Shown here: in pieces, positions 1 to 60,963 of the stretch | How the letters are laid out: the number at the start of each line of letters is the position of its first letter | How positions within the stretch are numbered: position 1 is the stretch's first letter | Assembly: GCA_028695935.1 (NCBI GenBank) | Contig: JAQVHY010000003.1 | Span: 1 to 60,963, forward strand | Reading direction: 5' to 3' | DNA from: Desulfobacca sp. | GTDB taxonomy: Bacteria > Desulfobacterota > Desulfobaccia > Desulfobaccales > Desulfobaccaceae | DNA length: 60,963 nt | Position numbers and translations under genes: made by a program | The notes under the pieces: generated by a model | Database searches by the model: none | The model's input: only the letters and a program-made list of their open reading frames with translations | Told to the model about the DNA's origin: nothing

Positions 1-6
1 TCCGAT

Positions 7-441
7 CTAGGCCTTATGGGCGGCGCCTCCGTTTTTGACCGGACTGGGTCCCAGGGCCCGAATCTTGCCGGTCATCTCCTGAGCGATGCGGGCGAAGTGC
101 GGGACTTCTCCGGTCATGATGTAACGCATCTCTAACCGCTCGCTGCCGATTTCCAGATCGTCCAGGATCTTTTTGGTATATTGCAACCTTTTCTTAGCCA
201 CCAGGTTGCCGGTTTTGTGATGACATTCGCCTTCTTTGCAGGCCACCACATAAACGCCGTCGGCTCCGTCTTGGAAAGCCCGCAGCAGGTGGATGACATC
301 AATCCTTCCGGTGCAGGGCACTTCAATGATGGAGACATTGGTGGGATAACTTAAACCTTGCTCGCCTGCCTTATCGGCCATTTCATAAGGGCAGAAATGA
401 CAGGTATAAGCAATAATCGTTGGCTCAAAAGCTTCGCTCAT
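7..441 (-). CDS. MvhD/FlpD-like hydrogenase iron-sulfur (delta) subunit
   Basis: A 144-residue protein of the methyl-viologen-reducing hydrogenase delta-subunit family, a small iron-sulfur protein that passes electrons to HdrA in flavin-based bifurcating complexes. The cysteines of the family are visible: CHFC near residue 14, PCTGRID near 43, and CKEGECHHKTGN near 68-80. The length is normal for a stand-alone MvhD. An AAGGAG-type ribosome site precedes the ATG. It is the third gene of a leftward unit after a tandem HdrA protein and a second MvhD-like protein, so it is inferred to dock on that HdrA. The stop codon is 7 bases from the window edge, and further operon genes may lie outside. Family assignment is firm; the electron partner is unknown. 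Confidence 0.9.
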   Translation of the reverse strand: MSEAFEPTIIAYTCHFCPYEMADKAGEQGLSYPTNVSIIEVPCTGRIDVIHLLRAFQDGADGVYVVACKEGECHHKTGNLVAKKRLQYTKKILDDLEIGSERLEMRYIMTGEVPHFARIAQEMTGKIRALGPSPVKNGGAAHKA

Positions 442-486
442 TCCCCTACTCCTTCTGGCAAAATCTTCCGATTCTACCTTGCCATC

Positions 487-948
487 TTAGGTCTGAGTCA
501 CCATGGGCCGGAGCGCCGCGGCGACGTTCTCCCCAGGCCTTGACCCGCTTAGCGGGTTAGGCCCTAATTCCTTGATTCTGGCGGTCATTTCCTGGGCAAT
601 TTCCGTAAATCTAGGCCCCATGCTGGCGGATAGATTATACATTGCCACCCGGTCAGCGCCGAGGCCCAGATCATCCAGAATCTCTTTCACCCGTTCCACT
701 TTACGCCGGGCCCGGAAATTGCCGGTCCGAAAATGACACTCCCCTTCCCGACACCCAGCTACCAGGACTCCATCTGCGCCGTATTGAAAAGCCCGTAACA
801 GATGGATGGTCTTGATCCGCCCCGAACAAGGGATTTGGATGATCAAGACATTAGCCGGATAACTTAACCGCATGGATCCGGCCAGATCCGCCGCCGCATA
901 AGCACAAAAATGGCAACAGAAAGCCAGGATTATCGGTTCGAAAACTAT
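487..948 (-). CDS. MvhD/FlpD-like iron-sulfur subunit with non-canonical start
   Basis: The ORF track starts this gene at 873, which cuts off the conserved N-terminus. Reading in frame upstream gives ..VFEPIILAFCCHFCAYAAADLAGS, which aligns with the start of the neighbouring MvhD gene and carries its first cysteine motif. No ATG, GTG or TTG exists in the extension. The best-placed codon is ATA at 948-946, about 8 bases after the purine run GGGGAAAGG, giving about 153 residues. Other motifs are PCSGRIK and GCREGECHFRTGN. It lies between the tandem HdrA gene and the first MvhD gene, with short gaps that suggest one transcript. The ATA could be a true rare start, a sequencing error for ATG, or a sign of decay. 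The family is sure; the start is not. Confidence 0.8.
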   Translation of the reverse strand: MVFEPIILAFCCHFCAYAAADLAGSMRLSYPANVLIIQIPCSGRIKTIHLLRAFQYGADGVLVAGCREGECHFRTGNFRARRKVERVKEILDDLGLGADRVAMYNLSASMGPRFTEIAQEMTARIKELGPNPLSGSRPGENVAAALRPMVTQT

Positions 949-1026
949 GTTTAAGACCTTTCCCCGGGTAATCAGCCCGGTTTGCCCTTCCTAATTGGCT
1001 ATAGGTGGTGCGCCTCTTTACCACCT

Positions 1027-3873
1027 TCAACCGGCCGCTTCGGCTAACAGGGCATCGCATTTGGCCAGCAACTGGGCATCAGTATAGCTCTGCAAGGTAA
1101 TGGCCTTGGCCGGACATTCCGCCGGACAGATACCACAACCCTGGCAGCGGGCCGGATCGATCACCGAGTAGCCGTCTTCACAGATATAGGGCACCTCGTA
1201 CGGACAGGCCCGCACACAGATCAGACAGGCGGCACAGATGTCCTTATCCACTACCGCCACCACCCCGCCGATGCGCTGGCGCTCAGCGGCCAGCACGGTT
1301 AAGGCCCGACCGGCCGCGGCCTGGGCCTGGGCGATGGTCTCGGTGATCAGTTTGGGCGCGTGGGCCAAACCGCACATATAGACGCCTTCGGTGAAGAAAT
1401 CTATAGGCCGTTGTTTTAAATGGACTTCCTGGAACCAGCCCAGGTTATCACGCTCCAGCTTCATGGTCTGGGCTAAGGCCTCGTTGTCACCGGGCACCGC
1501 GCCGGTGCTTAAGGCCAGGATATCGGGACTGAGGGTAACCTCGCGGTCCAAGATCAGATCTTTAAAGCGAATGCTTAACCGACCGCCTCTGTCCTCGGCA
1601 ATCGGCGGCTCTTGACGCCGATAACGGAACAACATGACCCCTTGCTTGCGGGCTTCCTGATAATAATCTTCCATCAGCCCATAGGTGCGCATATCGCGGT
1701 ACAGGATAAAGACATTTGCTTCGGGATTTAGCTTTTTGATATGTAAAGCGTTTTTGATCGCCGCCTGGCAACAGATGCGGCTGCAATTGGGGTTTTCCTG
1801 ATTCCGGGAGCCGACGCACTGGATCATGGCGATACTTTTCCAGCCCCTGGCCTCCTCCGGTTTAGTGGATAGACGCTCTCCCAATTCCAGTTGCGTCACC
1901 ACGGCCGGATTCTGACCATATAAATATTCCTTGGGTTTATAGGGCTCAGCCCCGGAGGCGACAATGGCGACGCCATGCCGGAGCTCCCGGGTGTCCCCAG
2001 CTACCTTAATTTTTGAGGTAAAGTCACCCTTTATCCCTTTAAATTCAACGATCTCGCTATTGGTCAGGACCTCGATCTGCGGATGGGCCTGGACCTGGGC
2101 AATCAGGTCCTGGAGGTAGGCCTGGACATCATCGCCCTCAATAGTGTTATAGAGACGGCGGGCGATGCCTCCCAGTTCTCCGGTCTTTTCGATCAGGGTA
2201 ACGGGAAAACCTTGCTGGGCCAGACTTAGGGCGGCATTCAGGCCGCCGATGCCGCCGCCCACGACCAGACCACTTCTGGTGACCGGCACCTCGGCTTCGC
2301 TAATCGGTTGCCGCAGGTTGGCGTCGGCGACGGCCATGCGGATCAGACCCTTGGCCTTTTGGGTAGCCTTCGCAGGTTCACCTTTATGGACCCAGGCAAC
2401 CTGTTCCCGAATATTGGTCATTTCCATCAGATACTTATTGAGACCGGCACTCTGCACAATATCCTGATACTGTTGCCGGTAATTGCGGACCGAACCCGCG
2501 GCCACCACCACCCGGTTGAGGTTGTTTTGCTGGATAATGTCCTTCATCTTTGCCGGGCCACCGGGGTTGCACAAGAACTCTCCGATTTCGGCCAGGGCAA
2601 CGTTAGCCAGGGTTTTGGCATAAGAGGCCAAAGCCGGAAGGTCTAGACTGCTGGAATCAATCCCACAACTATCAATAAATACTCCCACCCGAGGAGCTTC
2701 ACCGGAGACCTCACGTTCCGCCGGATAGCTCTTGGGTTTGGCCACCGTGCCCCGGACGTTATTTAGATCCGCCGACACCGCGGCCACCGCGGCCGAGGCC
2801 TGGGTTACGGATTCGGGAATATTTAACGGATTCTGAAAAGCCCCGCACACATAGATACCCGGCCGGTTGGTCTTTACCGGCTGGAAGGTGGAAGTCTGGG
2901 CAAAATTATGTTGGTTAAGTTCAACCCCTAGTTTATGGGCCAACTCCTGGGTCGCCTTGGTGATTTGCATACCTACGGACAGCACCACCAGGTCGTAGAC
3001 CTCAACCTGGCTCTGACCGGTATCATCAATGTACTTTAGACTTAAGTTATGGTTTTCTACCGGGTCGATAGTATGGATGCGGGAGCGGATCAGTCGCACC
3101 CCTAAATTCTCCGCCCGGTGCAGATATAGCTCAAAATCCTTGCCAAAGGTGCGGATATCCATAAAAAAGATGCTGGTCTCGGGCGGCTCCGGACACAGTT
3201 CCTTGGCCATCATGGCTTCTTTAAGCGCATACATGCAGCAGATCGAAGAACAATAGGCATTATCGCCATGATGAATGTCCCGGGAACCCACGCATTGGAA
3301 CCAGGCAATCTTTTTGGCCTCCTGACCGTCAGACGGGCGTAGGAGACGGCCGCCGGTGGGACCGGTACCCGACAAGAGGCGTTCAAATTCTAGGCTATTG
3401 ATGACATTAGGATAGTCAGCATAATGATAAACATCATATATGGTTGGATCAAAGACCTCATAGCCAGGAGCCAGAATAACGGCCCCTATCTTTAGGTTTC
3501 GGGCTTGGGACTCCGAGCCGACCCGGACCTGGGCCTGGAAGTTTCCTGGTTCCCCCTCTAATTTCTGGAGGTCAGCCTGGGGCAGGAACTCGATAAAGGG
3601 ATGGCGGGTAACTTCCACAAACCCATGGGTATCCTGTTTCGGGCAGACCATACAGAGGAAACAGTCATGGGTGGGAAACATCTTGTCCAGTTCTGCGGTG
3701 ACCCCGCCAACCTTGGCGGTTTTTTCCAATAAATAAACATAATAACCCGAGTTGGCCAAATCTTCGGCGGCCTGGACGCCTGTCACCCCGGCTCCAACTA
3801 CCAGGACGGCGCCGCTAGGACCCCCACTCTGGCCTGGATTCGACCCACTTTTTTCTATACCTCGCTCCGCCAT
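1027..3873 (-). CDS. Tandem HdrA-like FAD/iron-sulfur protein (HdrA-HdrA fusion)
   Basis: A 948-residue flavoprotein of the heterodisulfide reductase subunit A family. Two FAD-binding halves are visible: VVGAGVTGVQAAEDLA near residue 25 and VVGGGIGGLNAALSLA a little past the middle. Each is followed by the family CVGSR...CS.ICC signature. The second half begins with a recognisable HdrA N-terminal domain, but two usual cysteines are replaced (AAGSVRNY for AACSPxxH, and REQVAWVH for REHCSWVH). The internal ferredoxin insert of ordinary HdrA is also absent. The C-terminus has two [4Fe-4S] motifs, CAACLICVRAC and CQGCGICPAEC. Typical HdrA is about 650 residues, so this is a fusion, comparable to a QmoA/QmoB-like arrangement in one chain. 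It heads an operon with two MvhD-like genes. Cytoplasmic electron transfer is inferred; the substrates are unknown. Confidence 0.88.
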   Translation of the reverse strand: MAERGIEKSGSNPGQSGGPSGAVLVVGAGVTGVQAAEDLANSGYYVYLLEKTAKVGGVTAELDKMFPTHDCFLCMVCPKQDTHGFVEVTRHPFIEFLPQADLQKLEGEPGNFQAQVRVGSESQARNLKIGAVILAPGYEVFDPTIYDVYHYADYPNVINSLEFERLLSGTGPTGGRLLRPSDGQEAKKIAWFQCVGSRDIHHGDNAYCSSICCMYALKEAMMAKELCPEPPETSIFFMDIRTFGKDFELYLHRAENLGVRLIRSRIHTIDPVENHNLSLKYIDDTGQSQVEVYDLVVLSVGMQITKATQELAHKLGVELNQHNFAQTSTFQPVKTNRPGIYVCGAFQNPLNIPESVTQASAAVAAVSADLNNVRGTVAKPKSYPAEREVSGEAPRVGVFIDSCGIDSSSLDLPALASYAKTLANVALAEIGEFLCNPGGPAKMKDIIQQNNLNRVVVAAGSVRNYRQQYQDIVQSAGLNKYLMEMTNIREQVAWVHKGEPAKATQKAKGLIRMAVADANLRQPISEAEVPVTRSGLVVGGGIGGLNAALSLAQQGFPVTLIEKTGELGGIARRLYNTIEGDDVQAYLQDLIAQVQAHPQIEVLTNSEIVEFKGIKGDFTSKIKVAGDTRELRHGVAIVASGAEPYKPKEYLYGQNPAVVTQLELGERLSTKPEEARGWKSIAMIQCVGSRNQENPNCSRICCQAAIKNALHIKKLNPEANVFILYRDMRTYGLMEDYYQEARKQGVMLFRYRRQEPPIAEDRGGRLSIRFKDLILDREVTLSPDILALSTGAVPGDNEALAQTMKLERDNLGWFQEVHLKQRPIDFFTEGVYMCGLAHAPKLITETIAQAQAAAGRALTVLAAERQRIGGVVAVVDKDICAACLICVRACPYEVPYICEDGYSVIDPARCQGCGICPAECPAKAITLQSYTDAQLLAKCDALLAEAAG

Positions 3874-3879
3874 TTTTTC

Positions 3880-4100
3880 CTTCCTCTTTTAGAGAGATTT
3901 CAGACCAGTTAGCCAATCTTTGACACCGAGATCTGTCTGTTCCCGGAGCGTGACCGCTGTCGTCCTGATCGTCCGGGGAGAATGAGTCATCGGCTAGCGT
4001 TAGGTTAAGCCCCCGGGTTGGCGGTGGCGCTGATCGCACCGCCTCCCGTTATGATGGCGTAACCTGGAACCAAGTTTTCCGCCCTGAAAGCTCGGAAACT
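3880..4100 (-). promoter_or_regulatory. Base-paired leader of the hdrA-mvhD operon
   Basis: The stretch between the hdrA start and the divergent fur gene holds no convincing gene. Read on the minus strand it can form several consecutive helices. TTTCCG pairs with CGGAAA. AGGTTA closes with TAACCT around a nested CGGG/GGCGGTG...CACCGCC/CCCG arm. CCCGGA pairs with TCCGGG around a small GCG/CGC hairpin. This density of pairing is more than a plain leader needs and could be a riboswitch or attenuator. It matches no riboswitch class I recognise. AGAGGAAGG just before the ATG is the ribosome site. Confidence 0.4.
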
Positions 4101-4148
4101 AGGGGATAATCTTGTAAAATATTTCTCATTCTCCAACATTAGAAATTA

Positions 4149-4178
4149 TTATTACCATTGTGTCCATAGACCTGTCAA
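4149..4178 (-). promoter_or_regulatory. Putative sigma-70 promoter for the hdrA operon
   Basis: On the minus strand a perfect TTGACA (4178-4173) is followed after 18 bases by TAATAA (4154-4149), in an AT-rich stretch. Transcription from here would give a leader of about 265 bases covering the helices described next to hdrA. No other candidate of similar quality was seen upstream of hdrA. Confidence 0.4.
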
Positions 4179-4343
4179 TAACAATTATGAGTAAATATTC
4201 ACTAGAATGACCTAATCGTGGGTTAAAATATTATCAAGCTGCACAATTGCCCAAGGGTCTGCGGAAAAGAAACGATAGCCAGTCGGATTTGTTATCTTCC
4301 GCACAATCTTACCATTTAAGCTGGCCGGGCTGGCCGATTTCGC

Positions 4344-4372
4344 TTGACAGGTTAGCCCTTAATCATTAAAAT
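4344..4372 (+). promoter_or_regulatory. Sigma-70 type promoter of the fur-like gene
   Basis: TTGACA at 4344-4349, a 17-base spacer, and TAAAAT at 4367-4372. Transcription would start near 4379, after the TTG used by the ORF track at 4373. This supports the ATG at 4406 as the real start. The AT-rich region just upstream (about 4100-4300) separates this promoter from the divergent hdrA promoter and could hold operator sites for the regulator, but no clear Fur box was recognised. Confidence 0.6.
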
Positions 4373-4405
4373 TTGTATTTGAATCTCAATAAATTATCTG
4401 TGGTC

Positions 4406-4864
4406 ATGAAATCTGAACTAGAAATTTTTAAAGAATATATCCGGGGGCGGGGCTTACGCCAAACCCCGGAGCGGGAGAAGATCCTACAGGAGATAACCGC
4501 CTTCCACGGCCATTTTGATGTGGATGAACTTTATCTCCGTCTCCGCCGCCAGGGCATTAAGATTTCCAAGGCCTCTATTTATCGAACTTTACCGCTGTTG
4601 TTGGATTGCGGTCTGATCCGCGAGGTCGATTTTACCGACGGCCATTGGCACTATGAGTCCATCTATGGTCAGCCGCATCATTGCCACCTGCGTTGCCTGA
4701 AATGCGGGGCAATTGTCGAATTTGAAGACCCTCTGCTGATCTGTGTGGAACAGAAACTGGCCTGGAGGTTTGGTTATCTGGTCAAAACCCATACCTTGGA
4801 AGTCCAGGGCGTCTGTCCCGAGTGTCAAGAAAGGCTCGGGACCGGAGACGATGGCGGCGATTGA
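4406..4864 (+). CDS. Fur-family metalloregulator
   Basis: A 152-residue ferric-uptake-regulator family repressor, a dimeric DNA-binding protein that responds to a metal or to peroxide. The winged-helix part contains RQTPEREKILQEI and SKASIYRTLPLL. The dimerisation part has a His-rich patch (HHCHLRCLKCG) and two zinc-type pairs, CLKCG and CPECQ, near the C-terminus. Length is normal for Fur, PerR or Zur, and the sequence does not decide between them. The ORF track starts at a TTG 33 bases upstream, but the promoter places the transcript start after that codon, so the ATG at 4406 is preferred. It is divergent from the hdrA operon, which makes autoregulation or control of hdrA plausible but unproven. 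Confidence 0.88.
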   Translation: MKSELEIFKEYIRGRGLRQTPEREKILQEITAFHGHFDVDELYLRLRRQGIKISKASIYRTLPLLLDCGLIREVDFTDGHWHYESIYGQPHHCHLRCLKCGAIVEFEDPLLICVEQKLAWRFGYLVKTHTLEVQGVCPECQERLGTGDDGGD

Positions 4865-4912
4865 GGCTACCAGGTCCCTATCGGACCCCAAGCCCTACTT
4901 TTATCGGACTCT

Positions 4913-4933
4913 GAACCTTGAACTTTGAACCTT
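4913..4933. repeat. Heptanucleotide tandem repeat (gaacctt)x3
   Basis: Three consecutive 7-base units (gaacctt, gaacttt, gaacctt) lie just after the fur-like gene. Nearly the same array appears before sucD at 13371. It is one of several period-7 arrays in spacers of this window. Confidence 0.8.
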
Positions 4934-5090
4934 TCGTAACAGAACACAGTTTCTGCTTGGTTAAGACCATCTCCTCGTGATTATTAGTACCAAAGATCTA
5001 TACAATAAGCGGCACGCCTTCTTTCCTTCTTAAAATCGACAAATTCTGCTATTATTAAAAAAAATACTAGGGTCTGATTATCCCACAATA

Positions 5091-7310
5091 ATGGTAGCCG
5101 CAACTCCAGAACCATCCCATTCAGATGATTTGGCCACGCTGGCCGGGCAGGTGGAGCGGATCAGCTATACCGATCCGGTGAGTCACTTTACCGTAGCCCG
5201 TCTCCAGACCAAGGGCCGCCCGGACCTGGTCACGGTGGTCGGACCCCTGACCGGTATTCAGGAAGGCGAGCAATTGCGCCTTAAGGGACGCTGGGCGGTC
5301 CACCCCCGCTTCGGCGAGCAATTCCAGGTGGTCTGGTGGACCTCGGTAGTCCCGGCCACGGCCGCCGGGATCCAAAAATACCTGGGATCCGGTTTTATTC
5401 ACGGCATCGGTCCCGAATTGGCCGCACGTCTGGTCAAGCAATTCGGCGCGCAAACTTTGGATATTATTGATAATACCCCCAAACGCTTACAGGAAGTGCC
5501 CGGAATCGGCAGTAAACGCGCTGCCCAGATTCAGGCGGCCTGGGAAACCCAGAAAGACATCCGCGAGGTCATGCTGTTTCTCCAGGAGCATGGGGTGGGG
5601 GTGGCCTATGCCACCAAGATCTATAAACAGTATGGTTCTCAGGCCATCCAGGTAGTCAGCGACAACCCCTATCAACTGGCCACCGAAGTCTACGGTATCG
5701 GTTTCCTTACTGCCGACCGCCTGGCCGCCCGCCTCAACATTGATCGCCAATCACCGGCTCGCCTGGCCGCGGGTCTGCTTTACAGCCTGGACCAGTTGGC
5801 CAAACAAGGGCACGTCTATGCCCCTCGTAAACTATTGATCACCAAGGCCCAGGAGTTATTGGAGTCCGAAGGGCCAGCCCTGGAAGCCGCCCTGGAGAGC
5901 CAGGTGCAGGAGGGTCACCTGGTGATTGAGCGTCTGGAGGGGGGAGAAACCGCCATCTACCGCAAACCATTTTTTGTGGCGGAAACCGGCATTGCCCAGC
6001 TCCTGGCCCGGCTGCGCGCCGGACCGGGATTAGAGCGGCCGCTGGCTCTGGATCAGGCCCTGGAATGGGCCCAGAAGCGTCGGCGGTTAAAGTTATCCGC
6101 CGAACAGGCGCAGGCGGTGACCGCAGCCCTGACCGAAAAGGTCCTGGTGATTACCGGGGGCCCGGGAACCGGTAAGACCACTATTATTAGTTGCATTACG
6201 GATATTTATCGGTCGCTGGGAGCCCGGGTAACCCTGTTGGCGCCCACCGGCCGGGCCGCCAAGCGTTTGTCCGAAGCGACCGGTAGCGAGGCCTCCACTA
6301 TTCACCGCTGCCTGGAATTTTCGCCGCAGACCGGAGGCTTTCGGCGCAATGCGGGGGATCCGTTAAAGACCGATGTGGTGGTGGTCGATGAGGTCTCCAT
6401 GGTGGACACCATCCTGATGTACCACCTGTTGAAGGCCCTGCCCGCAGTCGCCCGCCTCATACTGGTCGGCGATGCCCACCAGTTGCCCTCGGTCGGTCCG
6501 GGTAATGTCCTCAAAGATCTGCTGGATTCGGGGGTGATCCCGGTAGTCCAGTTGCGGGAAATCTATCGCCAGGCCCGTCAGAGTCTGATAGTTATTAATG
6601 CCCACCGGATCAATCAGGGCCAGTTTCCGATTATGCCCCCTCAGCCCCAGACCGCGGATTTCTTCTTTCTGGAGATCGACGACCCGGAAATACTGCGGGA
6701 TCGATTGCTTGAGATAGTGGCCCACAGACTGCCGCGGCGCTATGGTTTTAACCCGGTCCGAGATATCCAAGTCCTTACCCCGATGCATCGGGGGGTGGTC
6801 GGCGTCCAAAATCTTAACCAGGAACTGCAAAAGCAGATTAACCAAAACCCCGTCATCTGGCAGGGTGGGGGCCGGATGTTTAAACTGCATGACAAGATCA
6901 TGCAACTGCGCAATAATTATGATAAAGAGGTGTTTAATGGGGATATCGGTCTGGTCAGCGGCTATGATGCTGAAAACAACTTACTGAGGGTTAATTTTGA
7001 GGGTCGGCAAGTGAGTTATGAGCCGGCCGAATGGGATGAAATAACGCTGGCCTACGCGGTGTCGGTCCACAAAGCCCAAGGCAACGAGTTTCCCGCGGTG
7101 GTTATCGCGCTCACTACCCACCACTATTTGATGCTGCAACGGAACCTGATCTATACCGCCATTACCCGCGGGAAACGGCTGGTCGTCCTGTTGGGTAGTA
7201 AAAAGGCCCTGAGCATGGCCATCCGCAACGATCGGCCCTTGAAACGCTATTCCGGTTTAGCCGCGCGTCTGCGTCAGAGCTTGACTGGATCAGGGTCTAA
7301 AAGTCCTTGA
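5091..7310 (+). CDS. recD2: RecD2-type 5'-3' DNA helicase (YrrC family)
   Basis: A 739-residue superfamily 1B helicase of the RecD2 type, acting in DNA repair without RecBC. The N-terminal region has tandem helix-hairpin-helix motifs (GIGPELAARL, VPGIGSKRAA) typical of RecD2 and absent from enteric RecD. Walker A (TGGPGTGKTT) lies near residue 354 and is followed by VVVDEVSMVD (Walker B) and GDAHQLPSVGPG. The C-terminus has VHKAQGNEFPAVV and YTAITRGKRLVV, the UvrD-like helicase end motifs. Length is normal for the family. The start is an ATG in the AT-rich spacer after fur. The next genes, the zapB-like and zapA genes, follow in the same direction after a 55-base gap. Confidence 0.95.
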   Translation: MVAATPEPSHSDDLATLAGQVERISYTDPVSHFTVARLQTKGRPDLVTVVGPLTGIQEGEQLRLKGRWAVHPRFGEQFQVVWWTSVVPATAAGIQKYLGSGFIHGIGPELAARLVKQFGAQTLDIIDNTPKRLQEVPGIGSKRAAQIQAAWETQKDIREVMLFLQEHGVGVAYATKIYKQYGSQAIQVVSDNPYQLATEVYGIGFLTADRLAARLNIDRQSPARLAAGLLYSLDQLAKQGHVYAPRKLLITKAQELLESEGPALEAALESQVQEGHLVIERLEGGETAIYRKPFFVAETGIAQLLARLRAGPGLERPLALDQALEWAQKRRRLKLSAEQAQAVTAALTEKVLVITGGPGTGKTTIISCITDIYRSLGARVTLLAPTGRAAKRLSEATGSEASTIHRCLEFSPQTGGFRRNAGDPLKTDVVVVDEVSMVDTILMYHLLKALPAVARLILVGDAHQLPSVGPGNVLKDLLDSGVIPVVQLREIYRQARQSLIVINAHRINQGQFPIMPPQPQTADFFFLEIDDPEILRDRLLEIVAHRLPRRYGFNPVRDIQVLTPMHRGVVGVQNLNQELQKQINQNPVIWQGGGRMFKLHDKIMQLRNNYDKEVFNGDIGLVSGYDAENNLLRVNFEGRQVSYEPAEWDEITLAYAVSVHKAQGNEFPAVVIALTTHHYLMLQRNLIYTAITRGKRLVVLLGSKKALSMAIRNDRPLKRYSGLAARLRQSLTGSGSKSP

Positions 7311-7365
7311 CTTTTTATCTGTATCGAATAAAATCAATCTCATAGAAACTAAAGGGGAAGCGGGA

Positions 7366-7596
7366 GTGTCACTAGAGCTCTTTGAAGTCTTGGAGAACCG
7401 ACTGGAACAGATCCTCACTCAGTACCAAACTCTGAAAACGGATAATGCCTCTCTACTTAAGTCTCTGCAGGAAAAGGAGCAGGCGCTCAAGGAGGCTCAG
7501 GAATATCTCGACAAAATAGGCCGAGAGCGGGAGTTGGTAAAGCAGCGCATAGACCAGCTGTTGCACAAATTAGGAAGCCTCGGCGCCGAAACCTAA
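7366..7596 (+). CDS. Small coiled-coil protein, ZapB-like
   Basis: A 76-residue protein predicted from its sequence to be almost entirely coiled coil (ENRLEQILTQYQTLKTDNASLL, then charged heptads). It has a GTG start preceded by a purine-rich GGGGAAGCGGGA. It ends 17 bases before zapA, and small coiled-coil genes annotated zapB often sit directly before zapA in this group of bacteria. A role at the division septum is inferred from that neighbourhood only. The sequence has no catalytic or binding motif. Confidence 0.65.
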   Translation: MSLELFEVLENRLEQILTQYQTLKTDNASLLKSLQEKEQALKEAQEYLDKIGRERELVKQRIDQLLHKLGSLGAET

Positions 7597-7613
7597 GGAG
7601 TAATTATTTACTG

Positions 7614-7913
7614 GTGCCGGAAACTATAAAGATTGAGATACTGGGTCGGCCGATCACCCTGAAAAGTGAGGCGCCCCCCGGACGGATTGAATCCATCACC
7701 CGTCTGGTGGATGACCAAATCAAAGAAATCAGGCAGGCGTTGCCCGCGATATCTCCTTTGGAGGTGGCTATTATGGCCGCCCTCAACCTGGCTTACGAAT
7801 ATCTGGAGATGAAGGAGGATTACCAGCAACTCCAAAGGGAAGTTGAAACCAAATCGCAACATTTAATAAAATTAATCGAGATGCGCAGTTCGCTTCCCCT
7901 GCAATGCTCGTGA
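7614..7913 (+). CDS. zapA: Cell division protein ZapA
   Basis: A 99-residue ZapA-family protein, which binds and bundles FtsZ at the division ring. The N-terminal beta part (TIKIEILGRPITLKSE) and the helical part (RLVDDQIKEIRQALP...VAIMAALNLAYEYLEMKEDY) match the family in order and length. The start is GTG. AAGGAG lies 13 bases upstream, slightly far, and the in-frame CTG just before the GTG would be closer. It follows the coiled-coil gene directly and precedes the probable 6S RNA, the usual order in proteobacteria. Confidence 0.85.
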   Translation: MPETIKIEILGRPITLKSEAPPGRIESITRLVDDQIKEIRQALPAISPLEVAIMAALNLAYEYLEMKEDYQQLQREVETKSQHLIKLIEMRSSLPLQCS

Positions 7914-7924
7914 TTAACAGCTTA

Positions 7925-8085
7925 GTTGATGTTCCAACACTACAAAACCGGGTTTCAGGTGGACTCCGTTGTGCAGGGCCCGCGAGGGAAAGCCTGAAGG
8001 AGCAACCATAGAGACCCACTTGAACTTTAGAGGTTCAAAACTTCCTGTTAACACGGCATTATTTGTGGGGGAAGCGAAATTTTTT
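7925..8085 (+). ncRNA. ssrS: Probable 6S RNA (ssrS)
   Basis: 6S RNA mimics an open promoter and binds RNA polymerase in stationary phase. The region directly after zapA, its usual place, has sequence echoes of E. coli 6S: GATGTTC near the 5' side, CACTTGAAC...GGTTCAA in the apical part, and ACGGCAT at the 3' closing side. The 5' AUGUU can pair with GGCAU as in the known closing stem. CTTCC...GGAAG followed by a run of six T at about 8079 could end the transcript. Ends are approximate and the core is a little shorter than the E. coli RNA. The call rests on synteny plus short motifs, not on a covariance search. Confidence 0.5.
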
Positions 8086-8582
8086 GGGCCAGGTCGTGAC
8101 TCCTTAGGTTTACCAGGGAGTCCTCAGACTGGAGAACACCGCATTATCGGTGCCCGGGGCGGATGAAAGAATATTTGGGGCCCCAATATATCAGGTTAAG
8201 CTATTACCACCTGCGGGGATGGTTTTACATAGATAACAAGATCTTGTGGAGGTAAAAACCTCTCCCGGAGGGGGATCAGCAATCCCCCCTCCAGGCAAGG
8301 TCAGGCTTCAAAGAAAGGAGGTTAATCAAAGTCTGTACCGCGCTGGGGTACTGTTTACCTCGAGCAATATCTTAAAGCAGATTTTTATATATGTTAGGTT
8401 AGCCTGATCACGGCTGACCCGAGAATGGTTCTATCCCGCCCTGTTGATCCAGCCTCACGCGGCTTTCGGTCGCGACCGCCAATCTAAAAGAAATATCATT
8501 AAACAGCTTTGAAACAATTTTCACATAATCTGCTCCCTGGTTTAATGGTGAAGCAGTAATAAATATAGAGGGGAGAACCGCT
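8086..8582 (+). promoter_or_regulatory. Long hairpin-rich leader upstream of rny
   Basis: About 500 bases without a convincing gene. Clear hairpins are GAGGT-AAAA-ACCTC (8249-8262), GGAGGGGGAT/ATCCCCCCTCC (8267-8292), GTACC/GGTAC (8335-8351), GGTTAGCC/GGCTGACC (8397-8419) and a CGGTCGCGACCG palindrome near 8468. Between 8136 and 8153 CACCG/CGGTG also pairs. The stretch could be a second small RNA or the long 5' leader of rny. No known riboswitch was recognised. GAGGGGAGAACC just before the rny ATG is the ribosome site. Confidence 0.4.
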
Positions 8583-10154
8583 ATGGGTTGGCCGGGAGGA
8601 TCGACCACACTGCTAGTGATAGTAGTGATTGGCGGCTTAGGTCTGCTGGCCGGCTTCTATCTCCGCAAAATGATCCTGGAATCCCGGATCAAATCTGTGG
8701 AGTGCCTGGCTAAGAAAATGTTGGACGAAGCCAGGAAAGAGGCCGAAGGCATCAGAAAGGAAGCCAGTCTTCAGGCAAAGGATCAGCTTTATCAATTAAA
8801 AGTCGAGTTCGATAAGGAGGCCCGGGAACGTCGGCTAGAATTAAATATCTTAGAGAAACGGCTGCTGCAAAAAGAGGAGCACCTGGAACGCAAAACCGCT
8901 ACCCTGGACGCCAAAGACTCGGAATTGGCCAAGCGGGAAAAAGCCATCGTCAAGACCGAAAAAGGCTTACAAGAACAGGAAAACCGTTATCAGCAATTAA
9001 TCCAGGAACAAAAAAACCAGTTGGAGCGCCTGGCGGGTATCAGTTCGGAAGAGGCCCGCAGTCTTCTGCTCCAGGCCTTGGAACGAGAGATTCGCACTGA
9101 TGCCGCCCGCATGGTCAAAAGGGTCGAGGCCGAGGCCCGGGAACTGGCCGATAAGAAGGCCAAAGAGGTAATCGCCCTGGCCATTAAACGCTATGCCGGT
9201 GATTATGTGGCCGAGCAGACGGTGTCGGTGATAAACTTACCCAACGAAGAGATGAAAGGCCGGATCATCGGTCGAGAAGGCCGTAATATCCGGGCTATTG
9301 AAGCTGCCACCGGGATCGACGTCATCATTGACGATACTCCCGAGGCGGTAATTCTTTCCGGGTTTAATCCTATCCGCCGGGAGGTAGCCCGGCTGTCGTT
9401 GGAGCGCTTGATTACCGATGGTCGTATCCATCCGGCCCGGATTGAGGAAATTGTTGACAAAGTGACCCAGGAAATGGAGGTCAATGTCCGGGAAGCTGGT
9501 GAAGAGGCGGCCTTTGACGTGGGCGTGCACGGTCTGCACCCGGAATTGATCAAGCTCTTGGGAAAGCTTAAATACCGCACCAGTTTCGCCCAGAATGTCC
9601 TCCAACATTCAAAGGAAGTTGCTTTCCTGTGCGGTATTATGGCCTCGGAACTGGGAGTTAATGTCAAACAGGCCAAACGGGCCGGGCTGTTGCATGATTT
9701 GGGTAAAGCGGTGGACCACGAAATTGAGGGTCCACATGCCCTGATCGGGGCGGAATTAGCCAAACGTTACGGCGAGTCGCCCAAGGTCGTGCATGCCATC
9801 GCGGCTCATCATGAGGATGTCCCGCCGGAAAGTTTGTTGGCCATCCTGGTGCAAGCCGCCGATACATTATCCGGAGCCCGGCCGGGAGCCCGACGGGAAA
9901 TGCTGGAGTCCTATGTCAAACGGCTGGAGGAACTGGAAAAGATTGCCCGTTCCTTTAATGGCGTCAGTAAGACTTACGCCATCCAGGCCGGTCGCGAGGT
10001 TCGCCTGATCGTGGACAGCGACCAGCTCAGCGATGAGGAGGCGGTATTGCTCAGCCGGGAGGTAGCCAAAGAGGTGGAGAAGAAGCTGACCTATCCCGGA
10101 CAGATCAAGGTTACAGTAATCCGTGAGACCCGGGCCGTAGAATATGCCCGTTAA
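8583..10154 (+). CDS. rny: Ribonuclease Y
   Basis: A 523-residue membrane-anchored endoribonuclease that starts mRNA decay. Domains appear in the family order. There is an N-terminal membrane segment (LLVIVVIGGLGLLAGFYL), then a long charged coiled coil to about residue 200. A KH domain follows (GRIIGREGRNIRAIEAATG), then an HD domain with the catalytic pair in LLHDLGKAVDHE and HAIAAHHED, and the conserved C-terminal domain. Length is normal. The ATG is preceded by a strong GAGGGGAGAA site. The order zapA, 6S RNA, rny, ymdB is typical of deltaproteobacteria. Confidence 0.97.
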   Translation: MGWPGGSTTLLVIVVIGGLGLLAGFYLRKMILESRIKSVECLAKKMLDEARKEAEGIRKEASLQAKDQLYQLKVEFDKEARERRLELNILEKRLLQKEEHLERKTATLDAKDSELAKREKAIVKTEKGLQEQENRYQQLIQEQKNQLERLAGISSEEARSLLLQALEREIRTDAARMVKRVEAEARELADKKAKEVIALAIKRYAGDYVAEQTVSVINLPNEEMKGRIIGREGRNIRAIEAATGIDVIIDDTPEAVILSGFNPIRREVARLSLERLITDGRIHPARIEEIVDKVTQEMEVNVREAGEEAAFDVGVHGLHPELIKLLGKLKYRTSFAQNVLQHSKEVAFLCGIMASELGVNVKQAKRAGLLHDLGKAVDHEIEGPHALIGAELAKRYGESPKVVHAIAAHHEDVPPESLLAILVQAADTLSGARPGARREMLESYVKRLEELEKIARSFNGVSKTYAIQAGREVRLIVDSDQLSDEEAVLLSREVAKEVEKKLTYPGQIKVTVIRETRAVEYAR

Positions 10155-10170
10155 GGAGTTCTGGTTGGTA

Positions 10171-10253
10171 GTTTTCGTTCTTAGTTTTAGTTGAGAGTTT
10201 TGGTTGATAAAAAACAAAACCATCAGCTAAAACTAAAACTATCAACTAAAACC
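10171..10253. repeat. AT-rich inverted period-7 repeat between rny and ymdB
   Basis: The spacer is made of degenerate AGTTTTx-type units on the left and their complements (AACTAAA, ACTATCA) on the right, separated by an A-rich centre. It can fold into a weak long hairpin. It may act as a processing site or simply be expanded low-complexity sequence. Confidence 0.6.
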
Positions 10254-10255
10254 AA

Positions 10256-11038
10256 ATGAAAATCTTTTTCATCGGTGACATCATGGGGGCACCGGGACGC
10301 CGGGCCATTGCCCATCTGCTCCACAAGGTGGTTGATCAGCATCAGATCGATCTGGTGGTCGCCAACGGCGAAAATGCGGCCGGCGGCATCGGCATTACCC
10401 CGCCCCTGGCTGAGCAACTGTTGGGACAAGGAATCGATATCCTGACCAGCGGCAACCACCTATGGAAACATAAAGAGATTATCCCCTATCTGGAGTCCAG
10501 TGACCGCCTGTTGCGCCCGGCCAATTACCCGCCTGAGACCCCGGGACAGGGATTGGCCATAGTGGAGACCCCGGCCGGGGAACCCGTGGCCATCTTCAAT
10601 CTGGAAGGTCGGGTGTTCATGAGTCCGTTGGAGTGCCCTTTTAGGTGCGCGGATCGGCAACTGGCCACTATCCCCTCAGAGGTGCGGGTTATTCTGGTAG
10701 ATTTCCATGCCGAGGCGACCAGCGAAAAGCAGGCCCTGGGGTGGTATCTGGACGGCCGGGTCAGCGCGGTGATCGGCACTCATACTCATGTGCAGACCGC
10801 GGATGAACGCATTCTGCCGGGAGGGACCGGGTATCTTACCGACGCCGGGTTTACCGGTCCCTGTGATTCGGTAATCGGCATGAATAAGGATGTCATTATC
10901 GAGCGCTTCTTGACGCAGCGCCCGCAACAATTTAAAGTAGCCACTCAAAATATCCAATTACAGGGGGTGGTCCTCAATATTAATTCGGAAGGGCGATGTC
11001 TGGACCTGACCAGAATCCAATTACCTTTAAGATCATGA
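10256..11038 (+). CDS. ymdB: YmdB-type metallophosphoesterase (cyclic nucleotide phosphodiesterase)
   Basis: A 260-residue calcineurin-like phosphoesterase of the YmdB family (TIGR00282), which binds two metal ions and in Bacillus hydrolyses 2',3'-cyclic nucleotides. Metal-binding motifs are visible in order: GDIMGAPGRRAI, ANGENAAGG, SGNHLW, DFHAEATSEK and GTHTHVQTADE. Length matches the family. It follows rny by about 100 bases filled by an AT-rich repeat, and the pair rny-ymdB is conserved widely, which links it to RNA turnover. Confidence 0.93.
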   Translation: MKIFFIGDIMGAPGRRAIAHLLHKVVDQHQIDLVVANGENAAGGIGITPPLAEQLLGQGIDILTSGNHLWKHKEIIPYLESSDRLLRPANYPPETPGQGLAIVETPAGEPVAIFNLEGRVFMSPLECPFRCADRQLATIPSEVRVILVDFHAEATSEKQALGWYLDGRVSAVIGTHTHVQTADERILPGGTGYLTDAGFTGPCDSVIGMNKDVIIERFLTQRPQQFKVATQNIQLQGVVLNINSEGRCLDLTRIQLPLRS

Positions 11039-11069
11039 ATAACCTATAAAAATATCTGGAGTAATAAAA

Positions 11070-11792
11070 ATGCGACGATCATTGAACGCTTGGCTGGTTG
11101 TTACGGCGCTGATCTTCATGGGCTGTGCCACTTATCAGTCGCGGGTAACCCCGTTTAAATTGCCCCAGGCTTATCCCAACGTGCAGCAAATCAATGGCAC
11201 TGCTATTGCTGCCCGGGCCTGGGACCGGGAAGAGGAAGCGCGGGCCGCCTTTGGCTTCAACATTATCAAAGCCGGGTTATTGCCGGTGCAGGTAGTCTTT
11301 GACAACCAGGGCTCCCAGACCTTACAGATCAATCCCAGTCAAACCTTTTTAGTTAACTACAACAATGAATTATTTCCGGTGCTAGATGATCAGATCGCCT
11401 ATGATCGGGTCAGCCAGGCCTCCGACTTTTCCGAAGCAGTGCGCGGCTTCACCAAAGGCGGATTTTTGGGTGGGGCGGCCGGTGCCCTGATCGGTGCCGC
11501 GGTTGGAGTAGTTGCGGGCCGCGATGCCGGAGATTACGCCATGCGCGGCGCGGTGGCCGGGGCGGCGACCGGAGCAGTCCTGGGAGCCGGGACCGGGGGC
11601 AGTTCCGACCTGGGTCGGACGATTACCGAGGACCTTTATAACCGGAGTCTGACCAATAATCCCATCAAGCCGCAGGAAGTGGCGCAAGGCATTATCCTGT
11701 TTCCCGCGGAAGCGGGACGGCCGCAAGTGCTGAGATTACAAATCAAAGAAAAAGAAACGGAAAAGACCACTAATTTAAACCTGATCCTTTAA
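11070..11792 (+). CDS. Putative outer-membrane lipoprotein with glycine-zipper segment
   Basis: A 240-residue protein with a lipoprotein signal: charged MRRS, a hydrophobic run, and the lipobox FMGC with Cys near residue 19. The middle holds a glycine-rich segment (GGFLGGAAGALIGAAVGVV and AGAATGAVLGAGTGG) resembling glycine-zipper membrane motifs. The flanking parts look like beta-rich soluble sequence. No enzymatic motif is visible. It lies 31 bases after ymdB and may share its transcript. Function unknown; a cell-envelope location is well supported by the signal. Confidence 0.8.
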   Translation: MRRSLNAWLVVTALIFMGCATYQSRVTPFKLPQAYPNVQQINGTAIAARAWDREEEARAAFGFNIIKAGLLPVQVVFDNQGSQTLQINPSQTFLVNYNNELFPVLDDQIAYDRVSQASDFSEAVRGFTKGGFLGGAAGALIGAAVGVVAGRDAGDYAMRGAVAGAATGAVLGAGTGGSSDLGRTITEDLYNRSLTNNPIKPQEVAQGIILFPAEAGRPQVLRLQIKEKETEKTTNLNLIL

Positions 11793-11834
11793 CCCCGACA
11801 ACCAGGGGGATGAGCCCGACCACTGTGAGCTAAT

Positions 11835-12032
11835 ATGGAATTTCGGCAAGTAATTGATCTGATGCGGCTGAAAGAGGAATTTATCAAGGAAAATCTGGAA
11901 CTGATCCCCCGGGAATTTCAGCCTTATGCTGCGGCTTGGCGGGTGTCGGCGGCCCATTTTGTGGATCTATTTTTGGAGTACCTGGATCGACAGGGACTGG
12001 AAATTTCCTTTAAACGCGGTTTTTCCGACTAG
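11835..12032 (+). CDS. Small conserved-looking hypothetical protein
   Basis: A 65-residue protein (MEFRQVIDLMRLKEEF...) with amphipathic helices and no recognisable domain. The ATG start, codon use like its neighbours and position 42 bases after the lipoprotein gene favour a real gene. I do not recognise the family. The 120-base spacer after it leads to sucC and contains a weak CCCGG/CCGGG pairing. Confidence 0.55.
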   Translation: MEFRQVIDLMRLKEEFIKENLELIPREFQPYAAAWRVSAAHFVDLFLEYLDRQGLEISFKRGFSD

Positions 12033-12155
12033 CAGCCCGGCACTACTAAAGAATTCCGGGAATTTGAGGTTGACGGCGGTAAGATATTAGATTTAAATGA
12101 ACACAGCTTATACTATTCTGCACTATCGGGAGATTCTCTGGGCAAAGGACTAAAT

Positions 12156-13313
12156 ATGAAAATCCACGAATATCAGGCTAAACAGTTATTGAAAAAGTTC
12201 GACGTGCCGATCCCCCAGGGTGGGCTGGCGGCCGATCCCCATGAGGCTTATCAGATTGCCGAAGCGCTCGGGGGTGAGACCTATGTCGTCAAGGCCCAGA
12301 TCCACGCCGGCGGCCGCGGTAAAGGCGGCGGCGTCAAGGTGGCCACCGACTTAGATGAGGTCCGGCAACTGGCCGAAGCCATCCTGGGCATGACCCTGGT
12401 GACCCATCAGACCGGCCCGGAAGGCCGGGTGGTCCAGAAGGTCCTGGTGGAACAGGCCCTGGACATCAAGCAGGAGCTTTATCTGGGTATCGTCATTGAC
12501 CGGGCCCAGGCCCGGCCGGTGATCATGATGAGCGCCGCCGGGGGCATGGAGATCGAAGAAGTGGCGGCCCGTACCCCGGAGCTGATCGTCAAAGAGGCCA
12601 TCGACCCGGCCGTCGGCCTGATGCCTTACCAGACCCGCAACCTGGCCTTTGGGGTAGGGCTGGATGGGGCCTTGATCCGCACCGCCTCCAGTTTTATCAG
12701 CAATCTTTACCAGATGTTTATGGCCTATGACTGCTCCCTGGTGGAAATCAACCCCCTGGTAATTACCACCGACGGCCAGATGCTGGCCCTGGACGCCAAG
12801 GTCAATTTCGACGATAACGCCCTGTATCGCCATAAGGACTTGATCGAACTCGAAGACCCGAACGAAATCGATCCCCTCGAACTGGAGGCCAAGAAACATA
12901 ATCTTAACTATATCCGGCTGGATGGCACGGTCGGGGCGATGGTCAACGGGGCGGGCCTGGCTATGGCGACCATGGACCTGATCAAGCTGGCCGGGGCCGA
13001 ACCGGCCAATTTCCTGGACGTCGGCGGCGGCGCCAGCGCCGATATGATTACCAATGGCTTTCGGATTATCCTGGGTGACCCGCGGGTCAAGGCCATCCTG
13101 ATCAATATCTTCGGCGGCATCCTGCGCTGCGATGTCCTGGCTCAGGGGGTGCTGGAGGCGGCTAAACAGGTAGAGGTCAAGGTGCCGATCATCATCCGCC
13201 TGGAAGGCACCCGCTGCGAGATCGGCCGCGACCTGTTAAAAGATTCGGGCCTCAACTTCACCGTGGCCGGGGACATGCTGGACGCGGCGCACAAGGTGGC
13301 GGCGTTGGCCTAA
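12156..13313 (+). CDS. sucC: Succinate-CoA ligase (ADP-forming) beta subunit
   Basis: A 385-residue ATP-grasp protein, the nucleotide-binding subunit of succinyl-CoA synthetase, which interconverts succinyl-CoA and succinate with ATP formation. Family features include [12 protein letters not shown] at the N-terminus, the glycine-rich [12 protein letters not shown] loop, EINPLVIT and [13 protein letters not shown]. Length is standard. AAAGGA precedes the ATG. It forms a pair with sucD after a 111-base spacer that contains a heptamer repeat. Confidence 0.97.
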
Positions 13314-13370
13314 AAGACCGATTGGCGGCTCCATGACTCACCCATAACTTATAAGAATCTTATAGGACTT

Positions 13371-13402
13371 CAACCTTGAACCTTGAACTTTGAACTTTGA
13401 AC
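13371..13402. repeat. Heptanucleotide tandem repeat (gaacctt) between sucC and sucD
   Basis: Four full 7-base units (caacctt, gaacctt, gaacttt, gaacttt) plus a partial fifth. It is the same unit family as the array after fur at 4913. It lies inside the sucC-sucD spacer, so it is probably transcribed. Confidence 0.85.
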
Positions 13403-13424
13403 TATCTAAGCAGAAAGCGACAAC

Positions 13425-14297
13425 ATGAGCGTTTTGGTAAATCATGATACTCGACTGGTGGTGCAAGGGATTACTGGCAAGGAAGGCTCCTTTCATACCC
13501 GGCAATGTGTGGAATACGGTACTAAGGTAGTGGCCGGGGTGACGCCGGGCAAGGGCGGCCAACATATGGACGAGATCCCGGTATTTAATACCGTAAAGCA
13601 GGCGGTGGCCCAGGCCGGGGCCAACACCGCGATGATCTTTGTGCCCCCGGCCTTTGCCGCGGATGCCATCCTGGAGGCCGCCGAGGCCGGGATCAAGGTG
13701 ATCGTCTGCATTACCGAGGGCATTCCCACCCTGGACATGGTGAAGGTGGCGCGCTATCTGGAAGGCACCGATATTCGGCTGATCGGCCCCAATTGCCCTG
13801 GCATCATCTCGCCGGGCCAGGCCAAGGTGGGGATCATGCCGGGCCAGATTCATCAACCCGGTCCGATCGGGGTGGTGTCGCGCAGCGGCACTTTGACCTA
13901 CGAAGCGGTCTATCAGCTAACCTTGCAGGGGCTGGGGCAATCCACCTGTGTGGGCATCGGCGGCGATCCGATCATCGGTACTAATTTCATTGATATGCTG
14001 CGGCTGTTTCAGGCCGATTTCCAGACCAGTGGTATTGTCTTAATCGGCGAGATCGGCGGCACTGCCGAAGAAGAGGCCGCAGCTTTTATTAAGGCGGAGG
14101 TCAGCAAGCCGGTCGTGGCCTTCATTGCCGGGCAGACCGCGCCGCCGGGCAAACGCATGGGTCATGCCGGGGCCATCATCTCCGGGGGCAGCGGCAAGGC
14201 CGCGGATAAGATGGCCGCCTTGGAAGCGGCAGGCATTACCGTGGTCCGCAACATCGGCGAGTTAGGGGCAATCTGTAAAAAGGTTATGGGCGCTTGA
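13425..14297 (+). CDS. sucD: Succinate-CoA ligase alpha subunit
   Basis: A 290-residue CoA-binding subunit of succinyl-CoA synthetase. The N-terminal Rossmann part has [14 protein letters not shown]. The middle has [10 protein letters not shown] and [12 protein letters not shown]. The active-site histidine that carries the phosphate is in [17 protein letters not shown]. Length is normal. It is the partner of sucC directly upstream and works in the oxidative or reductive TCA cycle. The next gene, queH, starts only 7 bases after its stop. Confidence 0.97.
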
Positions 14298-14304
14298 TGG
14301 CTTT

Positions 14305-14847
14305 ATGAAAATTTTATTACATATCTGCTGTGCGCCGTGCGCCCTCTACCCGCGGCAGGAGCTCAGCGGGGCCAAAATGGAGGTGCACGGCTATTTTTAT
14401 AACCCGAATATTCAACCCTACCAGGAACTTGAACGCCGGTTAAGCACCCTGGAAGATTACGCCGCCAGCTCCGGCCTCCCCCTGATCGTGGACCGGCGTT
14501 ATGAACTGGAGGAATTCTTGCGCCTGATGGTCTTTCGCGAACAGCAGCGCTGCCGGATCTGTTACCATCTGCGGTTAAAAGGCACGGCCCACGTAGCCCG
14601 GCACGGCAAGTTTGACGCCTTTAGCACTACCCTACTCTACAGCAAACAACAGCAACACGACCTGATCCGGGAAATCGGCGAGCAGGTCGGCCGCGAATTG
14701 GGGGTACCCTTCTACTATCAGGATTTTCGTCCGGGCTGGAAGCAAGGCATAGAGGAATCAAAGCGGCTCGGGCTTTATCGGCAGAGTTACTGCGGTTGTA
14801 TTTACAGCGAACGGGATCGGTATTATCACCCAGAAAAAAAGAAATAA
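14305..14847 (+). CDS. queH: Epoxyqueuosine reductase QueH
   Basis: A 180-residue protein of the QueH (formerly DUF208) family, the iron-sulfur reductase for the last step of queuosine synthesis in tRNA, unrelated to the cobalamin-dependent QueG. The CCAPC motif near the N-terminus, CRICYHLRL in the middle, and FDAFSTTLLYSKQQQHD and YCGCIYSE near the end match the family. Only 7 bases separate it from sucD, so it is probably cotranscribed. FolE2 at the far right of this window could feed the same pathway. Confidence 0.88.
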   Translation: MKILLHICCAPCALYPRQELSGAKMEVHGYFYNPNIQPYQELERRLSTLEDYAASSGLPLIVDRRYELEEFLRLMVFREQQRCRICYHLRLKGTAHVARHGKFDAFSTTLLYSKQQQHDLIREIGEQVGRELGVPFYYQDFRPGWKQGIEESKRLGLYRQSYCGCIYSERDRYYHPEKKK

Positions 14848-14849
14848 TT

Positions 14850-14914
14850 CCACGCCCAGACGCAAAGACGCAAAGTAATTTAACTAACTCTTAGCGTCTT
14901 GGCGACTTGGCGTG
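14850..14914. repeat. Inverted repeat with period-8 units before cobA-hemD
   Basis: Two arms of about 25 bases, the left built from agacgcaa units and the right from cttggcga units, are near-complementary and separated by an AT-rich centre. The ORF track's TTG start of the next gene (14899) falls inside the right arm, which argues for the downstream ATG. It may act as an attenuator or as an mRNA-stabilising hairpin. Confidence 0.65.
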
Positions 14915-14922
14915 AGAAAATA

Positions 14923-16461
14923 ATGACTAAAGACACTAAAGGCATAGTCTATCTGGTGGGCGCCGGGCCCGGCGATCCCGGTCTGATCACCCAGCGCGGT
15001 CTGGAGGTGCTCCAGCAGGCCGACTGCCTGGTTTATGATTATCTGGCTAATCAGACCCTGCTGGCGGCCGCGCCGCCGGAGGCCGAAATCATTTATGTGG
15101 GCAAACGCGGCGGCGATCACACCCTGAGCCAGGCTAAAATCAACCAGTTGCTGGTGGCCAAGGCCCAGGCCGGTCTAAAAGTCGTGCGCCTCAAGGGCGG
15201 CGATCCCTATATCTTTGGCCGCGGCGGGGAAGAAGCCGAGGAATTAGCCCAACACGGCATTCCCTTTGAAGTGGTGCCGGGCATCAGCTCGGCCGTAGCG
15301 GTCCCGGCCTACGCCGGGATCCCGCTGACCCATCGGCGCTATGCCTCGCTGGTGTCCTTAATCACCGGCCACGAAGACCCCACCAAGCCAGAGAGCGCCA
15401 TCCCCTGGGAGATTCTGGCGCACAGCCCCGGCACCCTGGTCTTTCTGATGGGGGTGAAAAACCTGGCCGAAATCACCGAACAGTTACAGGCCCGGGGCAA
15501 ACCCCCTGCCACCCCCGCCGCAGTGATTCAGCAAGGGACCACGCCCGCCCAACTTACGGTCAGCGGCACCCTAAAGAATATTACCGCCTTCGCCCAAGCC
15601 GCAGGCATTCAACCCCCGGCGGTGCTGGTCGTGGGCGGAGTGGTAGAATTGCGCCCTAAGCTCAATTGGTTCGAAACCCGGCCCCTGTGGGGCAAGCGGG
15701 TGGTGGTGACCCGCTCCCGGGAGCAGGCCAGCGCCTTTGTAAAACTATTGGCGGCCCAGGGGGCAACGTGTATGGAGGTCCCCACCATCCAGATGCAACC
15801 CCCGGATAGCTATGCTGGCCTGGATAACGCCTTAGGACAACTCTCGCGCTATGACTGGTTAATCCTGACCAGCACTAATGGGGTCAAGGCCTTTATGACC
15901 CGGCTGCTCCAGTCCGGGCAGGATGTGCGGGCCTTGGGGAGTCTAAAGATTGCCGCTATTGGCGCGGCTACCGCCCAGGCTTTGCGGGAATACAGTCTGG
16001 TCGCGGATTGTGTGCCCACGGATTACCGGGCCGAGGGCCTGGTGGCCAGCCTAGGCCCGCAGATCCGCCCCGGAAGCCTGATCCTGCTGCCCCGGGCCCA
16101 GGTAGCGCGGGAAGTGTTGCCCCAGGAACTGGAGAGACGGGGGGCCTTGGTGGATGTCGTGGCCGCCTATAAGACCGTCCCGGGGCCGGGCTTGCCCCCC
16201 GAAGTCGAGGCCCGGTTTCAGCAGGGCCAGGTGGACGTTTTGACCTTTACCAGTTCTTCCACGGTAACCAACTTTGCCGCCCTGGTCGGCGAGGCGCGTT
16301 TTCCGGAACTGGCGGCCCCGGCGGTAATCGCGGCCATCGGCCCGATCACCGCGCAAACCCTGGAAAGATATGGCCTAAAGGCTCAGATTCAGCCCCAGAC
16401 TTACACGATTGCGGCCCTGACCGCGGCCATCGTGGCCTATTTCACCAAGAGTCCGGAATGA
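14923..16461 (+). CDS. cobA-hemD: Uroporphyrinogen-III C-methyltransferase / uroporphyrinogen-III synthase fusion
   Basis: A bifunctional tetrapyrrole enzyme of 512 residues. The first 250 or so residues are the SAM-dependent methylase that makes precorrin-2 (VGAGPGDPGLIT, VRLKGGDPYIFGRGGEEAEEL, VVPGISSA, GIPLTHRRYAS). The rest is the HemD synthase (GKRVVVTRSREQASAFVKLL, LILTSTNGVKAF, DVLTFTSSSTV). Together they turn hydroxymethylbilane into the siroheme and cobamide precursor. The fusion is common in Desulfobacterota and clostridia. The ATG at 14923 is chosen because the upstream TTG lies in a repeat. The helicase gene overlaps its stop by 4 bases (ATGA). No other heme gene is nearby. Confidence 0.95.
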   Translation: MTKDTKGIVYLVGAGPGDPGLITQRGLEVLQQADCLVYDYLANQTLLAAAPPEAEIIYVGKRGGDHTLSQAKINQLLVAKAQAGLKVVRLKGGDPYIFGRGGEEAEELAQHGIPFEVVPGISSAVAVPAYAGIPLTHRRYASLVSLITGHEDPTKPESAIPWEILAHSPGTLVFLMGVKNLAEITEQLQARGKPPATPAAVIQQGTTPAQLTVSGTLKNITAFAQAAGIQPPAVLVVGGVVELRPKLNWFETRPLWGKRVVVTRSREQASAFVKLLAAQGATCMEVPTIQMQPPDSYAGLDNALGQLSRYDWLILTSTNGVKAFMTRLLQSGQDVRALGSLKIAAIGAATAQALREYSLVADCVPTDYRAEGLVASLGPQIRPGSLILLPRAQVAREVLPQELERRGALVDVVAAYKTVPGPGLPPEVEARFQQGQVDVLTFTSSSTVTNFAALVGEARFPELAAPAVIAAIGPITAQTLERYGLKAQIQPQTYTIAALTAAIVAYFTKSPE

Positions 16462-18437
16462 AAAATCTAAAGTCATTGACCACCTCAGACCAAGCGGTCA
16501 CCCCGCCCTCGGCACCGGCCATCGATTATCGCTGGGAGCTTAATCCGGCCCAACATGAGGCGGTGACCACCCTGGAAGGGCCGGTGCTGGTGATTGCCGG
16601 GGCGGGCAGCGGCAAAACCCGGACTCTGGTGTATCGCCTGGCCTATCTGGTGGAATCGGGAGTGCCGCCCTGGGCCATTCTGTTGCTCACCTTTACTCGC
16701 AAGGCCTCTCAGGAAATGCTGTCCCGAGCCGCGCACCTGATTGATCGGCAGCTCCATGAAGTGGTGGGGGGCACCTTCCATTCCGTCTGCCATCGCTGGC
16801 TGCGGCGCTACGGCAGCCGCTTGGGCTATGAATCCGGCTTTACCATTTTAGACCGTAGTGACCAGGGGGATCTGCTGCAACTGCTGCGCGAACCCTTAAA
16901 AATTAAGGCGGGGCCCGGCCAGTTCCCCCGCAAAGAGACCATTGCCGAGCTGTTCGGGGCCGTAGTCAACAAAAATCTTCCCCTGGAAACCCTGTTGGCC
17001 CAGAACTATCCGCAATTTGAGCCTCAGACCGGGCTGTTGCACCAACTATATCAACTCTATCAGCGTCATAAACGGGAGCATCAATTACTCGATTACGATG
17101 ATCTGTTGGTGGAGGGCAAGCGTCTGCTCGCGGAACATCCCGATCTGCGTCAGACGCTATCGGAACGTTATCGCTACATCATGGTCGATGAATACCAGGA
17201 TACCAACCGGTTGCAGGCGGAACTGGTGCGGCTACTGGCCTTTAGTCATAATAATGTCATGGCGGTGGGAGACGATTCGCAGTCGATCTATTCCTTCCGA
17301 GGCGCCAACTTTAGGAATATCATGGATTTCCCGCGCCTGTTTCCCGGCACCCAGATCATCAAATTAGAGGAGAATTACCGCAGCACCCAGCCGATTCTGG
17401 ATCTGACCAATACCATCATCGCCCAGGCGCGCGAGAAATATACCAAGTGCCTGTTCACCTGGAAGAAAGAAGGCCCTAAGCCGCACCTGTTAAGGGCGGG
17501 CAGCGAAAACGAGCAGTCCCAAGTGGTCTGTAATCTGGTCGCCGAACTTCAGGAGCAAGGGTTGGCGCTCCACCAGATGGCGGTGTTGTTTCGAGCCGCC
17601 TTTCATTCCTTTGATCTGGAGATTGAACTGCTGCGGCACCAGGTGCCGTTCATGAAGTTCGGCGGCTTTAAGTTCATGGAGAGCGCCCATATCAAGGACC
17701 TGCTGTCTTATCTGCGGGTGGTGGCCAATCCCCGCGATCCCATCAGTTGGAACCGATTATTACAACTGGTTCCGGGAGTAGGCAAGAAGACCAGCCAGAA
17801 ATTGCTGATATTGCTCAAGCAGGAGGACTTTACCCTGCTCTCCGCCCTGGCCTGGTTAAATGCCCAGAAAGGGTCCAAGCAGGGTCTCAAATCATTGGCC
17901 GAACTTTTGGCCCAGTTGAACGAGCCGACGCTCAGTCCGGCTACCCAACTCAACCTGGCCCTGGCGCATTATGAGCCGATTCTCAAGACCCGTTTTGACG
18001 ATTATCCCAAGCGTTTCCGGGATCTGGAACACCTGGTGACCATTACCGCCCGCTACCGCCAACTGGGGAATCTGTTAAACGACCTTACCCTGGAGCCGCC
18101 CACCAGCCTGGCCGATGTCACTCAGGAACGGGGGGATTATCTCAACCTGTCCACCATTCATTCCGCCAAGGGCCTGGAGTGGGAGGCGGTGTTTATCATC
18201 TGGGCCGCAGAAGGGCGCTTTCCATCCAGCTATTCCCAGGATAACGAGGAAGACCTGGAGGAAGAACGGCGGTTGATGTATGTCGCCACCACCCGGGCCC
18301 GGCATTACTTATTTATCCTTTTCCCCGCGGTCAGTTATAATAGATACCTGGGGACCACCTATAACGAGGTCTCCCGTTTTGTCCAGGACTTGCCGGATCG
18401 GATTCTGACCAAGATGAGGATAGAGCCTCGATCATAA
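16458..18437 (+). CDS. UvrD/PcrA/Rep-family ATP-dependent DNA helicase
   Basis: A 659-residue superfamily 1A helicase. The motifs are all present: AGAGSGKTRTLVYRL (Walker A), VDEYQDTNRLQ (motif II), VGDDSQSIYSFRGA (III), EENYRST (IV), STIHSAKGLEWEAVF (V) and RRLMYVATTRARH (VI). Length fits UvrD, PcrA or Rep, and the sequence does not tell which. It lacks a long C-terminal extension. The start overlaps the cobA-hemD stop by 4 bases, so translation is probably coupled even though the functions are unrelated. Confidence 0.93.
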   Translation: MKNLKSLTTSDQAVTPPSAPAIDYRWELNPAQHEAVTTLEGPVLVIAGAGSGKTRTLVYRLAYLVESGVPPWAILLLTFTRKASQEMLSRAAHLIDRQLHEVVGGTFHSVCHRWLRRYGSRLGYESGFTILDRSDQGDLLQLLREPLKIKAGPGQFPRKETIAELFGAVVNKNLPLETLLAQNYPQFEPQTGLLHQLYQLYQRHKREHQLLDYDDLLVEGKRLLAEHPDLRQTLSERYRYIMVDEYQDTNRLQAELVRLLAFSHNNVMAVGDDSQSIYSFRGANFRNIMDFPRLFPGTQIIKLEENYRSTQPILDLTNTIIAQAREKYTKCLFTWKKEGPKPHLLRAGSENEQSQVVCNLVAELQEQGLALHQMAVLFRAAFHSFDLEIELLRHQVPFMKFGGFKFMESAHIKDLLSYLRVVANPRDPISWNRLLQLVPGVGKKTSQKLLILLKQEDFTLLSALAWLNAQKGSKQGLKSLAELLAQLNEPTLSPATQLNLALAHYEPILKTRFDDYPKRFRDLEHLVTITARYRQLGNLLNDLTLEPPTSLADVTQERGDYLNLSTIHSAKGLEWEAVFIIWAAEGRFPSSYSQDNEEDLEEERRLMYVATTRARHYLFILFPAVSYNRYLGTTYNEVSRFVQDLPDRILTKMRIEPRS

Positions 18438-18480
18438 ACTCAAAAATGAGCTCAAACCCTTAATTAACTTCAGGGCATAA

Positions 18481-18837
18481 ATGACAAACCAGCTAACAAT
18501 ACCAAAAAGCTTAAATCTTACCAAGGCCGAAACCGCGGCTTTGAACGCCCTGTTGTCCGATCTAAAGCAGCTCTGTCCTTTGGCCAAATTTAGGTTGTTC
18601 GGCTCTAAGGTCAAGGGAGTTGCAGATGCGGAGTCAGACCTGGATCTGTTTATCGAACTCCCCACTCCGGTTCCAGAAAATCTAAGGCGTCGGATCATTC
18701 ATAAGGTCTTTGAAATAAACCTCGCTTACGAAAGCAATATAAGTGTATTAATAGTCTCAACCGAAGAATGGGAAACCGGTCCCCTGACTTTATTGCCTAT
18801 TCATGCCGCCGTGGTGCAGGATGGAGTCAGCATTTGA
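18481..18837 (+). CDS. MNT-type nucleotidyltransferase (putative antitoxin of an MNT/HEPN pair)
   Basis: A 118-residue minimal nucleotidyltransferase. The diagnostic GSxxxG...D.DLF signature is visible as LFGSKVKGVADAESDLDLFIEL. Such proteins neutralise a partner HEPN ribonuclease, in characterised cases by adding nucleotides to it. The HEPN gene follows with a 4-base TTGA overlap. Both genes look more AT-rich than the helicase and radical SAM genes around them, which suggests acquisition. Antitoxin function is inferred from family and arrangement. Confidence 0.85.
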   Translation: MTNQLTIPKSLNLTKAETAALNALLSDLKQLCPLAKFRLFGSKVKGVADAESDLDLFIELPTPVPENLRRRIIHKVFEINLAYESNISVLIVSTEEWETGPLTLLPIHAAVVQDGVSI

Positions 18838-19253
18838 ATCAAGTCGCCCATAAGGAAGAGATTATCAACTACTGGCTTGTCAAGGCAGAGGAATCTTTGG
18901 CTGCAGCCCAAGATGATCTAAAGGCCAATCGTCTCTCACTTTCAGTCAACCGGATTTACTATGCCTGTTTTTATGTGGTCAACACATTTTTACTTAAGCA
19001 AAACTTCCAGTTTAGAAAACATTCAGGGGTTAGAGCAGCCTTCCATAAACATCTGGTGAAACCGGGTATCGTCAGCCATGAATACGGCAAGTTGTATGAT
19101 GAACTTTTCGAAGCTCGTCAGCGTGCTGATTATATTGAGTTTGTTTCCTTTGAGCGGGATCAGGTTACAGATTGGCTAACTCGATCTCAAAACTTTGTAG
19201 AAATAATCAAATCATTAGTGAAATCTCCTAACTGGTCCGTTAATCCTGGCTGA
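18834..19253 (+). CDS. HEPN-domain protein (putative RNase toxin)
   Basis: A 139-residue HEPN protein (PF05168 type). Family segments are the N-terminal helix INYWLVKAEESLAAAQDDL, then VNRIYYACFYVVNTFLL, and FRKHSGVRAAFHKHLV with the basic and histidine positions expected near the active site, followed by DELFEARQRADYIEF. The ORF track begins at 18768 inside the partner gene. A TTG at 18834 with GGAG 8 bases upstream, overlapping the partner stop as TTGA, is a better start. It is likely toxic alone and held by the nucleotidyltransferase, but activity cannot be judged from sequence. Confidence 0.82.
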   Translation: MNQVAHKEEIINYWLVKAEESLAAAQDDLKANRLSLSVNRIYYACFYVVNTFLLKQNFQFRKHSGVRAAFHKHLVKPGIVSHEYGKLYDELFEARQRADYIEFVSFERDQVTDWLTRSQNFVEIIKSLVKSPNWSVNPG

Positions 19254-19305
19254 GTTAATTATAATTAGGCAAGGACGTTTGATTACTAGAAAGATTTGAA
19301 CAATA

Positions 19306-20241
19306 ATGAACAACTGGGAACCTGCCTACCTAGAGACCTATCGCCGCGGCATCCTGGAGCAGCGCATCAGTACCGCGTATGAGATCATGTCCCAGTGCGA
19401 AATTTGTCCGCACCATTGTCACGTCGATCGCTTGCACGGCGAACTGGGTATCTGCCGGACTGGCGATAAACCCATAATTTCCAGCTATAGCCCGCACTTC
19501 GGTGAGGAAGACCCATTGGTCGGAAAGCATGGCTCCGGGACGATCTTCTTCACCAACTGTAATCTCTATTGCATCTTCTGTCAGAATTGGGAAATCAGTC
19601 ATGAAGGTGAAGGTACTGAAATCTCGGTGGAAAATCTGGCGGCGATTATGCTTGCTCTGCAACGCCGGGGCTGCCATAATATAAATTTTGTGACGCCCAC
19701 CCACCAGGTGCCGATGATTCTGGCCGCGCTGCCGCCAGCCATCCGGGGCGGTCTGCACCTCCCTCTGGTCTATAACTCGGGCGGCTATGACGCGGTGCCG
19801 ACCCTAAAGCTTCTGGACGGGGTGATTGACATTTATATGCCTGACTTCAAGTTCTGGGATGCCCAAGTCGCGGCGCAACTGACCGTTGCGCCGGATTATC
19901 CGGAAGTGGCGCGGGCCGCCATAAAAGAGATGCACCGCCAGGTCGGGGATCTGGTGATGGATGAGGAGGGTATCGCCTACCGCGGCCTTTTGGTCCGGCA
20001 TCTGGTCTTACCGGACGGTCTGGCCGGAACGCCAGAGATTATGAAGTTTTTGGCTGAAGAGATTTCACCTAATACCTATGTCAATGTCATGGGGCAATAT
20101 CGGCCGTGCGGGCGGGCCAGTGAACATCCGTCATTAAACCGCTTCCTTACCGGGCTAGAACATCTTGAGGCCCAAAGACAAGCGCGGGAAGCGGGGCTGA
20201 CCCGCTTGGATCAGCGTGAAAAACTATTCCGCTGGCTATAG
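19306..20241 (+). CDS. Radical SAM protein, PflX/PflA-like
   Basis: A 311-residue radical SAM protein of the PflX group (COG1313), related to pyruvate formate-lyase activating enzymes but with unknown target. The radical SAM cluster motif is CNLYCIFCQNW. An additional N-terminal cysteine set (CEICPHHCHVDR..GELGICRTG) probably binds another cluster or zinc, as in this family. Further family segments are NINFVTPTHQV, YMPDFKFW and NVMGQYRPCGRA. Length is normal. No glycyl-radical enzyme gene is nearby, so no substrate can be named. Confidence 0.85.
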   Translation: MNNWEPAYLETYRRGILEQRISTAYEIMSQCEICPHHCHVDRLHGELGICRTGDKPIISSYSPHFGEEDPLVGKHGSGTIFFTNCNLYCIFCQNWEISHEGEGTEISVENLAAIMLALQRRGCHNINFVTPTHQVPMILAALPPAIRGGLHLPLVYNSGGYDAVPTLKLLDGVIDIYMPDFKFWDAQVAAQLTVAPDYPEVARAAIKEMHRQVGDLVMDEEGIAYRGLLVRHLVLPDGLAGTPEIMKFLAEEISPNTYVNVMGQYRPCGRASEHPSLNRFLTGLEHLEAQRQAREAGLTRLDQREKLFRWL

Positions 20242-20250
20242 GAGCCTGAG

Positions 20251-20895
20251 TTGTCGCAAATCTATGCCATCGGCGATATCCATGGGTGTTTAGGGCATCT
20301 GAAACGGTTGATGGCCAAAGTTAAACCTGACCTCGATCATCATAAGCTAATCTTTATCGGCGATTATATTGACCGCGGTCCGAACTCGCGGGGCGTGGTA
20401 GATTACCTCATCAATCTTAAAAACCATTACCCGCCGGAGCATGTCATCTTTCTGATGGGTAACCACGAGCGCATGTTCCTGGACTTTTTACATGGCGAAA
20501 ACCAACTGCTATTTCTGATTAATGGGGGAAGATCAACCCTGGAGAGCTACTGGGGCCAGGATTGGGAAAACCACCCCCGGCAATTGCCGCCCGAGCATTG
20601 GGAATTTTACCAGCACTTAGAGATGATCTATGAAACCGAGGATTATATCTTTGTGCACGGCGGCCTCAAGCCCGGGATTCCCTTGGCCGAGCAGCAGGAG
20701 GAAGATGTCCTGTGGATCCGCGAAGAATTTCTCTGTTGTTTAGATGACTTTGGTAAACGGGTGATCTTTGGCCATACCCCCTTTCCCAAGCCCTTTATCT
20801 GGCCCAATAAGATCGGCATTGATACCGGGGCCGTCTATGGCAATTACCTGACCTGTATAAAACTGCCGGAAGAGATCTTTTACTGGTCTCGTTAG
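20251..20895 (+). CDS. PP2A-like serine/threonine or diadenosine-type metallophosphatase
   Basis: A 214-residue metallophosphatase with all signature motifs: GDIHGCLGHL, GDYIDRGPNS, GNHERMFL and the later VHGGLKPG and FGHTPF. These are shared by bacterial PrpA/PrpB phosphatases and ApaH-like enzymes, so the substrate cannot be told. The start is TTG with GGAG upstream, 9 bases after the radical SAM stop, so the two are probably cotranscribed. Confidence 0.88.
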   Translation: MSQIYAIGDIHGCLGHLKRLMAKVKPDLDHHKLIFIGDYIDRGPNSRGVVDYLINLKNHYPPEHVIFLMGNHERMFLDFLHGENQLLFLINGGRSTLESYWGQDWENHPRQLPPEHWEFYQHLEMIYETEDYIFVHGGLKPGIPLAEQQEEDVLWIREEFLCCLDDFGKRVIFGHTPFPKPFIWPNKIGIDTGAVYGNYLTCIKLPEEIFYWSR

Positions 20896-20944
20896 ACCCC
20901 AGAACGACCCAAAGGGGCAGGGGTTCGGCTCAGGAGTTTATAAC

Positions 20945-23614
20945 ATGTTGAGAAAAATCCGTCTGAAATTCTTATTCTTACTAATTCTGACTGCGGCTTC
21001 GATAGCCTTTGTGTTGCCCTCTTTTACCGACCGGTTACCGAACTGGTGGCAAACCTATGTAGGCCGCGGCATTAACCTGGGACTTGATTTAAAAGGCGGC
21101 ATGCACCTTATCCTGCAGGTAGACATCGAGCAGGCGGTGCAAAATTTCCTGTCCATGAGTTCTCAGGACCTCAAAGAACTGGCCGAAAAACGGGGCCTGT
21201 CCCTACAGATCGGGACGGTATCCCAGGAGACCCTGGCGGTGACGCTCTTAAATCAGGATGAACAGGCGGTTTTTAACCGCTTAATCAAAGAAGAGTTCAG
21301 CCAGTTAGAGGTCCAAAGCACCGAGCGGGAAGGGACTAGTGTCAGATATCGGCTGGGCCTGCGGGAAAGCGAGCGGGAAGAATTAGAAAAGCGCACCCAG
21401 GCCCAAAGTCTGGAAGTGCTGCGCAACCGCATTGATCAGTTCGGGGTCCGGGAGCCGGTAATTGCCCCGCAGACCATTTTAGGGGCCTATCAGATCGTCG
21501 TCCAACTGCCGGGCATTCAGGATCCCCAACGGGCCATGGATCTGATCGGCAAGACCGCCCAACTAGAATTTAAATTAGTAGATGACCAGACCCAGATTAA
21601 TTCAGACGAACTGATCGAACAAGCGCTGGCCGACGGCCGCGTGAAGCCGGGTTACAGCAGTGAGGAACTTAATCGCGTTCTGGCCGACAAAATCCCCTCG
21701 GGCACGGAAATTTATAAATATAAGAGCGTCGATCGCCAGACCGGCAGCATCAAGTGGAGCTGGCTGTTGCTGGAGAAAAAAGTACTGCTCACCGGTGCCG
21801 CCATCAAAGGAGCCCGGGTGCGCTACGGCGATTACAACGAGCCCGAGGTCTTAGTCGATTTTAACAGTTCGGGGGCCAAACGCTTTGACCAAATTACCGC
21901 GGCCAATGTCAAGCGCCGCTTGGCCATCGTTTTGGACAACGTGGTGCAATCCGCGCCGGTGATCCAGGAACGCATCTCCGGTGGCACCTGCCAGATCACC
22001 GGCTCCTTCACTCCGGAAGAGGCATCTGACCTGGCCATTGTCCTGCGGGCCGGAGCCTTGCCGGCCAGCGTCAAGATCGTCCAAAATATCACCGTCGGCC
22101 CCACCCTGGGGCTAGACTCCATCCACAAAGGGGTTTTCTCCGGCCTGTTGGGAACCCTCCTGGTAGTGGCGTTCATGTTCATTTATTACCGGTTGAGCGG
22201 CGTGGTGGCCAATTATGCCCTGATTATGAACCTGATTATGGTCTTAGGAGCCCTATCCCTGTTCAATGCCACCCTCACCCTGCCCGGTATTGCCGGACTG
22301 ATCCTCTCGGTGGGGATGGCAGTGGACTCCAACGTGCTCATTTATGAACGCATGCGTGAGGAATTTCATGCTGGCAAGCCCCTCAAGTCCGGGATTGATG
22401 GGGGCTATGATAAGGCCTTCTGGACCATCATCGACTCCCACGTGACCACCCTGATCACCGCCCTGGCGTTATTTCTGTTCGGCACCGGGCCGATTAAAGG
22501 CTTTGCAGTGACTCTCAGTCTGGGCGTCGCCCTCAATCTGTTTACCGCCCTGTTCGGCACCCGGGTGGTCTATGATTACCTGCTGGTCAAGCGCTGGCTC
22601 CAAAAGCTGTCATTTATGGAATTTTTCAAACAGCCCCATATCGACTTCATGGGCTACCGGAAGATTGCCTTCGGGGTATCGGCAGTGCTCTGTCTGCTAG
22701 GGCTGTTTGGCTTTGTGCAGCTAGGCCGCGGCCATGGTAACCTGGGAGTAGACTTTGCTGGCGGGGCCATGGTGCAATTCACAGCTCAGAAACCCTTTAC
22801 GGTAAACGAAGTCCGCCAGGCGCTAACCGAAAAAGGCTGGGAACAAGCGGAAATTCAGTCCATTGAGGGCGGCCGCGGCCTGATGGTCAAGCTGAAGAAA
22901 TCCGACGAATCGGTGGGCCAGATGGCCGAGGACATGGGCGCGGTGCTCAACCAGAGTCTCTCTGGCAATGACTTTAAAATCGAGGGCACTTCCGAGATCG
23001 GGGCTTCGGTGAGCAAATATTTACGCAATCGCGCCTTGCTGGCCATCGGCATCTCCTTAATCGGCATCATCCTCTATCTGGCCTGGCGTTTTGAATTGAT
23101 TTTCGGGGTCTCGGCGGCTGTCGCCACTTTTCATGATGTCTTGGCCGTCTTGGGAATCTTTTATTTATTAAATAAAGAGATTTCCCTCCTGGTGGTCACC
23201 GCCCTGCTCACCCTGGCCGGTTACTCCCTCACCGATACCGTGGTGGTCTTTGATCGCATCCGGGAAAACCTGACCCGGCGGCGGGAAACCTTGTACAACA
23301 CCCTTAACAACAGCATCAACGAGGTCTTGAGCCGGACGATTGTTACCTCCCTCACGGTGATGTTGGTACTGCTGGCCCTGCTTATCTTCGGGGGCGTAGT
23401 CATCCACGATTTTGCTTTGGCGCTGTTGCTCGGGGTACTGGTTGGCTCCTACTCCTCGGTCTTTGTGGCCAGCCCGATCATCTATGGCTGGCGTAAAGAA
23501 AGCAAAAAAGTGGTAATCAAAAAGGAGAAGGTCATCGAACTGGCGGCCCAGAAACAGAAAAAGGCCCAAAAGCGGGAAACCGCCAACCGGAAGAAGAAAG
23601 GCTCGCGGCGTTAG
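20945..23614 (+). CDS. secDF: SecD-SecF fusion, protein translocase accessory subunit
   Basis: An 889-residue membrane protein fusing SecD and SecF, the proton-driven subunits that help pull secreted proteins through SecYEG. The SecD half has an N-terminal membrane segment, GLDLKGGMHLILQVD, the large periplasmic domain with RNRIDQFGVREP, then five membrane segments including GMAVDSNVLIYERMREE. SecF begins near residue 550, with LGVDFAGGAMVQF and later YSLTDTVVVFDRIREN. The C-terminus is a Lys-rich cytoplasmic tail. Separate secD and secF genes are more usual in proteobacteria. GGAG lies 8 bases before the ATG. No yajC is seen next to it. Confidence 0.96.
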   Translation: MLRKIRLKFLFLLILTAASIAFVLPSFTDRLPNWWQTYVGRGINLGLDLKGGMHLILQVDIEQAVQNFLSMSSQDLKELAEKRGLSLQIGTVSQETLAVTLLNQDEQAVFNRLIKEEFSQLEVQSTEREGTSVRYRLGLRESEREELEKRTQAQSLEVLRNRIDQFGVREPVIAPQTILGAYQIVVQLPGIQDPQRAMDLIGKTAQLEFKLVDDQTQINSDELIEQALADGRVKPGYSSEELNRVLADKIPSGTEIYKYKSVDRQTGSIKWSWLLLEKKVLLTGAAIKGARVRYGDYNEPEVLVDFNSSGAKRFDQITAANVKRRLAIVLDNVVQSAPVIQERISGGTCQITGSFTPEEASDLAIVLRAGALPASVKIVQNITVGPTLGLDSIHKGVFSGLLGTLLVVAFMFIYYRLSGVVANYALIMNLIMVLGALSLFNATLTLPGIAGLILSVGMAVDSNVLIYERMREEFHAGKPLKSGIDGGYDKAFWTIIDSHVTTLITALALFLFGTGPIKGFAVTLSLGVALNLFTALFGTRVVYDYLLVKRWLQKLSFMEFFKQPHIDFMGYRKIAFGVSAVLCLLGLFGFVQLGRGHGNLGVDFAGGAMVQFTAQKPFTVNEVRQALTEKGWEQAEIQSIEGGRGLMVKLKKSDESVGQMAEDMGAVLNQSLSGNDFKIEGTSEIGASVSKYLRNRALLAIGISLIGIILYLAWRFELIFGVSAAVATFHDVLAVLGIFYLLNKEISLLVVTALLTLAGYSLTDTVVVFDRIRENLTRRRETLYNTLNNSINEVLSRTIVTSLTVMLVLLALLIFGGVVIHDFALALLLGVLVGSYSSVFVASPIIYGWRKESKKVVIKKEKVIELAAQKQKKAQKRETANRKKKGSRR

Positions 23615-23619
23615 GACTG

Positions 23620-24447
23620 ATGCCCCCCATTAAAGCACTGGTTCTCTATGGCTATGGCTTAAATTGCGACTATGAGACCCAGTTTGCCCTGGCTCAGGCC
23701 GGGGCCGAGGCCGTACGGGTGCATATTAATGAACTGATCTCCGGTGAGACGCGGCTTACTGATTTTCATCTCCTGGCCCTGGTCGGCGGCTTTAGCTGGG
23801 GCGATGACCATGGGGCCGGGGTGATTCTGGGGTTGCGCCTGAAACTCGCCCTCCAGTCCCAACTGATTGATTTCATTCAGGACGGGAAGCTGATTCTGGG
23901 AATCTGCAACGGTTTTCAGGTGCTGGTCAATATGGGGCTGCTGCCCGGCTTGAACGGAGATTATGACCGACGTCAGGTAGCCATGATCCCCAACGATTGC
24001 GGTAAGTTCCGGGATGCCTGGGTGCACCTCAAAGTTAGCTCAGAGCGCTCGGTATTTACCCGCCACCTGGACCATCTGGAACTGCCGGTGCGCCACGGCG
24101 AAGGCAAGTTTTTTGCTCCCCCCGAGATTCGGGATGAGTTATTTGCCGGGCAACAGGTGGTCTTCCAATACGCCACCCCGAAGGGCAACCTGGCCCAGGG
24201 CCGCTTCCCCGATAATCCTAATGGCTCCCTCGACGATATTGCTGGGATCTGTGATCCCAGCGGCCGGGTGCTGGGACTGATGCCCCACCCCGAGGCCTAT
24301 ATCCATTTTACCCAACATCCCACCTGGACCCGCCAGAAAGAAGCCTGGCGGCGGCAACATCAGCCCCCTGCCATTTTGGAAGGGGCCGGCATGCAACTAT
24401 TCCGCAACGCCGTTACCTATCTCCAAGGAAACTTTGGGGCATCATAG
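23620..24447 (+). CDS. purQ: Phosphoribosylformylglycinamidine synthase glutaminase subunit PurQ
   Basis: A 275-residue class I glutamine amidotransferase supplying ammonia to PurL in purine synthesis. The nucleophile cysteine is in LGICNGFQVLV, and the His/Glu part of the triad is in GLMPHPEAYIHF. GFSWGDDHGAG is the PurQ-type oxyanion segment. The protein is slightly longer than the short PurQ of Bacillus. It starts 5 bases after secDF. No purL or purS is nearby. Confidence 0.92.
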   Translation: MPPIKALVLYGYGLNCDYETQFALAQAGAEAVRVHINELISGETRLTDFHLLALVGGFSWGDDHGAGVILGLRLKLALQSQLIDFIQDGKLILGICNGFQVLVNMGLLPGLNGDYDRRQVAMIPNDCGKFRDAWVHLKVSSERSVFTRHLDHLELPVRHGEGKFFAPPEIRDELFAGQQVVFQYATPKGNLAQGRFPDNPNGSLDDIAGICDPSGRVLGLMPHPEAYIHFTQHPTWTRQKEAWRRQHQPPAILEGAGMQLFRNAVTYLQGNFGAS

Positions 24448-24453
24448 GAGAAT

Positions 24454-24530
24454 GGTGCGTAGGACTATAATACCCAGAATGGTGCGTAGGACGCACCCTA
24501 TAATACCCAGAATGGTGGGTAGGACATACC
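24454..24530 (+). repeat. Left REP array (three palindromic copies)
   Basis: Three copies of a REP-like unit, GGTGCGT-AGG-ACGCACC, start at 24454 (right arm lost), 24481 (perfect) and 24514 (degenerate). The copies share the flank ATACCCAGAATGGTG. They point toward the RAYT gene, opposite in orientation to the array on its other side. Confidence 0.9.
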
Positions 24531-25425
24531 CTATATCAAACTTCCCTTCAAAACCAACCCAATCATCATTTACCGCACTGATTAGATTATTAATTTCAAC
24601 AGAAAGCCCAAAACCGAAAACGGTATGATGTCCTAGATAGGGTGCGTCCTACGCACCATTCATTCACCAAAAATTGTATCATCCTTACTGTCCGTCACCA
24701 CTCCACCCCAATCTGGGGGATAAACGCCTCGGGCCAGATACCGATGGAAAGTCGAGTATGGCCAATCCACTACCTCATGAACCAGACCATGTTTCACCGG
24801 ATTCCAATGAATATAATCCACGTGTCGTTGAAAATCGACCTCATCCCGAATCTGATGTTCCCAAAATCGCCTTTGCCAAATACCATATTCTTGACGGCGC
24901 TGCCGTGAAGCACTTACCTCCTCTGGCAGGTTAATCAGGTGAATACATCGCTTACTGACTTCCCGCTTGATGATCGCCCAACGGGCTGGACAATTGGCAT
25001 CATCCTCAGGCAAGGTCCAAATGGTATGGAGATGATCCGGGAGTAACACAAAAGCCTCAATGTCAAAAGGAAGCGTTTGCCTGGCTCTTTGGATGCCCAG
25101 CCGCAAAGCCTGCCGCGCAATGGGAAGCGTCAGGATTGGTCGGCGGCGATGGGTGTTTACGGTGAAGAAGTAGATTCCGCCTGGGGTTTTGGTTCGACGA
25201 TATTGCGGCATGGGCAAAAATCATAGGGTGCGCCCTGCGCACCTTTCATTCGCGAAAGAAGGAAAATTGGTGCGTAGGACGCACCCTATAGCAAACGTCT
25301 CTTCCAAGCCAACCCAATTATAATTTAAGATTTTGATCAGACTTACTATTTTAATCTAATACCCAGACCGCGGACCCTATGATGGTTTATAGGGTGCGTC
25401 CTACGCACCATTCTGGGTATTATAG
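24465..25425 (-). mobile_element. RAYT/REP module bounded by 39-bp perfect inverted repeats
   Basis: The sequence at 24465-24503 is the exact reverse complement of 25387-25425, and both contain a REP palindrome plus the ATACCCAGAAT flank. Between them lie the RAYT transposase gene and further REPs at 24641-24657 (touching the gene's stop), 25227-25243 and 25269-25285. Such modules (REPtrons) spread REP sequences. Perfect 39-bp ends suggest recent activity or recombination between the two arrays. No target-site duplication was identified. Confidence 0.75.
24660..25217 (-). CDS. REP-associated tyrosine transposase (RAYT)
   Basis: A 185-residue single-strand transposase of the Y1/HUH type, related to IS200/IS605 enzymes and dedicated to REP palindromes. 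The family layout is seen in order: YFFTVNTHRRRPIL, then FVLLPDHLHTIWTLP with the metal-binding HLH, then IWQRRFWEHQIRDE, then YIHWNPVKHGLV and WPYSTFHRYL. Nine REP-like palindromes surround it, which fits its expected substrate. It stops 3 bases from one REP and starts 9 bases from another. It appears intact. Confidence 0.92.
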   Translation of the reverse strand: MPMPQYRRTKTPGGIYFFTVNTHRRRPILTLPIARQALRLGIQRARQTLPFDIEAFVLLPDHLHTIWTLPEDDANCPARWAIIKREVSKRCIHLINLPEEVSASRQRRQEYGIWQRRFWEHQIRDEVDFQRHVDYIHWNPVKHGLVHEVVDWPYSTFHRYLARGVYPPDWGGVVTDSKDDTIFGE

Positions 25426-25484
25426 GGTGCGTCCTACGCACCATCTAAACTACTTTAAGTATTATAGGGTGCGTCCTACGCACC
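25227..25484 (-). repeat. Right REP array (five copies)
   Basis: REP palindromes at 25227-25243 (variant GGTGCGCCCTGCGCACC), 25269-25285, 25393-25409, 25426-25442 and 25468-25484. The last three read GGTGCGTCCTACGCACC, the reverse complement of the left array. Spacing of the last two is exactly 42 bases because of a tandem duplication. Confidence 0.9.
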
Positions 25485-25500
25485 ATCTAAACTACTTTAA
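25417..25500. repeat. Exact 42-bp tandem duplication reaching into apgM
   Basis: Positions 25417-25458 are repeated exactly at 25459-25500. Each unit holds one REP palindrome and the ten-base tail CTACTTTAAG-like sequence that is also the 3' end of apgM. The copy nearest the gene contains its real stop codon (25492-25494). Confidence 0.9.
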
Positions 25501-26697
25501 GCCCAGCAAATGTTCCAGGAGGGCGTCGCCCCGATCGACGACTAGTCCGGTAGCTTCAGCACTGAACTCGTCAAAGCCGCGCTCCGGTCGGTTTTCGGAC
25601 TTGCGAGAATCATAGATGATAAACGGCACCGGTTCGGTAGTATGGGTCCGCACCTTGACCGGCGTCCGATGGTCGGGAAGCAGCAGAATCCGATGTTCTC
25701 CCAAAAATGCCAATCCCTGCCGCATGGGGCCTACTACCTGGCGGTCGAAGTCTTCGATGGCCTGCAGCTTGTCCTTTAATTCCCCGCTGTGGCCGGCTTC
25801 GTCGGGAGCCTCGACATGCAGATAGACCAGATCAAGCTCCTGCAGGGCCTGTAAAGCCGCGGCTACTTTACCGGCATAGTTGGTGTCCAGGTAACCGGTC
25901 GCGCCGGGGACCTGAATCGGCTTCATCCCGACATAAATGCCCAACCCGCGCATCAGATCTACCGCGGAAATGACCGCGCCGTGCAACCCAAAACGTTCCT
26001 GCAAGGTAGGCATCTGGGGAGCCTGTCCCTGCCCCCAGAGCCAGATCGAGTTTCCCGGTTTCAGACCGCGTTCCTGACGCTGTTGGTTGATATAATGCTT
26101 CGCCAACAACGGCCACGAGGCCTTGACCAGATCGAGCACGGGTTTCTCCGGCCCCTTCCCGGCCAGATAGTCTCGGACACTCTGGCCGGTGAGATCATGG
26201 GGCGGATGGGTCCGCCAGTTATCCTGACCCCCCTGCCAGACCAGCAGATGACGATAGCTGACCCCCGGGTAGAAGCGCTTGGTAGCATTTCCCAGATTCT
26301 GATTGATGGTGATGATCAGTTCCCGGGCTTCTTCGCTGCTGATATGTCCGGCGCTGTAGTCCTCCATGAAGATGTCGCCGCCGGGTTCGTGGCGTAGGGT
26401 AACCAGATTGCAGCGAAAGGCCACTTCCTCCGGTTGCAGGTACACCCCCATACTGGCGGCCTCTAAGGGTGCCCGGCCGGTATGATAGCGGCCCGGATCA
26501 TAGCCCATGATGGCCATGTTAGCCACGTCGCTGCCTGGTTCCATGCCAGGGGGGATGGTGCGCACCAGCCCCAGTTCACCGTGCGTGGCCAAAAAATCCA
26601 TATTCGGGGTCTGGGCCGCTTGCAGCGGGGTTTGGCCGTCCAATTCCGGCAGGGGATAATCGCCCATGCCGTCGCCGATCAGGATGACGTATTTCAT
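25492..26697 (-). CDS. ApgM-family phosphoglycerate mutase-like protein, proposed homoserine kinase
   Basis: A 401-residue protein of the alkaline-phosphatase superfamily group that includes archaeal cofactor-independent phosphoglycerate mutase. Metal and serine sites are visible: LIGDGMGDYPL at the N-terminus, GSDVANMAIMGYDP with the catalytic serine, HVEAPDEAGHSG and LLPDHRTPV. TIGR02535 members in bacteria are proposed homoserine kinases because they replace thrB beside threonine genes. Here it follows homoserine dehydrogenase by 62 bases in the same direction, and no thrB is visible in the window. A glycolytic mutase role remains possible. Its last bases are part of a REP-linked duplication. 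Confidence 0.85.
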   Translation of the reverse strand: MKYVILIGDGMGDYPLPELDGQTPLQAAQTPNMDFLATHGELGLVRTIPPGMEPGSDVANMAIMGYDPGRYHTGRAPLEAASMGVYLQPEEVAFRCNLVTLRHEPGGDIFMEDYSAGHISSEEARELIITINQNLGNATKRFYPGVSYRHLLVWQGGQDNWRTHPPHDLTGQSVRDYLAGKGPEKPVLDLVKASWPLLAKHYINQQRQERGLKPGNSIWLWGQGQAPQMPTLQERFGLHGAVISAVDLMRGLGIYVGMKPIQVPGATGYLDTNYAGKVAAALQALQELDLVYLHVEAPDEAGHSGELKDKLQAIEDFDRQVVGPMRQGLAFLGEHRILLLPDHRTPVKVRTHTTEPVPFIIYDSRKSENRPERGFDEFSAEATGLVVDRGDALLEHLLGLK

Positions 26698-26759
26698 TTA
26701 ATCCTCAGATCAAGACAGCTTTTTGTAGAAATATGGACCACATATGCCAGGTTGCCAAA

Positions 26760-28085
26760 TCAGATCTGCGCGGCATCGAGGCCCGGATCTTCAATCCGCA
26801 AGAGGATAGTTTTTTGAGCAATCTCGGGCAATTGATCAATGGCCGCCAGGGCCTGTCTGACATTGGCTTCGCGGGCCTCATGGGTGATCATGACGATGGG
26901 CACCGACTCCTGAAGCCCCCGGCCTTTCTGGATCACCGCGGCGATGCTGATCTGGTTCTGCCCTAAGATGCCCGCCACCTGGGAAAGCACTCCAGGGCGA
27001 TCCTGGGCGGCAAAGCGGAAATAGTAATTGGTGATCAGATCGTCGAGGGGTTTGACTTCCCGGTTGGTCTGACTGACATGCTCAATCCCTAAAGGAGGCA
27101 GGCGCCGCTTTATACCGTGGGTCAGATTGCGGGCCAACTCAATCAGATCCGCGACTACGGCGCTGCCGGTGGACATCATGCCCGCTCCCTGTCCGTAGAG
27201 CAGAATCGGCCCCACCGCGTCCCCGGTAATATATACCGCATTGTAAGCGCCATTGACATTGGCCAGGATATGGTCGCGCGGAATCATGGTCGGGTGGACC
27301 CGGGCTTCGATGCGCTCGCCGTCATCCCGGGTGATGGCCAACAATTTGATCTGATAACCGAATTCGCGGGCGAATTGCAGATCCACCAACTCGAGGTCAC
27401 AGATGCCTTCGATGGCGATGGCCTCAAAGTTGATGGGCACCCCATAGGCCAAAGCCATCAGAATCGCCAGCTTGTGGGCGGTGTCCGTCCCTTCGACGTC
27501 CAGGGTGGGATCGGCTTCGGCATAGCCTCGCTCCTGGGCCTCTTGCAAGGCCTGCTGGAAAGAAGCGCCCTCCGCGGCCATCCGGGTCAGGATATAGTTG
27601 GCGGTACCATTCAAAATGCCAAACATCTCCTGAATCCGATTGGCCGCCAATCCCTGGCGCAGGGATAGAATCAAGGGGATCCCGCCGCCGACGCTGCCTT
27701 CGAAGCCGATTTCCACCCCGGCCTGGGCCGCGGCCTGGAAAATCTCATTGCCGTGCAAGGCCAACAGATGCTTGTTGGCGGTAACCACGTGTTTACCCCG
27801 GGCAATAGCCGCCATCACCAACTCCCGGGCCGCGTTGACGCCGCCGATCAATTCCACCACGATGTCAATTTCCGGATCATCAATGATGTCCTGGGCTTGG
27901 CGGGTCAGCAGCCGGGGGTCGAGATTTAGCGGTCGCGGGGTCTCTAAATCTAAATCCGCCACCTTTTTCAGGATCAGCGGGGTCCCCAGGCGCTGTTGAT
28001 AGCGATTGCCACTCTCGGTAAGCAGGCGAGCCACTCCACAGCCGACCGTGCCCCAGCCGATTAGCCCCACCTGGACAGGTTTCAC
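26760..28085 (-). CDS. hom: Homoserine dehydrogenase
   Basis: A 441-residue NAD(P)-dependent enzyme reducing aspartate semialdehyde to homoserine for threonine and methionine. The Rossmann start is VGLIGWGTVGCGVARLL. VVTANKHLLALHG and GGGIPLILSLRQGLAANRI are catalytic-domain signatures. LEEAQERGYAEADPTLDVEGTD-type sequence is also present as AQERGYAEADPTLDVEG. The C-terminus is an ACT domain (RFAAQDRPGVLSQVAGILGQ) for feedback control. The GTG start lies 2 bases after the aminotransferase stop, which shows an operon with alaC upstream and apgM downstream. Confidence 0.95.
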   Translation of the reverse strand: MKPVQVGLIGWGTVGCGVARLLTESGNRYQQRLGTPLILKKVADLDLETPRPLNLDPRLLTRQAQDIIDDPEIDIVVELIGGVNAARELVMAAIARGKHVVTANKHLLALHGNEIFQAAAQAGVEIGFEGSVGGGIPLILSLRQGLAANRIQEMFGILNGTANYILTRMAAEGASFQQALQEAQERGYAEADPTLDVEGTDTAHKLAILMALAYGVPINFEAIAIEGICDLELVDLQFAREFGYQIKLLAITRDDGERIEARVHPTMIPRDHILANVNGAYNAVYITGDAVGPILLYGQGAGMMSTGSAVVADLIELARNLTHGIKRRLPPLGIEHVSQTNREVKPLDDLITNYYFRFAAQDRPGVLSQVAGILGQNQISIAAVIQKGRGLQESVPIVMITHEAREANVRQALAAIDQLPEIAQKTILLRIEDPGLDAAQI

Positions 28086-28087
28086 GA

Positions 28088-29263
28088 TTATTTCCCTTGC
28101 AATACTTTTCGAAGCCCGCGAATCGCTTGATTAATCCGGTGTGTATTCTCGACCAGGGCAAAGCGCACGTATTCATCACCATATTCGCCGAAGCCCAGGC
28201 CGGGCGAGACCGCCACTTTGGCCTCCCTGATCAACATTTTAGAAAATTCCACTGATTTCAAGTGGCGAAATTTCTTGGGGATCTTGGCCCAGACAAACAT
28301 CGTCCCTTTGGGCGGCTCCACTCGCCAGCCGATGCGCTTGAGACCGCGACAGAGGGCGTCGCGTCGTTCCTTATAAGTATTAACAATATCCAGCACCGGC
28401 TCGTACGGGCCATTTAAGGCGATGATGCCGGCGATCTGAATCGGCTGAAAAACCCCGTAATCCAGGTAGCTCTTGATCCGGGTCAGGGCGTGCACTAATT
28501 TCGGGTTGCCCACCGTGAAACCTAAGCGCCAACCCGGCATACTATAACTTTTGGACAGCGAGAACAGTTCTACCCCGACCTCTTTGGCTCCCGGCACCTC
28601 CAGAAAACTGGGGGCGATGTAGCCATCAAAGACCAGGTCGGCATAAGCAAAGTCATGAACAATCATGACATTATATTCTTGCGCATAGGCCACCACTTTC
28701 TCGAAAAACTCCCGCTCCACCACCGCGGTAGTGGGATTATGGGGAAAAGAGATGATCAGCATCTTGGGCCGCGGTTGGATAAGCCGGGTAATGGTCACCA
28801 GATCCTCGAAGAAATCCCGGTCAGGATCCAGGGGAATGCTCACCAGGTCGCCACCCGAGATGACCACGGAATAAGCATGGATGGGATAGGTAGGATTGGG
28901 CACCAGCACCACTTCGCCCGGGCTGATGGTAGCCAGCACTAGGTGGGACAGACCCTCCTTGGCGCCGATGGTAGCAATGGCCTCGGTTTCCGGATCGATA
29001 TCGACATTATAGCGGCGTTTATACCAATCGGCGATCGCCCCCCGGAGTTTGGTGATCCCACGAGAAGCAGAATAGCGATGGTTATGAGCTTTCTGCGCCG
29101 CTTCGAGCAATTTGTCAACAATATGCTGAGGAGTGGGGAGATCAGGGTTGCCCATGCCTAGATCGATGATGTCTTCCTGCCGGCGCCGGGCCTCCATCTT
29201 CAAGGCATTGACGGTGGCAAAGACATACTCCGGCAACCTTTTCATGCGGGGAAATTCTTCCAT
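28088..29263 (-). CDS. alaC: AlaC-like class I/II PLP aminotransferase
   Basis: A 391-residue fold-type I aminotransferase, closest in appearance to AlaC alanine/glutamate transaminases and LL-diaminopimelate aminotransferases. The PLP lysine is in [15 protein letters not shown]. Other marks are [37 protein letters not shown] and the C-terminal [13 protein letters not shown]. The ATG at 29263 is chosen because AAGGA lies 7 bases upstream, whereas the track start at 29284 has a poorer site. It is the first gene of the alaC-hom-apgM unit, where it may make alanine or an aspartate-family amino acid. Confidence 0.88.
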
Positions 29264-29317
29264 TGCGGTTTCCTTTACGGCCATCAGCGGCCCCCAGAAT
29301 TTTTTAAATAATTAATA

Positions 29318-29345
29318 ATTACATCAAATAACCCTGATTTGTCAA
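29318..29345 (-). promoter_or_regulatory. Sigma-70 type promoter of the alaC-hom-apgM operon
   Basis: On the minus strand TTGACA (29345-29340), a 16-base spacer, then TGTAAT (29323-29318). The transcript would begin near 29311, giving a leader of about 50 bases before the chosen ATG. The rest of the spacer back to 29546 shows no gene. Confidence 0.5.
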
Positions 29346-29546
29346 ACCCCTTGGCTGGACGTAATTAACCGAACCATCCAAATAATTTTTTTTTAGTCTT
29401 CGCGATAAACCGGTCTTAGGGCGTTATGGAGAATAATTACCTGATTTGACCATGATTTAAATGGCTCGTTATAGGACTGGGGGTAGGAGGGACAACCTGG
29501 GCCAGGTTGATATGCTCCCGGCCCAGAAAGGTATAAAAGTTAGCGA

Positions 29547-29696
29547 CTAATCCATTTCCAGCATTTTCTTGCCACAGCACTCCGGCCGGGGCTCGCCTTT
29601 TTTAACTTCCTTAAAGGCATTGCATTGAGAACAGTAATACCGCAGGGTTTCCTCGGTCTTGCCCACTTCGGCCATTTTACAGCCGCATCCACACAT
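29547..29696 (-). CDS. Small cysteine-rich metal-binding protein (49 residues)
   Basis: This gene is too short for the ORF track. It encodes MCGCGCKMAEV..., then RYYCSQCNAF and PRPECCGKKMLEM. It has seven cysteines grouped as CxCxC, CxxC and CC, an arrangement like small zinc-ribbon or rubredoxin-type proteins. GGAGG lies 8 bases before the ATG, a strong ribosome site. It stands alone between the alaC operon and a YkgJ-family gene. Similar tiny proteins occur in anaerobes, where a redox or metal role is assumed. I cannot name a function. Confidence 0.75.
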   Translation of the reverse strand: MCGCGCKMAEVGKTEETLRYYCSQCNAFKEVKKGEPRPECCGKKMLEMD

Positions 29697-29975
29697 TATT
29701 TTGCCCTCCAGGTTAATTTTTTAGCTTCTCGCTGACTAGTAAGTAATCTTTACTTTTAAATAATATTTATCATATTTAAAAAATCAAGAGGTCAGTGGAG
29801 AAATTTTTTAGATTTTCTGCACTGGACTAAATAAGTGCGCAGTTCTAAACATGAATTATCTAGCAGGTCTAATTTACCGGTTTCAGGGGAGAAAGAGGAT
29901 AGGCCAAGGGGAGCCATATGGCTTTGGCCCCCTCTGCCATAATTATTTTTAAAGGTAATATTTCTAAGAAGTGGG

Positions 29976-30908
29976 TTAAGCAGCAGGCTCCAACTGGAAA
30001 ATTCCGGCTGGGGTCATAGTGGCTTTAATACCAAGCTGTCCCAGGAGTTGGCTGAGTGACCGGCCCAACAACAATTCCGTGGCCAGCGCCGGGACCTCCC
30101 AGTCATCGATCAACATCTGACGCAGGTAGTGATCAAAATGGAGCATGTCAAATAGGGCTTTCTGAGCCTCTTCCCCGCCTTTAGCGAGTTCCTGCACCGC
30201 CTCCTCGAACCGCTGATAGGCACAGCGTTCCTCATGGGCCTCGATCAATTCCCATAATTCCCGGAGGTCACCAAATAGCTGGCGGCGGCTGAGTGTGGTT
30301 TCAGTTTGCGGCGGGCGTTCTTCTTCCTTCAGCCAACAGGCCTGGTCCTGACATTGCTGGGGCCGCTGATCATAGATCAGACAGCGGTTCGGTCCTTCCC
30401 GATAGAACAGACACTGCCGCGAGCCGGGAAGCGGCCGGATCTTGATCCGTTCCGCGGGCAAGGCAAACACCTCACCGCTCCGGGGCGATGACACTCTTTC
30501 CCCGGTTCTCAAGGTATAGACGTCGGTCCAGCTCAGGACATTGTTCTGGAAGAGACGCAGGTCGCTGGACATCAAGGTAGGAGTATGCCGCCGACAGCAT
30601 TCTCCACAGCGGACACAGAGACCTTCGGTATTGCGTTTATGTTTCTTGGTGATCTCCAGTAATTGATACCACCGGAAACCTCTTTCGGGCACCGTCAAGT
30701 CATTCCACTCTTGGTATAGGCGCTCAAAGTTGGCCTCGCGCTTGATCCGGCCTTCCAGCTCCTTAAAGCGCCCCGACTTGGGTTCCATGCCGATAAGTTC
30801 AGTAAAATACTCTTCCCAGAGAGTAGCCATCACCTCACAAGTGCCCCGTTCCAGGGCGACAATTGGGTTATCCCGAATTTTACCGGTAAATTTCCTGGTT
30901 TTTTCCAT
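29976..30908 (-). CDS. YkgJ-family cysteine-cluster protein
   Basis: A 310-residue protein with the YkgJ (PF03692) cysteine cluster: CVRCGECCRRHTP in the middle, then CLFYREGPNRCLIYDQRPQQC and a further Cys in ACW. The family is thought to bind zinc or iron-sulfur. The N-terminal 100 residues and the C-terminal helical part are extra and unrecognised. ATG start. Function unknown. An array of 13-base and 7-base repeats fills the spacer to glyS upstream. Confidence 0.8.
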   Translation of the reverse strand: MEKTRKFTGKIRDNPIVALERGTCEVMATLWEEYFTELIGMEPKSGRFKELEGRIKREANFERLYQEWNDLTVPERGFRWYQLLEITKKHKRNTEGLCVRCGECCRRHTPTLMSSDLRLFQNNVLSWTDVYTLRTGERVSSPRSGEVFALPAERIKIRPLPGSRQCLFYREGPNRCLIYDQRPQQCQDQACWLKEEERPPQTETTLSRRQLFGDLRELWELIEAHEERCAYQRFEEAVQELAKGGEEAQKALFDMLHFDHYLRQMLIDDWEVPALATELLLGRSLSQLLGQLGIKATMTPAGIFQLEPAA

Positions 30909-30940
30909 CCAACAGCCTTTTTGAGAACTTCATTTTTTTT

Positions 30941-31033
30941 AGTTGTTAGTTTTAGTTGTTAGTTTTAGTTGTTAGTTTTGTTTTTTTTCAACAGAAAACA
31001 GAAAACAGAAAACAGAAAACAGAAAACAGAAAA
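30941..31033. repeat. Two adjacent low-complexity arrays downstream of glyS
   Basis: Three 13-base units (agttgttagtttt, 30941-30979) are followed, after a T-rich joint, by six exact 7-base units cagaaaa (30992-33033 in frame, that is 30992-31033). The second array is the complement of the gttttct array at 57245. The array lies between the ends of the glyS and YkgJ genes. Confidence 0.9.
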
Positions 31034-31040
31034 CTATCAT

Positions 31041-33113
31041 TCAGATAGTAATCCGGGAGAAATCTGCCATTTTCATAAAGGTCTGGCTGATTCGCACCAA
31101 CAGAGCCAGTCGGTTGTACCGCCGGGGTAAATCCTCGGTCATCACCAGGACATCGTCAAAGAAGCGGTCCACTGGTTCTTTGAGCGCGGCTAAGGCCCGA
31201 CAGACCGCGGGGTAGTCGCGGGCGGGCAACGCCTGGCGGACTGCAGCTTCCATCTGTTCGGTGGCGGCCAGCAGGTCATGCTCGGCCGGATATTCAAACA
31301 ACCCGGGATCAATGGGGCCAGACGGCGTATCCCGCGAAATATTGATCACCCGTTTGAAGGCCACCGCCAACGCCGGAAAATCGGGGCTGCGCCGCACTTC
31401 CTGCAAAGCCCGGACCTTCTCTAGGGCCTCCACCACATCGCTAAAGGCAGTTGACAGGACTGAATCCACCACTTCAAAACTAAATCCCTCGCCGGTCAGC
31501 AGGTGATGCAGCCGGGTGCGGAAAAAATCCAGCACCTCCGCCCTGGTTTGGTCGGGCGCGGCCGTCATTTTGTCCTGCAGCAGATTAAGGCTGAAGTCGA
31601 TAGCCGCGGCCAGGTCCAGATAAAATTTCTTGTCCGCCAGAATATTGATAATGGCCAGGGCCTGACGGCGCAGGCCATAGGGGTCAGCCGCGCCGGTGGG
31701 AATCAGCCCGACTCCAAAGCATCCACAGATGGTATCCAGGCGATCGGCAAAGCCGACCAGCGCCCCCACCAGGTTGTCGGGCAGTCGATCCCCGGCATGT
31801 CGGGGCAGATAGTGGTCAAAAATCGCCTCCGCCACCTCTAAAGCCTCCCCGGCCCGCCGGGCATATTCTCGCCCCATGACGCCCTGCAGGCTGGGAAATT
31901 CTCCGACCATGCCACTGACCAGGTCGGCCTTGCATAACGTCGCGGCCCGGCTGGCCGGCTCTACTTTGTCCGGCAACAGGTTTTCAGCCAAATAGCGGGC
32001 TAAGGCTCGGAAGCGTTCCATTTTTTCGTACGAAGTGCCCAACAGGGAATGGAACACCACCCCTTTCAGCTCCTCCACCCAGTTATCCAGGGGTATTTTG
32101 CTATCCTCCTGGAAGAAGAACATGGCATCACTGAGGCGAGCCCGCAACACCCGCTCATGCCCTTGTTGCACCACCTGGGGCTCCCGGGCCAGGGTGTTAT
32201 TGATGGCGATAAAATGCGGCAGCAGTTTCCCCGAAGCCTCTCGCAAGGAAAAATAGCGCTGATGTTCGCGCATGGCGGTAATTAACACCTCATCCGGCAG
32301 CTCTAGAAACTTATCCTCAAATTTGCCGCACGAAGTCGAAGGAAATTCCACCAGAAAGGTATTTTCTTGCACCAACTCCGGGTTGGGGACCACCTGACCG
32401 TTAACCTGGGCCGCGGCCTGCTCCAGCTCTTTGACCAGTTTCTCCTGACGCGCCCCCGGGTCCACCAGCACGTAGGCCTGCTCCAAAGCCTTAAGATAGG
32501 CCTGGGCATCGGCATCCGCCAGGGTGATGGCCTGTGGGGCCATAAACCGGTGGCCGTAGGTTACTGCTCCACTGCTCACTCCACCAAGACTAAAAGGGAT
32601 GACCTCATCTCCCAACAGGGCGACAATCCAGTGAATCGGCCGAGCAAAGGTAATGGTCTCCGACCCCCAGCGCATGGATTTGGGAAAGGACAGCCCCAGG
32701 ATCCATTCGGCCAGAATCTCGGGTAACCGCTCCCCGGTAGGCTGCCCTGGAGTGCTCTTTTTTATCGCCAGATAAGGCCCGCGCTCCGTGGACACCGTCA
32801 CCAAGTCCGCCACCGTCACCCCTTGGGCGCGGGCAAAACCCTGAGCCGCTTGAGTCGGACGGCCCTCCGCATCAAAGGCCACGGCCTGCGGCGGGCCGAC
32901 AATTTCGGCGGTAATTTCGTCCTGTTGGGCCGCGAGGTCGCGCCCTACCAGGGCCAGCCGCCGCGGCGTCCCCATAGTGGTCAACTCTGCCACCCGGAGG
33001 CGTTCCTGGTCCAGACGTTTCTGGAAGGAGGTCTTCATTTCTGCCAAGACCGGCGGAATAAACCGGGCCGGGATTTCTTCAGTGCCAATCTCCACTAGTA
33101 GTTGCAGTGCCAT
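31041..33113 (-). CDS. glyS: Glycyl-tRNA synthetase beta subunit
   Basis: A 690-residue beta chain of the bacterial alpha2-beta2 glycyl-tRNA synthetase, which binds tRNA and supports glycine charging. The N-terminal LLVEIGTEEIPARFIPP, the MGTPRRLAL segment, the FPKSMRW motif and the HD-like HREHQRYFSLR-type sequence (MREHQRYFSLRE) are family features. The C-terminal DALR-type anticodon domain ends the protein. Length is normal. It follows glyQ by 23 bases. Confidence 0.97.
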   Translation of the reverse strand: MALQLLVEIGTEEIPARFIPPVLAEMKTSFQKRLDQERLRVAELTTMGTPRRLALVGRDLAAQQDEITAEIVGPPQAVAFDAEGRPTQAAQGFARAQGVTVADLVTVSTERGPYLAIKKSTPGQPTGERLPEILAEWILGLSFPKSMRWGSETITFARPIHWIVALLGDEVIPFSLGGVSSGAVTYGHRFMAPQAITLADADAQAYLKALEQAYVLVDPGARQEKLVKELEQAAAQVNGQVVPNPELVQENTFLVEFPSTSCGKFEDKFLELPDEVLITAMREHQRYFSLREASGKLLPHFIAINNTLAREPQVVQQGHERVLRARLSDAMFFFQEDSKIPLDNWVEELKGVVFHSLLGTSYEKMERFRALARYLAENLLPDKVEPASRAATLCKADLVSGMVGEFPSLQGVMGREYARRAGEALEVAEAIFDHYLPRHAGDRLPDNLVGALVGFADRLDTICGCFGVGLIPTGAADPYGLRRQALAIINILADKKFYLDLAAAIDFSLNLLQDKMTAAPDQTRAEVLDFFRTRLHHLLTGEGFSFEVVDSVLSTAFSDVVEALEKVRALQEVRRSPDFPALAVAFKRVINISRDTPSGPIDPGLFEYPAEHDLLAATEQMEAAVRQALPARDYPAVCRALAALKEPVDRFFDDVLVMTEDLPRRYNRLALLVRISQTFMKMADFSRITI

Positions 33114-33136
33114 CTTACCCCTCTTTCGCCCTTGGC

Positions 33137-34012
33137 TCAGGCGGCCTGCTTGAGCAAAGGAAATCCCATCTCTTGCCGCTGTTTCAGATAACCCTCAGCA
33201 CATAGCCGGGCCAGATTGCGCACCCGTCCGATCAGGCGGTGGCGTTCGGCCACACTGATGGCCCCCCGCGCGTCCAATAAATTGAAGGTATGCGAACACT
33301 TCAGGCAGTAGTCATAGGCCGGCAACACCAATCCCAACTCAATGATGCGCTCAGATTCTTTCTCGTACTGCTCAAAGAGATGGAACAACATCTCCACATT
33401 GGCCTGCTCAAAATTATAGATCGAAAACTCCACCTCGCCGCGGTGGTGAATATCGCCATAGCGGATGCCCTCGGTCCAGACCAGATCATAGACATTGTCA
33501 ATGCCTTGGAGATACATGGCAATCCGCTCCGGCCCGTAAGTAAGTTCGACACTTACCGGATTTAAATCAATGCCCCCGGCCTGCTGGAAATAGGTAAACT
33601 GGGTGATTTCCATGCCATCCAGCCAGACCTCCCAGCCCAGGCCCCAGGCCCCCAAGGTCGGAGACTCCCAATCATCTTCGACAAAGCGGATATCGTGGGC
33701 CAACGGGTCGATCCCCAGGGCTTCCAGGCTTTTCAAATACAGCTCCTGAATATTATGGGGCGAGGGTTTCATGATCACCTGGTATTGATAGTAATGCTGC
33801 AAGCGGTTGGGATTCTCGCCGTAGCGGCCATCGGTGGGGCGACGGGAAGGCTCCACATAAGCGACATTCCAGGGCTCGGGGCCTAACACGCGCAGCAGAG
33901 TCGCCGGGTTAAAGGTTCCTGCTCCCACTTCCAGATCGTAGGGTTGCTGGATCACACAGCCGTGATTGGCCCAATAGCGTTCCAGGGTCATCAATAAATC
34001 CTGAAAATTCAT
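33137..34012 (-). CDS. glyQ: Glycyl-tRNA synthetase alpha subunit
   Basis: A 291-residue catalytic subunit of two-subunit glycyl-tRNA synthetase. Signatures are [55 protein letters not shown], and [18 protein letters not shown], here quoted only in part. Length is standard for GlyQ. It is transcribed before glyS. The 145 bases to folC upstream contain no recognisable gene. Confidence 0.97.
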
Positions 34013-34157
34013 GCCTACCCTCCTCTAGCCCCCGGCTAAAATTTATGACTATCTGCGGCCCCTGGCCGTGGTATTTGACTGACGCGCTAAACCACAAAAT
34101 CTTTATTATTTAACAACACCCCTAGATGCTGTCAAGCGGTTTTGCCAGGTTTCTAGA

Positions 34158-35441
34158 TCATGCCGCAGGCCGGGTCAGATATTCCTTGGCCTCGCCCACC
34201 GTAAACAGCGACCCGGTAATCAATACCAGGTCATCCGGACCGGCCAGGTTACGGGCCTGATCAATGGCCGCGCCCAGTTCCGGGACAATGTGTTTTTCCA
34301 GGGCAAAGCCATCCGCCTGGCGGGCCAATTCCTCGGGGGTGGCGGCGCGGGGATAGCGCGGCCGGGTAAAGATGGCCACCTGGGCCAGCGGTAACAGGTG
34401 CTTAAGGATCAGACCGATATCCTTATCGGCCATGACCCCCAGTACCAGGAGCAGGCGCCGAAATTTCAGGCCGGACCTGATGACCTGCGCCAGGGACGCG
34501 GCTGCGGCGGGATTGTGGGCCCCGTCCAGGATAACTTGCGGGCGCTCCGAGATTACTTCTAAGCGACCGGGCCAATAAGTGCGCTGCAAGCCGACCCGGA
34601 TCGCGGCTTCCGGGATTTTCCAACCCTGGTTGCGCAAAAGTTCAATCACCGCCAGGGCAATTGCGGCATTGCGATACTGGTGGCGGCCCCTAAGGTTCAT
34701 GACCAGATGATCCAGGTGCGTGGACCAGCCCTGATACCGGAAACGGCCCTGGCCCTGACCCCGAACCTGAAAATCAACGCCGCCCTGATAAATCGGCGCG
34801 CCCAAATCCGCAGCGCGGGCCTTGAACAAGGCCAGCACGCGTTTTTGCCGGGCATAAGTGAATAACGGCACGCCGGGGTTGATGCACCCGGCCTTTTCCC
34901 AGGCAATGCTCTTCAGGCCGGTGCCCAGATGTTCCTGGTGTTCCAGGGCGATGTTGGTGATCACCGTCAGAATGGGGTTGACTATGTTGGTGGCATCCAG
35001 CCGCCCGCCCATGCCGGTTTCCAGGATCACCGGATCCGCCTGGGATTCACTAAAGTAGAGCAGCGCCATGGCGGTGACGAACTCAAAAAAAGTCGGCAAT
35101 TCCTGCGCATCGACCACCTGCCGGACCCGGTTGATCAACTCCAGCAGCCGCGCTGGGGCGATTTCCTGGTCCCGCAGCCGGAAACGTTCGGCAAAATCGA
35201 TCAGATGCGGCGAGGTATAGAGCCCGACCGGATAACCGGCCTGAGTGAAAATCGCCGACAGCATGGCCGCCACCGAGCCTTTGCCGTTGGTCCCGGCAAT
35301 ATGCAGGTAGCGCGGCCCCAGATGCGGGTTGCCCAACCCGGCGAGCAAACGCTGGGTCGAGGACAGCCCGAACTTAATGCCGAATTTTTGCAAATCAAAG
35401 GCCCAGGCGGTAGCCTCGGGCAGGGAAGAAAAGTTTTGCAT
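34158..35441 (-). CDS. folC: Folylpolyglutamate synthase / dihydrofolate synthase
   Basis: A 427-residue Mur-ligase-family enzyme that adds glutamate to dihydropteroate and to folates. The ATP loop is AGTNGKGSVAAML. TSPHLIDFAERFRL, ETGMGGRLDATN and ILDGAHNPAAAASL are conserved family segments. Length is normal. It is usually found with accD in this group of bacteria, but accD is not adjacent here. The start ATG at 35441 is preceded by no strong ribosome site. Confidence 0.95.
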   Translation of the reverse strand: MQNFSSLPEATAWAFDLQKFGIKFGLSSTQRLLAGLGNPHLGPRYLHIAGTNGKGSVAAMLSAIFTQAGYPVGLYTSPHLIDFAERFRLRDQEIAPARLLELINRVRQVVDAQELPTFFEFVTAMALLYFSESQADPVILETGMGGRLDATNIVNPILTVITNIALEHQEHLGTGLKSIAWEKAGCINPGVPLFTYARQKRVLALFKARAADLGAPIYQGGVDFQVRGQGQGRFRYQGWSTHLDHLVMNLRGRHQYRNAAIALAVIELLRNQGWKIPEAAIRVGLQRTYWPGRLEVISERPQVILDGAHNPAAAASLAQVIRSGLKFRRLLLVLGVMADKDIGLILKHLLPLAQVAIFTRPRYPRAATPEELARQADGFALEKHIVPELGAAIDQARNLAGPDDLVLITGSLFTVGEAKEYLTRPAA

Positions 35442-35481
35442 AAGAAGGTCTTAGCCAGGGAGTGTTGAATAAATAGGAGCT

Positions 35482-36039
35482 TTATTTCTTGTCGGGTACT
35501 TTAGTCTCGGGCAAGACTGGTTGTGTAATGGCCTTAACATAATCAGAGAAAAGGTACATTTGGGTCTGTATAGTGGTAGCATGGTAAGTAAATAATGCAA
35601 TTATGGTAGCAAATATAACAATTGCTGTACTGATAATCCATGATCGGAGGCCTCTTATTCCAGAATGTATATCCCGCATATCGGCTTTGATATCACCTAT
35701 CGCACTATCGATATGAGCGAAACGGGCGTCAATGTATTTTTCAAAATGGCTACCGTCCGGAGTATTCTCAGGTTTCATGTTCTTCCCCGGTAAGTCTGTT
35801 TCTTTATTCTCAGGGCTTTTCCAGCTTGGTCTATGTCTGCTAACACTAAACCTGACAAAGTCATGTGGCGGTTGCTTTGTAGGCCTCAGCTTAATAGTCC
35901 ATTCTTCTGGTAATGAGCCTTCTGTTGTTCTGTATTCTGTACCATCTTCAAATTTGAAGACTTTTGTACCGTCTGGTAATGTTTGCAGTGAGTCGAGTAC
36001 CTTTGCTTCAAATTCCCTTTTAATTTTTTCTTGTTCCAT
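35482..36039 (-). CDS. Hypothetical membrane protein with coiled-coil stalk
   Basis: A 185-residue protein of unknown family. The first 75 residues look globular (DGTKVFKFEDGTEYRTTEG). Residues about 95-130 repeat DARFAHIDSAIGDIKADMRDIHSGI, a short coiled coil. One membrane segment follows (WIISTAIVIFATIIALFTY), and a short tail ends in lysines. The gene is more AT-rich than folC and the gene upstream, and its spacers are AT-rich too, so recent acquisition is possible. No partner is evident. Confidence 0.7.
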   Translation of the reverse strand: MEQEKIKREFEAKVLDSLQTLPDGTKVFKFEDGTEYRTTEGSLPEEWTIKLRPTKQPPHDFVRFSVSRHRPSWKSPENKETDLPGKNMKPENTPDGSHFEKYIDARFAHIDSAIGDIKADMRDIHSGIRGLRSWIISTAIVIFATIIALFTYHATTIQTQMYLFSDYVKAITQPVLPETKVPDKK

Positions 36040-36167
36040 GACTTACAATTATTAAAAATTTGTGCGTAAATAAAAAAGGCCTTTTATACAGTTCTAATTA
36101 TATTAATTATTTGGTTATCATGTCAATAATTTAAGCGTCAAACCTATAAATTTGGACACCGCTCACG

Positions 36168-37145
36168 CTAGCCTCCCAACGCCTCCTCCATAAACGCCAC
36201 TAACGCGGTCAGTTTTTCTTCCGGGTAATTCATAACTGGCGGACCTTCCGCCCAGGTCTCGATGAGAGCTATTGAAAAGGTCATGGCTGTAGCCCAGGGC
36301 GGGCTGACCTTGGGCACCTGGGCCAGATAAGCCCGATATCGGCTCAGAATTTCTGGGGCTTGGCTATGGATCAGGCTCCAGGCCAGGTATTTGAGCCGCA
36401 TGTAATTATAGGGTCTAGGCGCCACCTGCCAGCCGACGATCCCAAAGCGCCCCTCCGGGCAGCGGATAAGATGTTCGGGAGTAAAGACCGTATGCGCCAG
36501 ATTAGTGCCGCTCGGGGTCAGATGGATGGAGGTGGTCTGCTCCAGCTTATCCTGAAACGCGGCAAATAAGGTTGGGGGAACCCCGGCCGCGCTCAATTGG
36601 GCACTGCGGTTTCTGACCAGCTCCACCGCCCAATGGTAACTCTGGGCGATTTCGCCGCGCCGCGACGGTGGAGAGTCCAGACCCAGGCTTAGGCCCGCCG
36701 AAGTTTGCGACGCCTTTTCTGCGGCCAATGCCTTTTCCAGGGGCCGGGTCTTGAGCGTTTGAAACATCGGGGCTAATCGCAGGCTCTGGAACAGGGCGGT
36801 TAATTGCCCGGCCAGTTCCAGCACCGCGGCCTGATGCTCCGGAGCCTCAAAATCCTCCTGAGCCAGTAGTTGCCCGCTGATGTAAGGGTAAAGCAGAAAT
36901 CGGCCCGGTTGCCAGGCCAGCAACCGGGGGTAATCAAAGGCGGTATACAGGTGCGCCAGTTTTTCCAAAAACGGCCCGCTGGCCAGGGCCGCCGCCGGCC
37001 CGGTTTTGAGAACTAACGCCGCGCCCTGGGCATCCTGACAGTGCCAGGTCTGCTCCCCCAGGGCCGCTACCGGCGTCAGGTGCAATTCTTGGCATAGACC
37101 CTGATCCAGCGACAATTCCCCTGCTTCCTCAGCCTGGCGCATCAT
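36168..37145 (-). CDS. Aminoglycoside-phosphotransferase-fold protein, probably a pseudokinase
   Basis: A 325-residue protein that reads like the APH/choline-kinase fold: a small N-lobe (ALVLKTGPAAAL), a hinge-like segment (RFLLYPYISGQLL), and a helical C-lobe. In the catalytic region the usual H-x-D...N loop appears as HTVFTPEHL and the DxE-type metal motif as IVGWQVAPRPYNYMRL. Both key aspartates are missing. It is therefore probably not an active kinase, if the fold assignment is right. It lies alone on the minus strand, 129 bases upstream of the membrane protein gene. Function unknown. Confidence 0.6.
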   Translation of the reverse strand: MMRQAEEAGELSLDQGLCQELHLTPVAALGEQTWHCQDAQGAALVLKTGPAAALASGPFLEKLAHLYTAFDYPRLLAWQPGRFLLYPYISGQLLAQEDFEAPEHQAAVLELAGQLTALFQSLRLAPMFQTLKTRPLEKALAAEKASQTSAGLSLGLDSPPSRRGEIAQSYHWAVELVRNRSAQLSAAGVPPTLFAAFQDKLEQTTSIHLTPSGTNLAHTVFTPEHLIRCPEGRFGIVGWQVAPRPYNYMRLKYLAWSLIHSQAPEILSRYRAYLAQVPKVSPPWATAMTFSIALIETWAEGPPVMNYPEEKLTALVAFMEEALGG

Positions 37146-37221
37146 GGCGGGAGTGTATTACTCTCACCCGCAATTGTCAAGCCGGTCTTGAGGCTTATCA
37201 TGACAGCCGGAAATCGTCGGT

Positions 37222-37505
37222 TGAAGTTTATATCCCCCTCCCCCCAACCCCCTCCCACCAGGGGCGGGGGAGTTTCCGGATGAAAACCCGCTCTTCTCCA
37301 TCCTAAAACCCGCGTTTCCCTCCCCCTTGAGGGGGGAGGGCCAGGGTGGGGGTGAGAAATATCATATCATATCAATATATTGAAATTTATGTCCCTCTCT
37401 CTAACCCACTACCACCAGGAACGGGGGAGCTTCGGGATGGAAACTAACTCAACATTTTTCCCCTCGCCCCTTGAGGGGGAGAGGGTCAGGGTGAGGGGGG
37501 AAAGG
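37222..37505. repeat. Two diverged copies of a GC-rich palindromic element
   Basis: The spacer between the pseudokinase gene and the glucanotransferase gene has no gene. It holds two related blocks of about 115-130 bases (about 37222-37352 and 37382-37502). Each opens with a C-rich arm (CCCTC...CCC), has a shared centre (ccaccagg.acgggggag.ttc.ggatg.aaac), and ends with a G-rich arm (CCCTTGAGGGGG.GAGGG.CAGGGTG). Each can fold into a long hairpin. The copies resemble nonautonomous miniature repeats that are common in proteobacterial spacers. Confidence 0.75.
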
Positions 37506-37533
37506 GCGGCGGTCTCGGCTACCCGTTTAAAAT

Positions 37534-40500
37534 TTATGGCTGCTCCGTCTGGTTTCCGGGGGCGTAGAACAGGCGGATTTCTGCCGGCCCCAGAGTTACT
37601 GGCCGCGGTGATTCTAAAGCTAAGGGTGCGGCTTCGGGAGTGAGGTCAACGATCGCGTTTGCCGGGACGCCCATCACGGCTGGCCAATCGGGGAGCACAA
37701 ATCTCCGGGCCCGGCGCTTAGTATTGATTACTGCCAGCACCTGACCGGTATAGGTGTCCGATGATTTTAACAACATCACCACCGGCGTCGGGGCCGGAGT
37801 GAGGCGCTTAATCGGCCCTTCTTCCAACAGGATCGGGCAGCGTTTCTTAAGTTGATTAACGGCGCCGATAAAATTGGTCAGATCAAAGCGCGGTTGCTCC
37901 CAATCCTGGGGCCGGGTTTTGACCACATTGAGGCGCTTTCTAAAGCCATATTCATATCCCATGGGCATCATCAGGCCCGCGGAAAAAAACGCGGCAAACA
38001 GGTACCGTTGCCGGACTACTTCCACCGCGCCTCTGGCCTCCGCGGCCAGCCGCGGGGTATCGTGGGTTTCCGGGAAGCTGATGGAGGGCGCGATCTGCCG
38101 ATTGCTCTCGTACTGGTCCAGACACCAGTCGGCCTGGAAATCCCACCACTTGGAGCTATTACATAGGTAATCAAAACCGGCTTCCCGCAATTGGGCCATT
38201 TCCTCCAGACGACAGCCCAGGGTTTCGGCTACAAAACAGACCTCGGGATTTATGGCCCGGGCCGCGGCGATCAGCTTGGCCCAGAAAGGTCCGGGGATCT
38301 TATAGGCCGCGTCCGCCCGAAAGCCTTTAAGCCCCAATTCGAGGTATTTCTTGAGGACCGTCTCCCAAAAAGCCAGCAAGCCCTCGGGATCAGGCGGGGG
38401 CCAGTAATCGATTTCGGCCAGATCTCCCCAGACCGTAACTTTAGTTTCGTCCGCCGGATCAATACAGGAGGGATTCTTGATGCTGCCGTCCGGATTTTTG
38501 GCGTACCACTCCGGATGTTGGTCCACTAAGGGAGAATCGACCGCGGTATGATTGATCACCAGATCCATCATCACAGCTAGACCCCGCTGATTGGCCTGTT
38601 CCACAAAGTCCTGTAACGACACCCACGGGTCCTGGCCCTCCTCTACCAATAAAGGATGGAAACCAAAATAATCCTTGACCGCATAGAGGCTGCCGGAAAA
38701 GCCCGGATAATGGAAAGGATTGACAAATATCCAGTTAAAGCCCATGGCCGCGATCCGGTCCAGATGATCCAGCCAGCGGGGCATAGGCCCGGCCAACAGC
38801 GGGAAGAGATTGTAAATTATCGGTCCGTTACCCATAGTAATCCTTTCGCTTGGCCGGCCCGCGGCGGGCTGGGGCCGCTGCTCGGCCATCAGCGCGGCTA
38901 AGCGGCGGGCCGGCGGAGATTGGCGCATCTGCTCCACACTCCAGGGCATTTTGAGGCGCCAGTTGGGGTATTCGTGAATGGTGCCGGGAAAGTTCTGTTG
39001 ATCCAAGCCGCCAAAGACGTCCTCCAGGTTCAGGGCCAATAATCGACAAGGAGTCTGGGCTAAAAAAGTCAGAATCGCCCAACGCAGGTCGTCGGTTAAT
39101 TCCGGCAGGGCTTCCGGCTCCCTTGGACATCCCGGCGGCAGCAAGTTATGATCGGCAAGTAATTCCAGAATCCGTCGCTTATCGATTTGACGATCCTGAC
39201 GGTCCTGCTCGGCCAGGTCGGGATGGGGATAAAGCCCCAGTCGTTCCTTGACCTCGATATCGCGGCCCGCCCAGTACCCCGCTAAAGTCGGCAAATCGTG
39301 AGTTGTAGTTGAAGCCAGGGCTAGGGCCGGATAATCCTCGGGAGCGCAGAACCGGCCGTCGGCGGTGCGCTCGAAATAAAACAAGCGGTACGAAAAAATC
39401 TGCTCACGGTCCAGGGTTTCCCGGATATAACCGGGCACCGTGCCCAGATCTTCCCCAATAATCAGGGTCTGGTGGCGGACGCTTTCCAGGGCCAGAATCC
39501 GCAGCAACTCTTCGGAATTATACCGCACATAAGCGCCTTCGGCCGGACTTTTACCTTGGGGAATCCAGAACAGGCGGAACAGTCCCATGACATGATCGAC
39601 TCGCAAGGCTCCTGCCGAGTGGCAATTTTTCTGCAAGGTATCAATAATCAATTGGTAGCCGGTTTCCCGCAGGCGTTCCGGGATCAGGGGCGGCAGTTGC
39701 CAGTTCTGGCCCTGAGGATTAAAGGCATCGGGCGGCGCGCCGATCTCCATCTGGAGGGCGAACTGGTCCTGATAAGACCAGGTATCATGGCCGCCGGGAT
39801 AGACCCCTAAGGCGAGGTCGGGGTATAAGCCCACCGGCATGGCCAGATCGTCGGCCCGCTTGACTGCCCGCTGCAACTGTTCTTCGATTAGCCATTGCAC
39901 ATACTGGTAAAATAGAATTTCCCGAGGATGTCGACGAGCGAAAGCCTGGACCGCGGCGTGGTCGGGATGCTGATATTCCCGCGGCCACTCTGCCCAGCTA
40001 TAGAAGTTATGCCCCTGCTGCTGCCAGTGATCGGCCAGGCTTTGAAATATCGCCAGGGTCTGTAAGGGTTGGCCCTCCTGGGCGATATAGGAGGCCAGGG
40101 CTTGCCCGCGGGCCGTGCGGGGCTGCTCCGGAAACCCATGGCGGTCCCCAAAAGTGTCAAATAACAGTCTTAAGAAGCGCCGTTTGAGGTTGAACACCGA
40201 GGCATAGTTCACCTGATCGGCCTGGTTCAGGCGCGCTCTCTCGGTCTGGAAAGATGGTTGCGCCAGCAGGGCCTGGGCCGCGGGGCACTCGGCCAATTCG
40301 GGGATGGCTTCCAGGTCCAGATAAATCATGCTCCAAAAAAGGCGGCTGGACGGAGAGTAAGGACTGACATCCTCGGGATAGCGGTTGGTCAGGGTATTAA
40401 AAGGATTGAGGCCGATCAACCCGGCCTGGAGTTCACCTCCGGCCCAGTCCACCATGGCCAAGAGGTCACCGAAGTCGCCGACCCCCCAACCGTGCTCCCG

Positions 40501-41109
40501 GCGCAGGGCGTACAACGGAAAGATCAGCCCCCAGGTCCGTCCTCCCGCGGCTAAAGAGGGCGGCACGTGGGCCTGGTCCGGGGTAATAATCAGGCGGGTC
40601 TGCCCCTGCTGGTTCTGGTCCGGGGTCCGCACCTCAACCCGCAGCTCATAATAGCCCAGGGATAGATTTCCCGGTAACGATAGTTCCAGCCGCCCGTAGC
40701 CTTGACCCTCAACCAGCCGGGTTTCGGCCAGTTTGAGGTCCAGCCCTTGAATCTGGCCCCGCTCAACCTGACCTGCTTCGTCCACCAGTTGCCAATTGAT
40801 CGCCAGATGACCGGGTAACTGGCCCTCCGGTAGAGAAAGGTATAGATTACAGATAGGCGGACCCGCGGATTGAGACCAGACGACTACCGGCTCCAGTAAT
40901 TGATTCCAGGGCCGCTGGCGGCGTTCGGCCACGGCCTGCTGCAACTCTGCCAGGCTGTCCAGCCTCAGGCCCATGGCCTGGAGCAGAAGCTGTTTGGTCT
41001 CGCGAGCAGTGACATGGACCTGTCCGGCGTTGTCGGTGTACTCGGGTTCGATGCTGCACCACTGAGCCAGTTCATCTATTAATTCATTCCAGAGGTTATT
41101 TGATGGCAT
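37534..41109 (-). CDS. malQ: 4-alpha-glucanotransferase (GH77) fused to a GH13 alpha-amylase-type domain
   Basis: A two-enzyme chain of 1191 residues. The N-terminal 730 or so residues are MalQ (GH77): an N-terminal sandwich region, WGLIFPLYALRREHGWGVGDF, and the catalytic residues in ALRVDHVMGLFRLFW (nucleophile Asp), IIGEDLGTVP (acid Glu) and TTTHDLPTLAGYW. The C-terminal 430 are a GH13 domain with GFNWIFVNPFHYPG, MDLVINHTA, FRADAAYKIP (nucleophile), FVAETLG (acid) and SFPETHDTPR. All six catalytic residues are present. The ATG at 41109 has GGAG 6 bases upstream, better than the track start at 41148. It would move and trim maltodextrins in glycogen turnover, although no glg gene is adjacent. 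Confidence 0.92.
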   Translation of the reverse strand: MPSNNLWNELIDELAQWCSIEPEYTDNAGQVHVTARETKQLLLQAMGLRLDSLAELQQAVAERRQRPWNQLLEPVVVWSQSAGPPICNLYLSLPEGQLPGHLAINWQLVDEAGQVERGQIQGLDLKLAETRLVEGQGYGRLELSLPGNLSLGYYELRVEVRTPDQNQQGQTRLIITPDQAHVPPSLAAGGRTWGLIFPLYALRREHGWGVGDFGDLLAMVDWAGGELQAGLIGLNPFNTLTNRYPEDVSPYSPSSRLFWSMIYLDLEAIPELAECPAAQALLAQPSFQTERARLNQADQVNYASVFNLKRRFLRLLFDTFGDRHGFPEQPRTARGQALASYIAQEGQPLQTLAIFQSLADHWQQQGHNFYSWAEWPREYQHPDHAAVQAFARRHPREILFYQYVQWLIEEQLQRAVKRADDLAMPVGLYPDLALGVYPGGHDTWSYQDQFALQMEIGAPPDAFNPQGQNWQLPPLIPERLRETGYQLIIDTLQKNCHSAGALRVDHVMGLFRLFWIPQGKSPAEGAYVRYNSEELLRILALESVRHQTLIIGEDLGTVPGYIRETLDREQIFSYRLFYFERTADGRFCAPEDYPALALASTTTHDLPTLAGYWAGRDIEVKERLGLYPHPDLAEQDRQDRQIDKRRILELLADHNLLPPGCPREPEALPELTDDLRWAILTFLAQTPCRLLALNLEDVFGGLDQQNFPGTIHEYPNWRLKMPWSVEQMRQSPPARRLAALMAEQRPQPAAGRPSERITMGNGPIIYNLFPLLAGPMPRWLDHLDRIAAMGFNWIFVNPFHYPGFSGSLYAVKDYFGFHPLLVEEGQDPWVSLQDFVEQANQRGLAVMMDLVINHTAVDSPLVDQHPEWYAKNPDGSIKNPSCIDPADETKVTVWGDLAEIDYWPPPDPEGLLAFWETVLKKYLELGLKGFRADAAYKIPGPFWAKLIAAARAINPEVCFVAETLGCRLEEMAQLREAGFDYLCNSSKWWDFQADWCLDQYESNRQIAPSISFPETHDTPRLAAEARGAVEVVRQRYLFAAFFSAGLMMPMGYEYGFRKRLNVVKTRPQDWEQPRFDLTNFIGAVNQLKKRCPILLEEGPIKRLTPAPTPVVMLLKSSDTYTGQVLAVINTKRRARRFVLPDWPAVMGVPANAIVDLTPEAAPLALESPRPVTLGPAEIRLFYAPGNQTEQP

Positions 41110-41408
41110 ACCTTTCTCCGGGCCGCTCTCCTTTATCCGGAGTGACATGCAAAGATTATCTGACTTATGTTAATGTGTCGGGGATAAACCATGTGCCTTA
41201 GCATGGCAAGGGAAATTTTATCTTAAACAGGTTGAGACTGGCAAGATTATTGGAGATTGAATTTTTGATACGCGGTTGTTTGACTACGGTCTATTACGTC
41301 TTGACCTTGTCTTTCTAGAAAAAGATATTATGTTGTTGACATGTTTTGGGCTATATCGGGAGAGACCAGGTGTTTCAGCCAAATTACGGACCAGAACCTG
41401 AGACGGCC

Positions 41409-42248
41409 ATGATCGTCACCCAAGAGTTGAGCAAATATTATAAGCACCTGGTCGCCTTGGAAGGTTTGACCCTGAAGGTGCAGCCTGGGGAGATCTTTGG
41501 CCTGTTAGGGCCTAATGGCGCGGGCAAGACCACCACCATCAAGATTTTGACCACCCTGGCCCGCCCCAGTCGGGGATGGGCCCGTATTCAGGGCTATGAT
41601 GTGGTCCGCCAGCCCCTGGAAGTCAAGCGGCTGATCGGCGTCTGTCCCCAGGAAGTAAACCTGGACAAGGAGATGACCGCTTACGAAAACCTGTCGATCT
41701 ATGGCAAACTTTATCGGGTTCCGGATCTCAAACCGCGCATCCGGGAAATGCTGGCGCTGGGCGAATTATCGGCCCGGGCCCGCGATCTGGTCAAAGATTT
41801 TTCCGGCGGCATGCAACGGCGGCTGCTGATCTTGCGGGCCTTAATGTCCCGTCCGCGCCTTTTATTTCTGGATGAACCGACAGTCGGGCTGGACCCCCAG
41901 GTCCGCCGCCAGTTGTGGGACCTGATCGGCCAACTGCGGGCGGAGGGCATAACCATCATGCTGACCACCCACTATATTGAGGAGGCTGAAATTCTGTGCG
42001 ATCGGGTGGGCATTTTGAGCCGGGGGCGGCTGATCGCCCTCGATACGCCTCAGGCCCTGACCGCCCAGATCGGCGGCTATGTGCTGGAGTCCTTGAATAA
42101 CGGCCGACGGCAATATCTCCTGGTGAAGGATAAAGAAGAAGCTTATCTGCAAGCCCGGGGCCAGGAGGCCGGGGTTATTATCCGCCAGACCAACCTTGAA
42201 GATGTCTTTATTCAACTTACCGGCGAGCGGCTGCAGGCCGGAGATTAG
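41409..42248 (+). CDS. ABC-2 type exporter ATP-binding protein
   Basis: A 279-residue ATPase of the DrrA/NodI type. Walker A is GLLGPNGAGKTTTIK, the signature is KDFSGGMQRRLLI, Walker B is PRLLFLDEPTVGLD, and the switch histidine is in LTTHYIEEAE. The C-terminal tail LEDVFIQLTGE is typical of ATPases that pair with ABC-2 permeases. The track start is a TTG at 41346, but the ATG at 41409 fits the usual N-terminus (MIVTQELSKYYKHLVALEG). The upstream TTG cannot be excluded. The permease follows after a spacer containing a heptamer array. The exported substrate is unknown. Confidence 0.92.
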   Translation: MIVTQELSKYYKHLVALEGLTLKVQPGEIFGLLGPNGAGKTTTIKILTTLARPSRGWARIQGYDVVRQPLEVKRLIGVCPQEVNLDKEMTAYENLSIYGKLYRVPDLKPRIREMLALGELSARARDLVKDFSGGMQRRLLILRALMSRPRLLFLDEPTVGLDPQVRRQLWDLIGQLRAEGITIMLTTHYIEEAEILCDRVGILSRGRLIALDTPQALTAQIGGYVLESLNNGRRQYLLVKDKEEAYLQARGQEAGVIIRQTNLEDVFIQLTGERLQAGD

Positions 42249-42264
42249 TTCCCAGTTCTCAATA

Positions 42265-42292
42265 CAACTCGAAACTCAAAACTCGAAACTCA
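42265..42292. repeat. Heptanucleotide tandem repeat (aaactcg/aaactca)x4
   Basis: Four 7-base units (caactcg, aaactca, aaactcg, aaactca) fill the spacer between the ATPase and permease genes and end 2 bases before the permease ATG. They occupy the place of a ribosome site, and no Shine-Dalgarno sequence is visible there. Confidence 0.85.
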
Positions 42293-42294
42293 TC

Positions 42295-43032
42295 ATGAAC
42301 TGGTATCCGATCTTTTTAAGAGAAATCCTGCTGTTCGGACGGCGCCTGCTGCGGCTGGGCTACGTGATTTCGGCCCTCTTGATGCCGCTCCTTTATCTGA
42401 TGGCCTTTGGCCTGGGGCTAGGCAACCGAGTGGCCATTGACGGCAGCTCCTATCTCGACTACCTGCTCCCCGGCCTGATTGCCATGAGTTCGATGATCAA
42501 CTCCTACACCTGGATTGCTAATGGCCTGACCATGGGCCGCCTCTACTTCCACACCTTCCAGATCTACATCCAAGCCCCGGTTAGTCCGGCGGCCATTGTC
42601 TGGGGCCAGGTGATGTCTGGGATCGTCCGGGGGCTATTCTCGTCGCTGATCCTTTTGGGCCTGGGGTTTATCCTGGGTAGCGGCCTGGAATTAAATCTGA
42701 TCTTTGTCATCGCGCTCCTGGTTAATTGCCTGTTATTTTCTGCCTTCGGAGTGGTGGTCGGCATGAAATCCCGGTCGCACGAGGATACCGCCATCTTCAC
42801 GAATTTTTTCATTATGCCCATGGCGTTCTTCTGCGGCACCTTTTTCCCCATCGAGCAGATGCCCTGGATTTTGGGGTTGATCATCCACGCCCTGCCCTTG
42901 ACCCATACCAACCGGTTGCTCCGTACCCCCACCCTGACCCTGGAGACTATGGGTTCCCTGGCGGTATTGGGGGCCTTCAGTATTTTATGTCTGGGGCTGG
43001 GGGTAATTTTTATTCGGCGTTATAGCGAATAA
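42295..43032 (+). CDS. ABC-2 type exporter permease
   Basis: A 245-residue membrane protein of the ABC-2 family with about six hydrophobic segments. Examples are VISALLMPLLYLMAFGLGL, LIFVIALLVNCLLFSAFGVVVG and LAVLGAFSILCLGLGVIFI. The family segment NFFIMPMAFFCGTFFPIEQMP is visible. The track begins 99 bases upstream inside the ATPase gene, but the ATG at 42295 matches the family N-terminus (MNWYPIFLREILLFGRR). A heptamer repeat directly precedes this ATG. It forms an exporter with the upstream ATPase, for which a drug, polysaccharide or lipid substrate is possible. Confidence 0.9.
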   Translation: MNWYPIFLREILLFGRRLLRLGYVISALLMPLLYLMAFGLGLGNRVAIDGSSYLDYLLPGLIAMSSMINSYTWIANGLTMGRLYFHTFQIYIQAPVSPAAIVWGQVMSGIVRGLFSSLILLGLGFILGSGLELNLIFVIALLVNCLLFSAFGVVVGMKSRSHEDTAIFTNFFIMPMAFFCGTFFPIEQMPWILGLIIHALPLTHTNRLLRTPTLTLETMGSLAVLGAFSILCLGLGVIFIRRYSE

Positions 43033-43090
43033 TGTGGGCGGATATTGAAACACCATATCGGTTATGTCGAAAAATATACTGATCTTACCG

Positions 43091-43150
43091 TAGGGGTGAC
43101 CCGCCGCGTCGCCCCTAAGCCCCTATAGGGCGCAATAAATTGCGCCCCTA
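43091..43150. repeat. Two REP-like palindromes after the ABC genes
   Basis: TAGGGG...CCCCTA (43091-43117) is followed by a perfect stem GGGCGCAA-TAAA-TTGCGCCC (43128-43147) flanked by CTA. They lie between two convergent genes, where such palindromes can act as bidirectional terminators. The CTATAGGG edge resembles the flank of the RAYT-linked REPs. Confidence 0.7.
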
Positions 43151-43206
43151 CGAAGGTTATAGCCCCGACGAAGGTTGTAGTTATTCAGGAGAACTGAAAA
43201 TAGTCC

Positions 43207-43950
43207 TTACCAGAACATCCTGATGGCCAGGATGACCAGCAGGGCCGCAAAGATCTTTTTAAAGGTCGGGCCCGAAACGTAGGTCAATAACCGGGCGCCG
43301 ATCTGGGCCCCCAGGATACCGCCGACCCCCCAGGCCAGGCCAATCGGATAATTGACATGGGCCAACTTGCCGTGGGCCACCAGGGCCGAAAGCGAAATGA
43401 TCAGGATGGCCAGAAAAGAAGTCCCTACTGCCTCCTGCACCGACAGACCTAAGAAAATAGCCAGCGGCACCATAAGAAAGCCGCCGCCCAGACCGCTGAA
43501 ACTGGCGGCAACCCCGACCAGCACCCCAAGCAGTAACATGGCCAGGGCTTGCCAAAGCCCTCGACCCGGTGTCGGCGAATTCGGGGCGGTTACCGGACTC
43601 GCCGGGGTTTTTCCCTGGGTGAAGGCCATACGCAGCGCCAGAAGCAAGAGAATCAGGGCAAACAGTTTTTTAAAGGTAGCCGCGGCTACATAGGGTAGCA
43701 AGCGAGCGCCAACCTGGGCCCCCAGCAACCCGCCCGCCCCTAACAGCAGGCCGATGCGGCGGTTGACGTGCTGCAGACGGCGATGGGCGATGACCGCGGA
43801 TAAGGAAATGACCACAATGGCCAAAAAAGAGGTGCCCACCGCCTCCGGAACGCTGAGGCCCCAGAAAATGCCCAGCGGCACCATCAAAAAACCACCGCCC
43901 AGGCCGGTGAAGCTGGCCCCCAGGCCGACGGCCACGCCGACCATGATCAT
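43207..43950 (-). CDS. TauE/SafE-family membrane permease
   Basis: A 247-residue membrane protein with an obvious internal duplication. GASFTGLGGGFLMVPLGIF in the first half returns as AASFSGLGGGFLMVPLAIF in the second, followed in both by EAVGTSFLAI and the GLLGAQVGARLL / GILGAQIGARLL pair. This is the TauE/SafE fold, which exports sulfite, sulfonates or other organic anions. Its start lies 14 bases after the HdrA gene stop, so it is the last gene of the Hdr operon. That suggests, without proving, a sulfur-related substrate. Confidence 0.9.
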   Translation of the reverse strand: MIMVGVAVGLGASFTGLGGGFLMVPLGIFWGLSVPEAVGTSFLAIVVISLSAVIAHRRLQHVNRRIGLLLGAGGLLGAQVGARLLPYVAAATFKKLFALILLLLALRMAFTQGKTPASPVTAPNSPTPGRGLWQALAMLLLGVLVGVAASFSGLGGGFLMVPLAIFLGLSVQEAVGTSFLAILIISLSALVAHGKLAHVNYPIGLAWGVGGILGAQIGARLLTYVSGPTFKKIFAALLVILAIRMFW

Positions 43951-43964
43951 GACCAGGAGATAAA

Positions 43965-45608
43965 TTATTGGCCTCCGGGTCGACTGGCTTTGGCTAACAG
44001 GGCATTAAACATATTGAGGACTCGGGCCGCGACGCCGCTGCCCTGGCATACCGTGGTAGTGATATCTTGCGGACCCTGGCAGGTCCCGGCCAGGAACACG
44101 CCGGGGAGCGTAGAGTCCAGGGGATGCAACACCGGTTCCCGACATTGGTAAAAACCTAGCCCATCGCGGGCCGGGGCCGGACCGGCAAAAGGTAAATTCT
44201 CCTTGGGGGCTTCCAATCCCACCGCTAAAACGACTAAATCCGCGGTAAGCTGGGCGCGACGGCCGGTATGTTGGTTTTCGTAAGCAATTACCGCCTGGCC
44301 GGTCTCATCTTCCTGGATGCGCCCCGGTAAGCCCTTGATAAATTTCACCCCGGCCTGCCGGGCGCGCTGGTAGAGTTCTTCAAAGCCTTTGCCCGAAGTG
44401 CGGATATCATTATAGAAGATAGTCACTTCGGCCTCGGGCTGATGTTCCAGGGCCAGCATCGCTTCCTTGATCGAGGCCGTGCAGCAATAGCCCGAGCAGT
44501 AAGGTAAAAAGCGGCGGTCCCGGGAGCCGACGCATTGGATAAAGGCCAGGCGCCGCACCGGGCGGCCGTCGGGCGTGACCAGACCGCCTAAGGTCGGGCC
44601 CGAAGCACAGACAATCCGTTCGTATTCCAAATTGGTGACCACCGTCGGGATGCGGCCATAGCCATATTCACTTTTGATGCTGGGGTCAAAAGGCCGGGCC
44701 CCGGTAGCCAGGATAATGGCCCCGACCGTGAGCTGCCGGGATTGGGGTTCTTCTTCTAAATTAATCGCCTGATGTTCGCAGGCCTTGACGCACAACTGGC
44801 AGTCAATACAATATTCCTTGTCGATGGCCGCTCTGAGCGGCACGGCCTGGGCAAACCAGATGCGGATACATTTGCTGGGCTTGAGGTCCAGATCCCAGCG
44901 GCTGGGAACAATTATCGGACAGACTTCGGTACAGGAGCCGCAACCCACACATTTGGTCATATCCACATAGCGAGGTTTCAGGGTCAGATCTACCTCAAAG
45001 CCCCCGGCCTGCCCGGCAATCCGATCGATGCTAACGTAGGTCAACAATTCAATATTGGGATGACTGGCCACTTCCACCAGTTTGGGACCCAGGATGCAGA
45101 TCGAGCAGTCCAGGGTGGGAAAGGTCTTGTCTAATTGGGCCATAATGCCGCCGATGCTCAAGGCCCGGTCCACCAGATAGACCTTATGCCCGGCCCTGGC
45201 CAGATCCAAAGCCGCCTGGCAGCCGCCGACGCCGCCCCCAACAATCAAAACCGCGGGAGAAACCGGAGCAATCGACGGCTCTGGGTGGAAAGCCGTGGTC
45301 TGGGCCAGGGTTAACGCGGCCACGGCGCTCTCCAGATCACTATAAGCCAAGAGATCAACTACCCGCAGCGCGGCCGCCGGGCCCAGGCGTTGGAACAGCC
45401 CGGCATGACGCTCCGGGCCACAGGCGGCAATAATCCACTCCCCGGTTGGGCTGGCCAGCCGCGGGCGCAACTGCATCAGGCCGTCGGGGGTGCACAGCGG
45501 CGGGAGCAATTGGACCTCGGCCCCGTCCCGCTCCAGCCAACTAACCAGAGCCTGGGCGTCAAGGGCCAGCTCCGGGCACTGGCAAACTATGATCTTGACC
45601 TTAGCCAT
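43965..45608 (-). CDS. HdrA-like FAD/iron-sulfur protein (QmoA-like size)
   Basis: A 547-residue HdrA-family flavoprotein. The N-terminal 110 residues look like a shortened HdrA iron-sulfur domain with CQCPE, LCTPDG and AACGPERH. The FAD motif is LIVGGGVGGCQAALDLA. Between the two FAD parts is a ferredoxin insert with CVGCGSCTEVC and CIDCQLCVKAC. The family motif CVGSRD...YCSGYCC and the C-terminal VFLAGTCQGPQDI are present. There is no MvhD part. The start overlaps the stop of the HdrA-MvhD gene by 8 bases, so the two are coupled and probably form a heterodimer like QmoA/QmoB. Confidence 0.92.
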   Translation of the reverse strand: MAKVKIIVCQCPELALDAQALVSWLERDGAEVQLLPPLCTPDGLMQLRPRLASPTGEWIIAACGPERHAGLFQRLGPAAALRVVDLLAYSDLESAVAALTLAQTTAFHPEPSIAPVSPAVLIVGGGVGGCQAALDLARAGHKVYLVDRALSIGGIMAQLDKTFPTLDCSICILGPKLVEVASHPNIELLTYVSIDRIAGQAGGFEVDLTLKPRYVDMTKCVGCGSCTEVCPIIVPSRWDLDLKPSKCIRIWFAQAVPLRAAIDKEYCIDCQLCVKACEHQAINLEEEPQSRQLTVGAIILATGARPFDPSIKSEYGYGRIPTVVTNLEYERIVCASGPTLGGLVTPDGRPVRRLAFIQCVGSRDRRFLPYCSGYCCTASIKEAMLALEHQPEAEVTIFYNDIRTSGKGFEELYQRARQAGVKFIKGLPGRIQEDETGQAVIAYENQHTGRRAQLTADLVVLAVGLEAPKENLPFAGPAPARDGLGFYQCREPVLHPLDSTLPGVFLAGTCQGPQDITTTVCQGSGVAARVLNMFNALLAKASRPGGQ

Positions 45609-47961
45609 CGGTAGCCTGTGGTTCTTCCTCGGTCTGGTGCTTTAATTCCGCGGCCAGTTCATTGATAATCTGTTGAAAATTCCGGCCTTCGGTAGCAGAC
45701 ACCCAGGCCAGGCGCAGGCGCTGGAGGTCGATACCTTTCTTGGCCAATTTTTTCTTGAGCTTTTCGATCCGGGCCAAAGCCCGCAGATTACCGGAGACAT
45801 AATGGCAATCACCCGGGGGATGGCAACCAGAGATCAGCACCCGACCCGCGCCCTGGGCCAAGGCGTGCAGAATAAATTTTTGGTGCACCCGACCCGCGCA
45901 CATATAGCGAATGATGCGGACCGCGGGAGAATACTGCAAGCGCGACACTCCGGCAAAATCCGCGCCGGCATAGGAACACCAATTGCAGCAAAAGGCCAGA
46001 ATCTTATCTTCGGGATGATCGGCCAGGGCCTCGTCAATCTGGGCCATAATCATCTCATCGGTAAAGCCGCGGGCAATCACCGCGCCCGCGGGGCAGGCCC
46101 CGGCACAGACCCCGCAACCCTTACACGCGGCCTCAATGATCTGGGCCTTTTGCTTTTTGCCCTCGCCCACCATTTTGATGGCCTGAAAAGGGCACTCATT
46201 ATAACAGGTCTCGCAGCCGATGCACTTTTCCGGGTCGATTTCGCAGACAATGCCGTCCAGGGTAATGGTCTCGTAGGCAAACAACGATAAAATCTTGGCC
46301 GCGGCGCCGCTGGCCGAAGTGATTGATTCCGACAAGTCCTTGGGTCCTTGACAGGCCCCGGCCAGGTAGATGCCATCCAGCACGGTCTCCAGGGGGCGCA
46401 GCTTGGGATGGGCCTCCAGGAAAAAGCCGTCATCGCTGATCGGCAGTTTAAGCACGGCGCGCAACGGCGCGCCCCGCCCCGGTACCATGCCCACGGCCAG
46501 GACCGCCAGATCGACTTTATCCTCGCTTGCCGTCTGGAATAATTCGTTATCCGCCCGGATAATGACCCGACCGTCCTGATCCGCCTGAACTTCCTGGACC
46601 TGGCCCCGGATAAACAGCACTCCCGCTTCTCGGGCCTGGTTATAAAGGGCTTCCCAATCTTTCTTGGTGGTCCGCAGATCACGATAATAAATCCGGATGT
46701 TGGCCTGGGGCAAACGGCTTTTTAATTCCAAGGCCTGCCGTACCGCGGTCGGACAGCAGACCCGGGAACAGTAGCGGTTGCCCTCCTCTTCCCGGGAGCC
46801 GACACAGAGAATAAAGGCGATCTCCTGGGGCGGGGTAGACTCGCCCGGGGCCAGCACCTGGCCGGCGGTCGGTCCATCCGGAGCCAACAGGCGCTCCAAA
46901 GCCACCGTGGTAATCACCTTGGGAAGCGCGGCCCAGGACTCATAGCGGCTGCCTTGCGGGTCAAAGGGTAGAAAACCGCTGGCCACCACCATACTTCCAA
47001 ACCGTAAGTGGTGTTCGACCTCTTGAGCCGCTAAGTCAATGGCCTGGCGCGGACAGGCCGGGACGCATAGACCGCAACGGTTGCAATGTTCCTGATCGAT
47101 CACGTATGAAGCCGGAAACGCGTGCGGGGCCGGTAGATAAATGGCCTGGCGCGGGCTTAACCCCTGTTGCCGCTCATCCGGGACCTCCACCGGACAGACT
47201 TCTAGGCACTGGCCGCAACGATCGCAATCTTCATTCACCAGAGGCAAGGATTGCTGCACCGTCACCTGAAAATCGCCGACGTGACCGCTGACCTCAGTGA
47301 CTTCACTACTGGTCAGCACCTTGATGCCGGGATGCAGCGACACCGCGGCCATCATCGGGTTGATCAGGCTCAAGGCGGTCTGCCCACGGGGAAAGGTGTG
47401 GTGCAGGGCGTTGGCCATACCGCCCAGCACGGGCTGACACTCCACCAGGGTCACGGGGAAACCGGCATTGGCAATATCCAAGGCCGCCCGCAATCCGGCC
47501 GGACCGCCGCCGATGACCAAAGCCTGGCGGTAGAGCGGCACGACGCGATCAGTAAGGGGGCGGGCCAGGCGCACCCGGGCCAACCCCATCTTGATTAGCT
47601 CCAGGGCCTTATCCTGAGCCGCTTCCGGCTCCTGCATATGCACCCAGGAACAGTGTTCCCGGATGTTGACCATCTCCAGCAGATAGGGATTGACCCCGGC
47701 CTCGATCAGCAAGCGCCGAAAAGTCGGCTCATGGAGCTTGGGCGAACAGGCTGCGATCACCAGTCGATTCAGGCCCTGTTGCTGAATATCTTCCAGAATC
47801 TCGCGTTGCCCGGCCTCGGAGCAGGTGTAAAGGTGATGACGGCAAACCGTGACCTGGGGCAAATCCTGAGTCTGGGCGACCAGCGCTTCGGGACTGATGA
47901 CGCCGGCGATGTTTAATCCACAGTGGCAGATATAGAGGCCGATGCGAACTTCTTCGTCCAT
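45601..47961 (-). CDS. HdrA-MvhD fusion flavoprotein (HdrA2/QmoB-like)
   Basis: A complete HdrA fused to MvhD, about 786 residues. All N-terminal HdrA cysteines are kept (CHCGLNI, YTCSEAGQ, AACSPKLHEP, REHCSWVH). FAD motif: LVIGGGPAGLRAALDIA. Insert ferredoxin: CDRCGQCLEVC and CNRCGLCVPAC. C-terminal ferredoxin: CIGCETCYNEC and CKGCGVCAGAC. From about residue 650 the MvhD part has FCCNWCSYAGADFAG, YMCAGRVHQ and GCHPPGDCHYVSGN. The ATG at 47961 is preferred to the track TTG at 47970. Such fusions take part in flavin-based electron bifurcation with HdrBC, a hydrogenase or formate dehydrogenase, none of which is here. Confidence 0.93.
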   Translation of the reverse strand: MDEEVRIGLYICHCGLNIAGVISPEALVAQTQDLPQVTVCRHHLYTCSEAGQREILEDIQQQGLNRLVIAACSPKLHEPTFRRLLIEAGVNPYLLEMVNIREHCSWVHMQEPEAAQDKALELIKMGLARVRLARPLTDRVVPLYRQALVIGGGPAGLRAALDIANAGFPVTLVECQPVLGGMANALHHTFPRGQTALSLINPMMAAVSLHPGIKVLTSSEVTEVSGHVGDFQVTVQQSLPLVNEDCDRCGQCLEVCPVEVPDERQQGLSPRQAIYLPAPHAFPASYVIDQEHCNRCGLCVPACPRQAIDLAAQEVEHHLRFGSMVVASGFLPFDPQGSRYESWAALPKVITTVALERLLAPDGPTAGQVLAPGESTPPQEIAFILCVGSREEEGNRYCSRVCCPTAVRQALELKSRLPQANIRIYYRDLRTTKKDWEALYNQAREAGVLFIRGQVQEVQADQDGRVIIRADNELFQTASEDKVDLAVLAVGMVPGRGAPLRAVLKLPISDDGFFLEAHPKLRPLETVLDGIYLAGACQGPKDLSESITSASGAAAKILSLFAYETITLDGIVCEIDPEKCIGCETCYNECPFQAIKMVGEGKKQKAQIIEAACKGCGVCAGACPAGAVIARGFTDEMIMAQIDEALADHPEDKILAFCCNWCSYAGADFAGVSRLQYSPAVRIIRYMCAGRVHQKFILHALAQGAGRVLISGCHPPGDCHYVSGNLRALARIEKLKKKLAKKGIDLQRLRLAWVSATEGRNFQQIINELAAELKHQTEEEPQATDG

Positions 47962-47976
47962 AAATTCCAAATTTTA

Positions 47977-47997
47977 GGGGCGGGATGACCCCGCCCT
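47977..47997. repeat. Intercistronic GC-rich hairpin overlapping the polyferredoxin stop codon
   Basis: GGGCGGG-ATGAC-CCCGCCC forms a perfect 7-bp stem between the polyferredoxin and HdrA-MvhD genes and includes part of the polyferredoxin TAG stop. It resembles the TAGGGG...CCCCTA palindromes elsewhere. It could reduce read-through or protect the upstream mRNA. Confidence 0.7.
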
Positions 47998-48838
47998 AAT
48001 TGCCGATGAGTTTGGCCACGGCCTGCTCCCAGGCCTGGGAATATTCTCCCGGCTCGGCGACTACTTCTTCCCGAATCAGCGTAATGGCATCCTGATCGCA
48101 GATATTGAGGCAGACTCCGCAGTAAGCACAATCTTCAAACCTGAGGAAAACTCGCTCGCCTTCCCGGACGATCGCCTTGGTCGGGCACAAGTTAATACAT
48201 TTATTACAATCCGCCGGGCACTTGGCGTCGTCGATGATCAGCCGCCCCAAAAATTGGGGATTGACCTCAATGGCATCATAGTCACAGGACTGCAAACATT
48301 GGGTGCACCTGAGGCACAGCTCGGGCTGGGGCAGCACATTTTCGCCGGCCTCATCCCAGACAATGGCCTGCCGCTGGCAAGTTTCCACACAGACCTGACA
48401 ATGTTTGGGACAGTCCGTCTGGGTATTGGGGACCAGCTTGAGCTCGCGGCGGCACCAGCGCCACTCGGTATCCGGATTAATCGGACAGGGCAGCGGACAC
48501 TTGCTGGTGTCTATGTTAATTTTGGGTAAAAATGGCGCCAGACCCTGTTGATCAGCAAAAATAGTTTTGGGTTGCTGATTATAGTTGAGGCTGATGGCCG
48601 CTACCGGGCAGAAATGAGAACAGATTTCACATAAGACACAGAGCCGGGGATCAATGGTGATATCCAGGTCTTCCTCGCCGCAGATAATGGTCACTGCACT
48701 CCGGGGACAGACGAGAGAACAGATGTCACACTTCAGACAGGCCTGTTTGTCCAGGCTTAAGGTTACCTGGTCAACATACATCTGGAGACTGAGTTCCAGA
48801 TGATCCGCGGTTTCTCGTTTGGCTACCCTGGCTTTCAT
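47996..48838 (-). CDS. Polyferredoxin with six [4Fe-4S] motifs
   Basis: A 280-residue iron-sulfur electron wire. Six four-cysteine motifs can be counted: CLKCDICSLVC, CVLCEICSHFC, CPKHCQVCVETC, CLRCTQCLQSC, CPADCNKCINLC and CAYCGVCLNIC. Each is followed by a Cys/Pro-x-x-A-I type turn or a variant of it. Motifs 3 and 5 have C-x3-C spacing, as in methanogen polyferredoxins (FwdF or MvhB types). A further loop (CPLPCPINPDTEWRWC) has extra cysteines. It is the first gene of the operon with two HdrA proteins and probably carries electrons to or from them. AT-rich sequence upstream contains the promoter region, but no clear -35/-10 pair was settled. Confidence 0.9.
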   Translation of the reverse strand: MKARVAKRETADHLELSLQMYVDQVTLSLDKQACLKCDICSLVCPRSAVTIICGEEDLDITIDPRLCVLCEICSHFCPVAAISLNYNQQPKTIFADQQGLAPFLPKINIDTSKCPLPCPINPDTEWRWCRRELKLVPNTQTDCPKHCQVCVETCQRQAIVWDEAGENVLPQPELCLRCTQCLQSCDYDAIEVNPQFLGRLIIDDAKCPADCNKCINLCPTKAIVREGERVFLRFEDCAYCGVCLNICDQDAITLIREEVVAEPGEYSQAWEQAVAKLIGN

Positions 48839-49029
48839 GCCGTATAAGATGTCTTTTTGACCATAAGCTTAAAAACGAAATAATTATATTATCACTAAAA
48901 GCACCCAAAAACAAGGGCAAAACTATAAATATTCAAATATATCAATATATTATACATTTATTATAGAAATCTGGAAATACGGCGGATTTTAATAGAGGTA
49001 GATATCGGGGTACTGGTTTAGCACTTTTT

Positions 49030-49108
49030 GGGCGCCTAGGACGCGCCCTATCAATAACTTTTATAAAGTCTGTTAGACTAGTTGGGGCGTGTGGGGCGCG
49101 CCCTATCA
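49030..49108. repeat. Two degenerate REP-like palindromes
   Basis: GGCGCCTAGGACGCGCCCTAT (about 49031-49051) and GGGGCGTGTGGGGCGCGCCC (about 49084-49103) both end in GCGCCCTATCAA. The first differs from the RAYT-linked REP by few bases (CTAGGACGC core). They lie between the polyferredoxin promoter and the end of the glycosylation cluster. Confidence 0.65.
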
Positions 49109-49130
49109 AAAACGCTTATCGGACAGTCGG

Positions 49131-49571
49131 TTACTGGCGGCGATCGACGAAGCGAGGGCGGAGATTTTCTGGCGGTCCATATCCCTTGAGTAATTGCTGC
49201 CCCCGGCCCAAATCTGTTAAACGCGCCAAGATGGTCTCACGCCAGTTAGCGAGTAAGGCAAATAGCTTCCGGTCCTGGGCCAACACTTGTTTTAACCTTA
49301 GCTGGCAATCCATCCCTGAGTCTGAGAGTGCCCCCTTTGAGGTCGGCGGGGGCCCACTGAGTCGACGCCAACCATCCAACAGGGCCCGTCGTTGCCCGAG
49401 CAAATCGCTCAATTGTTCTAAATCCCCGCGTGCCGCGGCCTCCCAGAGCTGTCCGGATAGTTGCTGTAGGGCTGGGAGGCTGGCTTCGATAACCGGCCGC
49501 AGTTGCTTAACTCCGGGGTTGGTTTTCAGACCTTGGGGCTCTCTCCGAGCTGTATGAGGATGTTTTTCCAC
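49131..49571 (-). CDS. Hypothetical helical protein, possibly FliT-like
   Basis: A 146-residue, mostly helical protein, last gene of the glycosylation cluster. The central stretch (LSGQLWEAAARGDLEQLSDLLGQRRALLDGWRRL) recalls FliT-type flagellar chaperones, but the similarity is only in general pattern. The GTG start overlaps the preceding gene by 46 bases, so a later start is possible. If it is a flagellar chaperone, the cluster would belong to flagellin glycosylation. No flagellar structural gene is in the window. Confidence 0.6.
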   Translation of the reverse strand: MEKHPHTARREPQGLKTNPGVKQLRPVIEASLPALQQLSGQLWEAAARGDLEQLSDLLGQRRALLDGWRRLSGPPPTSKGALSDSGMDCQLRLKQVLAQDRKLFALLANWRETILARLTDLGRGQQLLKGYGPPENLRPRFVDRRQ

Positions 49572-50143
49572 TTGGCCACCGCAGGTAGAAGTTCATATTC
49601 CATCAGGTCGGCCAGGAGGATAAAATCACTCTCCTGGTGCACCTGAACCATCTCATTAAGTAATTCTCCGAGGTCGTTGACATAATTTCCGACCAGGTCG
49701 CCATTCTCTTGGCGTAGCCGGGCTAAATTAATGCCGAGCACCTGCCCCGCCATCTCGCCGATCTGCAGCAGCCAGCGCAAGGTGTCCAGAACCTGGGCAT
49801 AATAGTAATTGGCCTCACTCTCATCGGCCAGGCGGAACAGCGTGGCCCCTTGTTCCAAGGCCTGGATCAGAACATCAGCCTGACTACCGGCTTCCTTGAG
49901 AATAGCCACAGCCAGTTCCCGATCCGTAACCGTATGGATGTCCAGCCGGGTGATGTTTTCCAAGTCAATGTAACGGGCTTCCCGCGGATAACGTTCGCTG
50001 AACACATCCCCGTTAACTTTCACCTGAAATAACTGTTCGCCCTCTGGAATATAGGAATCGGCCACTTCCACCAGGGCCTCTTCCAGGTTCCGCAGGTGGT
50101 CAAAATTGATCTCCAGGGCTTGTTCATTAATGGTGATATTCAT
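49526..50143 (-). CDS. Hypothetical protein of the glycosylation cluster
   Basis: A 205-residue protein of unknown family, acidic and largely helical after an N-terminal beta-like segment (MNITINEQALEINFDHLRNLEEAL). GGGAG lies 8 bases before the ATG at 50143, a better start than the track's 50173. It lies between the GT9 gene and the FliT-like gene on the same strand. It contains VFSERYPREARYIDLENI and long helices (LLNEMVQVHQESDFILLADLMEYELLPAVAKW). A role with the flagellar or surface glycosylation genes is inferred from position only. Confidence 0.7.
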   Translation of the reverse strand: MNITINEQALEINFDHLRNLEEALVEVADSYIPEGEQLFQVKVNGDVFSERYPREARYIDLENITRLDIHTVTDRELAVAILKEAGSQADVLIQALEQGATLFRLADESEANYYYAQVLDTLRWLLQIGEMAGQVLGINLARLRQENGDLVGNYVNDLGELLNEMVQVHQESDFILLADLMEYELLPAVAKWKNILIQLGESPKV

Positions 50144-50317
50144 GACTGAGCTCCCACGTGGTTGAAAACCCATACTTTATTTAAAAATTTTATTAATGCA
50201 TTTAACGTACCAATTTAAATAATCGGAATAGTATAACTTGGGCGCAAAGTTAAGACTATGGCCTACAAAACCATCAAAACTAAACCCCGCCCTATCAAAA
50301 AAAAGCAGGAGTGCCAC

Positions 50318-52081
50318 TCAGAAAGAGTTGGGAGCGGCAAAATTTGCCTGGGAAGCAGCCAGCCAGGAGGCGGGGGATGGTGGCGGATGGTCGCGCCGCG
50401 GATCAGAATCATTCCACTGACAGTCGAACAGAGACAGAATTTTTAAAAAGATCTTCCCCTGCCGATGGAGCTGGCCATAGAGCTCACGGGTCTGGCGGGC
50501 CAGCGGTAACAGGTCGCCGCCCTCCAGATAGGTTTGCGCCAGCTGGAACATCTCGACTAGCGAGGCGAACTCGGGAAAGATATGGCCCAGCCGAACAATG
50601 GCCGTATCAATCTGGACCAGGCGCTCCCCTAGCAGTTTAATACGGGCTAGATGTCGGTCAGCATCAACCCCCAACGGCAATATTTGCCCAGTTAGCTTAA
50701 GGCCTTGCTGGGCTAGCTGGATAAGCTCCTGCAGCGCCTCTTCTCTCTGCGGTGCTCTTAACCCGTTAATGGGGGGTTGAAAATAACGTCTAATAAATTC
50801 TATCCCTTGCTGGACCACTAATCTGAGCGGTTCAGGGCTGCCATCCAGGAGCCACCGCCAGCCGAGGCGCATTACCAGATTCCAGAAATTGGTCGGGTCC
50901 AAGGGACGGCGAATAAGCGGATAATATACTTGATAACCCTGGTCATCATAGTCCGAAACAAAAACATCCACGTTCTCCCAGAAAGGGGTATCGTCTATCT
51001 GGGTTAACGGCTGGCCTTGCAAGCGGTGTCGCGCCAGGTGGGCTACCAGGGCCGGGTCTAGCGCCTGATGGCAGCGAGGTGAAGCACAGGTCCCAGTGTT
51101 TTGGCAGGGGTAACAGTCCAATCGCGGTTGCAACGCCAGGTGGCCCCGCCCGGTGGGCCCGGTATCGTGGACCCGGGCGGTGGCCAGGAACAGACCCAAC
51201 ACCGGCGTCTTCACTCCGCAAGCCACGTGCATGGTGCCGGTATCGTTAGTAATCAGCAGTTGCAGGCGGGCCAGATAAGCCGCCAGGTCAGCTATGCGGG
51301 TCTGGCCCATCAGTGAAGTTACTACCCCCACCGGCAACCGCGCCTGGATGAATTCTCCCAAAGGCCGCTCCTTTTCGGTCCCTAAAAGGAAGAAGTGACA
51401 GGGATGGGTCTCAAGGAGTAATCGGGCCAGGGTGGCAAAGGCTTCTGGCGGCCATTGCCGGAGCGCGGCGCTGGCTCCAGGTTGCAGGCCGATCAGCCAG
51501 GTGGACGAATCCCGACCCCGCGCGACCAGATGCCGGTCAACCTGGTCTAGGGCGGTCGCTGGAGGCTTGAGCGCCACCCCCTCGCCCTGGGGCCGGAAAC
51601 CACCCCCCCGGGTGAATTGATCGACGATGTTAAATGGATTAAACCGGTGGTGTTTGGCGGCACAGAGCATATACGCCATCCAGGCCGGCTGACTCCTGAA
51701 CTGACGCTCGGTAGTCATCGTCAGTCCCCGCACTTCTGGTCCCGCTACCAGTCGCGTCAGGATGGCCCCCAGCCGGTTCGGGGTAAGATTGATGACCAGG
51801 TCGGAACGCGGATTTTTCAGACTTGCTGCCCTACTGGCCAGATAATCATAGGCCGCGGGCAGATTTTGGGCCTCCTGGTCCACCAGGGGAGCCAATCTGA
51901 GAAAATCCAGGACCATCAACCGATCATAACCGGGCATCAATTCCGCCACTTCTTGAAATACGTCTTGGACCACCAGGGTTATTCGGGCTTTGGGGTGCTC
52001 CCGGCGCACGGCCCGCAGCAAAGGGGTAGTCTGGACCAAATCCCCCAAACGCATCAAATTAATGATCATGATCTCTTTCAT
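50318..52081 (-). CDS. Glycosyltransferase family 9 (heptosyltransferase-like), long form
   Basis: A 587-residue GT9 protein, against about 350 for ordinary heptosyltransferases. The N-terminal half has the family pattern: INLMRLGDLVQTTPLLRAVRREHP, then GLQPGASAALRQWPPEAFA, then LLITNDTGTMHVACGVKTPVLGLF. A cysteine cluster (CYPCQNTGTCASPRC) follows the nucleotide-sugar site. The last 230 residues are an unrecognised helical extension. The ATG overlaps the stop of the upstream CgeB-like gene by 4 bases. It has a paralogue two genes upstream. It is expected to act in the cytoplasm on a surface glycan or glycoprotein; the sugar is unknown. Confidence 0.85.
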   Translation of the reverse strand: MKEIMIINLMRLGDLVQTTPLLRAVRREHPKARITLVVQDVFQEVAELMPGYDRLMVLDFLRLAPLVDQEAQNLPAAYDYLASRAASLKNPRSDLVINLTPNRLGAILTRLVAGPEVRGLTMTTERQFRSQPAWMAYMLCAAKHHRFNPFNIVDQFTRGGGFRPQGEGVALKPPATALDQVDRHLVARGRDSSTWLIGLQPGASAALRQWPPEAFATLARLLLETHPCHFFLLGTEKERPLGEFIQARLPVGVVTSLMGQTRIADLAAYLARLQLLITNDTGTMHVACGVKTPVLGLFLATARVHDTGPTGRGHLALQPRLDCYPCQNTGTCASPRCHQALDPALVAHLARHRLQGQPLTQIDDTPFWENVDVFVSDYDDQGYQVYYPLIRRPLDPTNFWNLVMRLGWRWLLDGSPEPLRLVVQQGIEFIRRYFQPPINGLRAPQREEALQELIQLAQQGLKLTGQILPLGVDADRHLARIKLLGERLVQIDTAIVRLGHIFPEFASLVEMFQLAQTYLEGGDLLPLARQTRELYGQLHRQGKIFLKILSLFDCQWNDSDPRRDHPPPSPASWLAASQANFAAPNSF

Positions 52082-53889
52082 AACTGGCCGCGTTGTAGTC
52101 CCTGGCGAAACTCATTTAAAAACAGGATAATGGCCTCAGGCTCGGAGAGCTTACCCTGGCCCTGGGCAATCCGATTGGCCAGTCCCTCCAAACTTACCGT
52201 ATCCGTCGGCTCCCAGTGCCCCAGATAACTTTTTAGGGAACTGTCGTCGGGCAGTCGGTTTAGCAGTTGACCGATGGTGGTGGCCGTGGGTTGTCGGGTC
52301 GGCCAGGTCCCGGGATTAAGCTCCTCAATCAGAGTTAAGGCCTGCGCCAGACGATGTTCATAAGTGTGCTCCCGTCGGACTCGTTCCCGGCTCCGGCAGG
52401 CAATGGCTTCCCGCTCTTCCGGATACGCCAGGTAATAGTCAATCTGTTGGCGTAACTCTTCCACCGTGGTAAAGGTGACAATTTCTTCCCCAGGTTTAAA
52501 AAATCGGGGCAATTGGCCGCGCCAATCTACCAGTTGAAACGCACCACAGGCGGCCAGATCAAAGACCCGGGGATTGAGATAATCGCCCTCGGGATTAATG
52601 CCTTGATGGAAGGGCGAAGAGTGCAAGTTTAGATTAATGCGGCTGGCATTAAAAATTTTGACGCTATCTTCGGGGGAAATCCTGGCCCCCTGGCATTGAA
52701 TATAGGGGCCCAGGGGGGATTTGAGGTCCCAGTCACTGCCCCAGATTTTAAAATCGAAATCAGTCAACCCCTGAAAAACCTGACGGCGATTAAGATATCC
52801 GGCGCCGACAAAGGCTAGCGCCGAGCCGAACCGGCGTTTCTCGGCGGGGGATAACTCCAAGGGGCGAAAAATCTCGGGATCGGTAGCCAGCGGCAGGAAG
52901 GCATACTTTTCGACCCCGGCTTTTTCCAGGGCCTGATAAAACGGTTCCTCCTGAATCACCAGAAAGGCATCGACCACCGGGGCCAGCTCTTGCCAATAGG
53001 TCATGACCCGGAAATCCTCGACAAACCAGTAAGCGACTCTGATACCCCGATCTTTCAGGGCCTCGATTAATTTGGAATCAAGCGGGGCCTGAGCCAGGGC
53101 CCAGACCAGGTCGGGCTGATATTCGGCGGCTTTGACCAGGATGGCCTCGGAAATCAACCGCAGTAAGCCTTGTTTGAGTCCCAGGCCATGTTGGGGCGTG
53201 CGGCTTATCCGCTCCAGGGCCTGATAGGCCGGGAAAAAAGGCCCGTGATCGAGCATCTCGGCCTGATGGCCCAGACGATTAAAGGCCCGAGTGCAGTATT
53301 GGGCAATCGGATAAGACCCTCCATAAAGGGGAGAAATAACCAAAATTTTCAAGGGGCGACCCGGAACTGCATCACCGGTTGCCGGTCCTGGCTGGCCCGG
53401 GTCGGCTAACCAGCGCTCCAGGCGTCGATAAGCCCCGCGTTGCTGGCGTAGGGTAGGCTGGTGCACTAAGAGCCGGGCCGGACGGGGTAAGTCATAGAAA
53501 TCCCGTCCCACTCGCAGACCCTGGCGCTCCAATAACGGGGTTAGATCCACCTGCTCCAGGGCCAGCCGCGCCACTTCCAGGGACGGCTCTACCACATACA
53601 GCGGGTCGGCGGTGTCCAGAAAACTTTGCCAATGATATCCCAATCCCAGGCCAAAGATAACCAACGGTTCCCCTGCGCTTAGCGGCTCCTGGGCCTTGGC
53701 CCAGCGCTGCCCTTCGACGGCCGGATCATAGGGGGAATGCAGACTGACCTCGCCGATCTTCAGAATCGGCTGGCCATTTCTGGCCTGGACCACCTGGAAG
53801 TGCGGCGGCACTACGACATGGGCGAGGCGTTCCGCCAATGCCGGACGGGTTATTCTTAAGATTGCCAGATTTTTCTCATAGATACTCAT
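52078..53889 (-). CDS. CgeB/DUF3880-type glycosyltransferase with Maf-like N-terminal domain
   Basis: A 603-residue protein. The N-terminal 200 residues contain LVIFGLGLGYHWQSFLDTADPLYVVEPSLE, which resembles the Maf/DUF115 flagellin glycosylation family. After a Gly/Pro-rich linker comes a CgeB-like glycosyltransferase: ILVISPLYGGSYPIAQYCTRAFNRLGH, FVEDFRVMTYWQ, FLPLATDPEIFRP, SRINLNLHSSPFHQGI and the C-terminal FDLAACGAFQLVDW. The ATG at 53889 overlaps the stop of the upstream GT9 gene by 4 bases and is preferred to the track's 53937. It is paralogous to the gene at 55418-57178. The acceptor is unknown. Confidence 0.85.
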   Translation of the reverse strand: MSIYEKNLAILRITRPALAERLAHVVVPPHFQVVQARNGQPILKIGEVSLHSPYDPAVEGQRWAKAQEPLSAGEPLVIFGLGLGYHWQSFLDTADPLYVVEPSLEVARLALEQVDLTPLLERQGLRVGRDFYDLPRPARLLVHQPTLRQQRGAYRRLERWLADPGQPGPATGDAVPGRPLKILVISPLYGGSYPIAQYCTRAFNRLGHQAEMLDHGPFFPAYQALERISRTPQHGLGLKQGLLRLISEAILVKAAEYQPDLVWALAQAPLDSKLIEALKDRGIRVAYWFVEDFRVMTYWQELAPVVDAFLVIQEEPFYQALEKAGVEKYAFLPLATDPEIFRPLELSPAEKRRFGSALAFVGAGYLNRRQVFQGLTDFDFKIWGSDWDLKSPLGPYIQCQGARISPEDSVKIFNASRINLNLHSSPFHQGINPEGDYLNPRVFDLAACGAFQLVDWRGQLPRFFKPGEEIVTFTTVEELRQQIDYYLAYPEEREAIACRSRERVRREHTYEHRLAQALTLIEELNPGTWPTRQPTATTIGQLLNRLPDDSSLKSYLGHWEPTDTVSLEGLANRIAQGQGKLSEPEAIILFLNEFRQGLQRGQL

Positions 53890-55421
53890 TTCCCCATCCC
53901 TTTGGCCTGGGCCAGCCAGCCTTGTAAGCTGCTGCACAAGGAATCTTTAACCTGCGCGCCGTATTGGTCCCAATCAGCGTTCGAGTTAGGCAAGAGAGAG
54001 CTGGGCCACTGAGCTTGCCGCCTTAACTGCTGTTGAAAGGCCGCCAGCGGCAGCATGGCCTCTCGAAGTTCGGGCTCTCCGGCGGTTTGACTGTTGCCCT
54101 GTCGTAAAACTTGCTGAAATGTTTCCAGTTTTCGGAATAGCATTTCTCGCCGGCTCCCAGAGGGCAGATAGCCCCAGCTATTTGGGGGCAGCCCCGGACC
54201 ATCAATCCCCAGCAGCTTCTGGCCCGCCTGGCGATAGGCCTGCCCGACCAGATTGACAAAGGTCCAGGGGCGGGCCAATTGAGGCCGATAATTTACCCCC
54301 AGGGCATCGATCTCACTCCGATACAGCTGAACTCCGGGCCAGGCCGCGCTATCTAGGGACAACGGATTACCGGCCAAGAGGTGGTCGATAACCGCCGCGG
54401 CCATTTCCGGCCTGATCATCTGGCGGCAACCAGCATGGTCACAACTATCCTTAGCTTCGGCACAAGGGTGGCAATCGGGTTCGGCCTGTAACACATAATG
54501 GCCATTACCATAGGGTCCGGTTTCAAAACACAGGGCCGGACCCATGAACAGGGCCAATACCGGTACCCCCAGATAAGCGGCCAGATGCATGGTGCCGGTG
54601 TCACCGGTCACTAATAGTTGCACCTGGGACAGCCAGTCCCTCAGTTCGGCCAGAGAGGTCCGCCCTTGCAGATTGCTAACCCGCTCCCGATAGGCGATAG
54701 GAAGCGCTCTCAGCAAGGCCTCCCCCAGCGGACACTCATCCTTAATACCTAATAATAACAACCGCAGGTCGTATTCCTGGATTAACCGTTGACTCAAGGA
54801 GGCGTAAAAAGCTACCGGCCAGCGTCGGCGGCTATGGCGGCTGCCCAATTGCAGGGCAATCAACCGGGGTTCAGAGGTGGACCAGGGGGGCTGGTCCTCC
54901 CTACCGAACAGGCTCTGATGCAATTCTGGAAACGACGACGCCGGGGCTAAGTGCCGGAAGACATCTACTAAATTTATCCGATTGAACCGCCGCGCATGCA
55001 CCAGGGCATAGATATAGGTCAGCCAGGGAGATCTGATCACACCACGGCCGTCGGCCGTCGGCTGATAGCCTAAAACTTGAGGCACTTGCAGAAGATAAGC
55101 TAAGAGCCGCGTCAAAGACGAAAAATTAATATTAAGCACCAGATCATAGCGCTGCTGCTGCAAGGATTTCACCAGACCGGTGATCTGCTGGTAAGCCATC
55201 CAGCTACCTTGATTAAGATGATGACTGAGTCGGGCCAGATCAATCGGAATAACCTCGTCCACCGCGGGATGGCCGGTTAATAGCGGTTCACCGATGCGGT
55301 CGGTCAATATATTTACGCGGGCGGTCGGATAGATTGCCCGCAGCCGGGACAACAGCGGTATGGTCTGGACTAGATCGCCCAGCCGGGCCAATTGCATGAC
55401 CAGGATGCGCAGGGCCCTCAC
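53886..55421 (-). CDS. Glycosyltransferase family 9 (heptosyltransferase-like), long form, second copy
   Basis: A GT9 protein of about 511 residues, paralogous to the gene at 50318. Shared segments are MQLARLGDLVQTIPLLSRLRAIYP, ALQLGSRHSRRRWPVAFYA and LLVTGDTGTMHLAAYLGVPVLALFMG. The cysteine cluster after the sugar-nucleotide site is CHPCAEAKDSCDHAGC. A C-terminal extension of about 150 residues is less alike between the copies. The GTG at 55421 overlaps the upstream TGA as GTGA, with GGAG 6 bases before it, so translation is coupled. Confidence 0.85.
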   Translation of the reverse strand: MRALRILVMQLARLGDLVQTIPLLSRLRAIYPTARVNILTDRIGEPLLTGHPAVDEVIPIDLARLSHHLNQGSWMAYQQITGLVKSLQQQRYDLVLNINFSSLTRLLAYLLQVPQVLGYQPTADGRGVIRSPWLTYIYALVHARRFNRINLVDVFRHLAPASSFPELHQSLFGREDQPPWSTSEPRLIALQLGSRHSRRRWPVAFYASLSQRLIQEYDLRLLLLGIKDECPLGEALLRALPIAYRERVSNLQGRTSLAELRDWLSQVQLLVTGDTGTMHLAAYLGVPVLALFMGPALCFETGPYGNGHYVLQAEPDCHPCAEAKDSCDHAGCRQMIRPEMAAAVIDHLLAGNPLSLDSAAWPGVQLYRSEIDALGVNYRPQLARPWTFVNLVGQAYRQAGQKLLGIDGPGLPPNSWGYLPSGSRREMLFRKLETFQQVLRQGNSQTAGEPELREAMLPLAAFQQQLRRQAQWPSSLLPNSNADWDQYGAQVKDSLCSSLQGWLAQAKGMGK

Positions 55422-57178
55422 CAACTTCTCCTTAGACAGGCCAGCATGGTCTGCAGGCGATGGACATAGGTATGTTCTTTCAGCACCCGCCGTCGTCCGC
55501 GCTCGATGACCCGTTGCCGCTGCCGGGGGTGGCTCAGATAAAAGCGGGCTAATTCGGGAATTTCTCCCGGATGGTGATAACAGATTACCTCGTCGCCGAT
55601 GCGAAAGAGTTCCCCCAATTGCTCTTTATAATCGGTTAAGAGAAAGCCGCCGGCGGCCGGCACATCAAACACCCGCTGATTGACGGCCGTTTTCATTTGC
55701 AGGCTGGTGGCATTGAAGTTAATCTTGGAAGCGGCATAGACCAACGGCAGTTCATCATAATAATTGACTTCCGGACGCAGTTGGAAAGGCGGCGACAACA
55801 GCTCCTGCCAGCCGCGGTCACCATAGATGACCGGGGTAGCCAGACTTAACTGGCGGACTCGCTCCAGACGATAATCACGGGTACTGGCCCAGACCAGAGC
55901 CGCCTCTAAGTCATTTTCTTGCTGATCGCCGTAATATTGCCAACCGGGATGGGCCTCGAGACCCGCCTTCACCACCAGCCGGGCCAGCGGCTGGTAAGGA
56001 TGCTGTCGAACCACTGTTAACAACTCCTGGAATAACTCCTGAAAAGATTGGTTTGCGGGGAGTCGGGATAGCTTTTGCTGCACCACTCCCACCATGGAGT
56101 TGCCCACAAAGCTGACCGGGGCCTGCCAGGGTTTACCTTCCGGCACCGAGCGGGGCCGGAAGATGGCCGGATCCGTTGCCAAAGGCAGTTCATATACCTG
56201 GTCAAACCCCAAATCCTTGACGTCCGGCAAGTAGTCCCGATCCCAAACAAAAATGGAACACAGATCGCTGACCGGCCCCTGGTAAAGGTTAAGAATCAGA
56301 CGGGGACTATCAACATACCAGGAAACCGATGGCACCCGACAGCGATGGAAGGTTTCCATCAGCATCCCTTCTCGATCAAATCCCAGATGATTAACCGTAA
56401 AGATCAGATCAGGGGAGAAGCTCCCTACTTCCTGCAAGATGCGCCGAAGGATCTCGCCACCCTGTTCCCGGCGTTTATCGATCAGTACCAGGTGGCACTG
56501 GTGCCCCAGATGTTTAAAAGCCCGCAGGATTTCGGGGATGAGAAAATAGTCGGTATTGAGGATCAGCACCCGCAGGCTCTCCTGGTCCAGACCGCGGCGG
56601 CGGACCGGCAGGGGGCCGCAGGTTCCCCGCAAACCTTCAATGAGCTGCTGGTAAAAGCTGTTTTCGGCCCGCAAGGAGGGGGGATGGCCCCAGAAATTGA
56701 GACGCCGCCCATTGCCCTGGGGCAACTGAGCGTTAAGGTGTTGGAGCAGGGTCGGCGGATCGTCATGGACCAACAACGCGGTGCCAGGCCGGGTGAGAAG
56801 GGGGGCAAGATCAACGCTGCGCAGGGCCGCGGTTAAAATATCCTGGCGCTTCTCTACCACCAGCAATGGTCGTTCGGCCGGAAGGTTATCTATCAGACGC
56901 AGCAGATGATAGCCCAATCCCAGCCCCAGGGCCACTATCGGCAGGTGGTCTTCAAACCGGGCCTGCTTTACCAAGACCTCCGCTTCTTTCCAGGGGTCAT
57001 GGGCGCTATGGAGGGTTACTGCCCTACCCTCTTCACCCCAAACCCGCAGGGCTGGAGGAGAGCCTGAGATGGTCTCGGTAGCCGCCTCTGGCGGTTCTTC
57101 CTCCGGCAAGGGCGGCAACAGATCCACCCCCGGCGGCCGGGCCTGCAACAGGCTGAAATTGCTTTGCCAGAACGACAT
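55418..57178 (-). CDS. CgeB/DUF3880-type glycosyltransferase with Maf-like N-terminal domain, second copy
   Basis: A 586-residue protein with the same two-part build as its paralogue at 52078. PIVALGLGLGYHLLRLIDNLPAERPLLVVEKR is the Maf-like part. The transferase part follows: RVLILNTDYFLIPEILRAFKHLGHQC, SWYVDSPRLILNLYQG, LPLATDPAIFRPRSV, SKINFNATSLQMKTAVNQRVFDVPAAGGFLLTDY, quoted in pieces. GGGGAG lies 8 bases before the ATG. It is the first gene of the cluster. The 282-base spacer upstream holds a gttttct heptamer array and no gene. Confidence 0.86.
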   Translation of the reverse strand: MSFWQSNFSLLQARPPGVDLLPPLPEEEPPEAATETISGSPPALRVWGEEGRAVTLHSAHDPWKEAEVLVKQARFEDHLPIVALGLGLGYHLLRLIDNLPAERPLLVVEKRQDILTAALRSVDLAPLLTRPGTALLVHDDPPTLLQHLNAQLPQGNGRRLNFWGHPPSLRAENSFYQQLIEGLRGTCGPLPVRRRGLDQESLRVLILNTDYFLIPEILRAFKHLGHQCHLVLIDKRREQGGEILRRILQEVGSFSPDLIFTVNHLGFDREGMLMETFHRCRVPSVSWYVDSPRLILNLYQGPVSDLCSIFVWDRDYLPDVKDLGFDQVYELPLATDPAIFRPRSVPEGKPWQAPVSFVGNSMVGVVQQKLSRLPANQSFQELFQELLTVVRQHPYQPLARLVVKAGLEAHPGWQYYGDQQENDLEAALVWASTRDYRLERVRQLSLATPVIYGDRGWQELLSPPFQLRPEVNYYDELPLVYAASKINFNATSLQMKTAVNQRVFDVPAAGGFLLTDYKEQLGELFRIGDEVICYHHPGEIPELARFYLSHPRQRQRVIERGRRRVLKEHTYVHRLQTMLACLRRSW

Positions 57179-57244
57179 CAGCGATTCTCCCCACCACGCA
57201 GTAGAGTCTGGGCCCGCCGGTTATCGGGCCGCAGGATTAATACA

Positions 57245-57272
57245 GTTTTCTGTTTTTAGTTTTCTGTTTTCT
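57245..57272. repeat. Heptanucleotide tandem repeat (gttttct)x4
   Basis: Four 7-base units: gttttct, gttttta, gttttct, gttttct. It is the reverse complement of the cagaaaa array near glyS (30992-31033), so two distant spacers share this unit in opposite orientation. Confidence 0.85.
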
Positions 57273-57460
57273 GTTGAGATGCTTAATCTAATCAATCTGT
57301 TAAGTAATAAATTTGTTGCATTTGAATGAAAACTTGGTATAAGCAGATTCCCAGGGTGACGGTCGGAACGGATTTTGTAGAGCTGAGGACAGATCTCGGG
57401 CACTCAAAATTTCCTGATCGGTGGGAATTATCATGACAAGGTGTTGGTCGCCCCCTGATG

Positions 57461-58033
57461 CTACCCTTGGACCCGAACCAGCAATTCCCGCGCCTCGATA
57501 TTATCCGGCTCAAAAATTAGAATCCGCTCCAGCAAGTCCACCGCGTCCTCGACCTTACCCTGTCGAACATAGATGTCGGCCAGACTCTGGAGCATCTTTA
57601 GATCAGCAGGGCGGCGATCCAGGTGAGAGCGCAGGGCGCCGGCCGCCAGTTCTAGACTTTCGGGCTCCTCCCCGGTGGCCAGGATTCCCTTTAAGGCCTC
57701 AAGATTGTCGGGATTTCGTTCCCAGGCAGCTTGAAACCACTGCCGAGCCTCCGGTAATTGACCAATCGACTGGGCTGCCTGGCCCAGACCGTAAAGCGCC
57801 TGGTCATCCTCGGGCTTCAAGGCCAACGCGGCCTCAAAATAGTTTCGTGCCTCGTGGGGCTGATTTTCCTTTAAGGCGATCACCCCCAAACCAACCAGAG
57901 GTCGGGGATCTTGAAGGCCTTCCTGGCGGGCCTGGTTGAGATACTGGGAGGCCCGATCCAATTGGCCGACCGCAGTGTAACATTCACCTAATTCCTGATA
58001 AATCTCGAATCGTAGAGCCTGGTGGCCGCTCAT
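57461..58033 (-). CDS. TPR-repeat protein
   Basis: A 190-residue protein made of about five tetratricopeptide repeats. Units include YQELGECYTAVGQLDRASQYLNQA, ALYGLGQAAQSIGQLPEARQWFQAAWERNP and LADIYVRQGKVEDAVDLLERILIFEPDN, each with the TPR spacing of small and large residues. It has no signal peptide or membrane segment, so it is probably cytoplasmic. GGGGGA precedes the ATG. It lies upstream of the glycosylation cluster in the same direction, and TPR proteins often accompany flagellar or glycan clusters, but a link is only suggested. Confidence 0.85.
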   Translation of the reverse strand: MSGHQALRFEIYQELGECYTAVGQLDRASQYLNQARQEGLQDPRPLVGLGVIALKENQPHEARNYFEAALALKPEDDQALYGLGQAAQSIGQLPEARQWFQAAWERNPDNLEALKGILATGEEPESLELAAGALRSHLDRRPADLKMLQSLADIYVRQGKVEDAVDLLERILIFEPDNIEARELLVRVQG

Positions 58034-58319
58034 TAAAATCCCCCGGCTGGATCAGATTTGTTTACGGTATTTTCTGCAAAATGAGTACCACAATCGACCA
58101 TTAAATAACTCCTCGATTTAATTATGTATATTAAAAAATCCCTATAATTTCCCTGCGGCTCACCGGCAAGATCTACCGACCTGGCGAGGGCGGTTGGGCA
58201 AGATCCAGCCGGTTTCTCCGCTGGCATTGAGATAATATTGATAGATCGCCTCCTTAGGCCCCCTACCCTATCCCGCGAACCTAATTTATCGGAATATGCT
58301 GATTAATCCGTAAAGGTAA
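58034..58319. other. Intergenic region between divergent TPR and hisD genes
   Basis: No convincing gene is present. An ORF on the minus strand (58033-58227) lacks a ribosome site and recognisable sequence. The half nearer the TPR gene is AT-rich and should hold its promoter. The stretch 58150-58210 has GC-rich sequence without a clear hairpin. Confidence 0.5.
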
Positions 58320-58348
58320 TTGTGCCCTAATTTACAATCTGCTATAAT
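58320..58348 (+). promoter_or_regulatory. Sigma-70 type promoter of hisD
   Basis: TTGTGC at 58320-58325, a 17-base spacer and a perfect TATAAT at 58343-58348. Transcription would start near 58355. The leader then carries TAGGAG and a nine-codon mini-ORF (ATG at 58379, stop at 58403-58405) whose stop overlaps the start of hisD. Confidence 0.6.
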
Positions 58349-58397
58349 ACCTCCCATTAATTTAGGAGTAATTAGCAGATGATCGGGGATCATCAGT

Positions 58398-59699
58398 ATG
58401 CTTGAATTAATTGTTGAGAAACTGCGGGAGCTTAGCGACGAACGCCGCCAGGCCATCCTGACCCGGTCGCGAGAAGATATTTCCGCGGTGCTGGATGATG
58501 TCAAAAAGATCGTCGAGGCGGTTCGGAAGCGGGGAGATACTGAAGCCCTGGAAATCTACGGGGATTATAAGCATAATCTGTGTCCCGACGACTTGGTGGT
58601 CAAACCCGCAGAAATTGAGGCGGCTTATAATTCTCTCGACCCTAAAATAATTGAGGCCCTGCAGCTTGCCGCGGCCAACATAGAAAAATTCCACCAGGCC
58701 CAGGTCGAAAGGGAAATGTGGTCCATTGAGGTGCGGCCCGGCATCCTGGCAGGACGACTCTATCGCCCCCTGGAGCGGGTGGGTTGCTATATTCCCGGCG
58801 GCCTAGCCAAATATCCGTCCACCGTGCTGATGACCATTATTCCGGCCCGGGTGGCGGGGGTGCGGGAAATAATCGCCTGCACGCCCCCTGACCAGGGTAT
58901 GGTGGTCCATAGTGCCACCCTGGCCGCGGCGCATCTGGCCGGGGCCCAGCAGATCTATAAGATCGGCGGACCCTGGGCCATCGCGGCTATGGCTTATGGC
59001 ACCAACCTGGTCCCCAAGGTAGATAAAATCGTCGGCCCGGGCAATAAGTACGTCACGGCCGCCAAGCTGTTGGTGTTCGGCGAGGTGGCCATTGATTCCC
59101 CGGCCGGCCCCAGTGAGGCCTTGATCCTGGCCGATGACCGCGCCGAACCCCGCTTAGTGGTGGCGGATTTCTTATCCCAGGCCGAACACGACCCGGACGC
59201 CTCGGCAGTTTTGGTGACAACTTCAGAGAGGTTGGCACAGCAGGTGGTGGAGGCCATAATTGCCGAATTCCCGCGCTTGCCCCGCCAGGAGATTTTACAG
59301 GCCGCCATTAACCACCATTCAGCCATCCTGGTAGCGCACGACCTGCCTGAAGCCCTGGAGTTTGTCAATCTCTATGCCCCGGAACACCTGCAGATTCTCA
59401 CCCGTGAGCCTTTCGAGGTGCTGCCCCGCATCCGTCACGCCGGCTCCATCTTCCTGGGACCATATGCACCTATCCCCGCGGGTGATTATGCCTCCGGCAC
59501 CAATCATGTCCTCCCGACCGGACAGTGCGCCCGCATGTTTTCCGGACTGTCGGTGGACGATTTTATCAAGAAACCCACGTTTCAACATTTGTCTTTTGAG
59601 GGCCTGCAATCCATTAAGGAGGCGGTAATCATCCTGGCCGAAGCCGAGGGTCTGCCCCTCCATGCCCGAACCATTGCGGAACGTTTCCGATATGCCTGA
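58398..59699 (+). CDS. hisD: Histidinol dehydrogenase
   Basis: A 433-residue zinc enzyme that oxidises L-histidinol to histidine in two NAD-dependent steps. Family segments are RPLERVGCYIPGGLAKYPST, IYKIGGPWAIAAMAYGT, VDKIVGPGNKYVTAAK, DSPAGPSEALILAD, SQAEHDPDASAVL (His and Asp of the zinc site) and NHVLPTGQCARMFSGLS. Length is normal. It is alone, with no other his gene in the window. ATG is preceded by GGGGAT at 8 bases. Confidence 0.97.
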   Translation: MLELIVEKLRELSDERRQAILTRSREDISAVLDDVKKIVEAVRKRGDTEALEIYGDYKHNLCPDDLVVKPAEIEAAYNSLDPKIIEALQLAAANIEKFHQAQVEREMWSIEVRPGILAGRLYRPLERVGCYIPGGLAKYPSTVLMTIIPARVAGVREIIACTPPDQGMVVHSATLAAAHLAGAQQIYKIGGPWAIAAMAYGTNLVPKVDKIVGPGNKYVTAAKLLVFGEVAIDSPAGPSEALILADDRAEPRLVVADFLSQAEHDPDASAVLVTTSERLAQQVVEAIIAEFPRLPRQEILQAAINHHSAILVAHDLPEALEFVNLYAPEHLQILTREPFEVLPRIRHAGSIFLGPYAPIPAGDYASGTNHVLPTGQCARMFSGLSVDDFIKKPTFQHLSFEGLQSIKEAVIILAEAEGLPLHARTIAERFRYA

Positions 59700-59740
59700 A
59701 AGTGCGACGGGCGACCCCGCACGCCGATAACCGTCTGGGC

Positions 59741-59769
59741 TTGTAAATGTTATAACCATGACGTATAAT
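59741..59769 (+). promoter_or_regulatory. Sigma-70 type promoter of folE2
   Basis: TTGTAA at 59741-59746, a 17-base spacer and TATAAT at 59764-59769. The transcript would start near 59776 with a leader of about 64 bases. The leader ends in a strong GGGAGGGGAG ribosome site and has a short GGAG/CTCC pairing that could mask it. Confidence 0.6.
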
Positions 59770-59839
59770 TGAATTTAGATTAATAATTTTTCAGCTGGGT
59801 TAGTCACCTGGCGGAGGCAACTCTCCGGGAGGGGAGACC

Positions 59840-60658
59840 GTGCAGAAAGGCAAAGTGGTAGCTGCCATTGAGCTGGCCGAGATTGCTGATGTCCAGAGCC
59901 GGCCAGACCATCGGATGATTGATATTGACAAGGTCGGAGTGAAAAATATCTCCTATCCGATTGTCGTCCTCGATAAATATAACGGCACCCAGAACACGGT
60001 GGCGCGTATCAATGTTTATGTTAACTTGCCCTATCGCCATAAGGGCACCCATATGAGCCGGTTTATCGAAATTTTAAGTGAATGTCGCCGCAATATTAGT
60101 ATCAAGAATATCTCAAATATCTTGGAAGAGACCCGGCGGCGTCTCAATGCCCATTCCGCGCATATCGAGCTGACCTTCCCCTATTTTATTGAAAAAGAGG
60201 CCCCGGTGACCGGTTCCCGCGGTCTGATGGAGTATATCTGTTCTATCAAGGGGTCGTTGAATTCAGATGGCCATATCGACCTGTTGGTCGGCGTTAAAGT
60301 GCCGATCACCACGCTCTGTCCCTGTTCCAAAGAGATCAGCCGGGTTGGGGCCCATAACCAGCGGGGCGAGGTCCGGGTCCAGGTCCGGTTTAAGAAGTTC
60401 TTCTGGATTGAGGACCTTATCCGAGTGATCGAAGAATCAGCCTCTTGTGAGGTTTATGCCTTACTGAAACGCCCGGACGAAAAGTACGTCACCGAACATG
60501 CTTATGCCAATCCCCGGTTTGTTGAGGATGTGGTGCGCGAAATCGCCCTCAAGCTTGATAAGATGAACAATTTTACCTGGTACTCCATAGATTCCGAAAA
60601 CTTCGAATCAATCCACAACCACTCCGCCTACGCCTATATCGAATCCCATAAAGTGTAA
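59840..60658 (+). CDS. folE2: GTP cyclohydrolase I type 2 (FolE2/MptA family)
   Basis: A 272-residue enzyme of the COG1469 family, which converts GTP to dihydroneopterin triphosphate for folate or to precursors of queuosine. The metal cysteine and surrounding motif are in ITTLCPCSKEISRVGAHNQRG. Other family segments are MSRFIEILSE, EKEAPVTGSRGLMEY and KYVTEHAYANPRFVEDVVREI. Length is normal. The GTG start has GGGAGGGGAG 4-5 bases upstream. FolE2 often replaces FolE under low zinc. In this window folC and queH are possible pathway partners. Confidence 0.95.
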   Translation: MQKGKVVAAIELAEIADVQSRPDHRMIDIDKVGVKNISYPIVVLDKYNGTQNTVARINVYVNLPYRHKGTHMSRFIEILSECRRNISIKNISNILEETRRRLNAHSAHIELTFPYFIEKEAPVTGSRGLMEYICSIKGSLNSDGHIDLLVGVKVPITTLCPCSKEISRVGAHNQRGEVRVQVRFKKFFWIEDLIRVIEESASCEVYALLKRPDEKYVTEHAYANPRFVEDVVREIALKLDKMNNFTWYSIDSENFESIHNHSAYAYIESHKV

Positions 60659-60963
60659 TGACTAGGGTTGGATCTGACCCTCAACAAAACAAGAGCAGAT
60701 TATACCTGACACTGGGAAATGTAACTTTAAAGGTCGTCAGGGTCTTTTATATAGCTATTATTTCAATATCAGAGCCCTCTTAAAAATTTAATAAGGTATG
60801 ATATAGAGCAGGTATACGTCATAAGCGGACATATTATTCCGAGCGTAATATTGATTAACCTCAAAATGTAGAACCGCCCACCTCGGCGGTTCAGGCGCCA
60901 CCGCTCTCGGCAGCGCTACATTAAGCTATTTCCTGCACTGAGTGTTAATTGCTTATGCCTTGA
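60659..60963. other. Right-end intergenic region with a branched RNA-like fold
   Basis: No gene is seen. At 60865-60922 a 7-bp outer helix (AATGTAG with CTACATT) encloses a perfect hairpin AACCGCC-GGCGGTT (60872-60891) and a weaker second hairpin near 60895-60915. This makes a three-way-junction-like shape of about 58 bases. It matches no RNA family I recognise and has no T run after it. Upstream, GACCCT...AGGGTCTTTT around 60673-60750 is too widely spaced for a normal terminator. Confidence 0.4.

Follow-up and report, generated by a model that had tools for sequence, protein, structure and literature searches.

Work on Moorella in 2014 reportedly raised the question whether Hdr-type methylene-THF reductases (MTHFRs) bifurcate electrons, a question that the Sporomusa enzyme is said not to have settled. 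The locus described here lets one ask whether this class of enzymes needs electron bifurcation. It lies at the left end of a stretch of 60,963 nucleotides (the window) and encodes a tandem HdrA followed by two MvhD proteins. The original prediction for this DNA saw a HdrA dimer fused in one chain, in which one half had lost a cluster and may have turned structural. What does such a protein do, and which of its electron routes are left?

A truncated MTHFR operon

The first base of the window is the first base of contig C179 of genome G000, and the operon at 7-3873 (-) is therefore cut. What is left has the order HdrA gene, MvhD gene, MvhD gene (ORF list, Pfam). The same HdrA fusion with two MvhD proteins is found in three species of a single genus, the window genome and its sisters G028 and G027. 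To the left of the window, where the original prediction had suggested looking for more operon genes, there is the contig edge, but in both sisters the operon continues and reads hdrAA-mvhD-mvhD-metV-metF, with MetV matching PF12225 and MetF matching PF02219. Since the sister operons carry metV and metF, the window genes are assigned to an operon of an Hdr-type MTHFR. The metV and metF of the window operon were not found in the G000 assembly; their expected position is beyond the contig edge.

No hdrB or hdrC is present inside the window-type operon in the neighbourhoods compared. For this reason we place it, by gene content, as a variant of the Hdr-type MTHFR apart from the six-subunit form of Moorella and Sporomusa. 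Having hdrB and hdrC in the cluster is no strict requirement for an Hdr-type MTHFR, as the cluster of T. phaeum is also devoid of them. An assembly error or chimera as the source of the fusion is ruled out by its presence in three genomes, of which G028 and G027 were assembled separately. The HdrA of G028 is 90% identical to that of the window at the amino acid level (dS 0.88) and its ORF is intact.

Table 1 Features of the truncated operon in the window.
Feature	Position	Strand	Evidence
Tandem (type II) HdrA, 948 aa, without inserted ferredoxin	1027..3873	(-)	ORF, PDB 5odc/8rvu, AF2, Foldseek
Half 1 FAD/TrxR domain, aa 20-380	2734..3816	(-)	alignment
Half-1 loop CFLCMVC: Cys71, Cys74 (= inter-subunit Cys197 of HdrA), extra Cys77	3643..3663	(-)	alignment
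Junction of the missing inserted ferredoxin, about aa 117-126	3496..3525	(-)	alignment
Half-2 N-terminal domain, aa 393-525	2299..2697	(-)	alignment
Half 2 FAD/TrxR domain, aa 528-865	1279..2292	(-)	alignment
C-terminal ferredoxin, 8/8 cysteines	1084..1278	(-)	alignment
MvhD-b, Cys replacing Sec, nearest to the canonical MvhD of such operons	487..948	(-)	FlpD, alignment, tree
MvhD-a, the second and divergent copy, confined to the window genus	7..441	(-)	FlpD, tree

A tandem HdrA without its inserted ferredoxin

As predicted, the ORF encodes a protein with two FAD/TrxR halves. Its PDB matches are the HdrA structures 5odc and 8rvu; in the AF2 model the chain is well folded (pLDDT 84.5, pTM 0.86), with the cysteine loop 59-89 at a pLDDT below 50, and the best Foldseek matches of the predicted structure are all HdrA. 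Two TrxR/FAD domains in a single chain are a trait of type II HdrA, and so is the complementarity of the halves: Cys197 is present only in half 1, the N-terminal domain and the C-terminal ferredoxin only in half 2. The idea that a HdrA dimer has been joined into a single polypeptide is thus borne out, and its principle has already been published (PMC9012536, PMC12054007). What is absent is the ferredoxin inserted in half 1, which is usual in type II HdrA yet outside its published definition (two TrxR domains). Within the class, HdrA gave a single unbroken match only in the window genus; elsewhere in the class the inserted ferredoxin is present. The original prediction was right that an inner ferredoxin is missing, but had placed the loss in the second half, where none of the compared tandem HdrAs has an inserted ferredoxin; the gap is in the first half, at the place that the domain occupies in homologues.

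Ligands were assigned by aligning M. marburgensis HdrA (8rvu) with 127 tandem HdrA sequences. Half 1 has no N-terminal and no C-terminal domain. It keeps the FAD-side cluster cysteines (C194/C208/C212/C213), the equivalents of Cys194 and Cys197 (Cys71 and Cys74), next to which stands the extra Cys77, and the equivalents of E356 and K409 (E164 and K218). Half 2 has no Cys194/197, keeps the four FAD-side cluster cysteines and the K409 equivalent (K713), and has Gly in place of E356. The E356/K409 flavin signature of bifurcating HdrA is therefore complete in half 1, with only the lysine left in half 2.

In the N-terminal domain of half 2, N2 (Cys403) and N3 (Cys435) of the four cysteines are kept. 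The AAGS and QVAW motifs are located where they had been predicted. AAGS in place of AACS is the loss of N4 (Gly460). The loss of N1, by a change of VCHCG to IDSCG (Asp401), had been overlooked. QVAW had been taken as a further ligand loss relative to HCSW, but the corresponding motif of M. marburgensis HdrA is HDSW; this cysteine is not a family-wide ligand and we reject it. The claim that one half lost a cluster thus stands as far as the ligands are concerned, two N-terminal-domain cysteines being gone. The cluster as such may or may not have gone with them, because five conserved cysteines stay at the site: besides two of the four N-terminal-domain cysteines there are the retained Cys71 and Cys74 and the gained Cys77, in a loop with pLDDT <50 in the AF2 model.

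Has the second half become a structural scaffold for the first? The losses of N1 and N4 and the Gly at the E356 position would fit this idea. However, Gly at this position is common among fully canonical relatives, and the FAD-side cluster, K713 and the C-terminal ferredoxin with all eight cysteines are intact. Between G000 and G028, dN/dS is 0.062 for the whole HdrA (dS 0.88); taken alone, the N-terminal domain gives 0.052 and the C-terminal ferredoxin 0.017. A merely structural second half is very improbable, and its N-terminal domain is under strong purifying selection.

A second, divergent MvhD

Two MvhD-like genes had been predicted behind HdrA, and both products are recognised as FlpD/MvhD (PF02662; MvhD-b 166.6 bits, MvhD-a 144.8 bits, gathering cut-off 22.3). 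By alignment and tree, MvhD-b is closest to the canonical MvhD of MetVF operons, with Cys for Sec. MvhD-a is divergent and restricted in the tree to the window genus. The listed ORF is too short for MvhD-b, since homology, including the CCxxC cluster motif, begins upstream of the ATG at 873. Upstream of the N-terminal cluster cysteines no in-frame ATG, GTG or TTG is present. The start codon is therefore non-standard or uncertain, at about 948 or further upstream; a candidate is ATA at 946-948, preceded by GGGGAAAGG.

Pattern of loss in the family

Homologues that keep all second-half ligands, named in the original prediction as evidence that would speak against it, are the rule in the family at large. 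All four cysteines of the N-terminal domain are present in 57 of the 58 canonical tandem HdrAs that are linked to MetV and carry the inserted ferredoxin; against this background the window form is a derived exception. The one deviation within this set is a second copy from G000 itself, on contig C159, which is without N4. This copy is also the exception with respect to MvhD, having two, whereas the other 57 operons have one; both two-MvhD operons of G000 have lost N4. We regard the pattern of loss as the unusual part of the window HdrA: the ferredoxin is cleanly deleted, N1 and N4 are lost and a cysteine is gained in half 1.

Insert-less tandem HdrAs are also encoded in other Desulfobacterota (L112-L131). 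They have 912-1059 aa, mostly 912-977, and adjoin mvhD-metV-metF or folD/fhs (folD and fhs were named by reading the sequence). In these proteins N1 and N3 are lost, N2 and N4 are kept and the half-1 loop is rebuilt as YPLCxCC...C. In the tree the window type is joined, at full support, to canonical proteins linked to MetVF. Forcing it into a single clade with the L112-L131 type is 57.5 log-likelihood units worse, and one origin for all insert-less HdrAs is rejected (AU test, p=0.003). Loss of the insert together with N-terminal ligands is thus read from the tree as an independently repeated event in a second lineage of the Desulfobacterota. Most N-terminal cysteines are kept in a third group without the insert, a pair of HdrAs (L128, L122_10405) that is not linked to MetVF, so the two losses are associated but not inseparable.

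An intermediate clade has lost only one of the two clusters of the inserted ferredoxin. Its MetF and MetV are closest to those of the window type among those compared, and its MvhD has Cys instead of Sec, as in the window type. FastTree has it as sister of the window type with a support of 0.86 (HdrA) and 0.96 (concatenated), but under the C20 mixture model support is just 63. The clade is probably the sister of the window type.

Paralogs and metabolic context

Tandem HdrAs are very common in the order to which the window belongs (29/29 genomes match). A contig scan gave, among the matches listed, canonical tandem HdrAs and none of the window type. G000 has further tandem HdrAs on C22, C68 and C159; HdrB and HdrC are encoded at its C22/C20 cluster. 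The operon on C159 is canonical, hdrAA (1003 aa, inserted ferredoxin)-mvhD(Sec)-mvhD(Cys)-metV-metF. Contamination as the source of this operon is not supported; the tetranucleotide profile of C159 matches that of the window (0.946). G000 has three MetF genes, none of them downstream of the window operon, so that stretch is either unassembled or lost.

With a canonical operon in the same genome and its own metVF missing from the assembly, the window operon could be regarded as a redundant paralog heading for loss, the C159 operon being the real MTHFR. However, G027 and G028, which also encode acetyl-CoA synthase and formate-THF ligase (FTHFS), have exactly one MetF gene each, and it is located in the window-type operon. 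The strong purifying selection on the window HdrA and the intact ORF in G028 also speak against a decaying copy, and we consider this explanation highly unlikely.

G000 also has a Qmo cluster (QmoABC, on C141) with an AprA-like gene upstream, named by reading its sequence. This is consistent with sulfate reduction; the window organism, an uncultured bacterium, is probably a sulfate reducer. We considered the window protein as a QmoAB fusion and rejected this, because QmoABC is encoded separately and the tree places the window protein among MetVF-linked HdrAs.

Proposed electron flow without a ferredoxin exit

Electrons are expected to leave HdrA through the inserted ferredoxin (PMC12350162). 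With this domain removed, a route between MetVF, flavin and MvhD is left, and the window genes probably encode an Hdr-type MTHFR in which electrons pass through the flavin between MetVF and MvhD. As electron-transfer module of hdrAA-mvhD-mvhD-metV-metF, the fused HdrA would form an asymmetric dimer within itself. Half 1 would take the role of HdrA', providing the flavin with the bifurcation signature and the exit; half 2 would take that of HdrA, with its N-terminal domain and C-terminal ferredoxin as mobile arm docking MvhD. The domain of half 1 that would pass low-potential electrons to ferredoxin is deleted, and the N-terminal cluster site would be re-ligated or lost. Chadwick et al. place the N-terminal cluster on the ferredoxin branch (PMC9012536); as accounts of this cluster differ, the mechanism leans solely on the inserted ferredoxin as the exit. 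Electrons would then travel between MetVF and MvhD by way of the flavin, with the membrane quinone pool most likely as their source or destination. Sequence gives us the operon, the deletion of the domain, the changed ligands, their independent repetition, the purifying selection and the sole MetF of two genomes; we infer the lack of ferredoxin coupling, the quinone link, the direction of flow and the role of the second MvhD.

Two precedents suggest the quinone link. In S. ovata, whose HdrA also has no insert, no coupled reduction of Fd or NAD(P) was seen and 75% of MvhD was in the membranes (PMC9430772). In T. phaeum, a hdrA-metVF cluster without hdrBC is quinone-linked (PMC6895022).

The main fact at odds with a complete loss of bifurcation is the conserved E356/K409 pair in half 1, which would be superfluous if all bifurcation were gone. 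Moreover, a different low-potential acceptor could dock elsewhere, HdrB and HdrC could come from another locus, as the C22/C20 cluster has both, and the window's own metV and metF lie past the contig edge. The complex might therefore still bifurcate with another low-potential partner, the second MvhD or MetV replacing the lost ferredoxin domain as exit. E164 and K218, the second and divergent MvhD found only in this genus, and the N-terminal cluster site with five cysteines kept, Cys77 being gained, would all agree with this. However, the known exit domain has lost both clusters, the operon contains no new ferredoxin domain and the insert-less S. ovata enzyme did not couple (PMC9430772), and we find continued bifurcation rather unlikely.

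For the preferred reading, electron transfer without a ferredoxin exit, it is tempting to speculate on a history, although we hold it only tentatively. The ferredoxin arm of a bifurcating enzyme may have been amputated stepwise, at least twice independently, to give a plain quinone-linked MTHFR. One ferredoxin cluster would have gone first, then the whole domain along with the N-terminal ligands, and the second MvhD would have been recruited with the cluster loss.

The genus offers a natural experiment. In G027 and G028 the sole MetF stands beside a HdrA without ferredoxin arm, the close relative G000 has both forms, and a half-reduced clade exists as well. A comparison of the three forms would reveal what bifurcation requires of HdrA, part by part, and bears on the methyl-THF step at -200 mV in sulfate reducers with the Wood-Ljungdahl pathway.

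Comparison with known systems

Tandem HdrA, the complementary Cys197 logic, the Hdr-type MTHFR and the insert-less HdrA of Sporomusa have been published before. Relative to the open literature searched, the new elements are the independently repeated loss of the insert in Desulfobacterota together with the half-reduced clade, the matching changes of N-terminal ligands and the gained cysteine that may compensate for them, the presence of two MvhD, and the existence of genomes in which the sole MetF belongs to the window form.

The Hdr-type MTHFR of S. ovata (HdrCBA-MvhD-MetVF) shares with the window type a tandem HdrA of about 940 aa in which the inserted ferredoxin is missing, MvhD and MetVF in a single cluster and an E/K signature in half 1 (PMC9430772). 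Its operon has hdrB, hdrC and one MvhD, whereas the window type has two MvhD and no hdrBC; the window type has lost the N1/N4 ligands, as judged against M. marburgensis HdrA and the aligned tandem HdrAs. The MTHFR of Moorella thermoacetica (MetVF-HdrBCA-MvhD) also combines a fused double HdrA with MetVF and MvhD (PMC9012536, PMC9430772), but that HdrA has 163 kDa and contains two more domains, GltD (NADH) and an additional ferredoxin. QmoAB resembles the window protein in its paired FAD subunits and the QmoB-like N-terminal domain; G000 has its own QmoABC, however, and the window protein clusters with MetVF-linked HdrA. The L112-L131 proteins are also without inserted ferredoxin and linked to MetVF or folD/fhs, but are of separate origin, have lost N1 and N3 instead of N1 and N4, and have the YPLCxCC...C loop and one MvhD. 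The type II HdrA (class A3, A6+A12 fusion) of ANME and methanogens has the two TrxR domains and the complementary N-terminal domain and Cys197 in common with the window type (PMC12054007, PMC9012536); its partners are FdhB/molybdopterin proteins, whereas the window type is linked to MetVF and has shed the inserted ferredoxin.

Cluster ligands of tandem HdrA proteins

Tandem HdrA proteins without inserted ferredoxin also form an independent lineage in other Desulfobacterota (L112-L131), in which two of the four half-2 N-terminal cysteines, N1 and N3, are lost. The loop of half 1 is rebuilt (CxCC...C) and, together with N2 and N4, brings the conserved cysteines at the N-terminal cluster site to six, which suggests that the cluster was re-ligated rather than lost. 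A third insert-less type (L128, 5946-8879; L122, 10405-13416) has an additional Cys-rich stretch within this loop and is followed by one MvhD, but not by MetVF. Within the clade of L062, L226, L227, L215, L168, L181 and L203 the inserted ferredoxin is present without A4, B2 and B3, the second-cluster ligands; the first-cluster ligands are retained. The window-type hdrAA of genome G027 (L225, G027:C120, about 2616) lacks codons 670-736 and changes frame; this could stem from faulty assembly or could be a genuine mutation.

Cys197 and selenocysteine

The window encodes a second Hdr system, in which complementarity in Cys197, the inter-subunit cysteine, is split over separate genes, the shorter HdrA and the HdrA-MvhD fusion. 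A homologue of the former (L049, 16190-17833) flanks the window-type operon of genome G028.

Second Hdr system of the window
Protein	Location	Strand	Features
547-aa HdrA	within 43965-48838	-	N-terminal cysteines, inserted ferredoxin and Cys197 present
789-aa HdrA-MvhD fusion	within 43965-48838	-	without Cys197
280-aa ferredoxin-like protein	within 43965-48838	-	

The Cys197 position is occupied by an in-frame TGA, probably encoding selenocysteine, in 43 of the 73 half-1 loops (loci L132-L211; motif NDCAMU); window-type HdrA has Cys there. A Sec-containing MvhD, followed by a Cys paralog, is encoded in the canonical MTHFR operon of the window's own genome (L051, G000:C159, 3355-4334). The HdrA of this operon has Trp instead of N4; the orthologous operon of G023, another family member, has a single Sec-MvhD and retains N4.

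Follow-up and report, generated by a model that had tools for sequence, protein, structure and literature searches.

Which electron-transfer system is encoded by a bacterial operon that joins two unequal HdrA proteins and a polyferredoxin to a permease, with no HdrBC, QmoC or hydrogenase gene adjoining it? The operon lies in a stretch of 60,963 nucleotides of Desulfobacca sp. DNA (the window; contig C179 of genome G000) and had been read, in a preliminary description, as encoding a soluble complex without assigned partners. In methanogenic archaea, the coupling of Hdr to Fwd drives CO2 capture without ATP.

Genes and layout of the operon

The four genes of the preliminary description were all found as open reading frames on the minus strand, with the overlap and the gaps that it gave, and the observed operon is real, with the gene set as described. 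The polyferredoxin gene pFd (47996..48838, 280 aa) contains exactly six 4Fe-4S motifs of the CxxCxxCxxxC type, in keeping with the six clusters counted before, and most orthologs retain them. It is followed by the gene for the HdrA-MvhD fusion (45601..47970), which encodes 789 aa from a TTG codon; close orthologs start at an ATG three codons further on (47961), the likely start, which gives a protein of 786 aa and probably separates the gene from pFd by 34 bases. The protein matches HdrA over its full length and carries an FlpD/MvhD domain (PF02662, 3.5e-45), so that the fusion is complete, as claimed. Its parts are an N-terminal cluster domain (about 47551-47946), an FAD core (about 46276-47535) with an inserted ferredoxin (about 47020-47238), a C-terminal ferredoxin (about 46072-46251) and the MvhD domain (about 45637-46011), all on the minus strand.

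The gene for the short HdrA, sHdrA (43965..45608, minus strand, 547 aa), overlaps that of HdrA-MvhD by 8 bases. This smaller HdrA, recognized already from the first reading, comprises a short N-terminal domain and an FAD core with an inserted ferredoxin and lacks the C-terminal ferredoxin. After a gap of 14 bases comes the fourth gene (43207..43950, minus strand), whose product is a TauE/SafE-type permease as previously named (PF01925, 2.1e-49). The genes for pFd, HdrA-MvhD and sHdrA are referred to below as the trio. The other Hdr locus of the window is located at 7-3873.

Conservation of the trio and the place of TauE

Orthologs of sHdrA occur in 21 of the 29 Desulfobaccales genomes examined, and in most of these the gene order pFd, HdrA-MvhD, sHdrA is fixed. 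Outside the order sHdrA was found in 15 further genomes, belonging to families f13, f40 and f71, with HdrA-MvhD adjoining it in 13 of them. Identities of the trio proteins are about 54-96% across the order and about 41-54% in the three additional families, far beyond chance.

The permease gene does not share this distribution. Among the 21 genomes of the order it adjoins the trio in G000 and G027 only, both of the window's genus, and even in the third genome of this genus it is not beside the trio. The hint at sulfur chemistry that had been drawn from this gene is therefore not upheld, and a function in sulfur metabolism based on TauE was rejected; the gene looks cotranscribed with the trio but probably stands outside the system, where its presence would be incidental. 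It is thus very improbable that the trio forms a stand-alone soluble complex of sulfur metabolism with TauE as the exporter of its product, an explanation which takes its appeal from the position of the permease gene 14 bases downstream of sHdrA and from the host being a sulfate reducer (dsrA), but which is opposed by the confinement of the linkage to two genomes and by the presence of full-length dsrA in seven of the eight genomes of the order that lack sHdrA. By the latter count, the presence of the trio also does not follow that of sulfate reduction. As dsrA occurs in 27 and CdhC in 25 of the 29 genomes, members of the order appear from their gene content to be sulfate reducers, mostly with CODH/ACS; that the trio would follow CODH/ACS in this order was rejected, as it was for dsrA, since trio-less genomes carry both.

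Separation from Qmo

In a tree of FAD cores the sHdrA proteins constitute one clade (support 100/100), nearest to the N-terminal units of fused HdrA proteins. The HdrA-MvhD proteins of the trio are placed apart from QmoA and QmoB, represented by the apr-linked set of G000 itself, and these two pair with each other; a single clade for all trio HdrA-MvhD proteins is without strong support. The approximately unbiased (AU) test rejects both the grouping of sHdrA with QmoA (p=0.0036) and that of HdrA-MvhD with QmoB (p=0.010). The earlier leaning away from Qmo is thus sustained, the Qmo placement that would have spoken against it was not found, and membership of the trio in Qmo was rejected.

A second Qmo-like complex that feeds AprAB or another sulfur enzyme shares with the trio the logic of two HdrA proteins, as in QmoA plus QmoB. 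This identity for the trio is scarcely credible given the AU tests, the lack of any qmoC in the trio loci of the relatives examined and the complete QmoABC-type gene set (QmoC-like included) that G000 already carries on contig C141 beside an AprA-like gene. The search for hdrBC and qmoC elsewhere in the genome, suggested at the outset, thus returned both types on other contigs of G000: in addition to C141, contig C68 encodes QmoAB-like proteins with HdrC and a CCG protein, and further hdrB-type loci are present. The reading as a soluble electron-transfer complex is upheld, and HdrB, QmoC and hydrogenase genes are absent beside the trio.

Linkage to Fwd-like genes

Members of the trio share a contig region with formylmethanofuran-dehydrogenase-like (Fwd-like) genes, namely fwdB-like, fwdA-like and a gene for an Fe-S protein of ~150 aa, in 16 Desulfobacterota genomes from three lineages (G002, G006, G009, G014, G021, and G022; G066, G101, G133, G233, and G254; G209, G232, G332, G349, and G366). 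In Desulfobaccales the run additionally carries hdrC, a gene for a fused HdrA of ~1000 aa and usually DUF3795. The fullest arrangement is seen in G021, where FwdB, FwdA, the Fe-S protein, HdrC, HdrA (1057 aa), DUF3795, pFd, HdrA-MvhD and sHdrA are encoded on one strand within about 13 kb; in G009 the genes from FwdB through HdrA-MvhD form a single run and sHdrA is elsewhere. In G023, a single chromosome from the window's family, the trio (about 1,064,999-1,070,084) and the Fwd-like locus (about 1,272,253-1,279,021) lie far apart. The f40 trio is accompanied by genes for an Fe-S protein of ~153 aa, a FwdB-like and a FwdA-like protein, whereas the f71 trio has FwdB-like and FwdA-like companions together with an HdrA of ~1050 aa; in f13 the FwdB-like gene is located elsewhere in the genome, away from the trio.

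In G000 the Fwd-like half is found on contigs C149 and C22, apart from the trio on C179. C149 reads FwdB-PPIase-FwdA-FeS-HdrC and breaks off at the start of an HdrA; C22 begins inside an HdrA and continues with DUF3795. Comparison of the two contig ends revealed no exact overlap; we infer the join from the HdrA cut at both ends and from G028, in which the whole Fwd-like locus is intact. The absence of partners noted in the preliminary description accordingly holds for HdrBC, QmoC and hydrogenase genes next to the operon but not for Fwd-like genes, which are adjacent in relatives and unlinked in G000. Likewise, hdrBC beside the operon in relatives, named at the outset as evidence against the preliminary reading, is found by half, as hdrC is present and hdrB is missing. 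A motif of the HdrB-type CCG kind occurs in none of 50 trio or Fwd-like loci, and the same pattern recovers known HdrB proteins of G000 and other genomes. HdrC in these loci is limited to the Desulfobaccales relatives.

Co-occurrence points in the same direction as linkage. With thresholds of E<=1e-150 for sHdrA and E<=1e-40 for the FwdB-like protein, 27 of 395 genomes have both, 2 and 6 have one alone and 360 have neither (Fisher p=9e-34); the corresponding numbers are 14, 1, 5, and 357 outside the order (p=2e-20) and 18, 3, 1, and 7 within its 29 genomes (p=5e-4), all p-values being descriptive and overstating significance because the genomes are related and thus not independent. The pattern draws on about four lineages and on apparent co-absences within the order; one genome of the order (G025) has the Fwd-like half without sHdrA, and G026 and G211 show the reverse.

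pFd as a FwdF homolog

A search of the PDB with the pFd sequence gave FwdF proteins as the best matches. The AlphaFold model of pFd (pLDDT 77.5, built from four sequences) matches FwdF 5t61/5t5i (E about 1e-17) and superimposes with a TM score of 0.69 and an rmsd of 4.6 on 7bkc_K, the FwdF of the Fdh-Hdr-Fwd complex of Methanospirillum hungatei. Thus, pFd is FwdF-like in sequence and in predicted fold. Subunit F is the part by which the FMDs of some methanogens bind heterodisulfide reductase (PMC11656701).

Altered Fwd-like proteins

The FwdB-like and FwdA-like proteins of Desulfobaccales score under the curated cut-offs, and key residues are missing from them. Each of the examined FwdB-like sequences that are associated with the trio, f13 included, keeps the C..C.CLC[DE]D motif, but SVCHGPS is replaced and the Mo/W-ligand cysteine is lost. 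FwdB homologs of the trio-lacking genomes G204, G229, and G271 keep this cysteine, but the split is imperfect, as it is also missing from the weak homolog in G103 and, in G133, from a second FwdB homolog. The metal-binding HxH of the FwdA-like protein is kept in f40 and lost in Desulfobaccales. A search of the 29 genomes of the order found no Ftr, and for FwdC it gave only weak, partial model matches that are probably other GXGXG proteins. A methanofuran pathway was rejected on the lack of Ftr and FwdC; with the Mo/W cysteine missing from the FwdB-like protein as well, these gene and residue patterns make formylmethanofuran an unlikely substrate.

The unequal HdrA pair

In the HdrA dimer of M. 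wolfeii, Cys197 serves as a ligand to the N-terminal cluster of the partner copy; in the tandem HdrAs of ANME archaea Cys197 and the N-terminal features are divided unevenly between the partners (PMC9012536). A comparable division is found in Desulfobaccales. The Cys197 position of HdrA-MvhD is occupied by Ser or Thr in all 17 readable orthologs (Ser201 in the window, codon 47368..47370, minus strand), which removes the ligand for the dimer partner, whereas it is Cys in 67 of 67 HdrA-MvhD homologs from other lineages. In sHdrA the equivalent residue is retained as Cys in 36/36 orthologs (Cys171 in the window, codon 45096..45098, minus strand). The N-terminal domain of sHdrA is shortened, with several aligned cysteines still present; its AlphaFold model (pLDDT 57.8) was too poor for use.

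Owing to the loss of Cys197, the cluster in a homodimer of the Desulfobaccales HdrA-MvhD would fall short of four cysteine ligands, for which sHdrA would be the natural donor; a heterodimer of HdrA-MvhD and sHdrA is therefore predicted from sequence in this order. The HdrA-MvhD of f13 has also lost Cys197, but those of f40 and f71 keep it, so that obligate heterodimerisation is not indicated by the sequences of these two families and strict complementarity at Cys197 in all lineages was rejected.

These residues also bear on a more conventional function, i.e., an HdrA2-type bifurcating complex in which HdrA-MvhD would borrow HdrBC from elsewhere and reduce a disulfide (e.g., DsrC), with pFd as the ferredoxin input. 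In its favour, the HdrA2 model is the one that HdrA-MvhD matches best, G000 carries hdrBC-type genes at other loci and hdrA2 of Methanosarcina acetivorans shares its operon with a polyferredoxin gene (PMC5296606). Such a complex is nevertheless unlikely: the match reaches 952 bits against a cut-off of 1100, the cysteine that a homodimeric HdrA2 needs is lost, the CCG motif is absent from the 50 loci, and HdrA-MvhD travels with a second, dedicated HdrA and has the FwdB-like protein as its steady partner.

A probable bacterial Hdr-FwdF-Fwd-like system

The trio is best explained, with good probability, as the half that handles electron transfer in a bacterial Hdr-FwdF-Fwd-like system in which an asymmetric HdrA pair and pFd wire to a Fwd-like core, with confurcation or bifurcation as the likely mode. 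According to the residue patterns, HdrA-MvhD and sHdrA, both FAD proteins, would form an asymmetric heterodimer in which Cys171 of sHdrA supplies the missing ligand to the N-terminal 4Fe-4S cluster of HdrA-MvhD. From homology, fold and gene linkage, pFd is expected to connect this pair to a core of the FwdB-like, FwdA-like and 150-aa Fe-S proteins, as FwdF joins HdrA to Fwd in methanogens; the physical complex of the trio with the Fwd-like proteins is deduced from genes and predicted fold. The HdrC and fused double HdrA of Desulfobaccales may add another flavin module to this system, and the putative flavin-based bifurcation or confurcation would pair a low-potential couple, reached via pFd, with a higher-potential couple reached via HdrC.

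We regard the observation as real and the system as a bacterial variation, new in kind, on the Hdr–FwdF–Fwd architecture. The further proposal, which we hold to be evenly poised, is that of an undescribed bacterial complex for flavin-based bifurcation built on this frame, with unequal HdrAs that share ligands and with formylmethanofuran chemistry given up, the FwdB-like protein being an electron conduit or the site of new Mo/W chemistry. NuoG provides an example of an electron conduit in complex I. Literature searches, whose coverage did not extend to subscription papers, returned no earlier description of a cluster of Hdr, pFd and Fwd-like genes. That sulfate-reducing bacteria have a conserved, gene-linked counterpart of Hdr–Fwd whose catalytic residues are altered suggests that an enzyme of energy coupling has gone unrecognised. 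Both halves appear to be present in Desulfobacca acetoxidans, which is available in pure culture and makes the system testable.

Comparison with known systems

The closest known assemblies are the Fdh-Hdr-Fwd supercomplex of M. hungatei (PDB entries 7bkb/7bkc) and related methanogen Hdr/Fwd assemblies (9sw6 and 9sfi), with which the bacterial system has in common that HdrA, MvhD, a FwdF homolog and FwdA-/FwdB-like proteins are encoded together. It differs from them in that a pair of unequal HdrA proteins takes the place of a single one, in lacking HdrB, FwdC and Ftr, in a FwdB-like protein without the metal-ligand cysteine, and in its bacterial host. The HdrA-MvhD fusion and the operonic polyferredoxin gene are also features of HdrA2B2C2 of M. 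acetivorans, but the trio locus is without HdrBC, has a second, short HdrA and has lost Cys197 in the fusion.

Adjacent HdrA paralogs with an uneven distribution of Cys197, read as heterodimers, are shared with ANME HdrA5/6 and HdrA12/13 (PMC9012536); the ANME partners drop the N-terminal domain entirely, whereas sHdrA retains a short one, and the gene partners differ. QmoABC likewise contains two unequal HdrA-like flavoproteins, one of them bearing an MvhD domain, but the trio lacks QmoC, lies away from apr genes and falls into separate clades. Finally, the fused double HdrA of MetFV-HdrABC-type loci also provides two HdrA units per complex, which in the trio are encoded by two separate genes linked to Fwd-like genes.

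HdrA and Qmo-Like Loci

At 7-3873 on its minus strand the window encodes a 948-aa HdrA, with two MvhD-like ORFs after the HdrA gene. In the Desulfobaccales genome G028 (locus L119) their counterparts are continued by MetV- and MetF-like genes; there, about 1 kb separates them from the trio of polyferredoxin (pFd), HdrA-MvhD fusion and short HdrA (sHdrA), towards which they are convergent. Many of the ~1000-aa HdrA frames of relatives are read through one in-frame TGA, which possibly encodes selenocysteine. The window's own genome (G000) carries, besides the QmoABC set on contig C141, a second Qmo-like locus (L142, contig C68, 6657-11304), in which genes for HdrC and a CCG-domain protein accompany those for QmoA-like and QmoB-like proteins.

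Variation Around the Trio

In G027, a genome of the window's genus, the sHdrA match (L123, contig C86, about 8671-9861) stops at residue 397, beyond which there appears to be a frameshift or deletion; the break may reflect an error in the MAG.

In several Desulfobaccales the FwdB-like gene is separated from the FwdA-like one by a gene for a peptidyl-prolyl isomerase of the cyclophilin type (loci L215, 2506-3054, and L216, 6600-7127). The gene following sHdrA in family f13, outside this order, encodes an ArsA-like ATPase (L170, L172), and a CooC-like ATPase is encoded upstream of pFd in locus L167; both ATPases possibly function in metal insertion.
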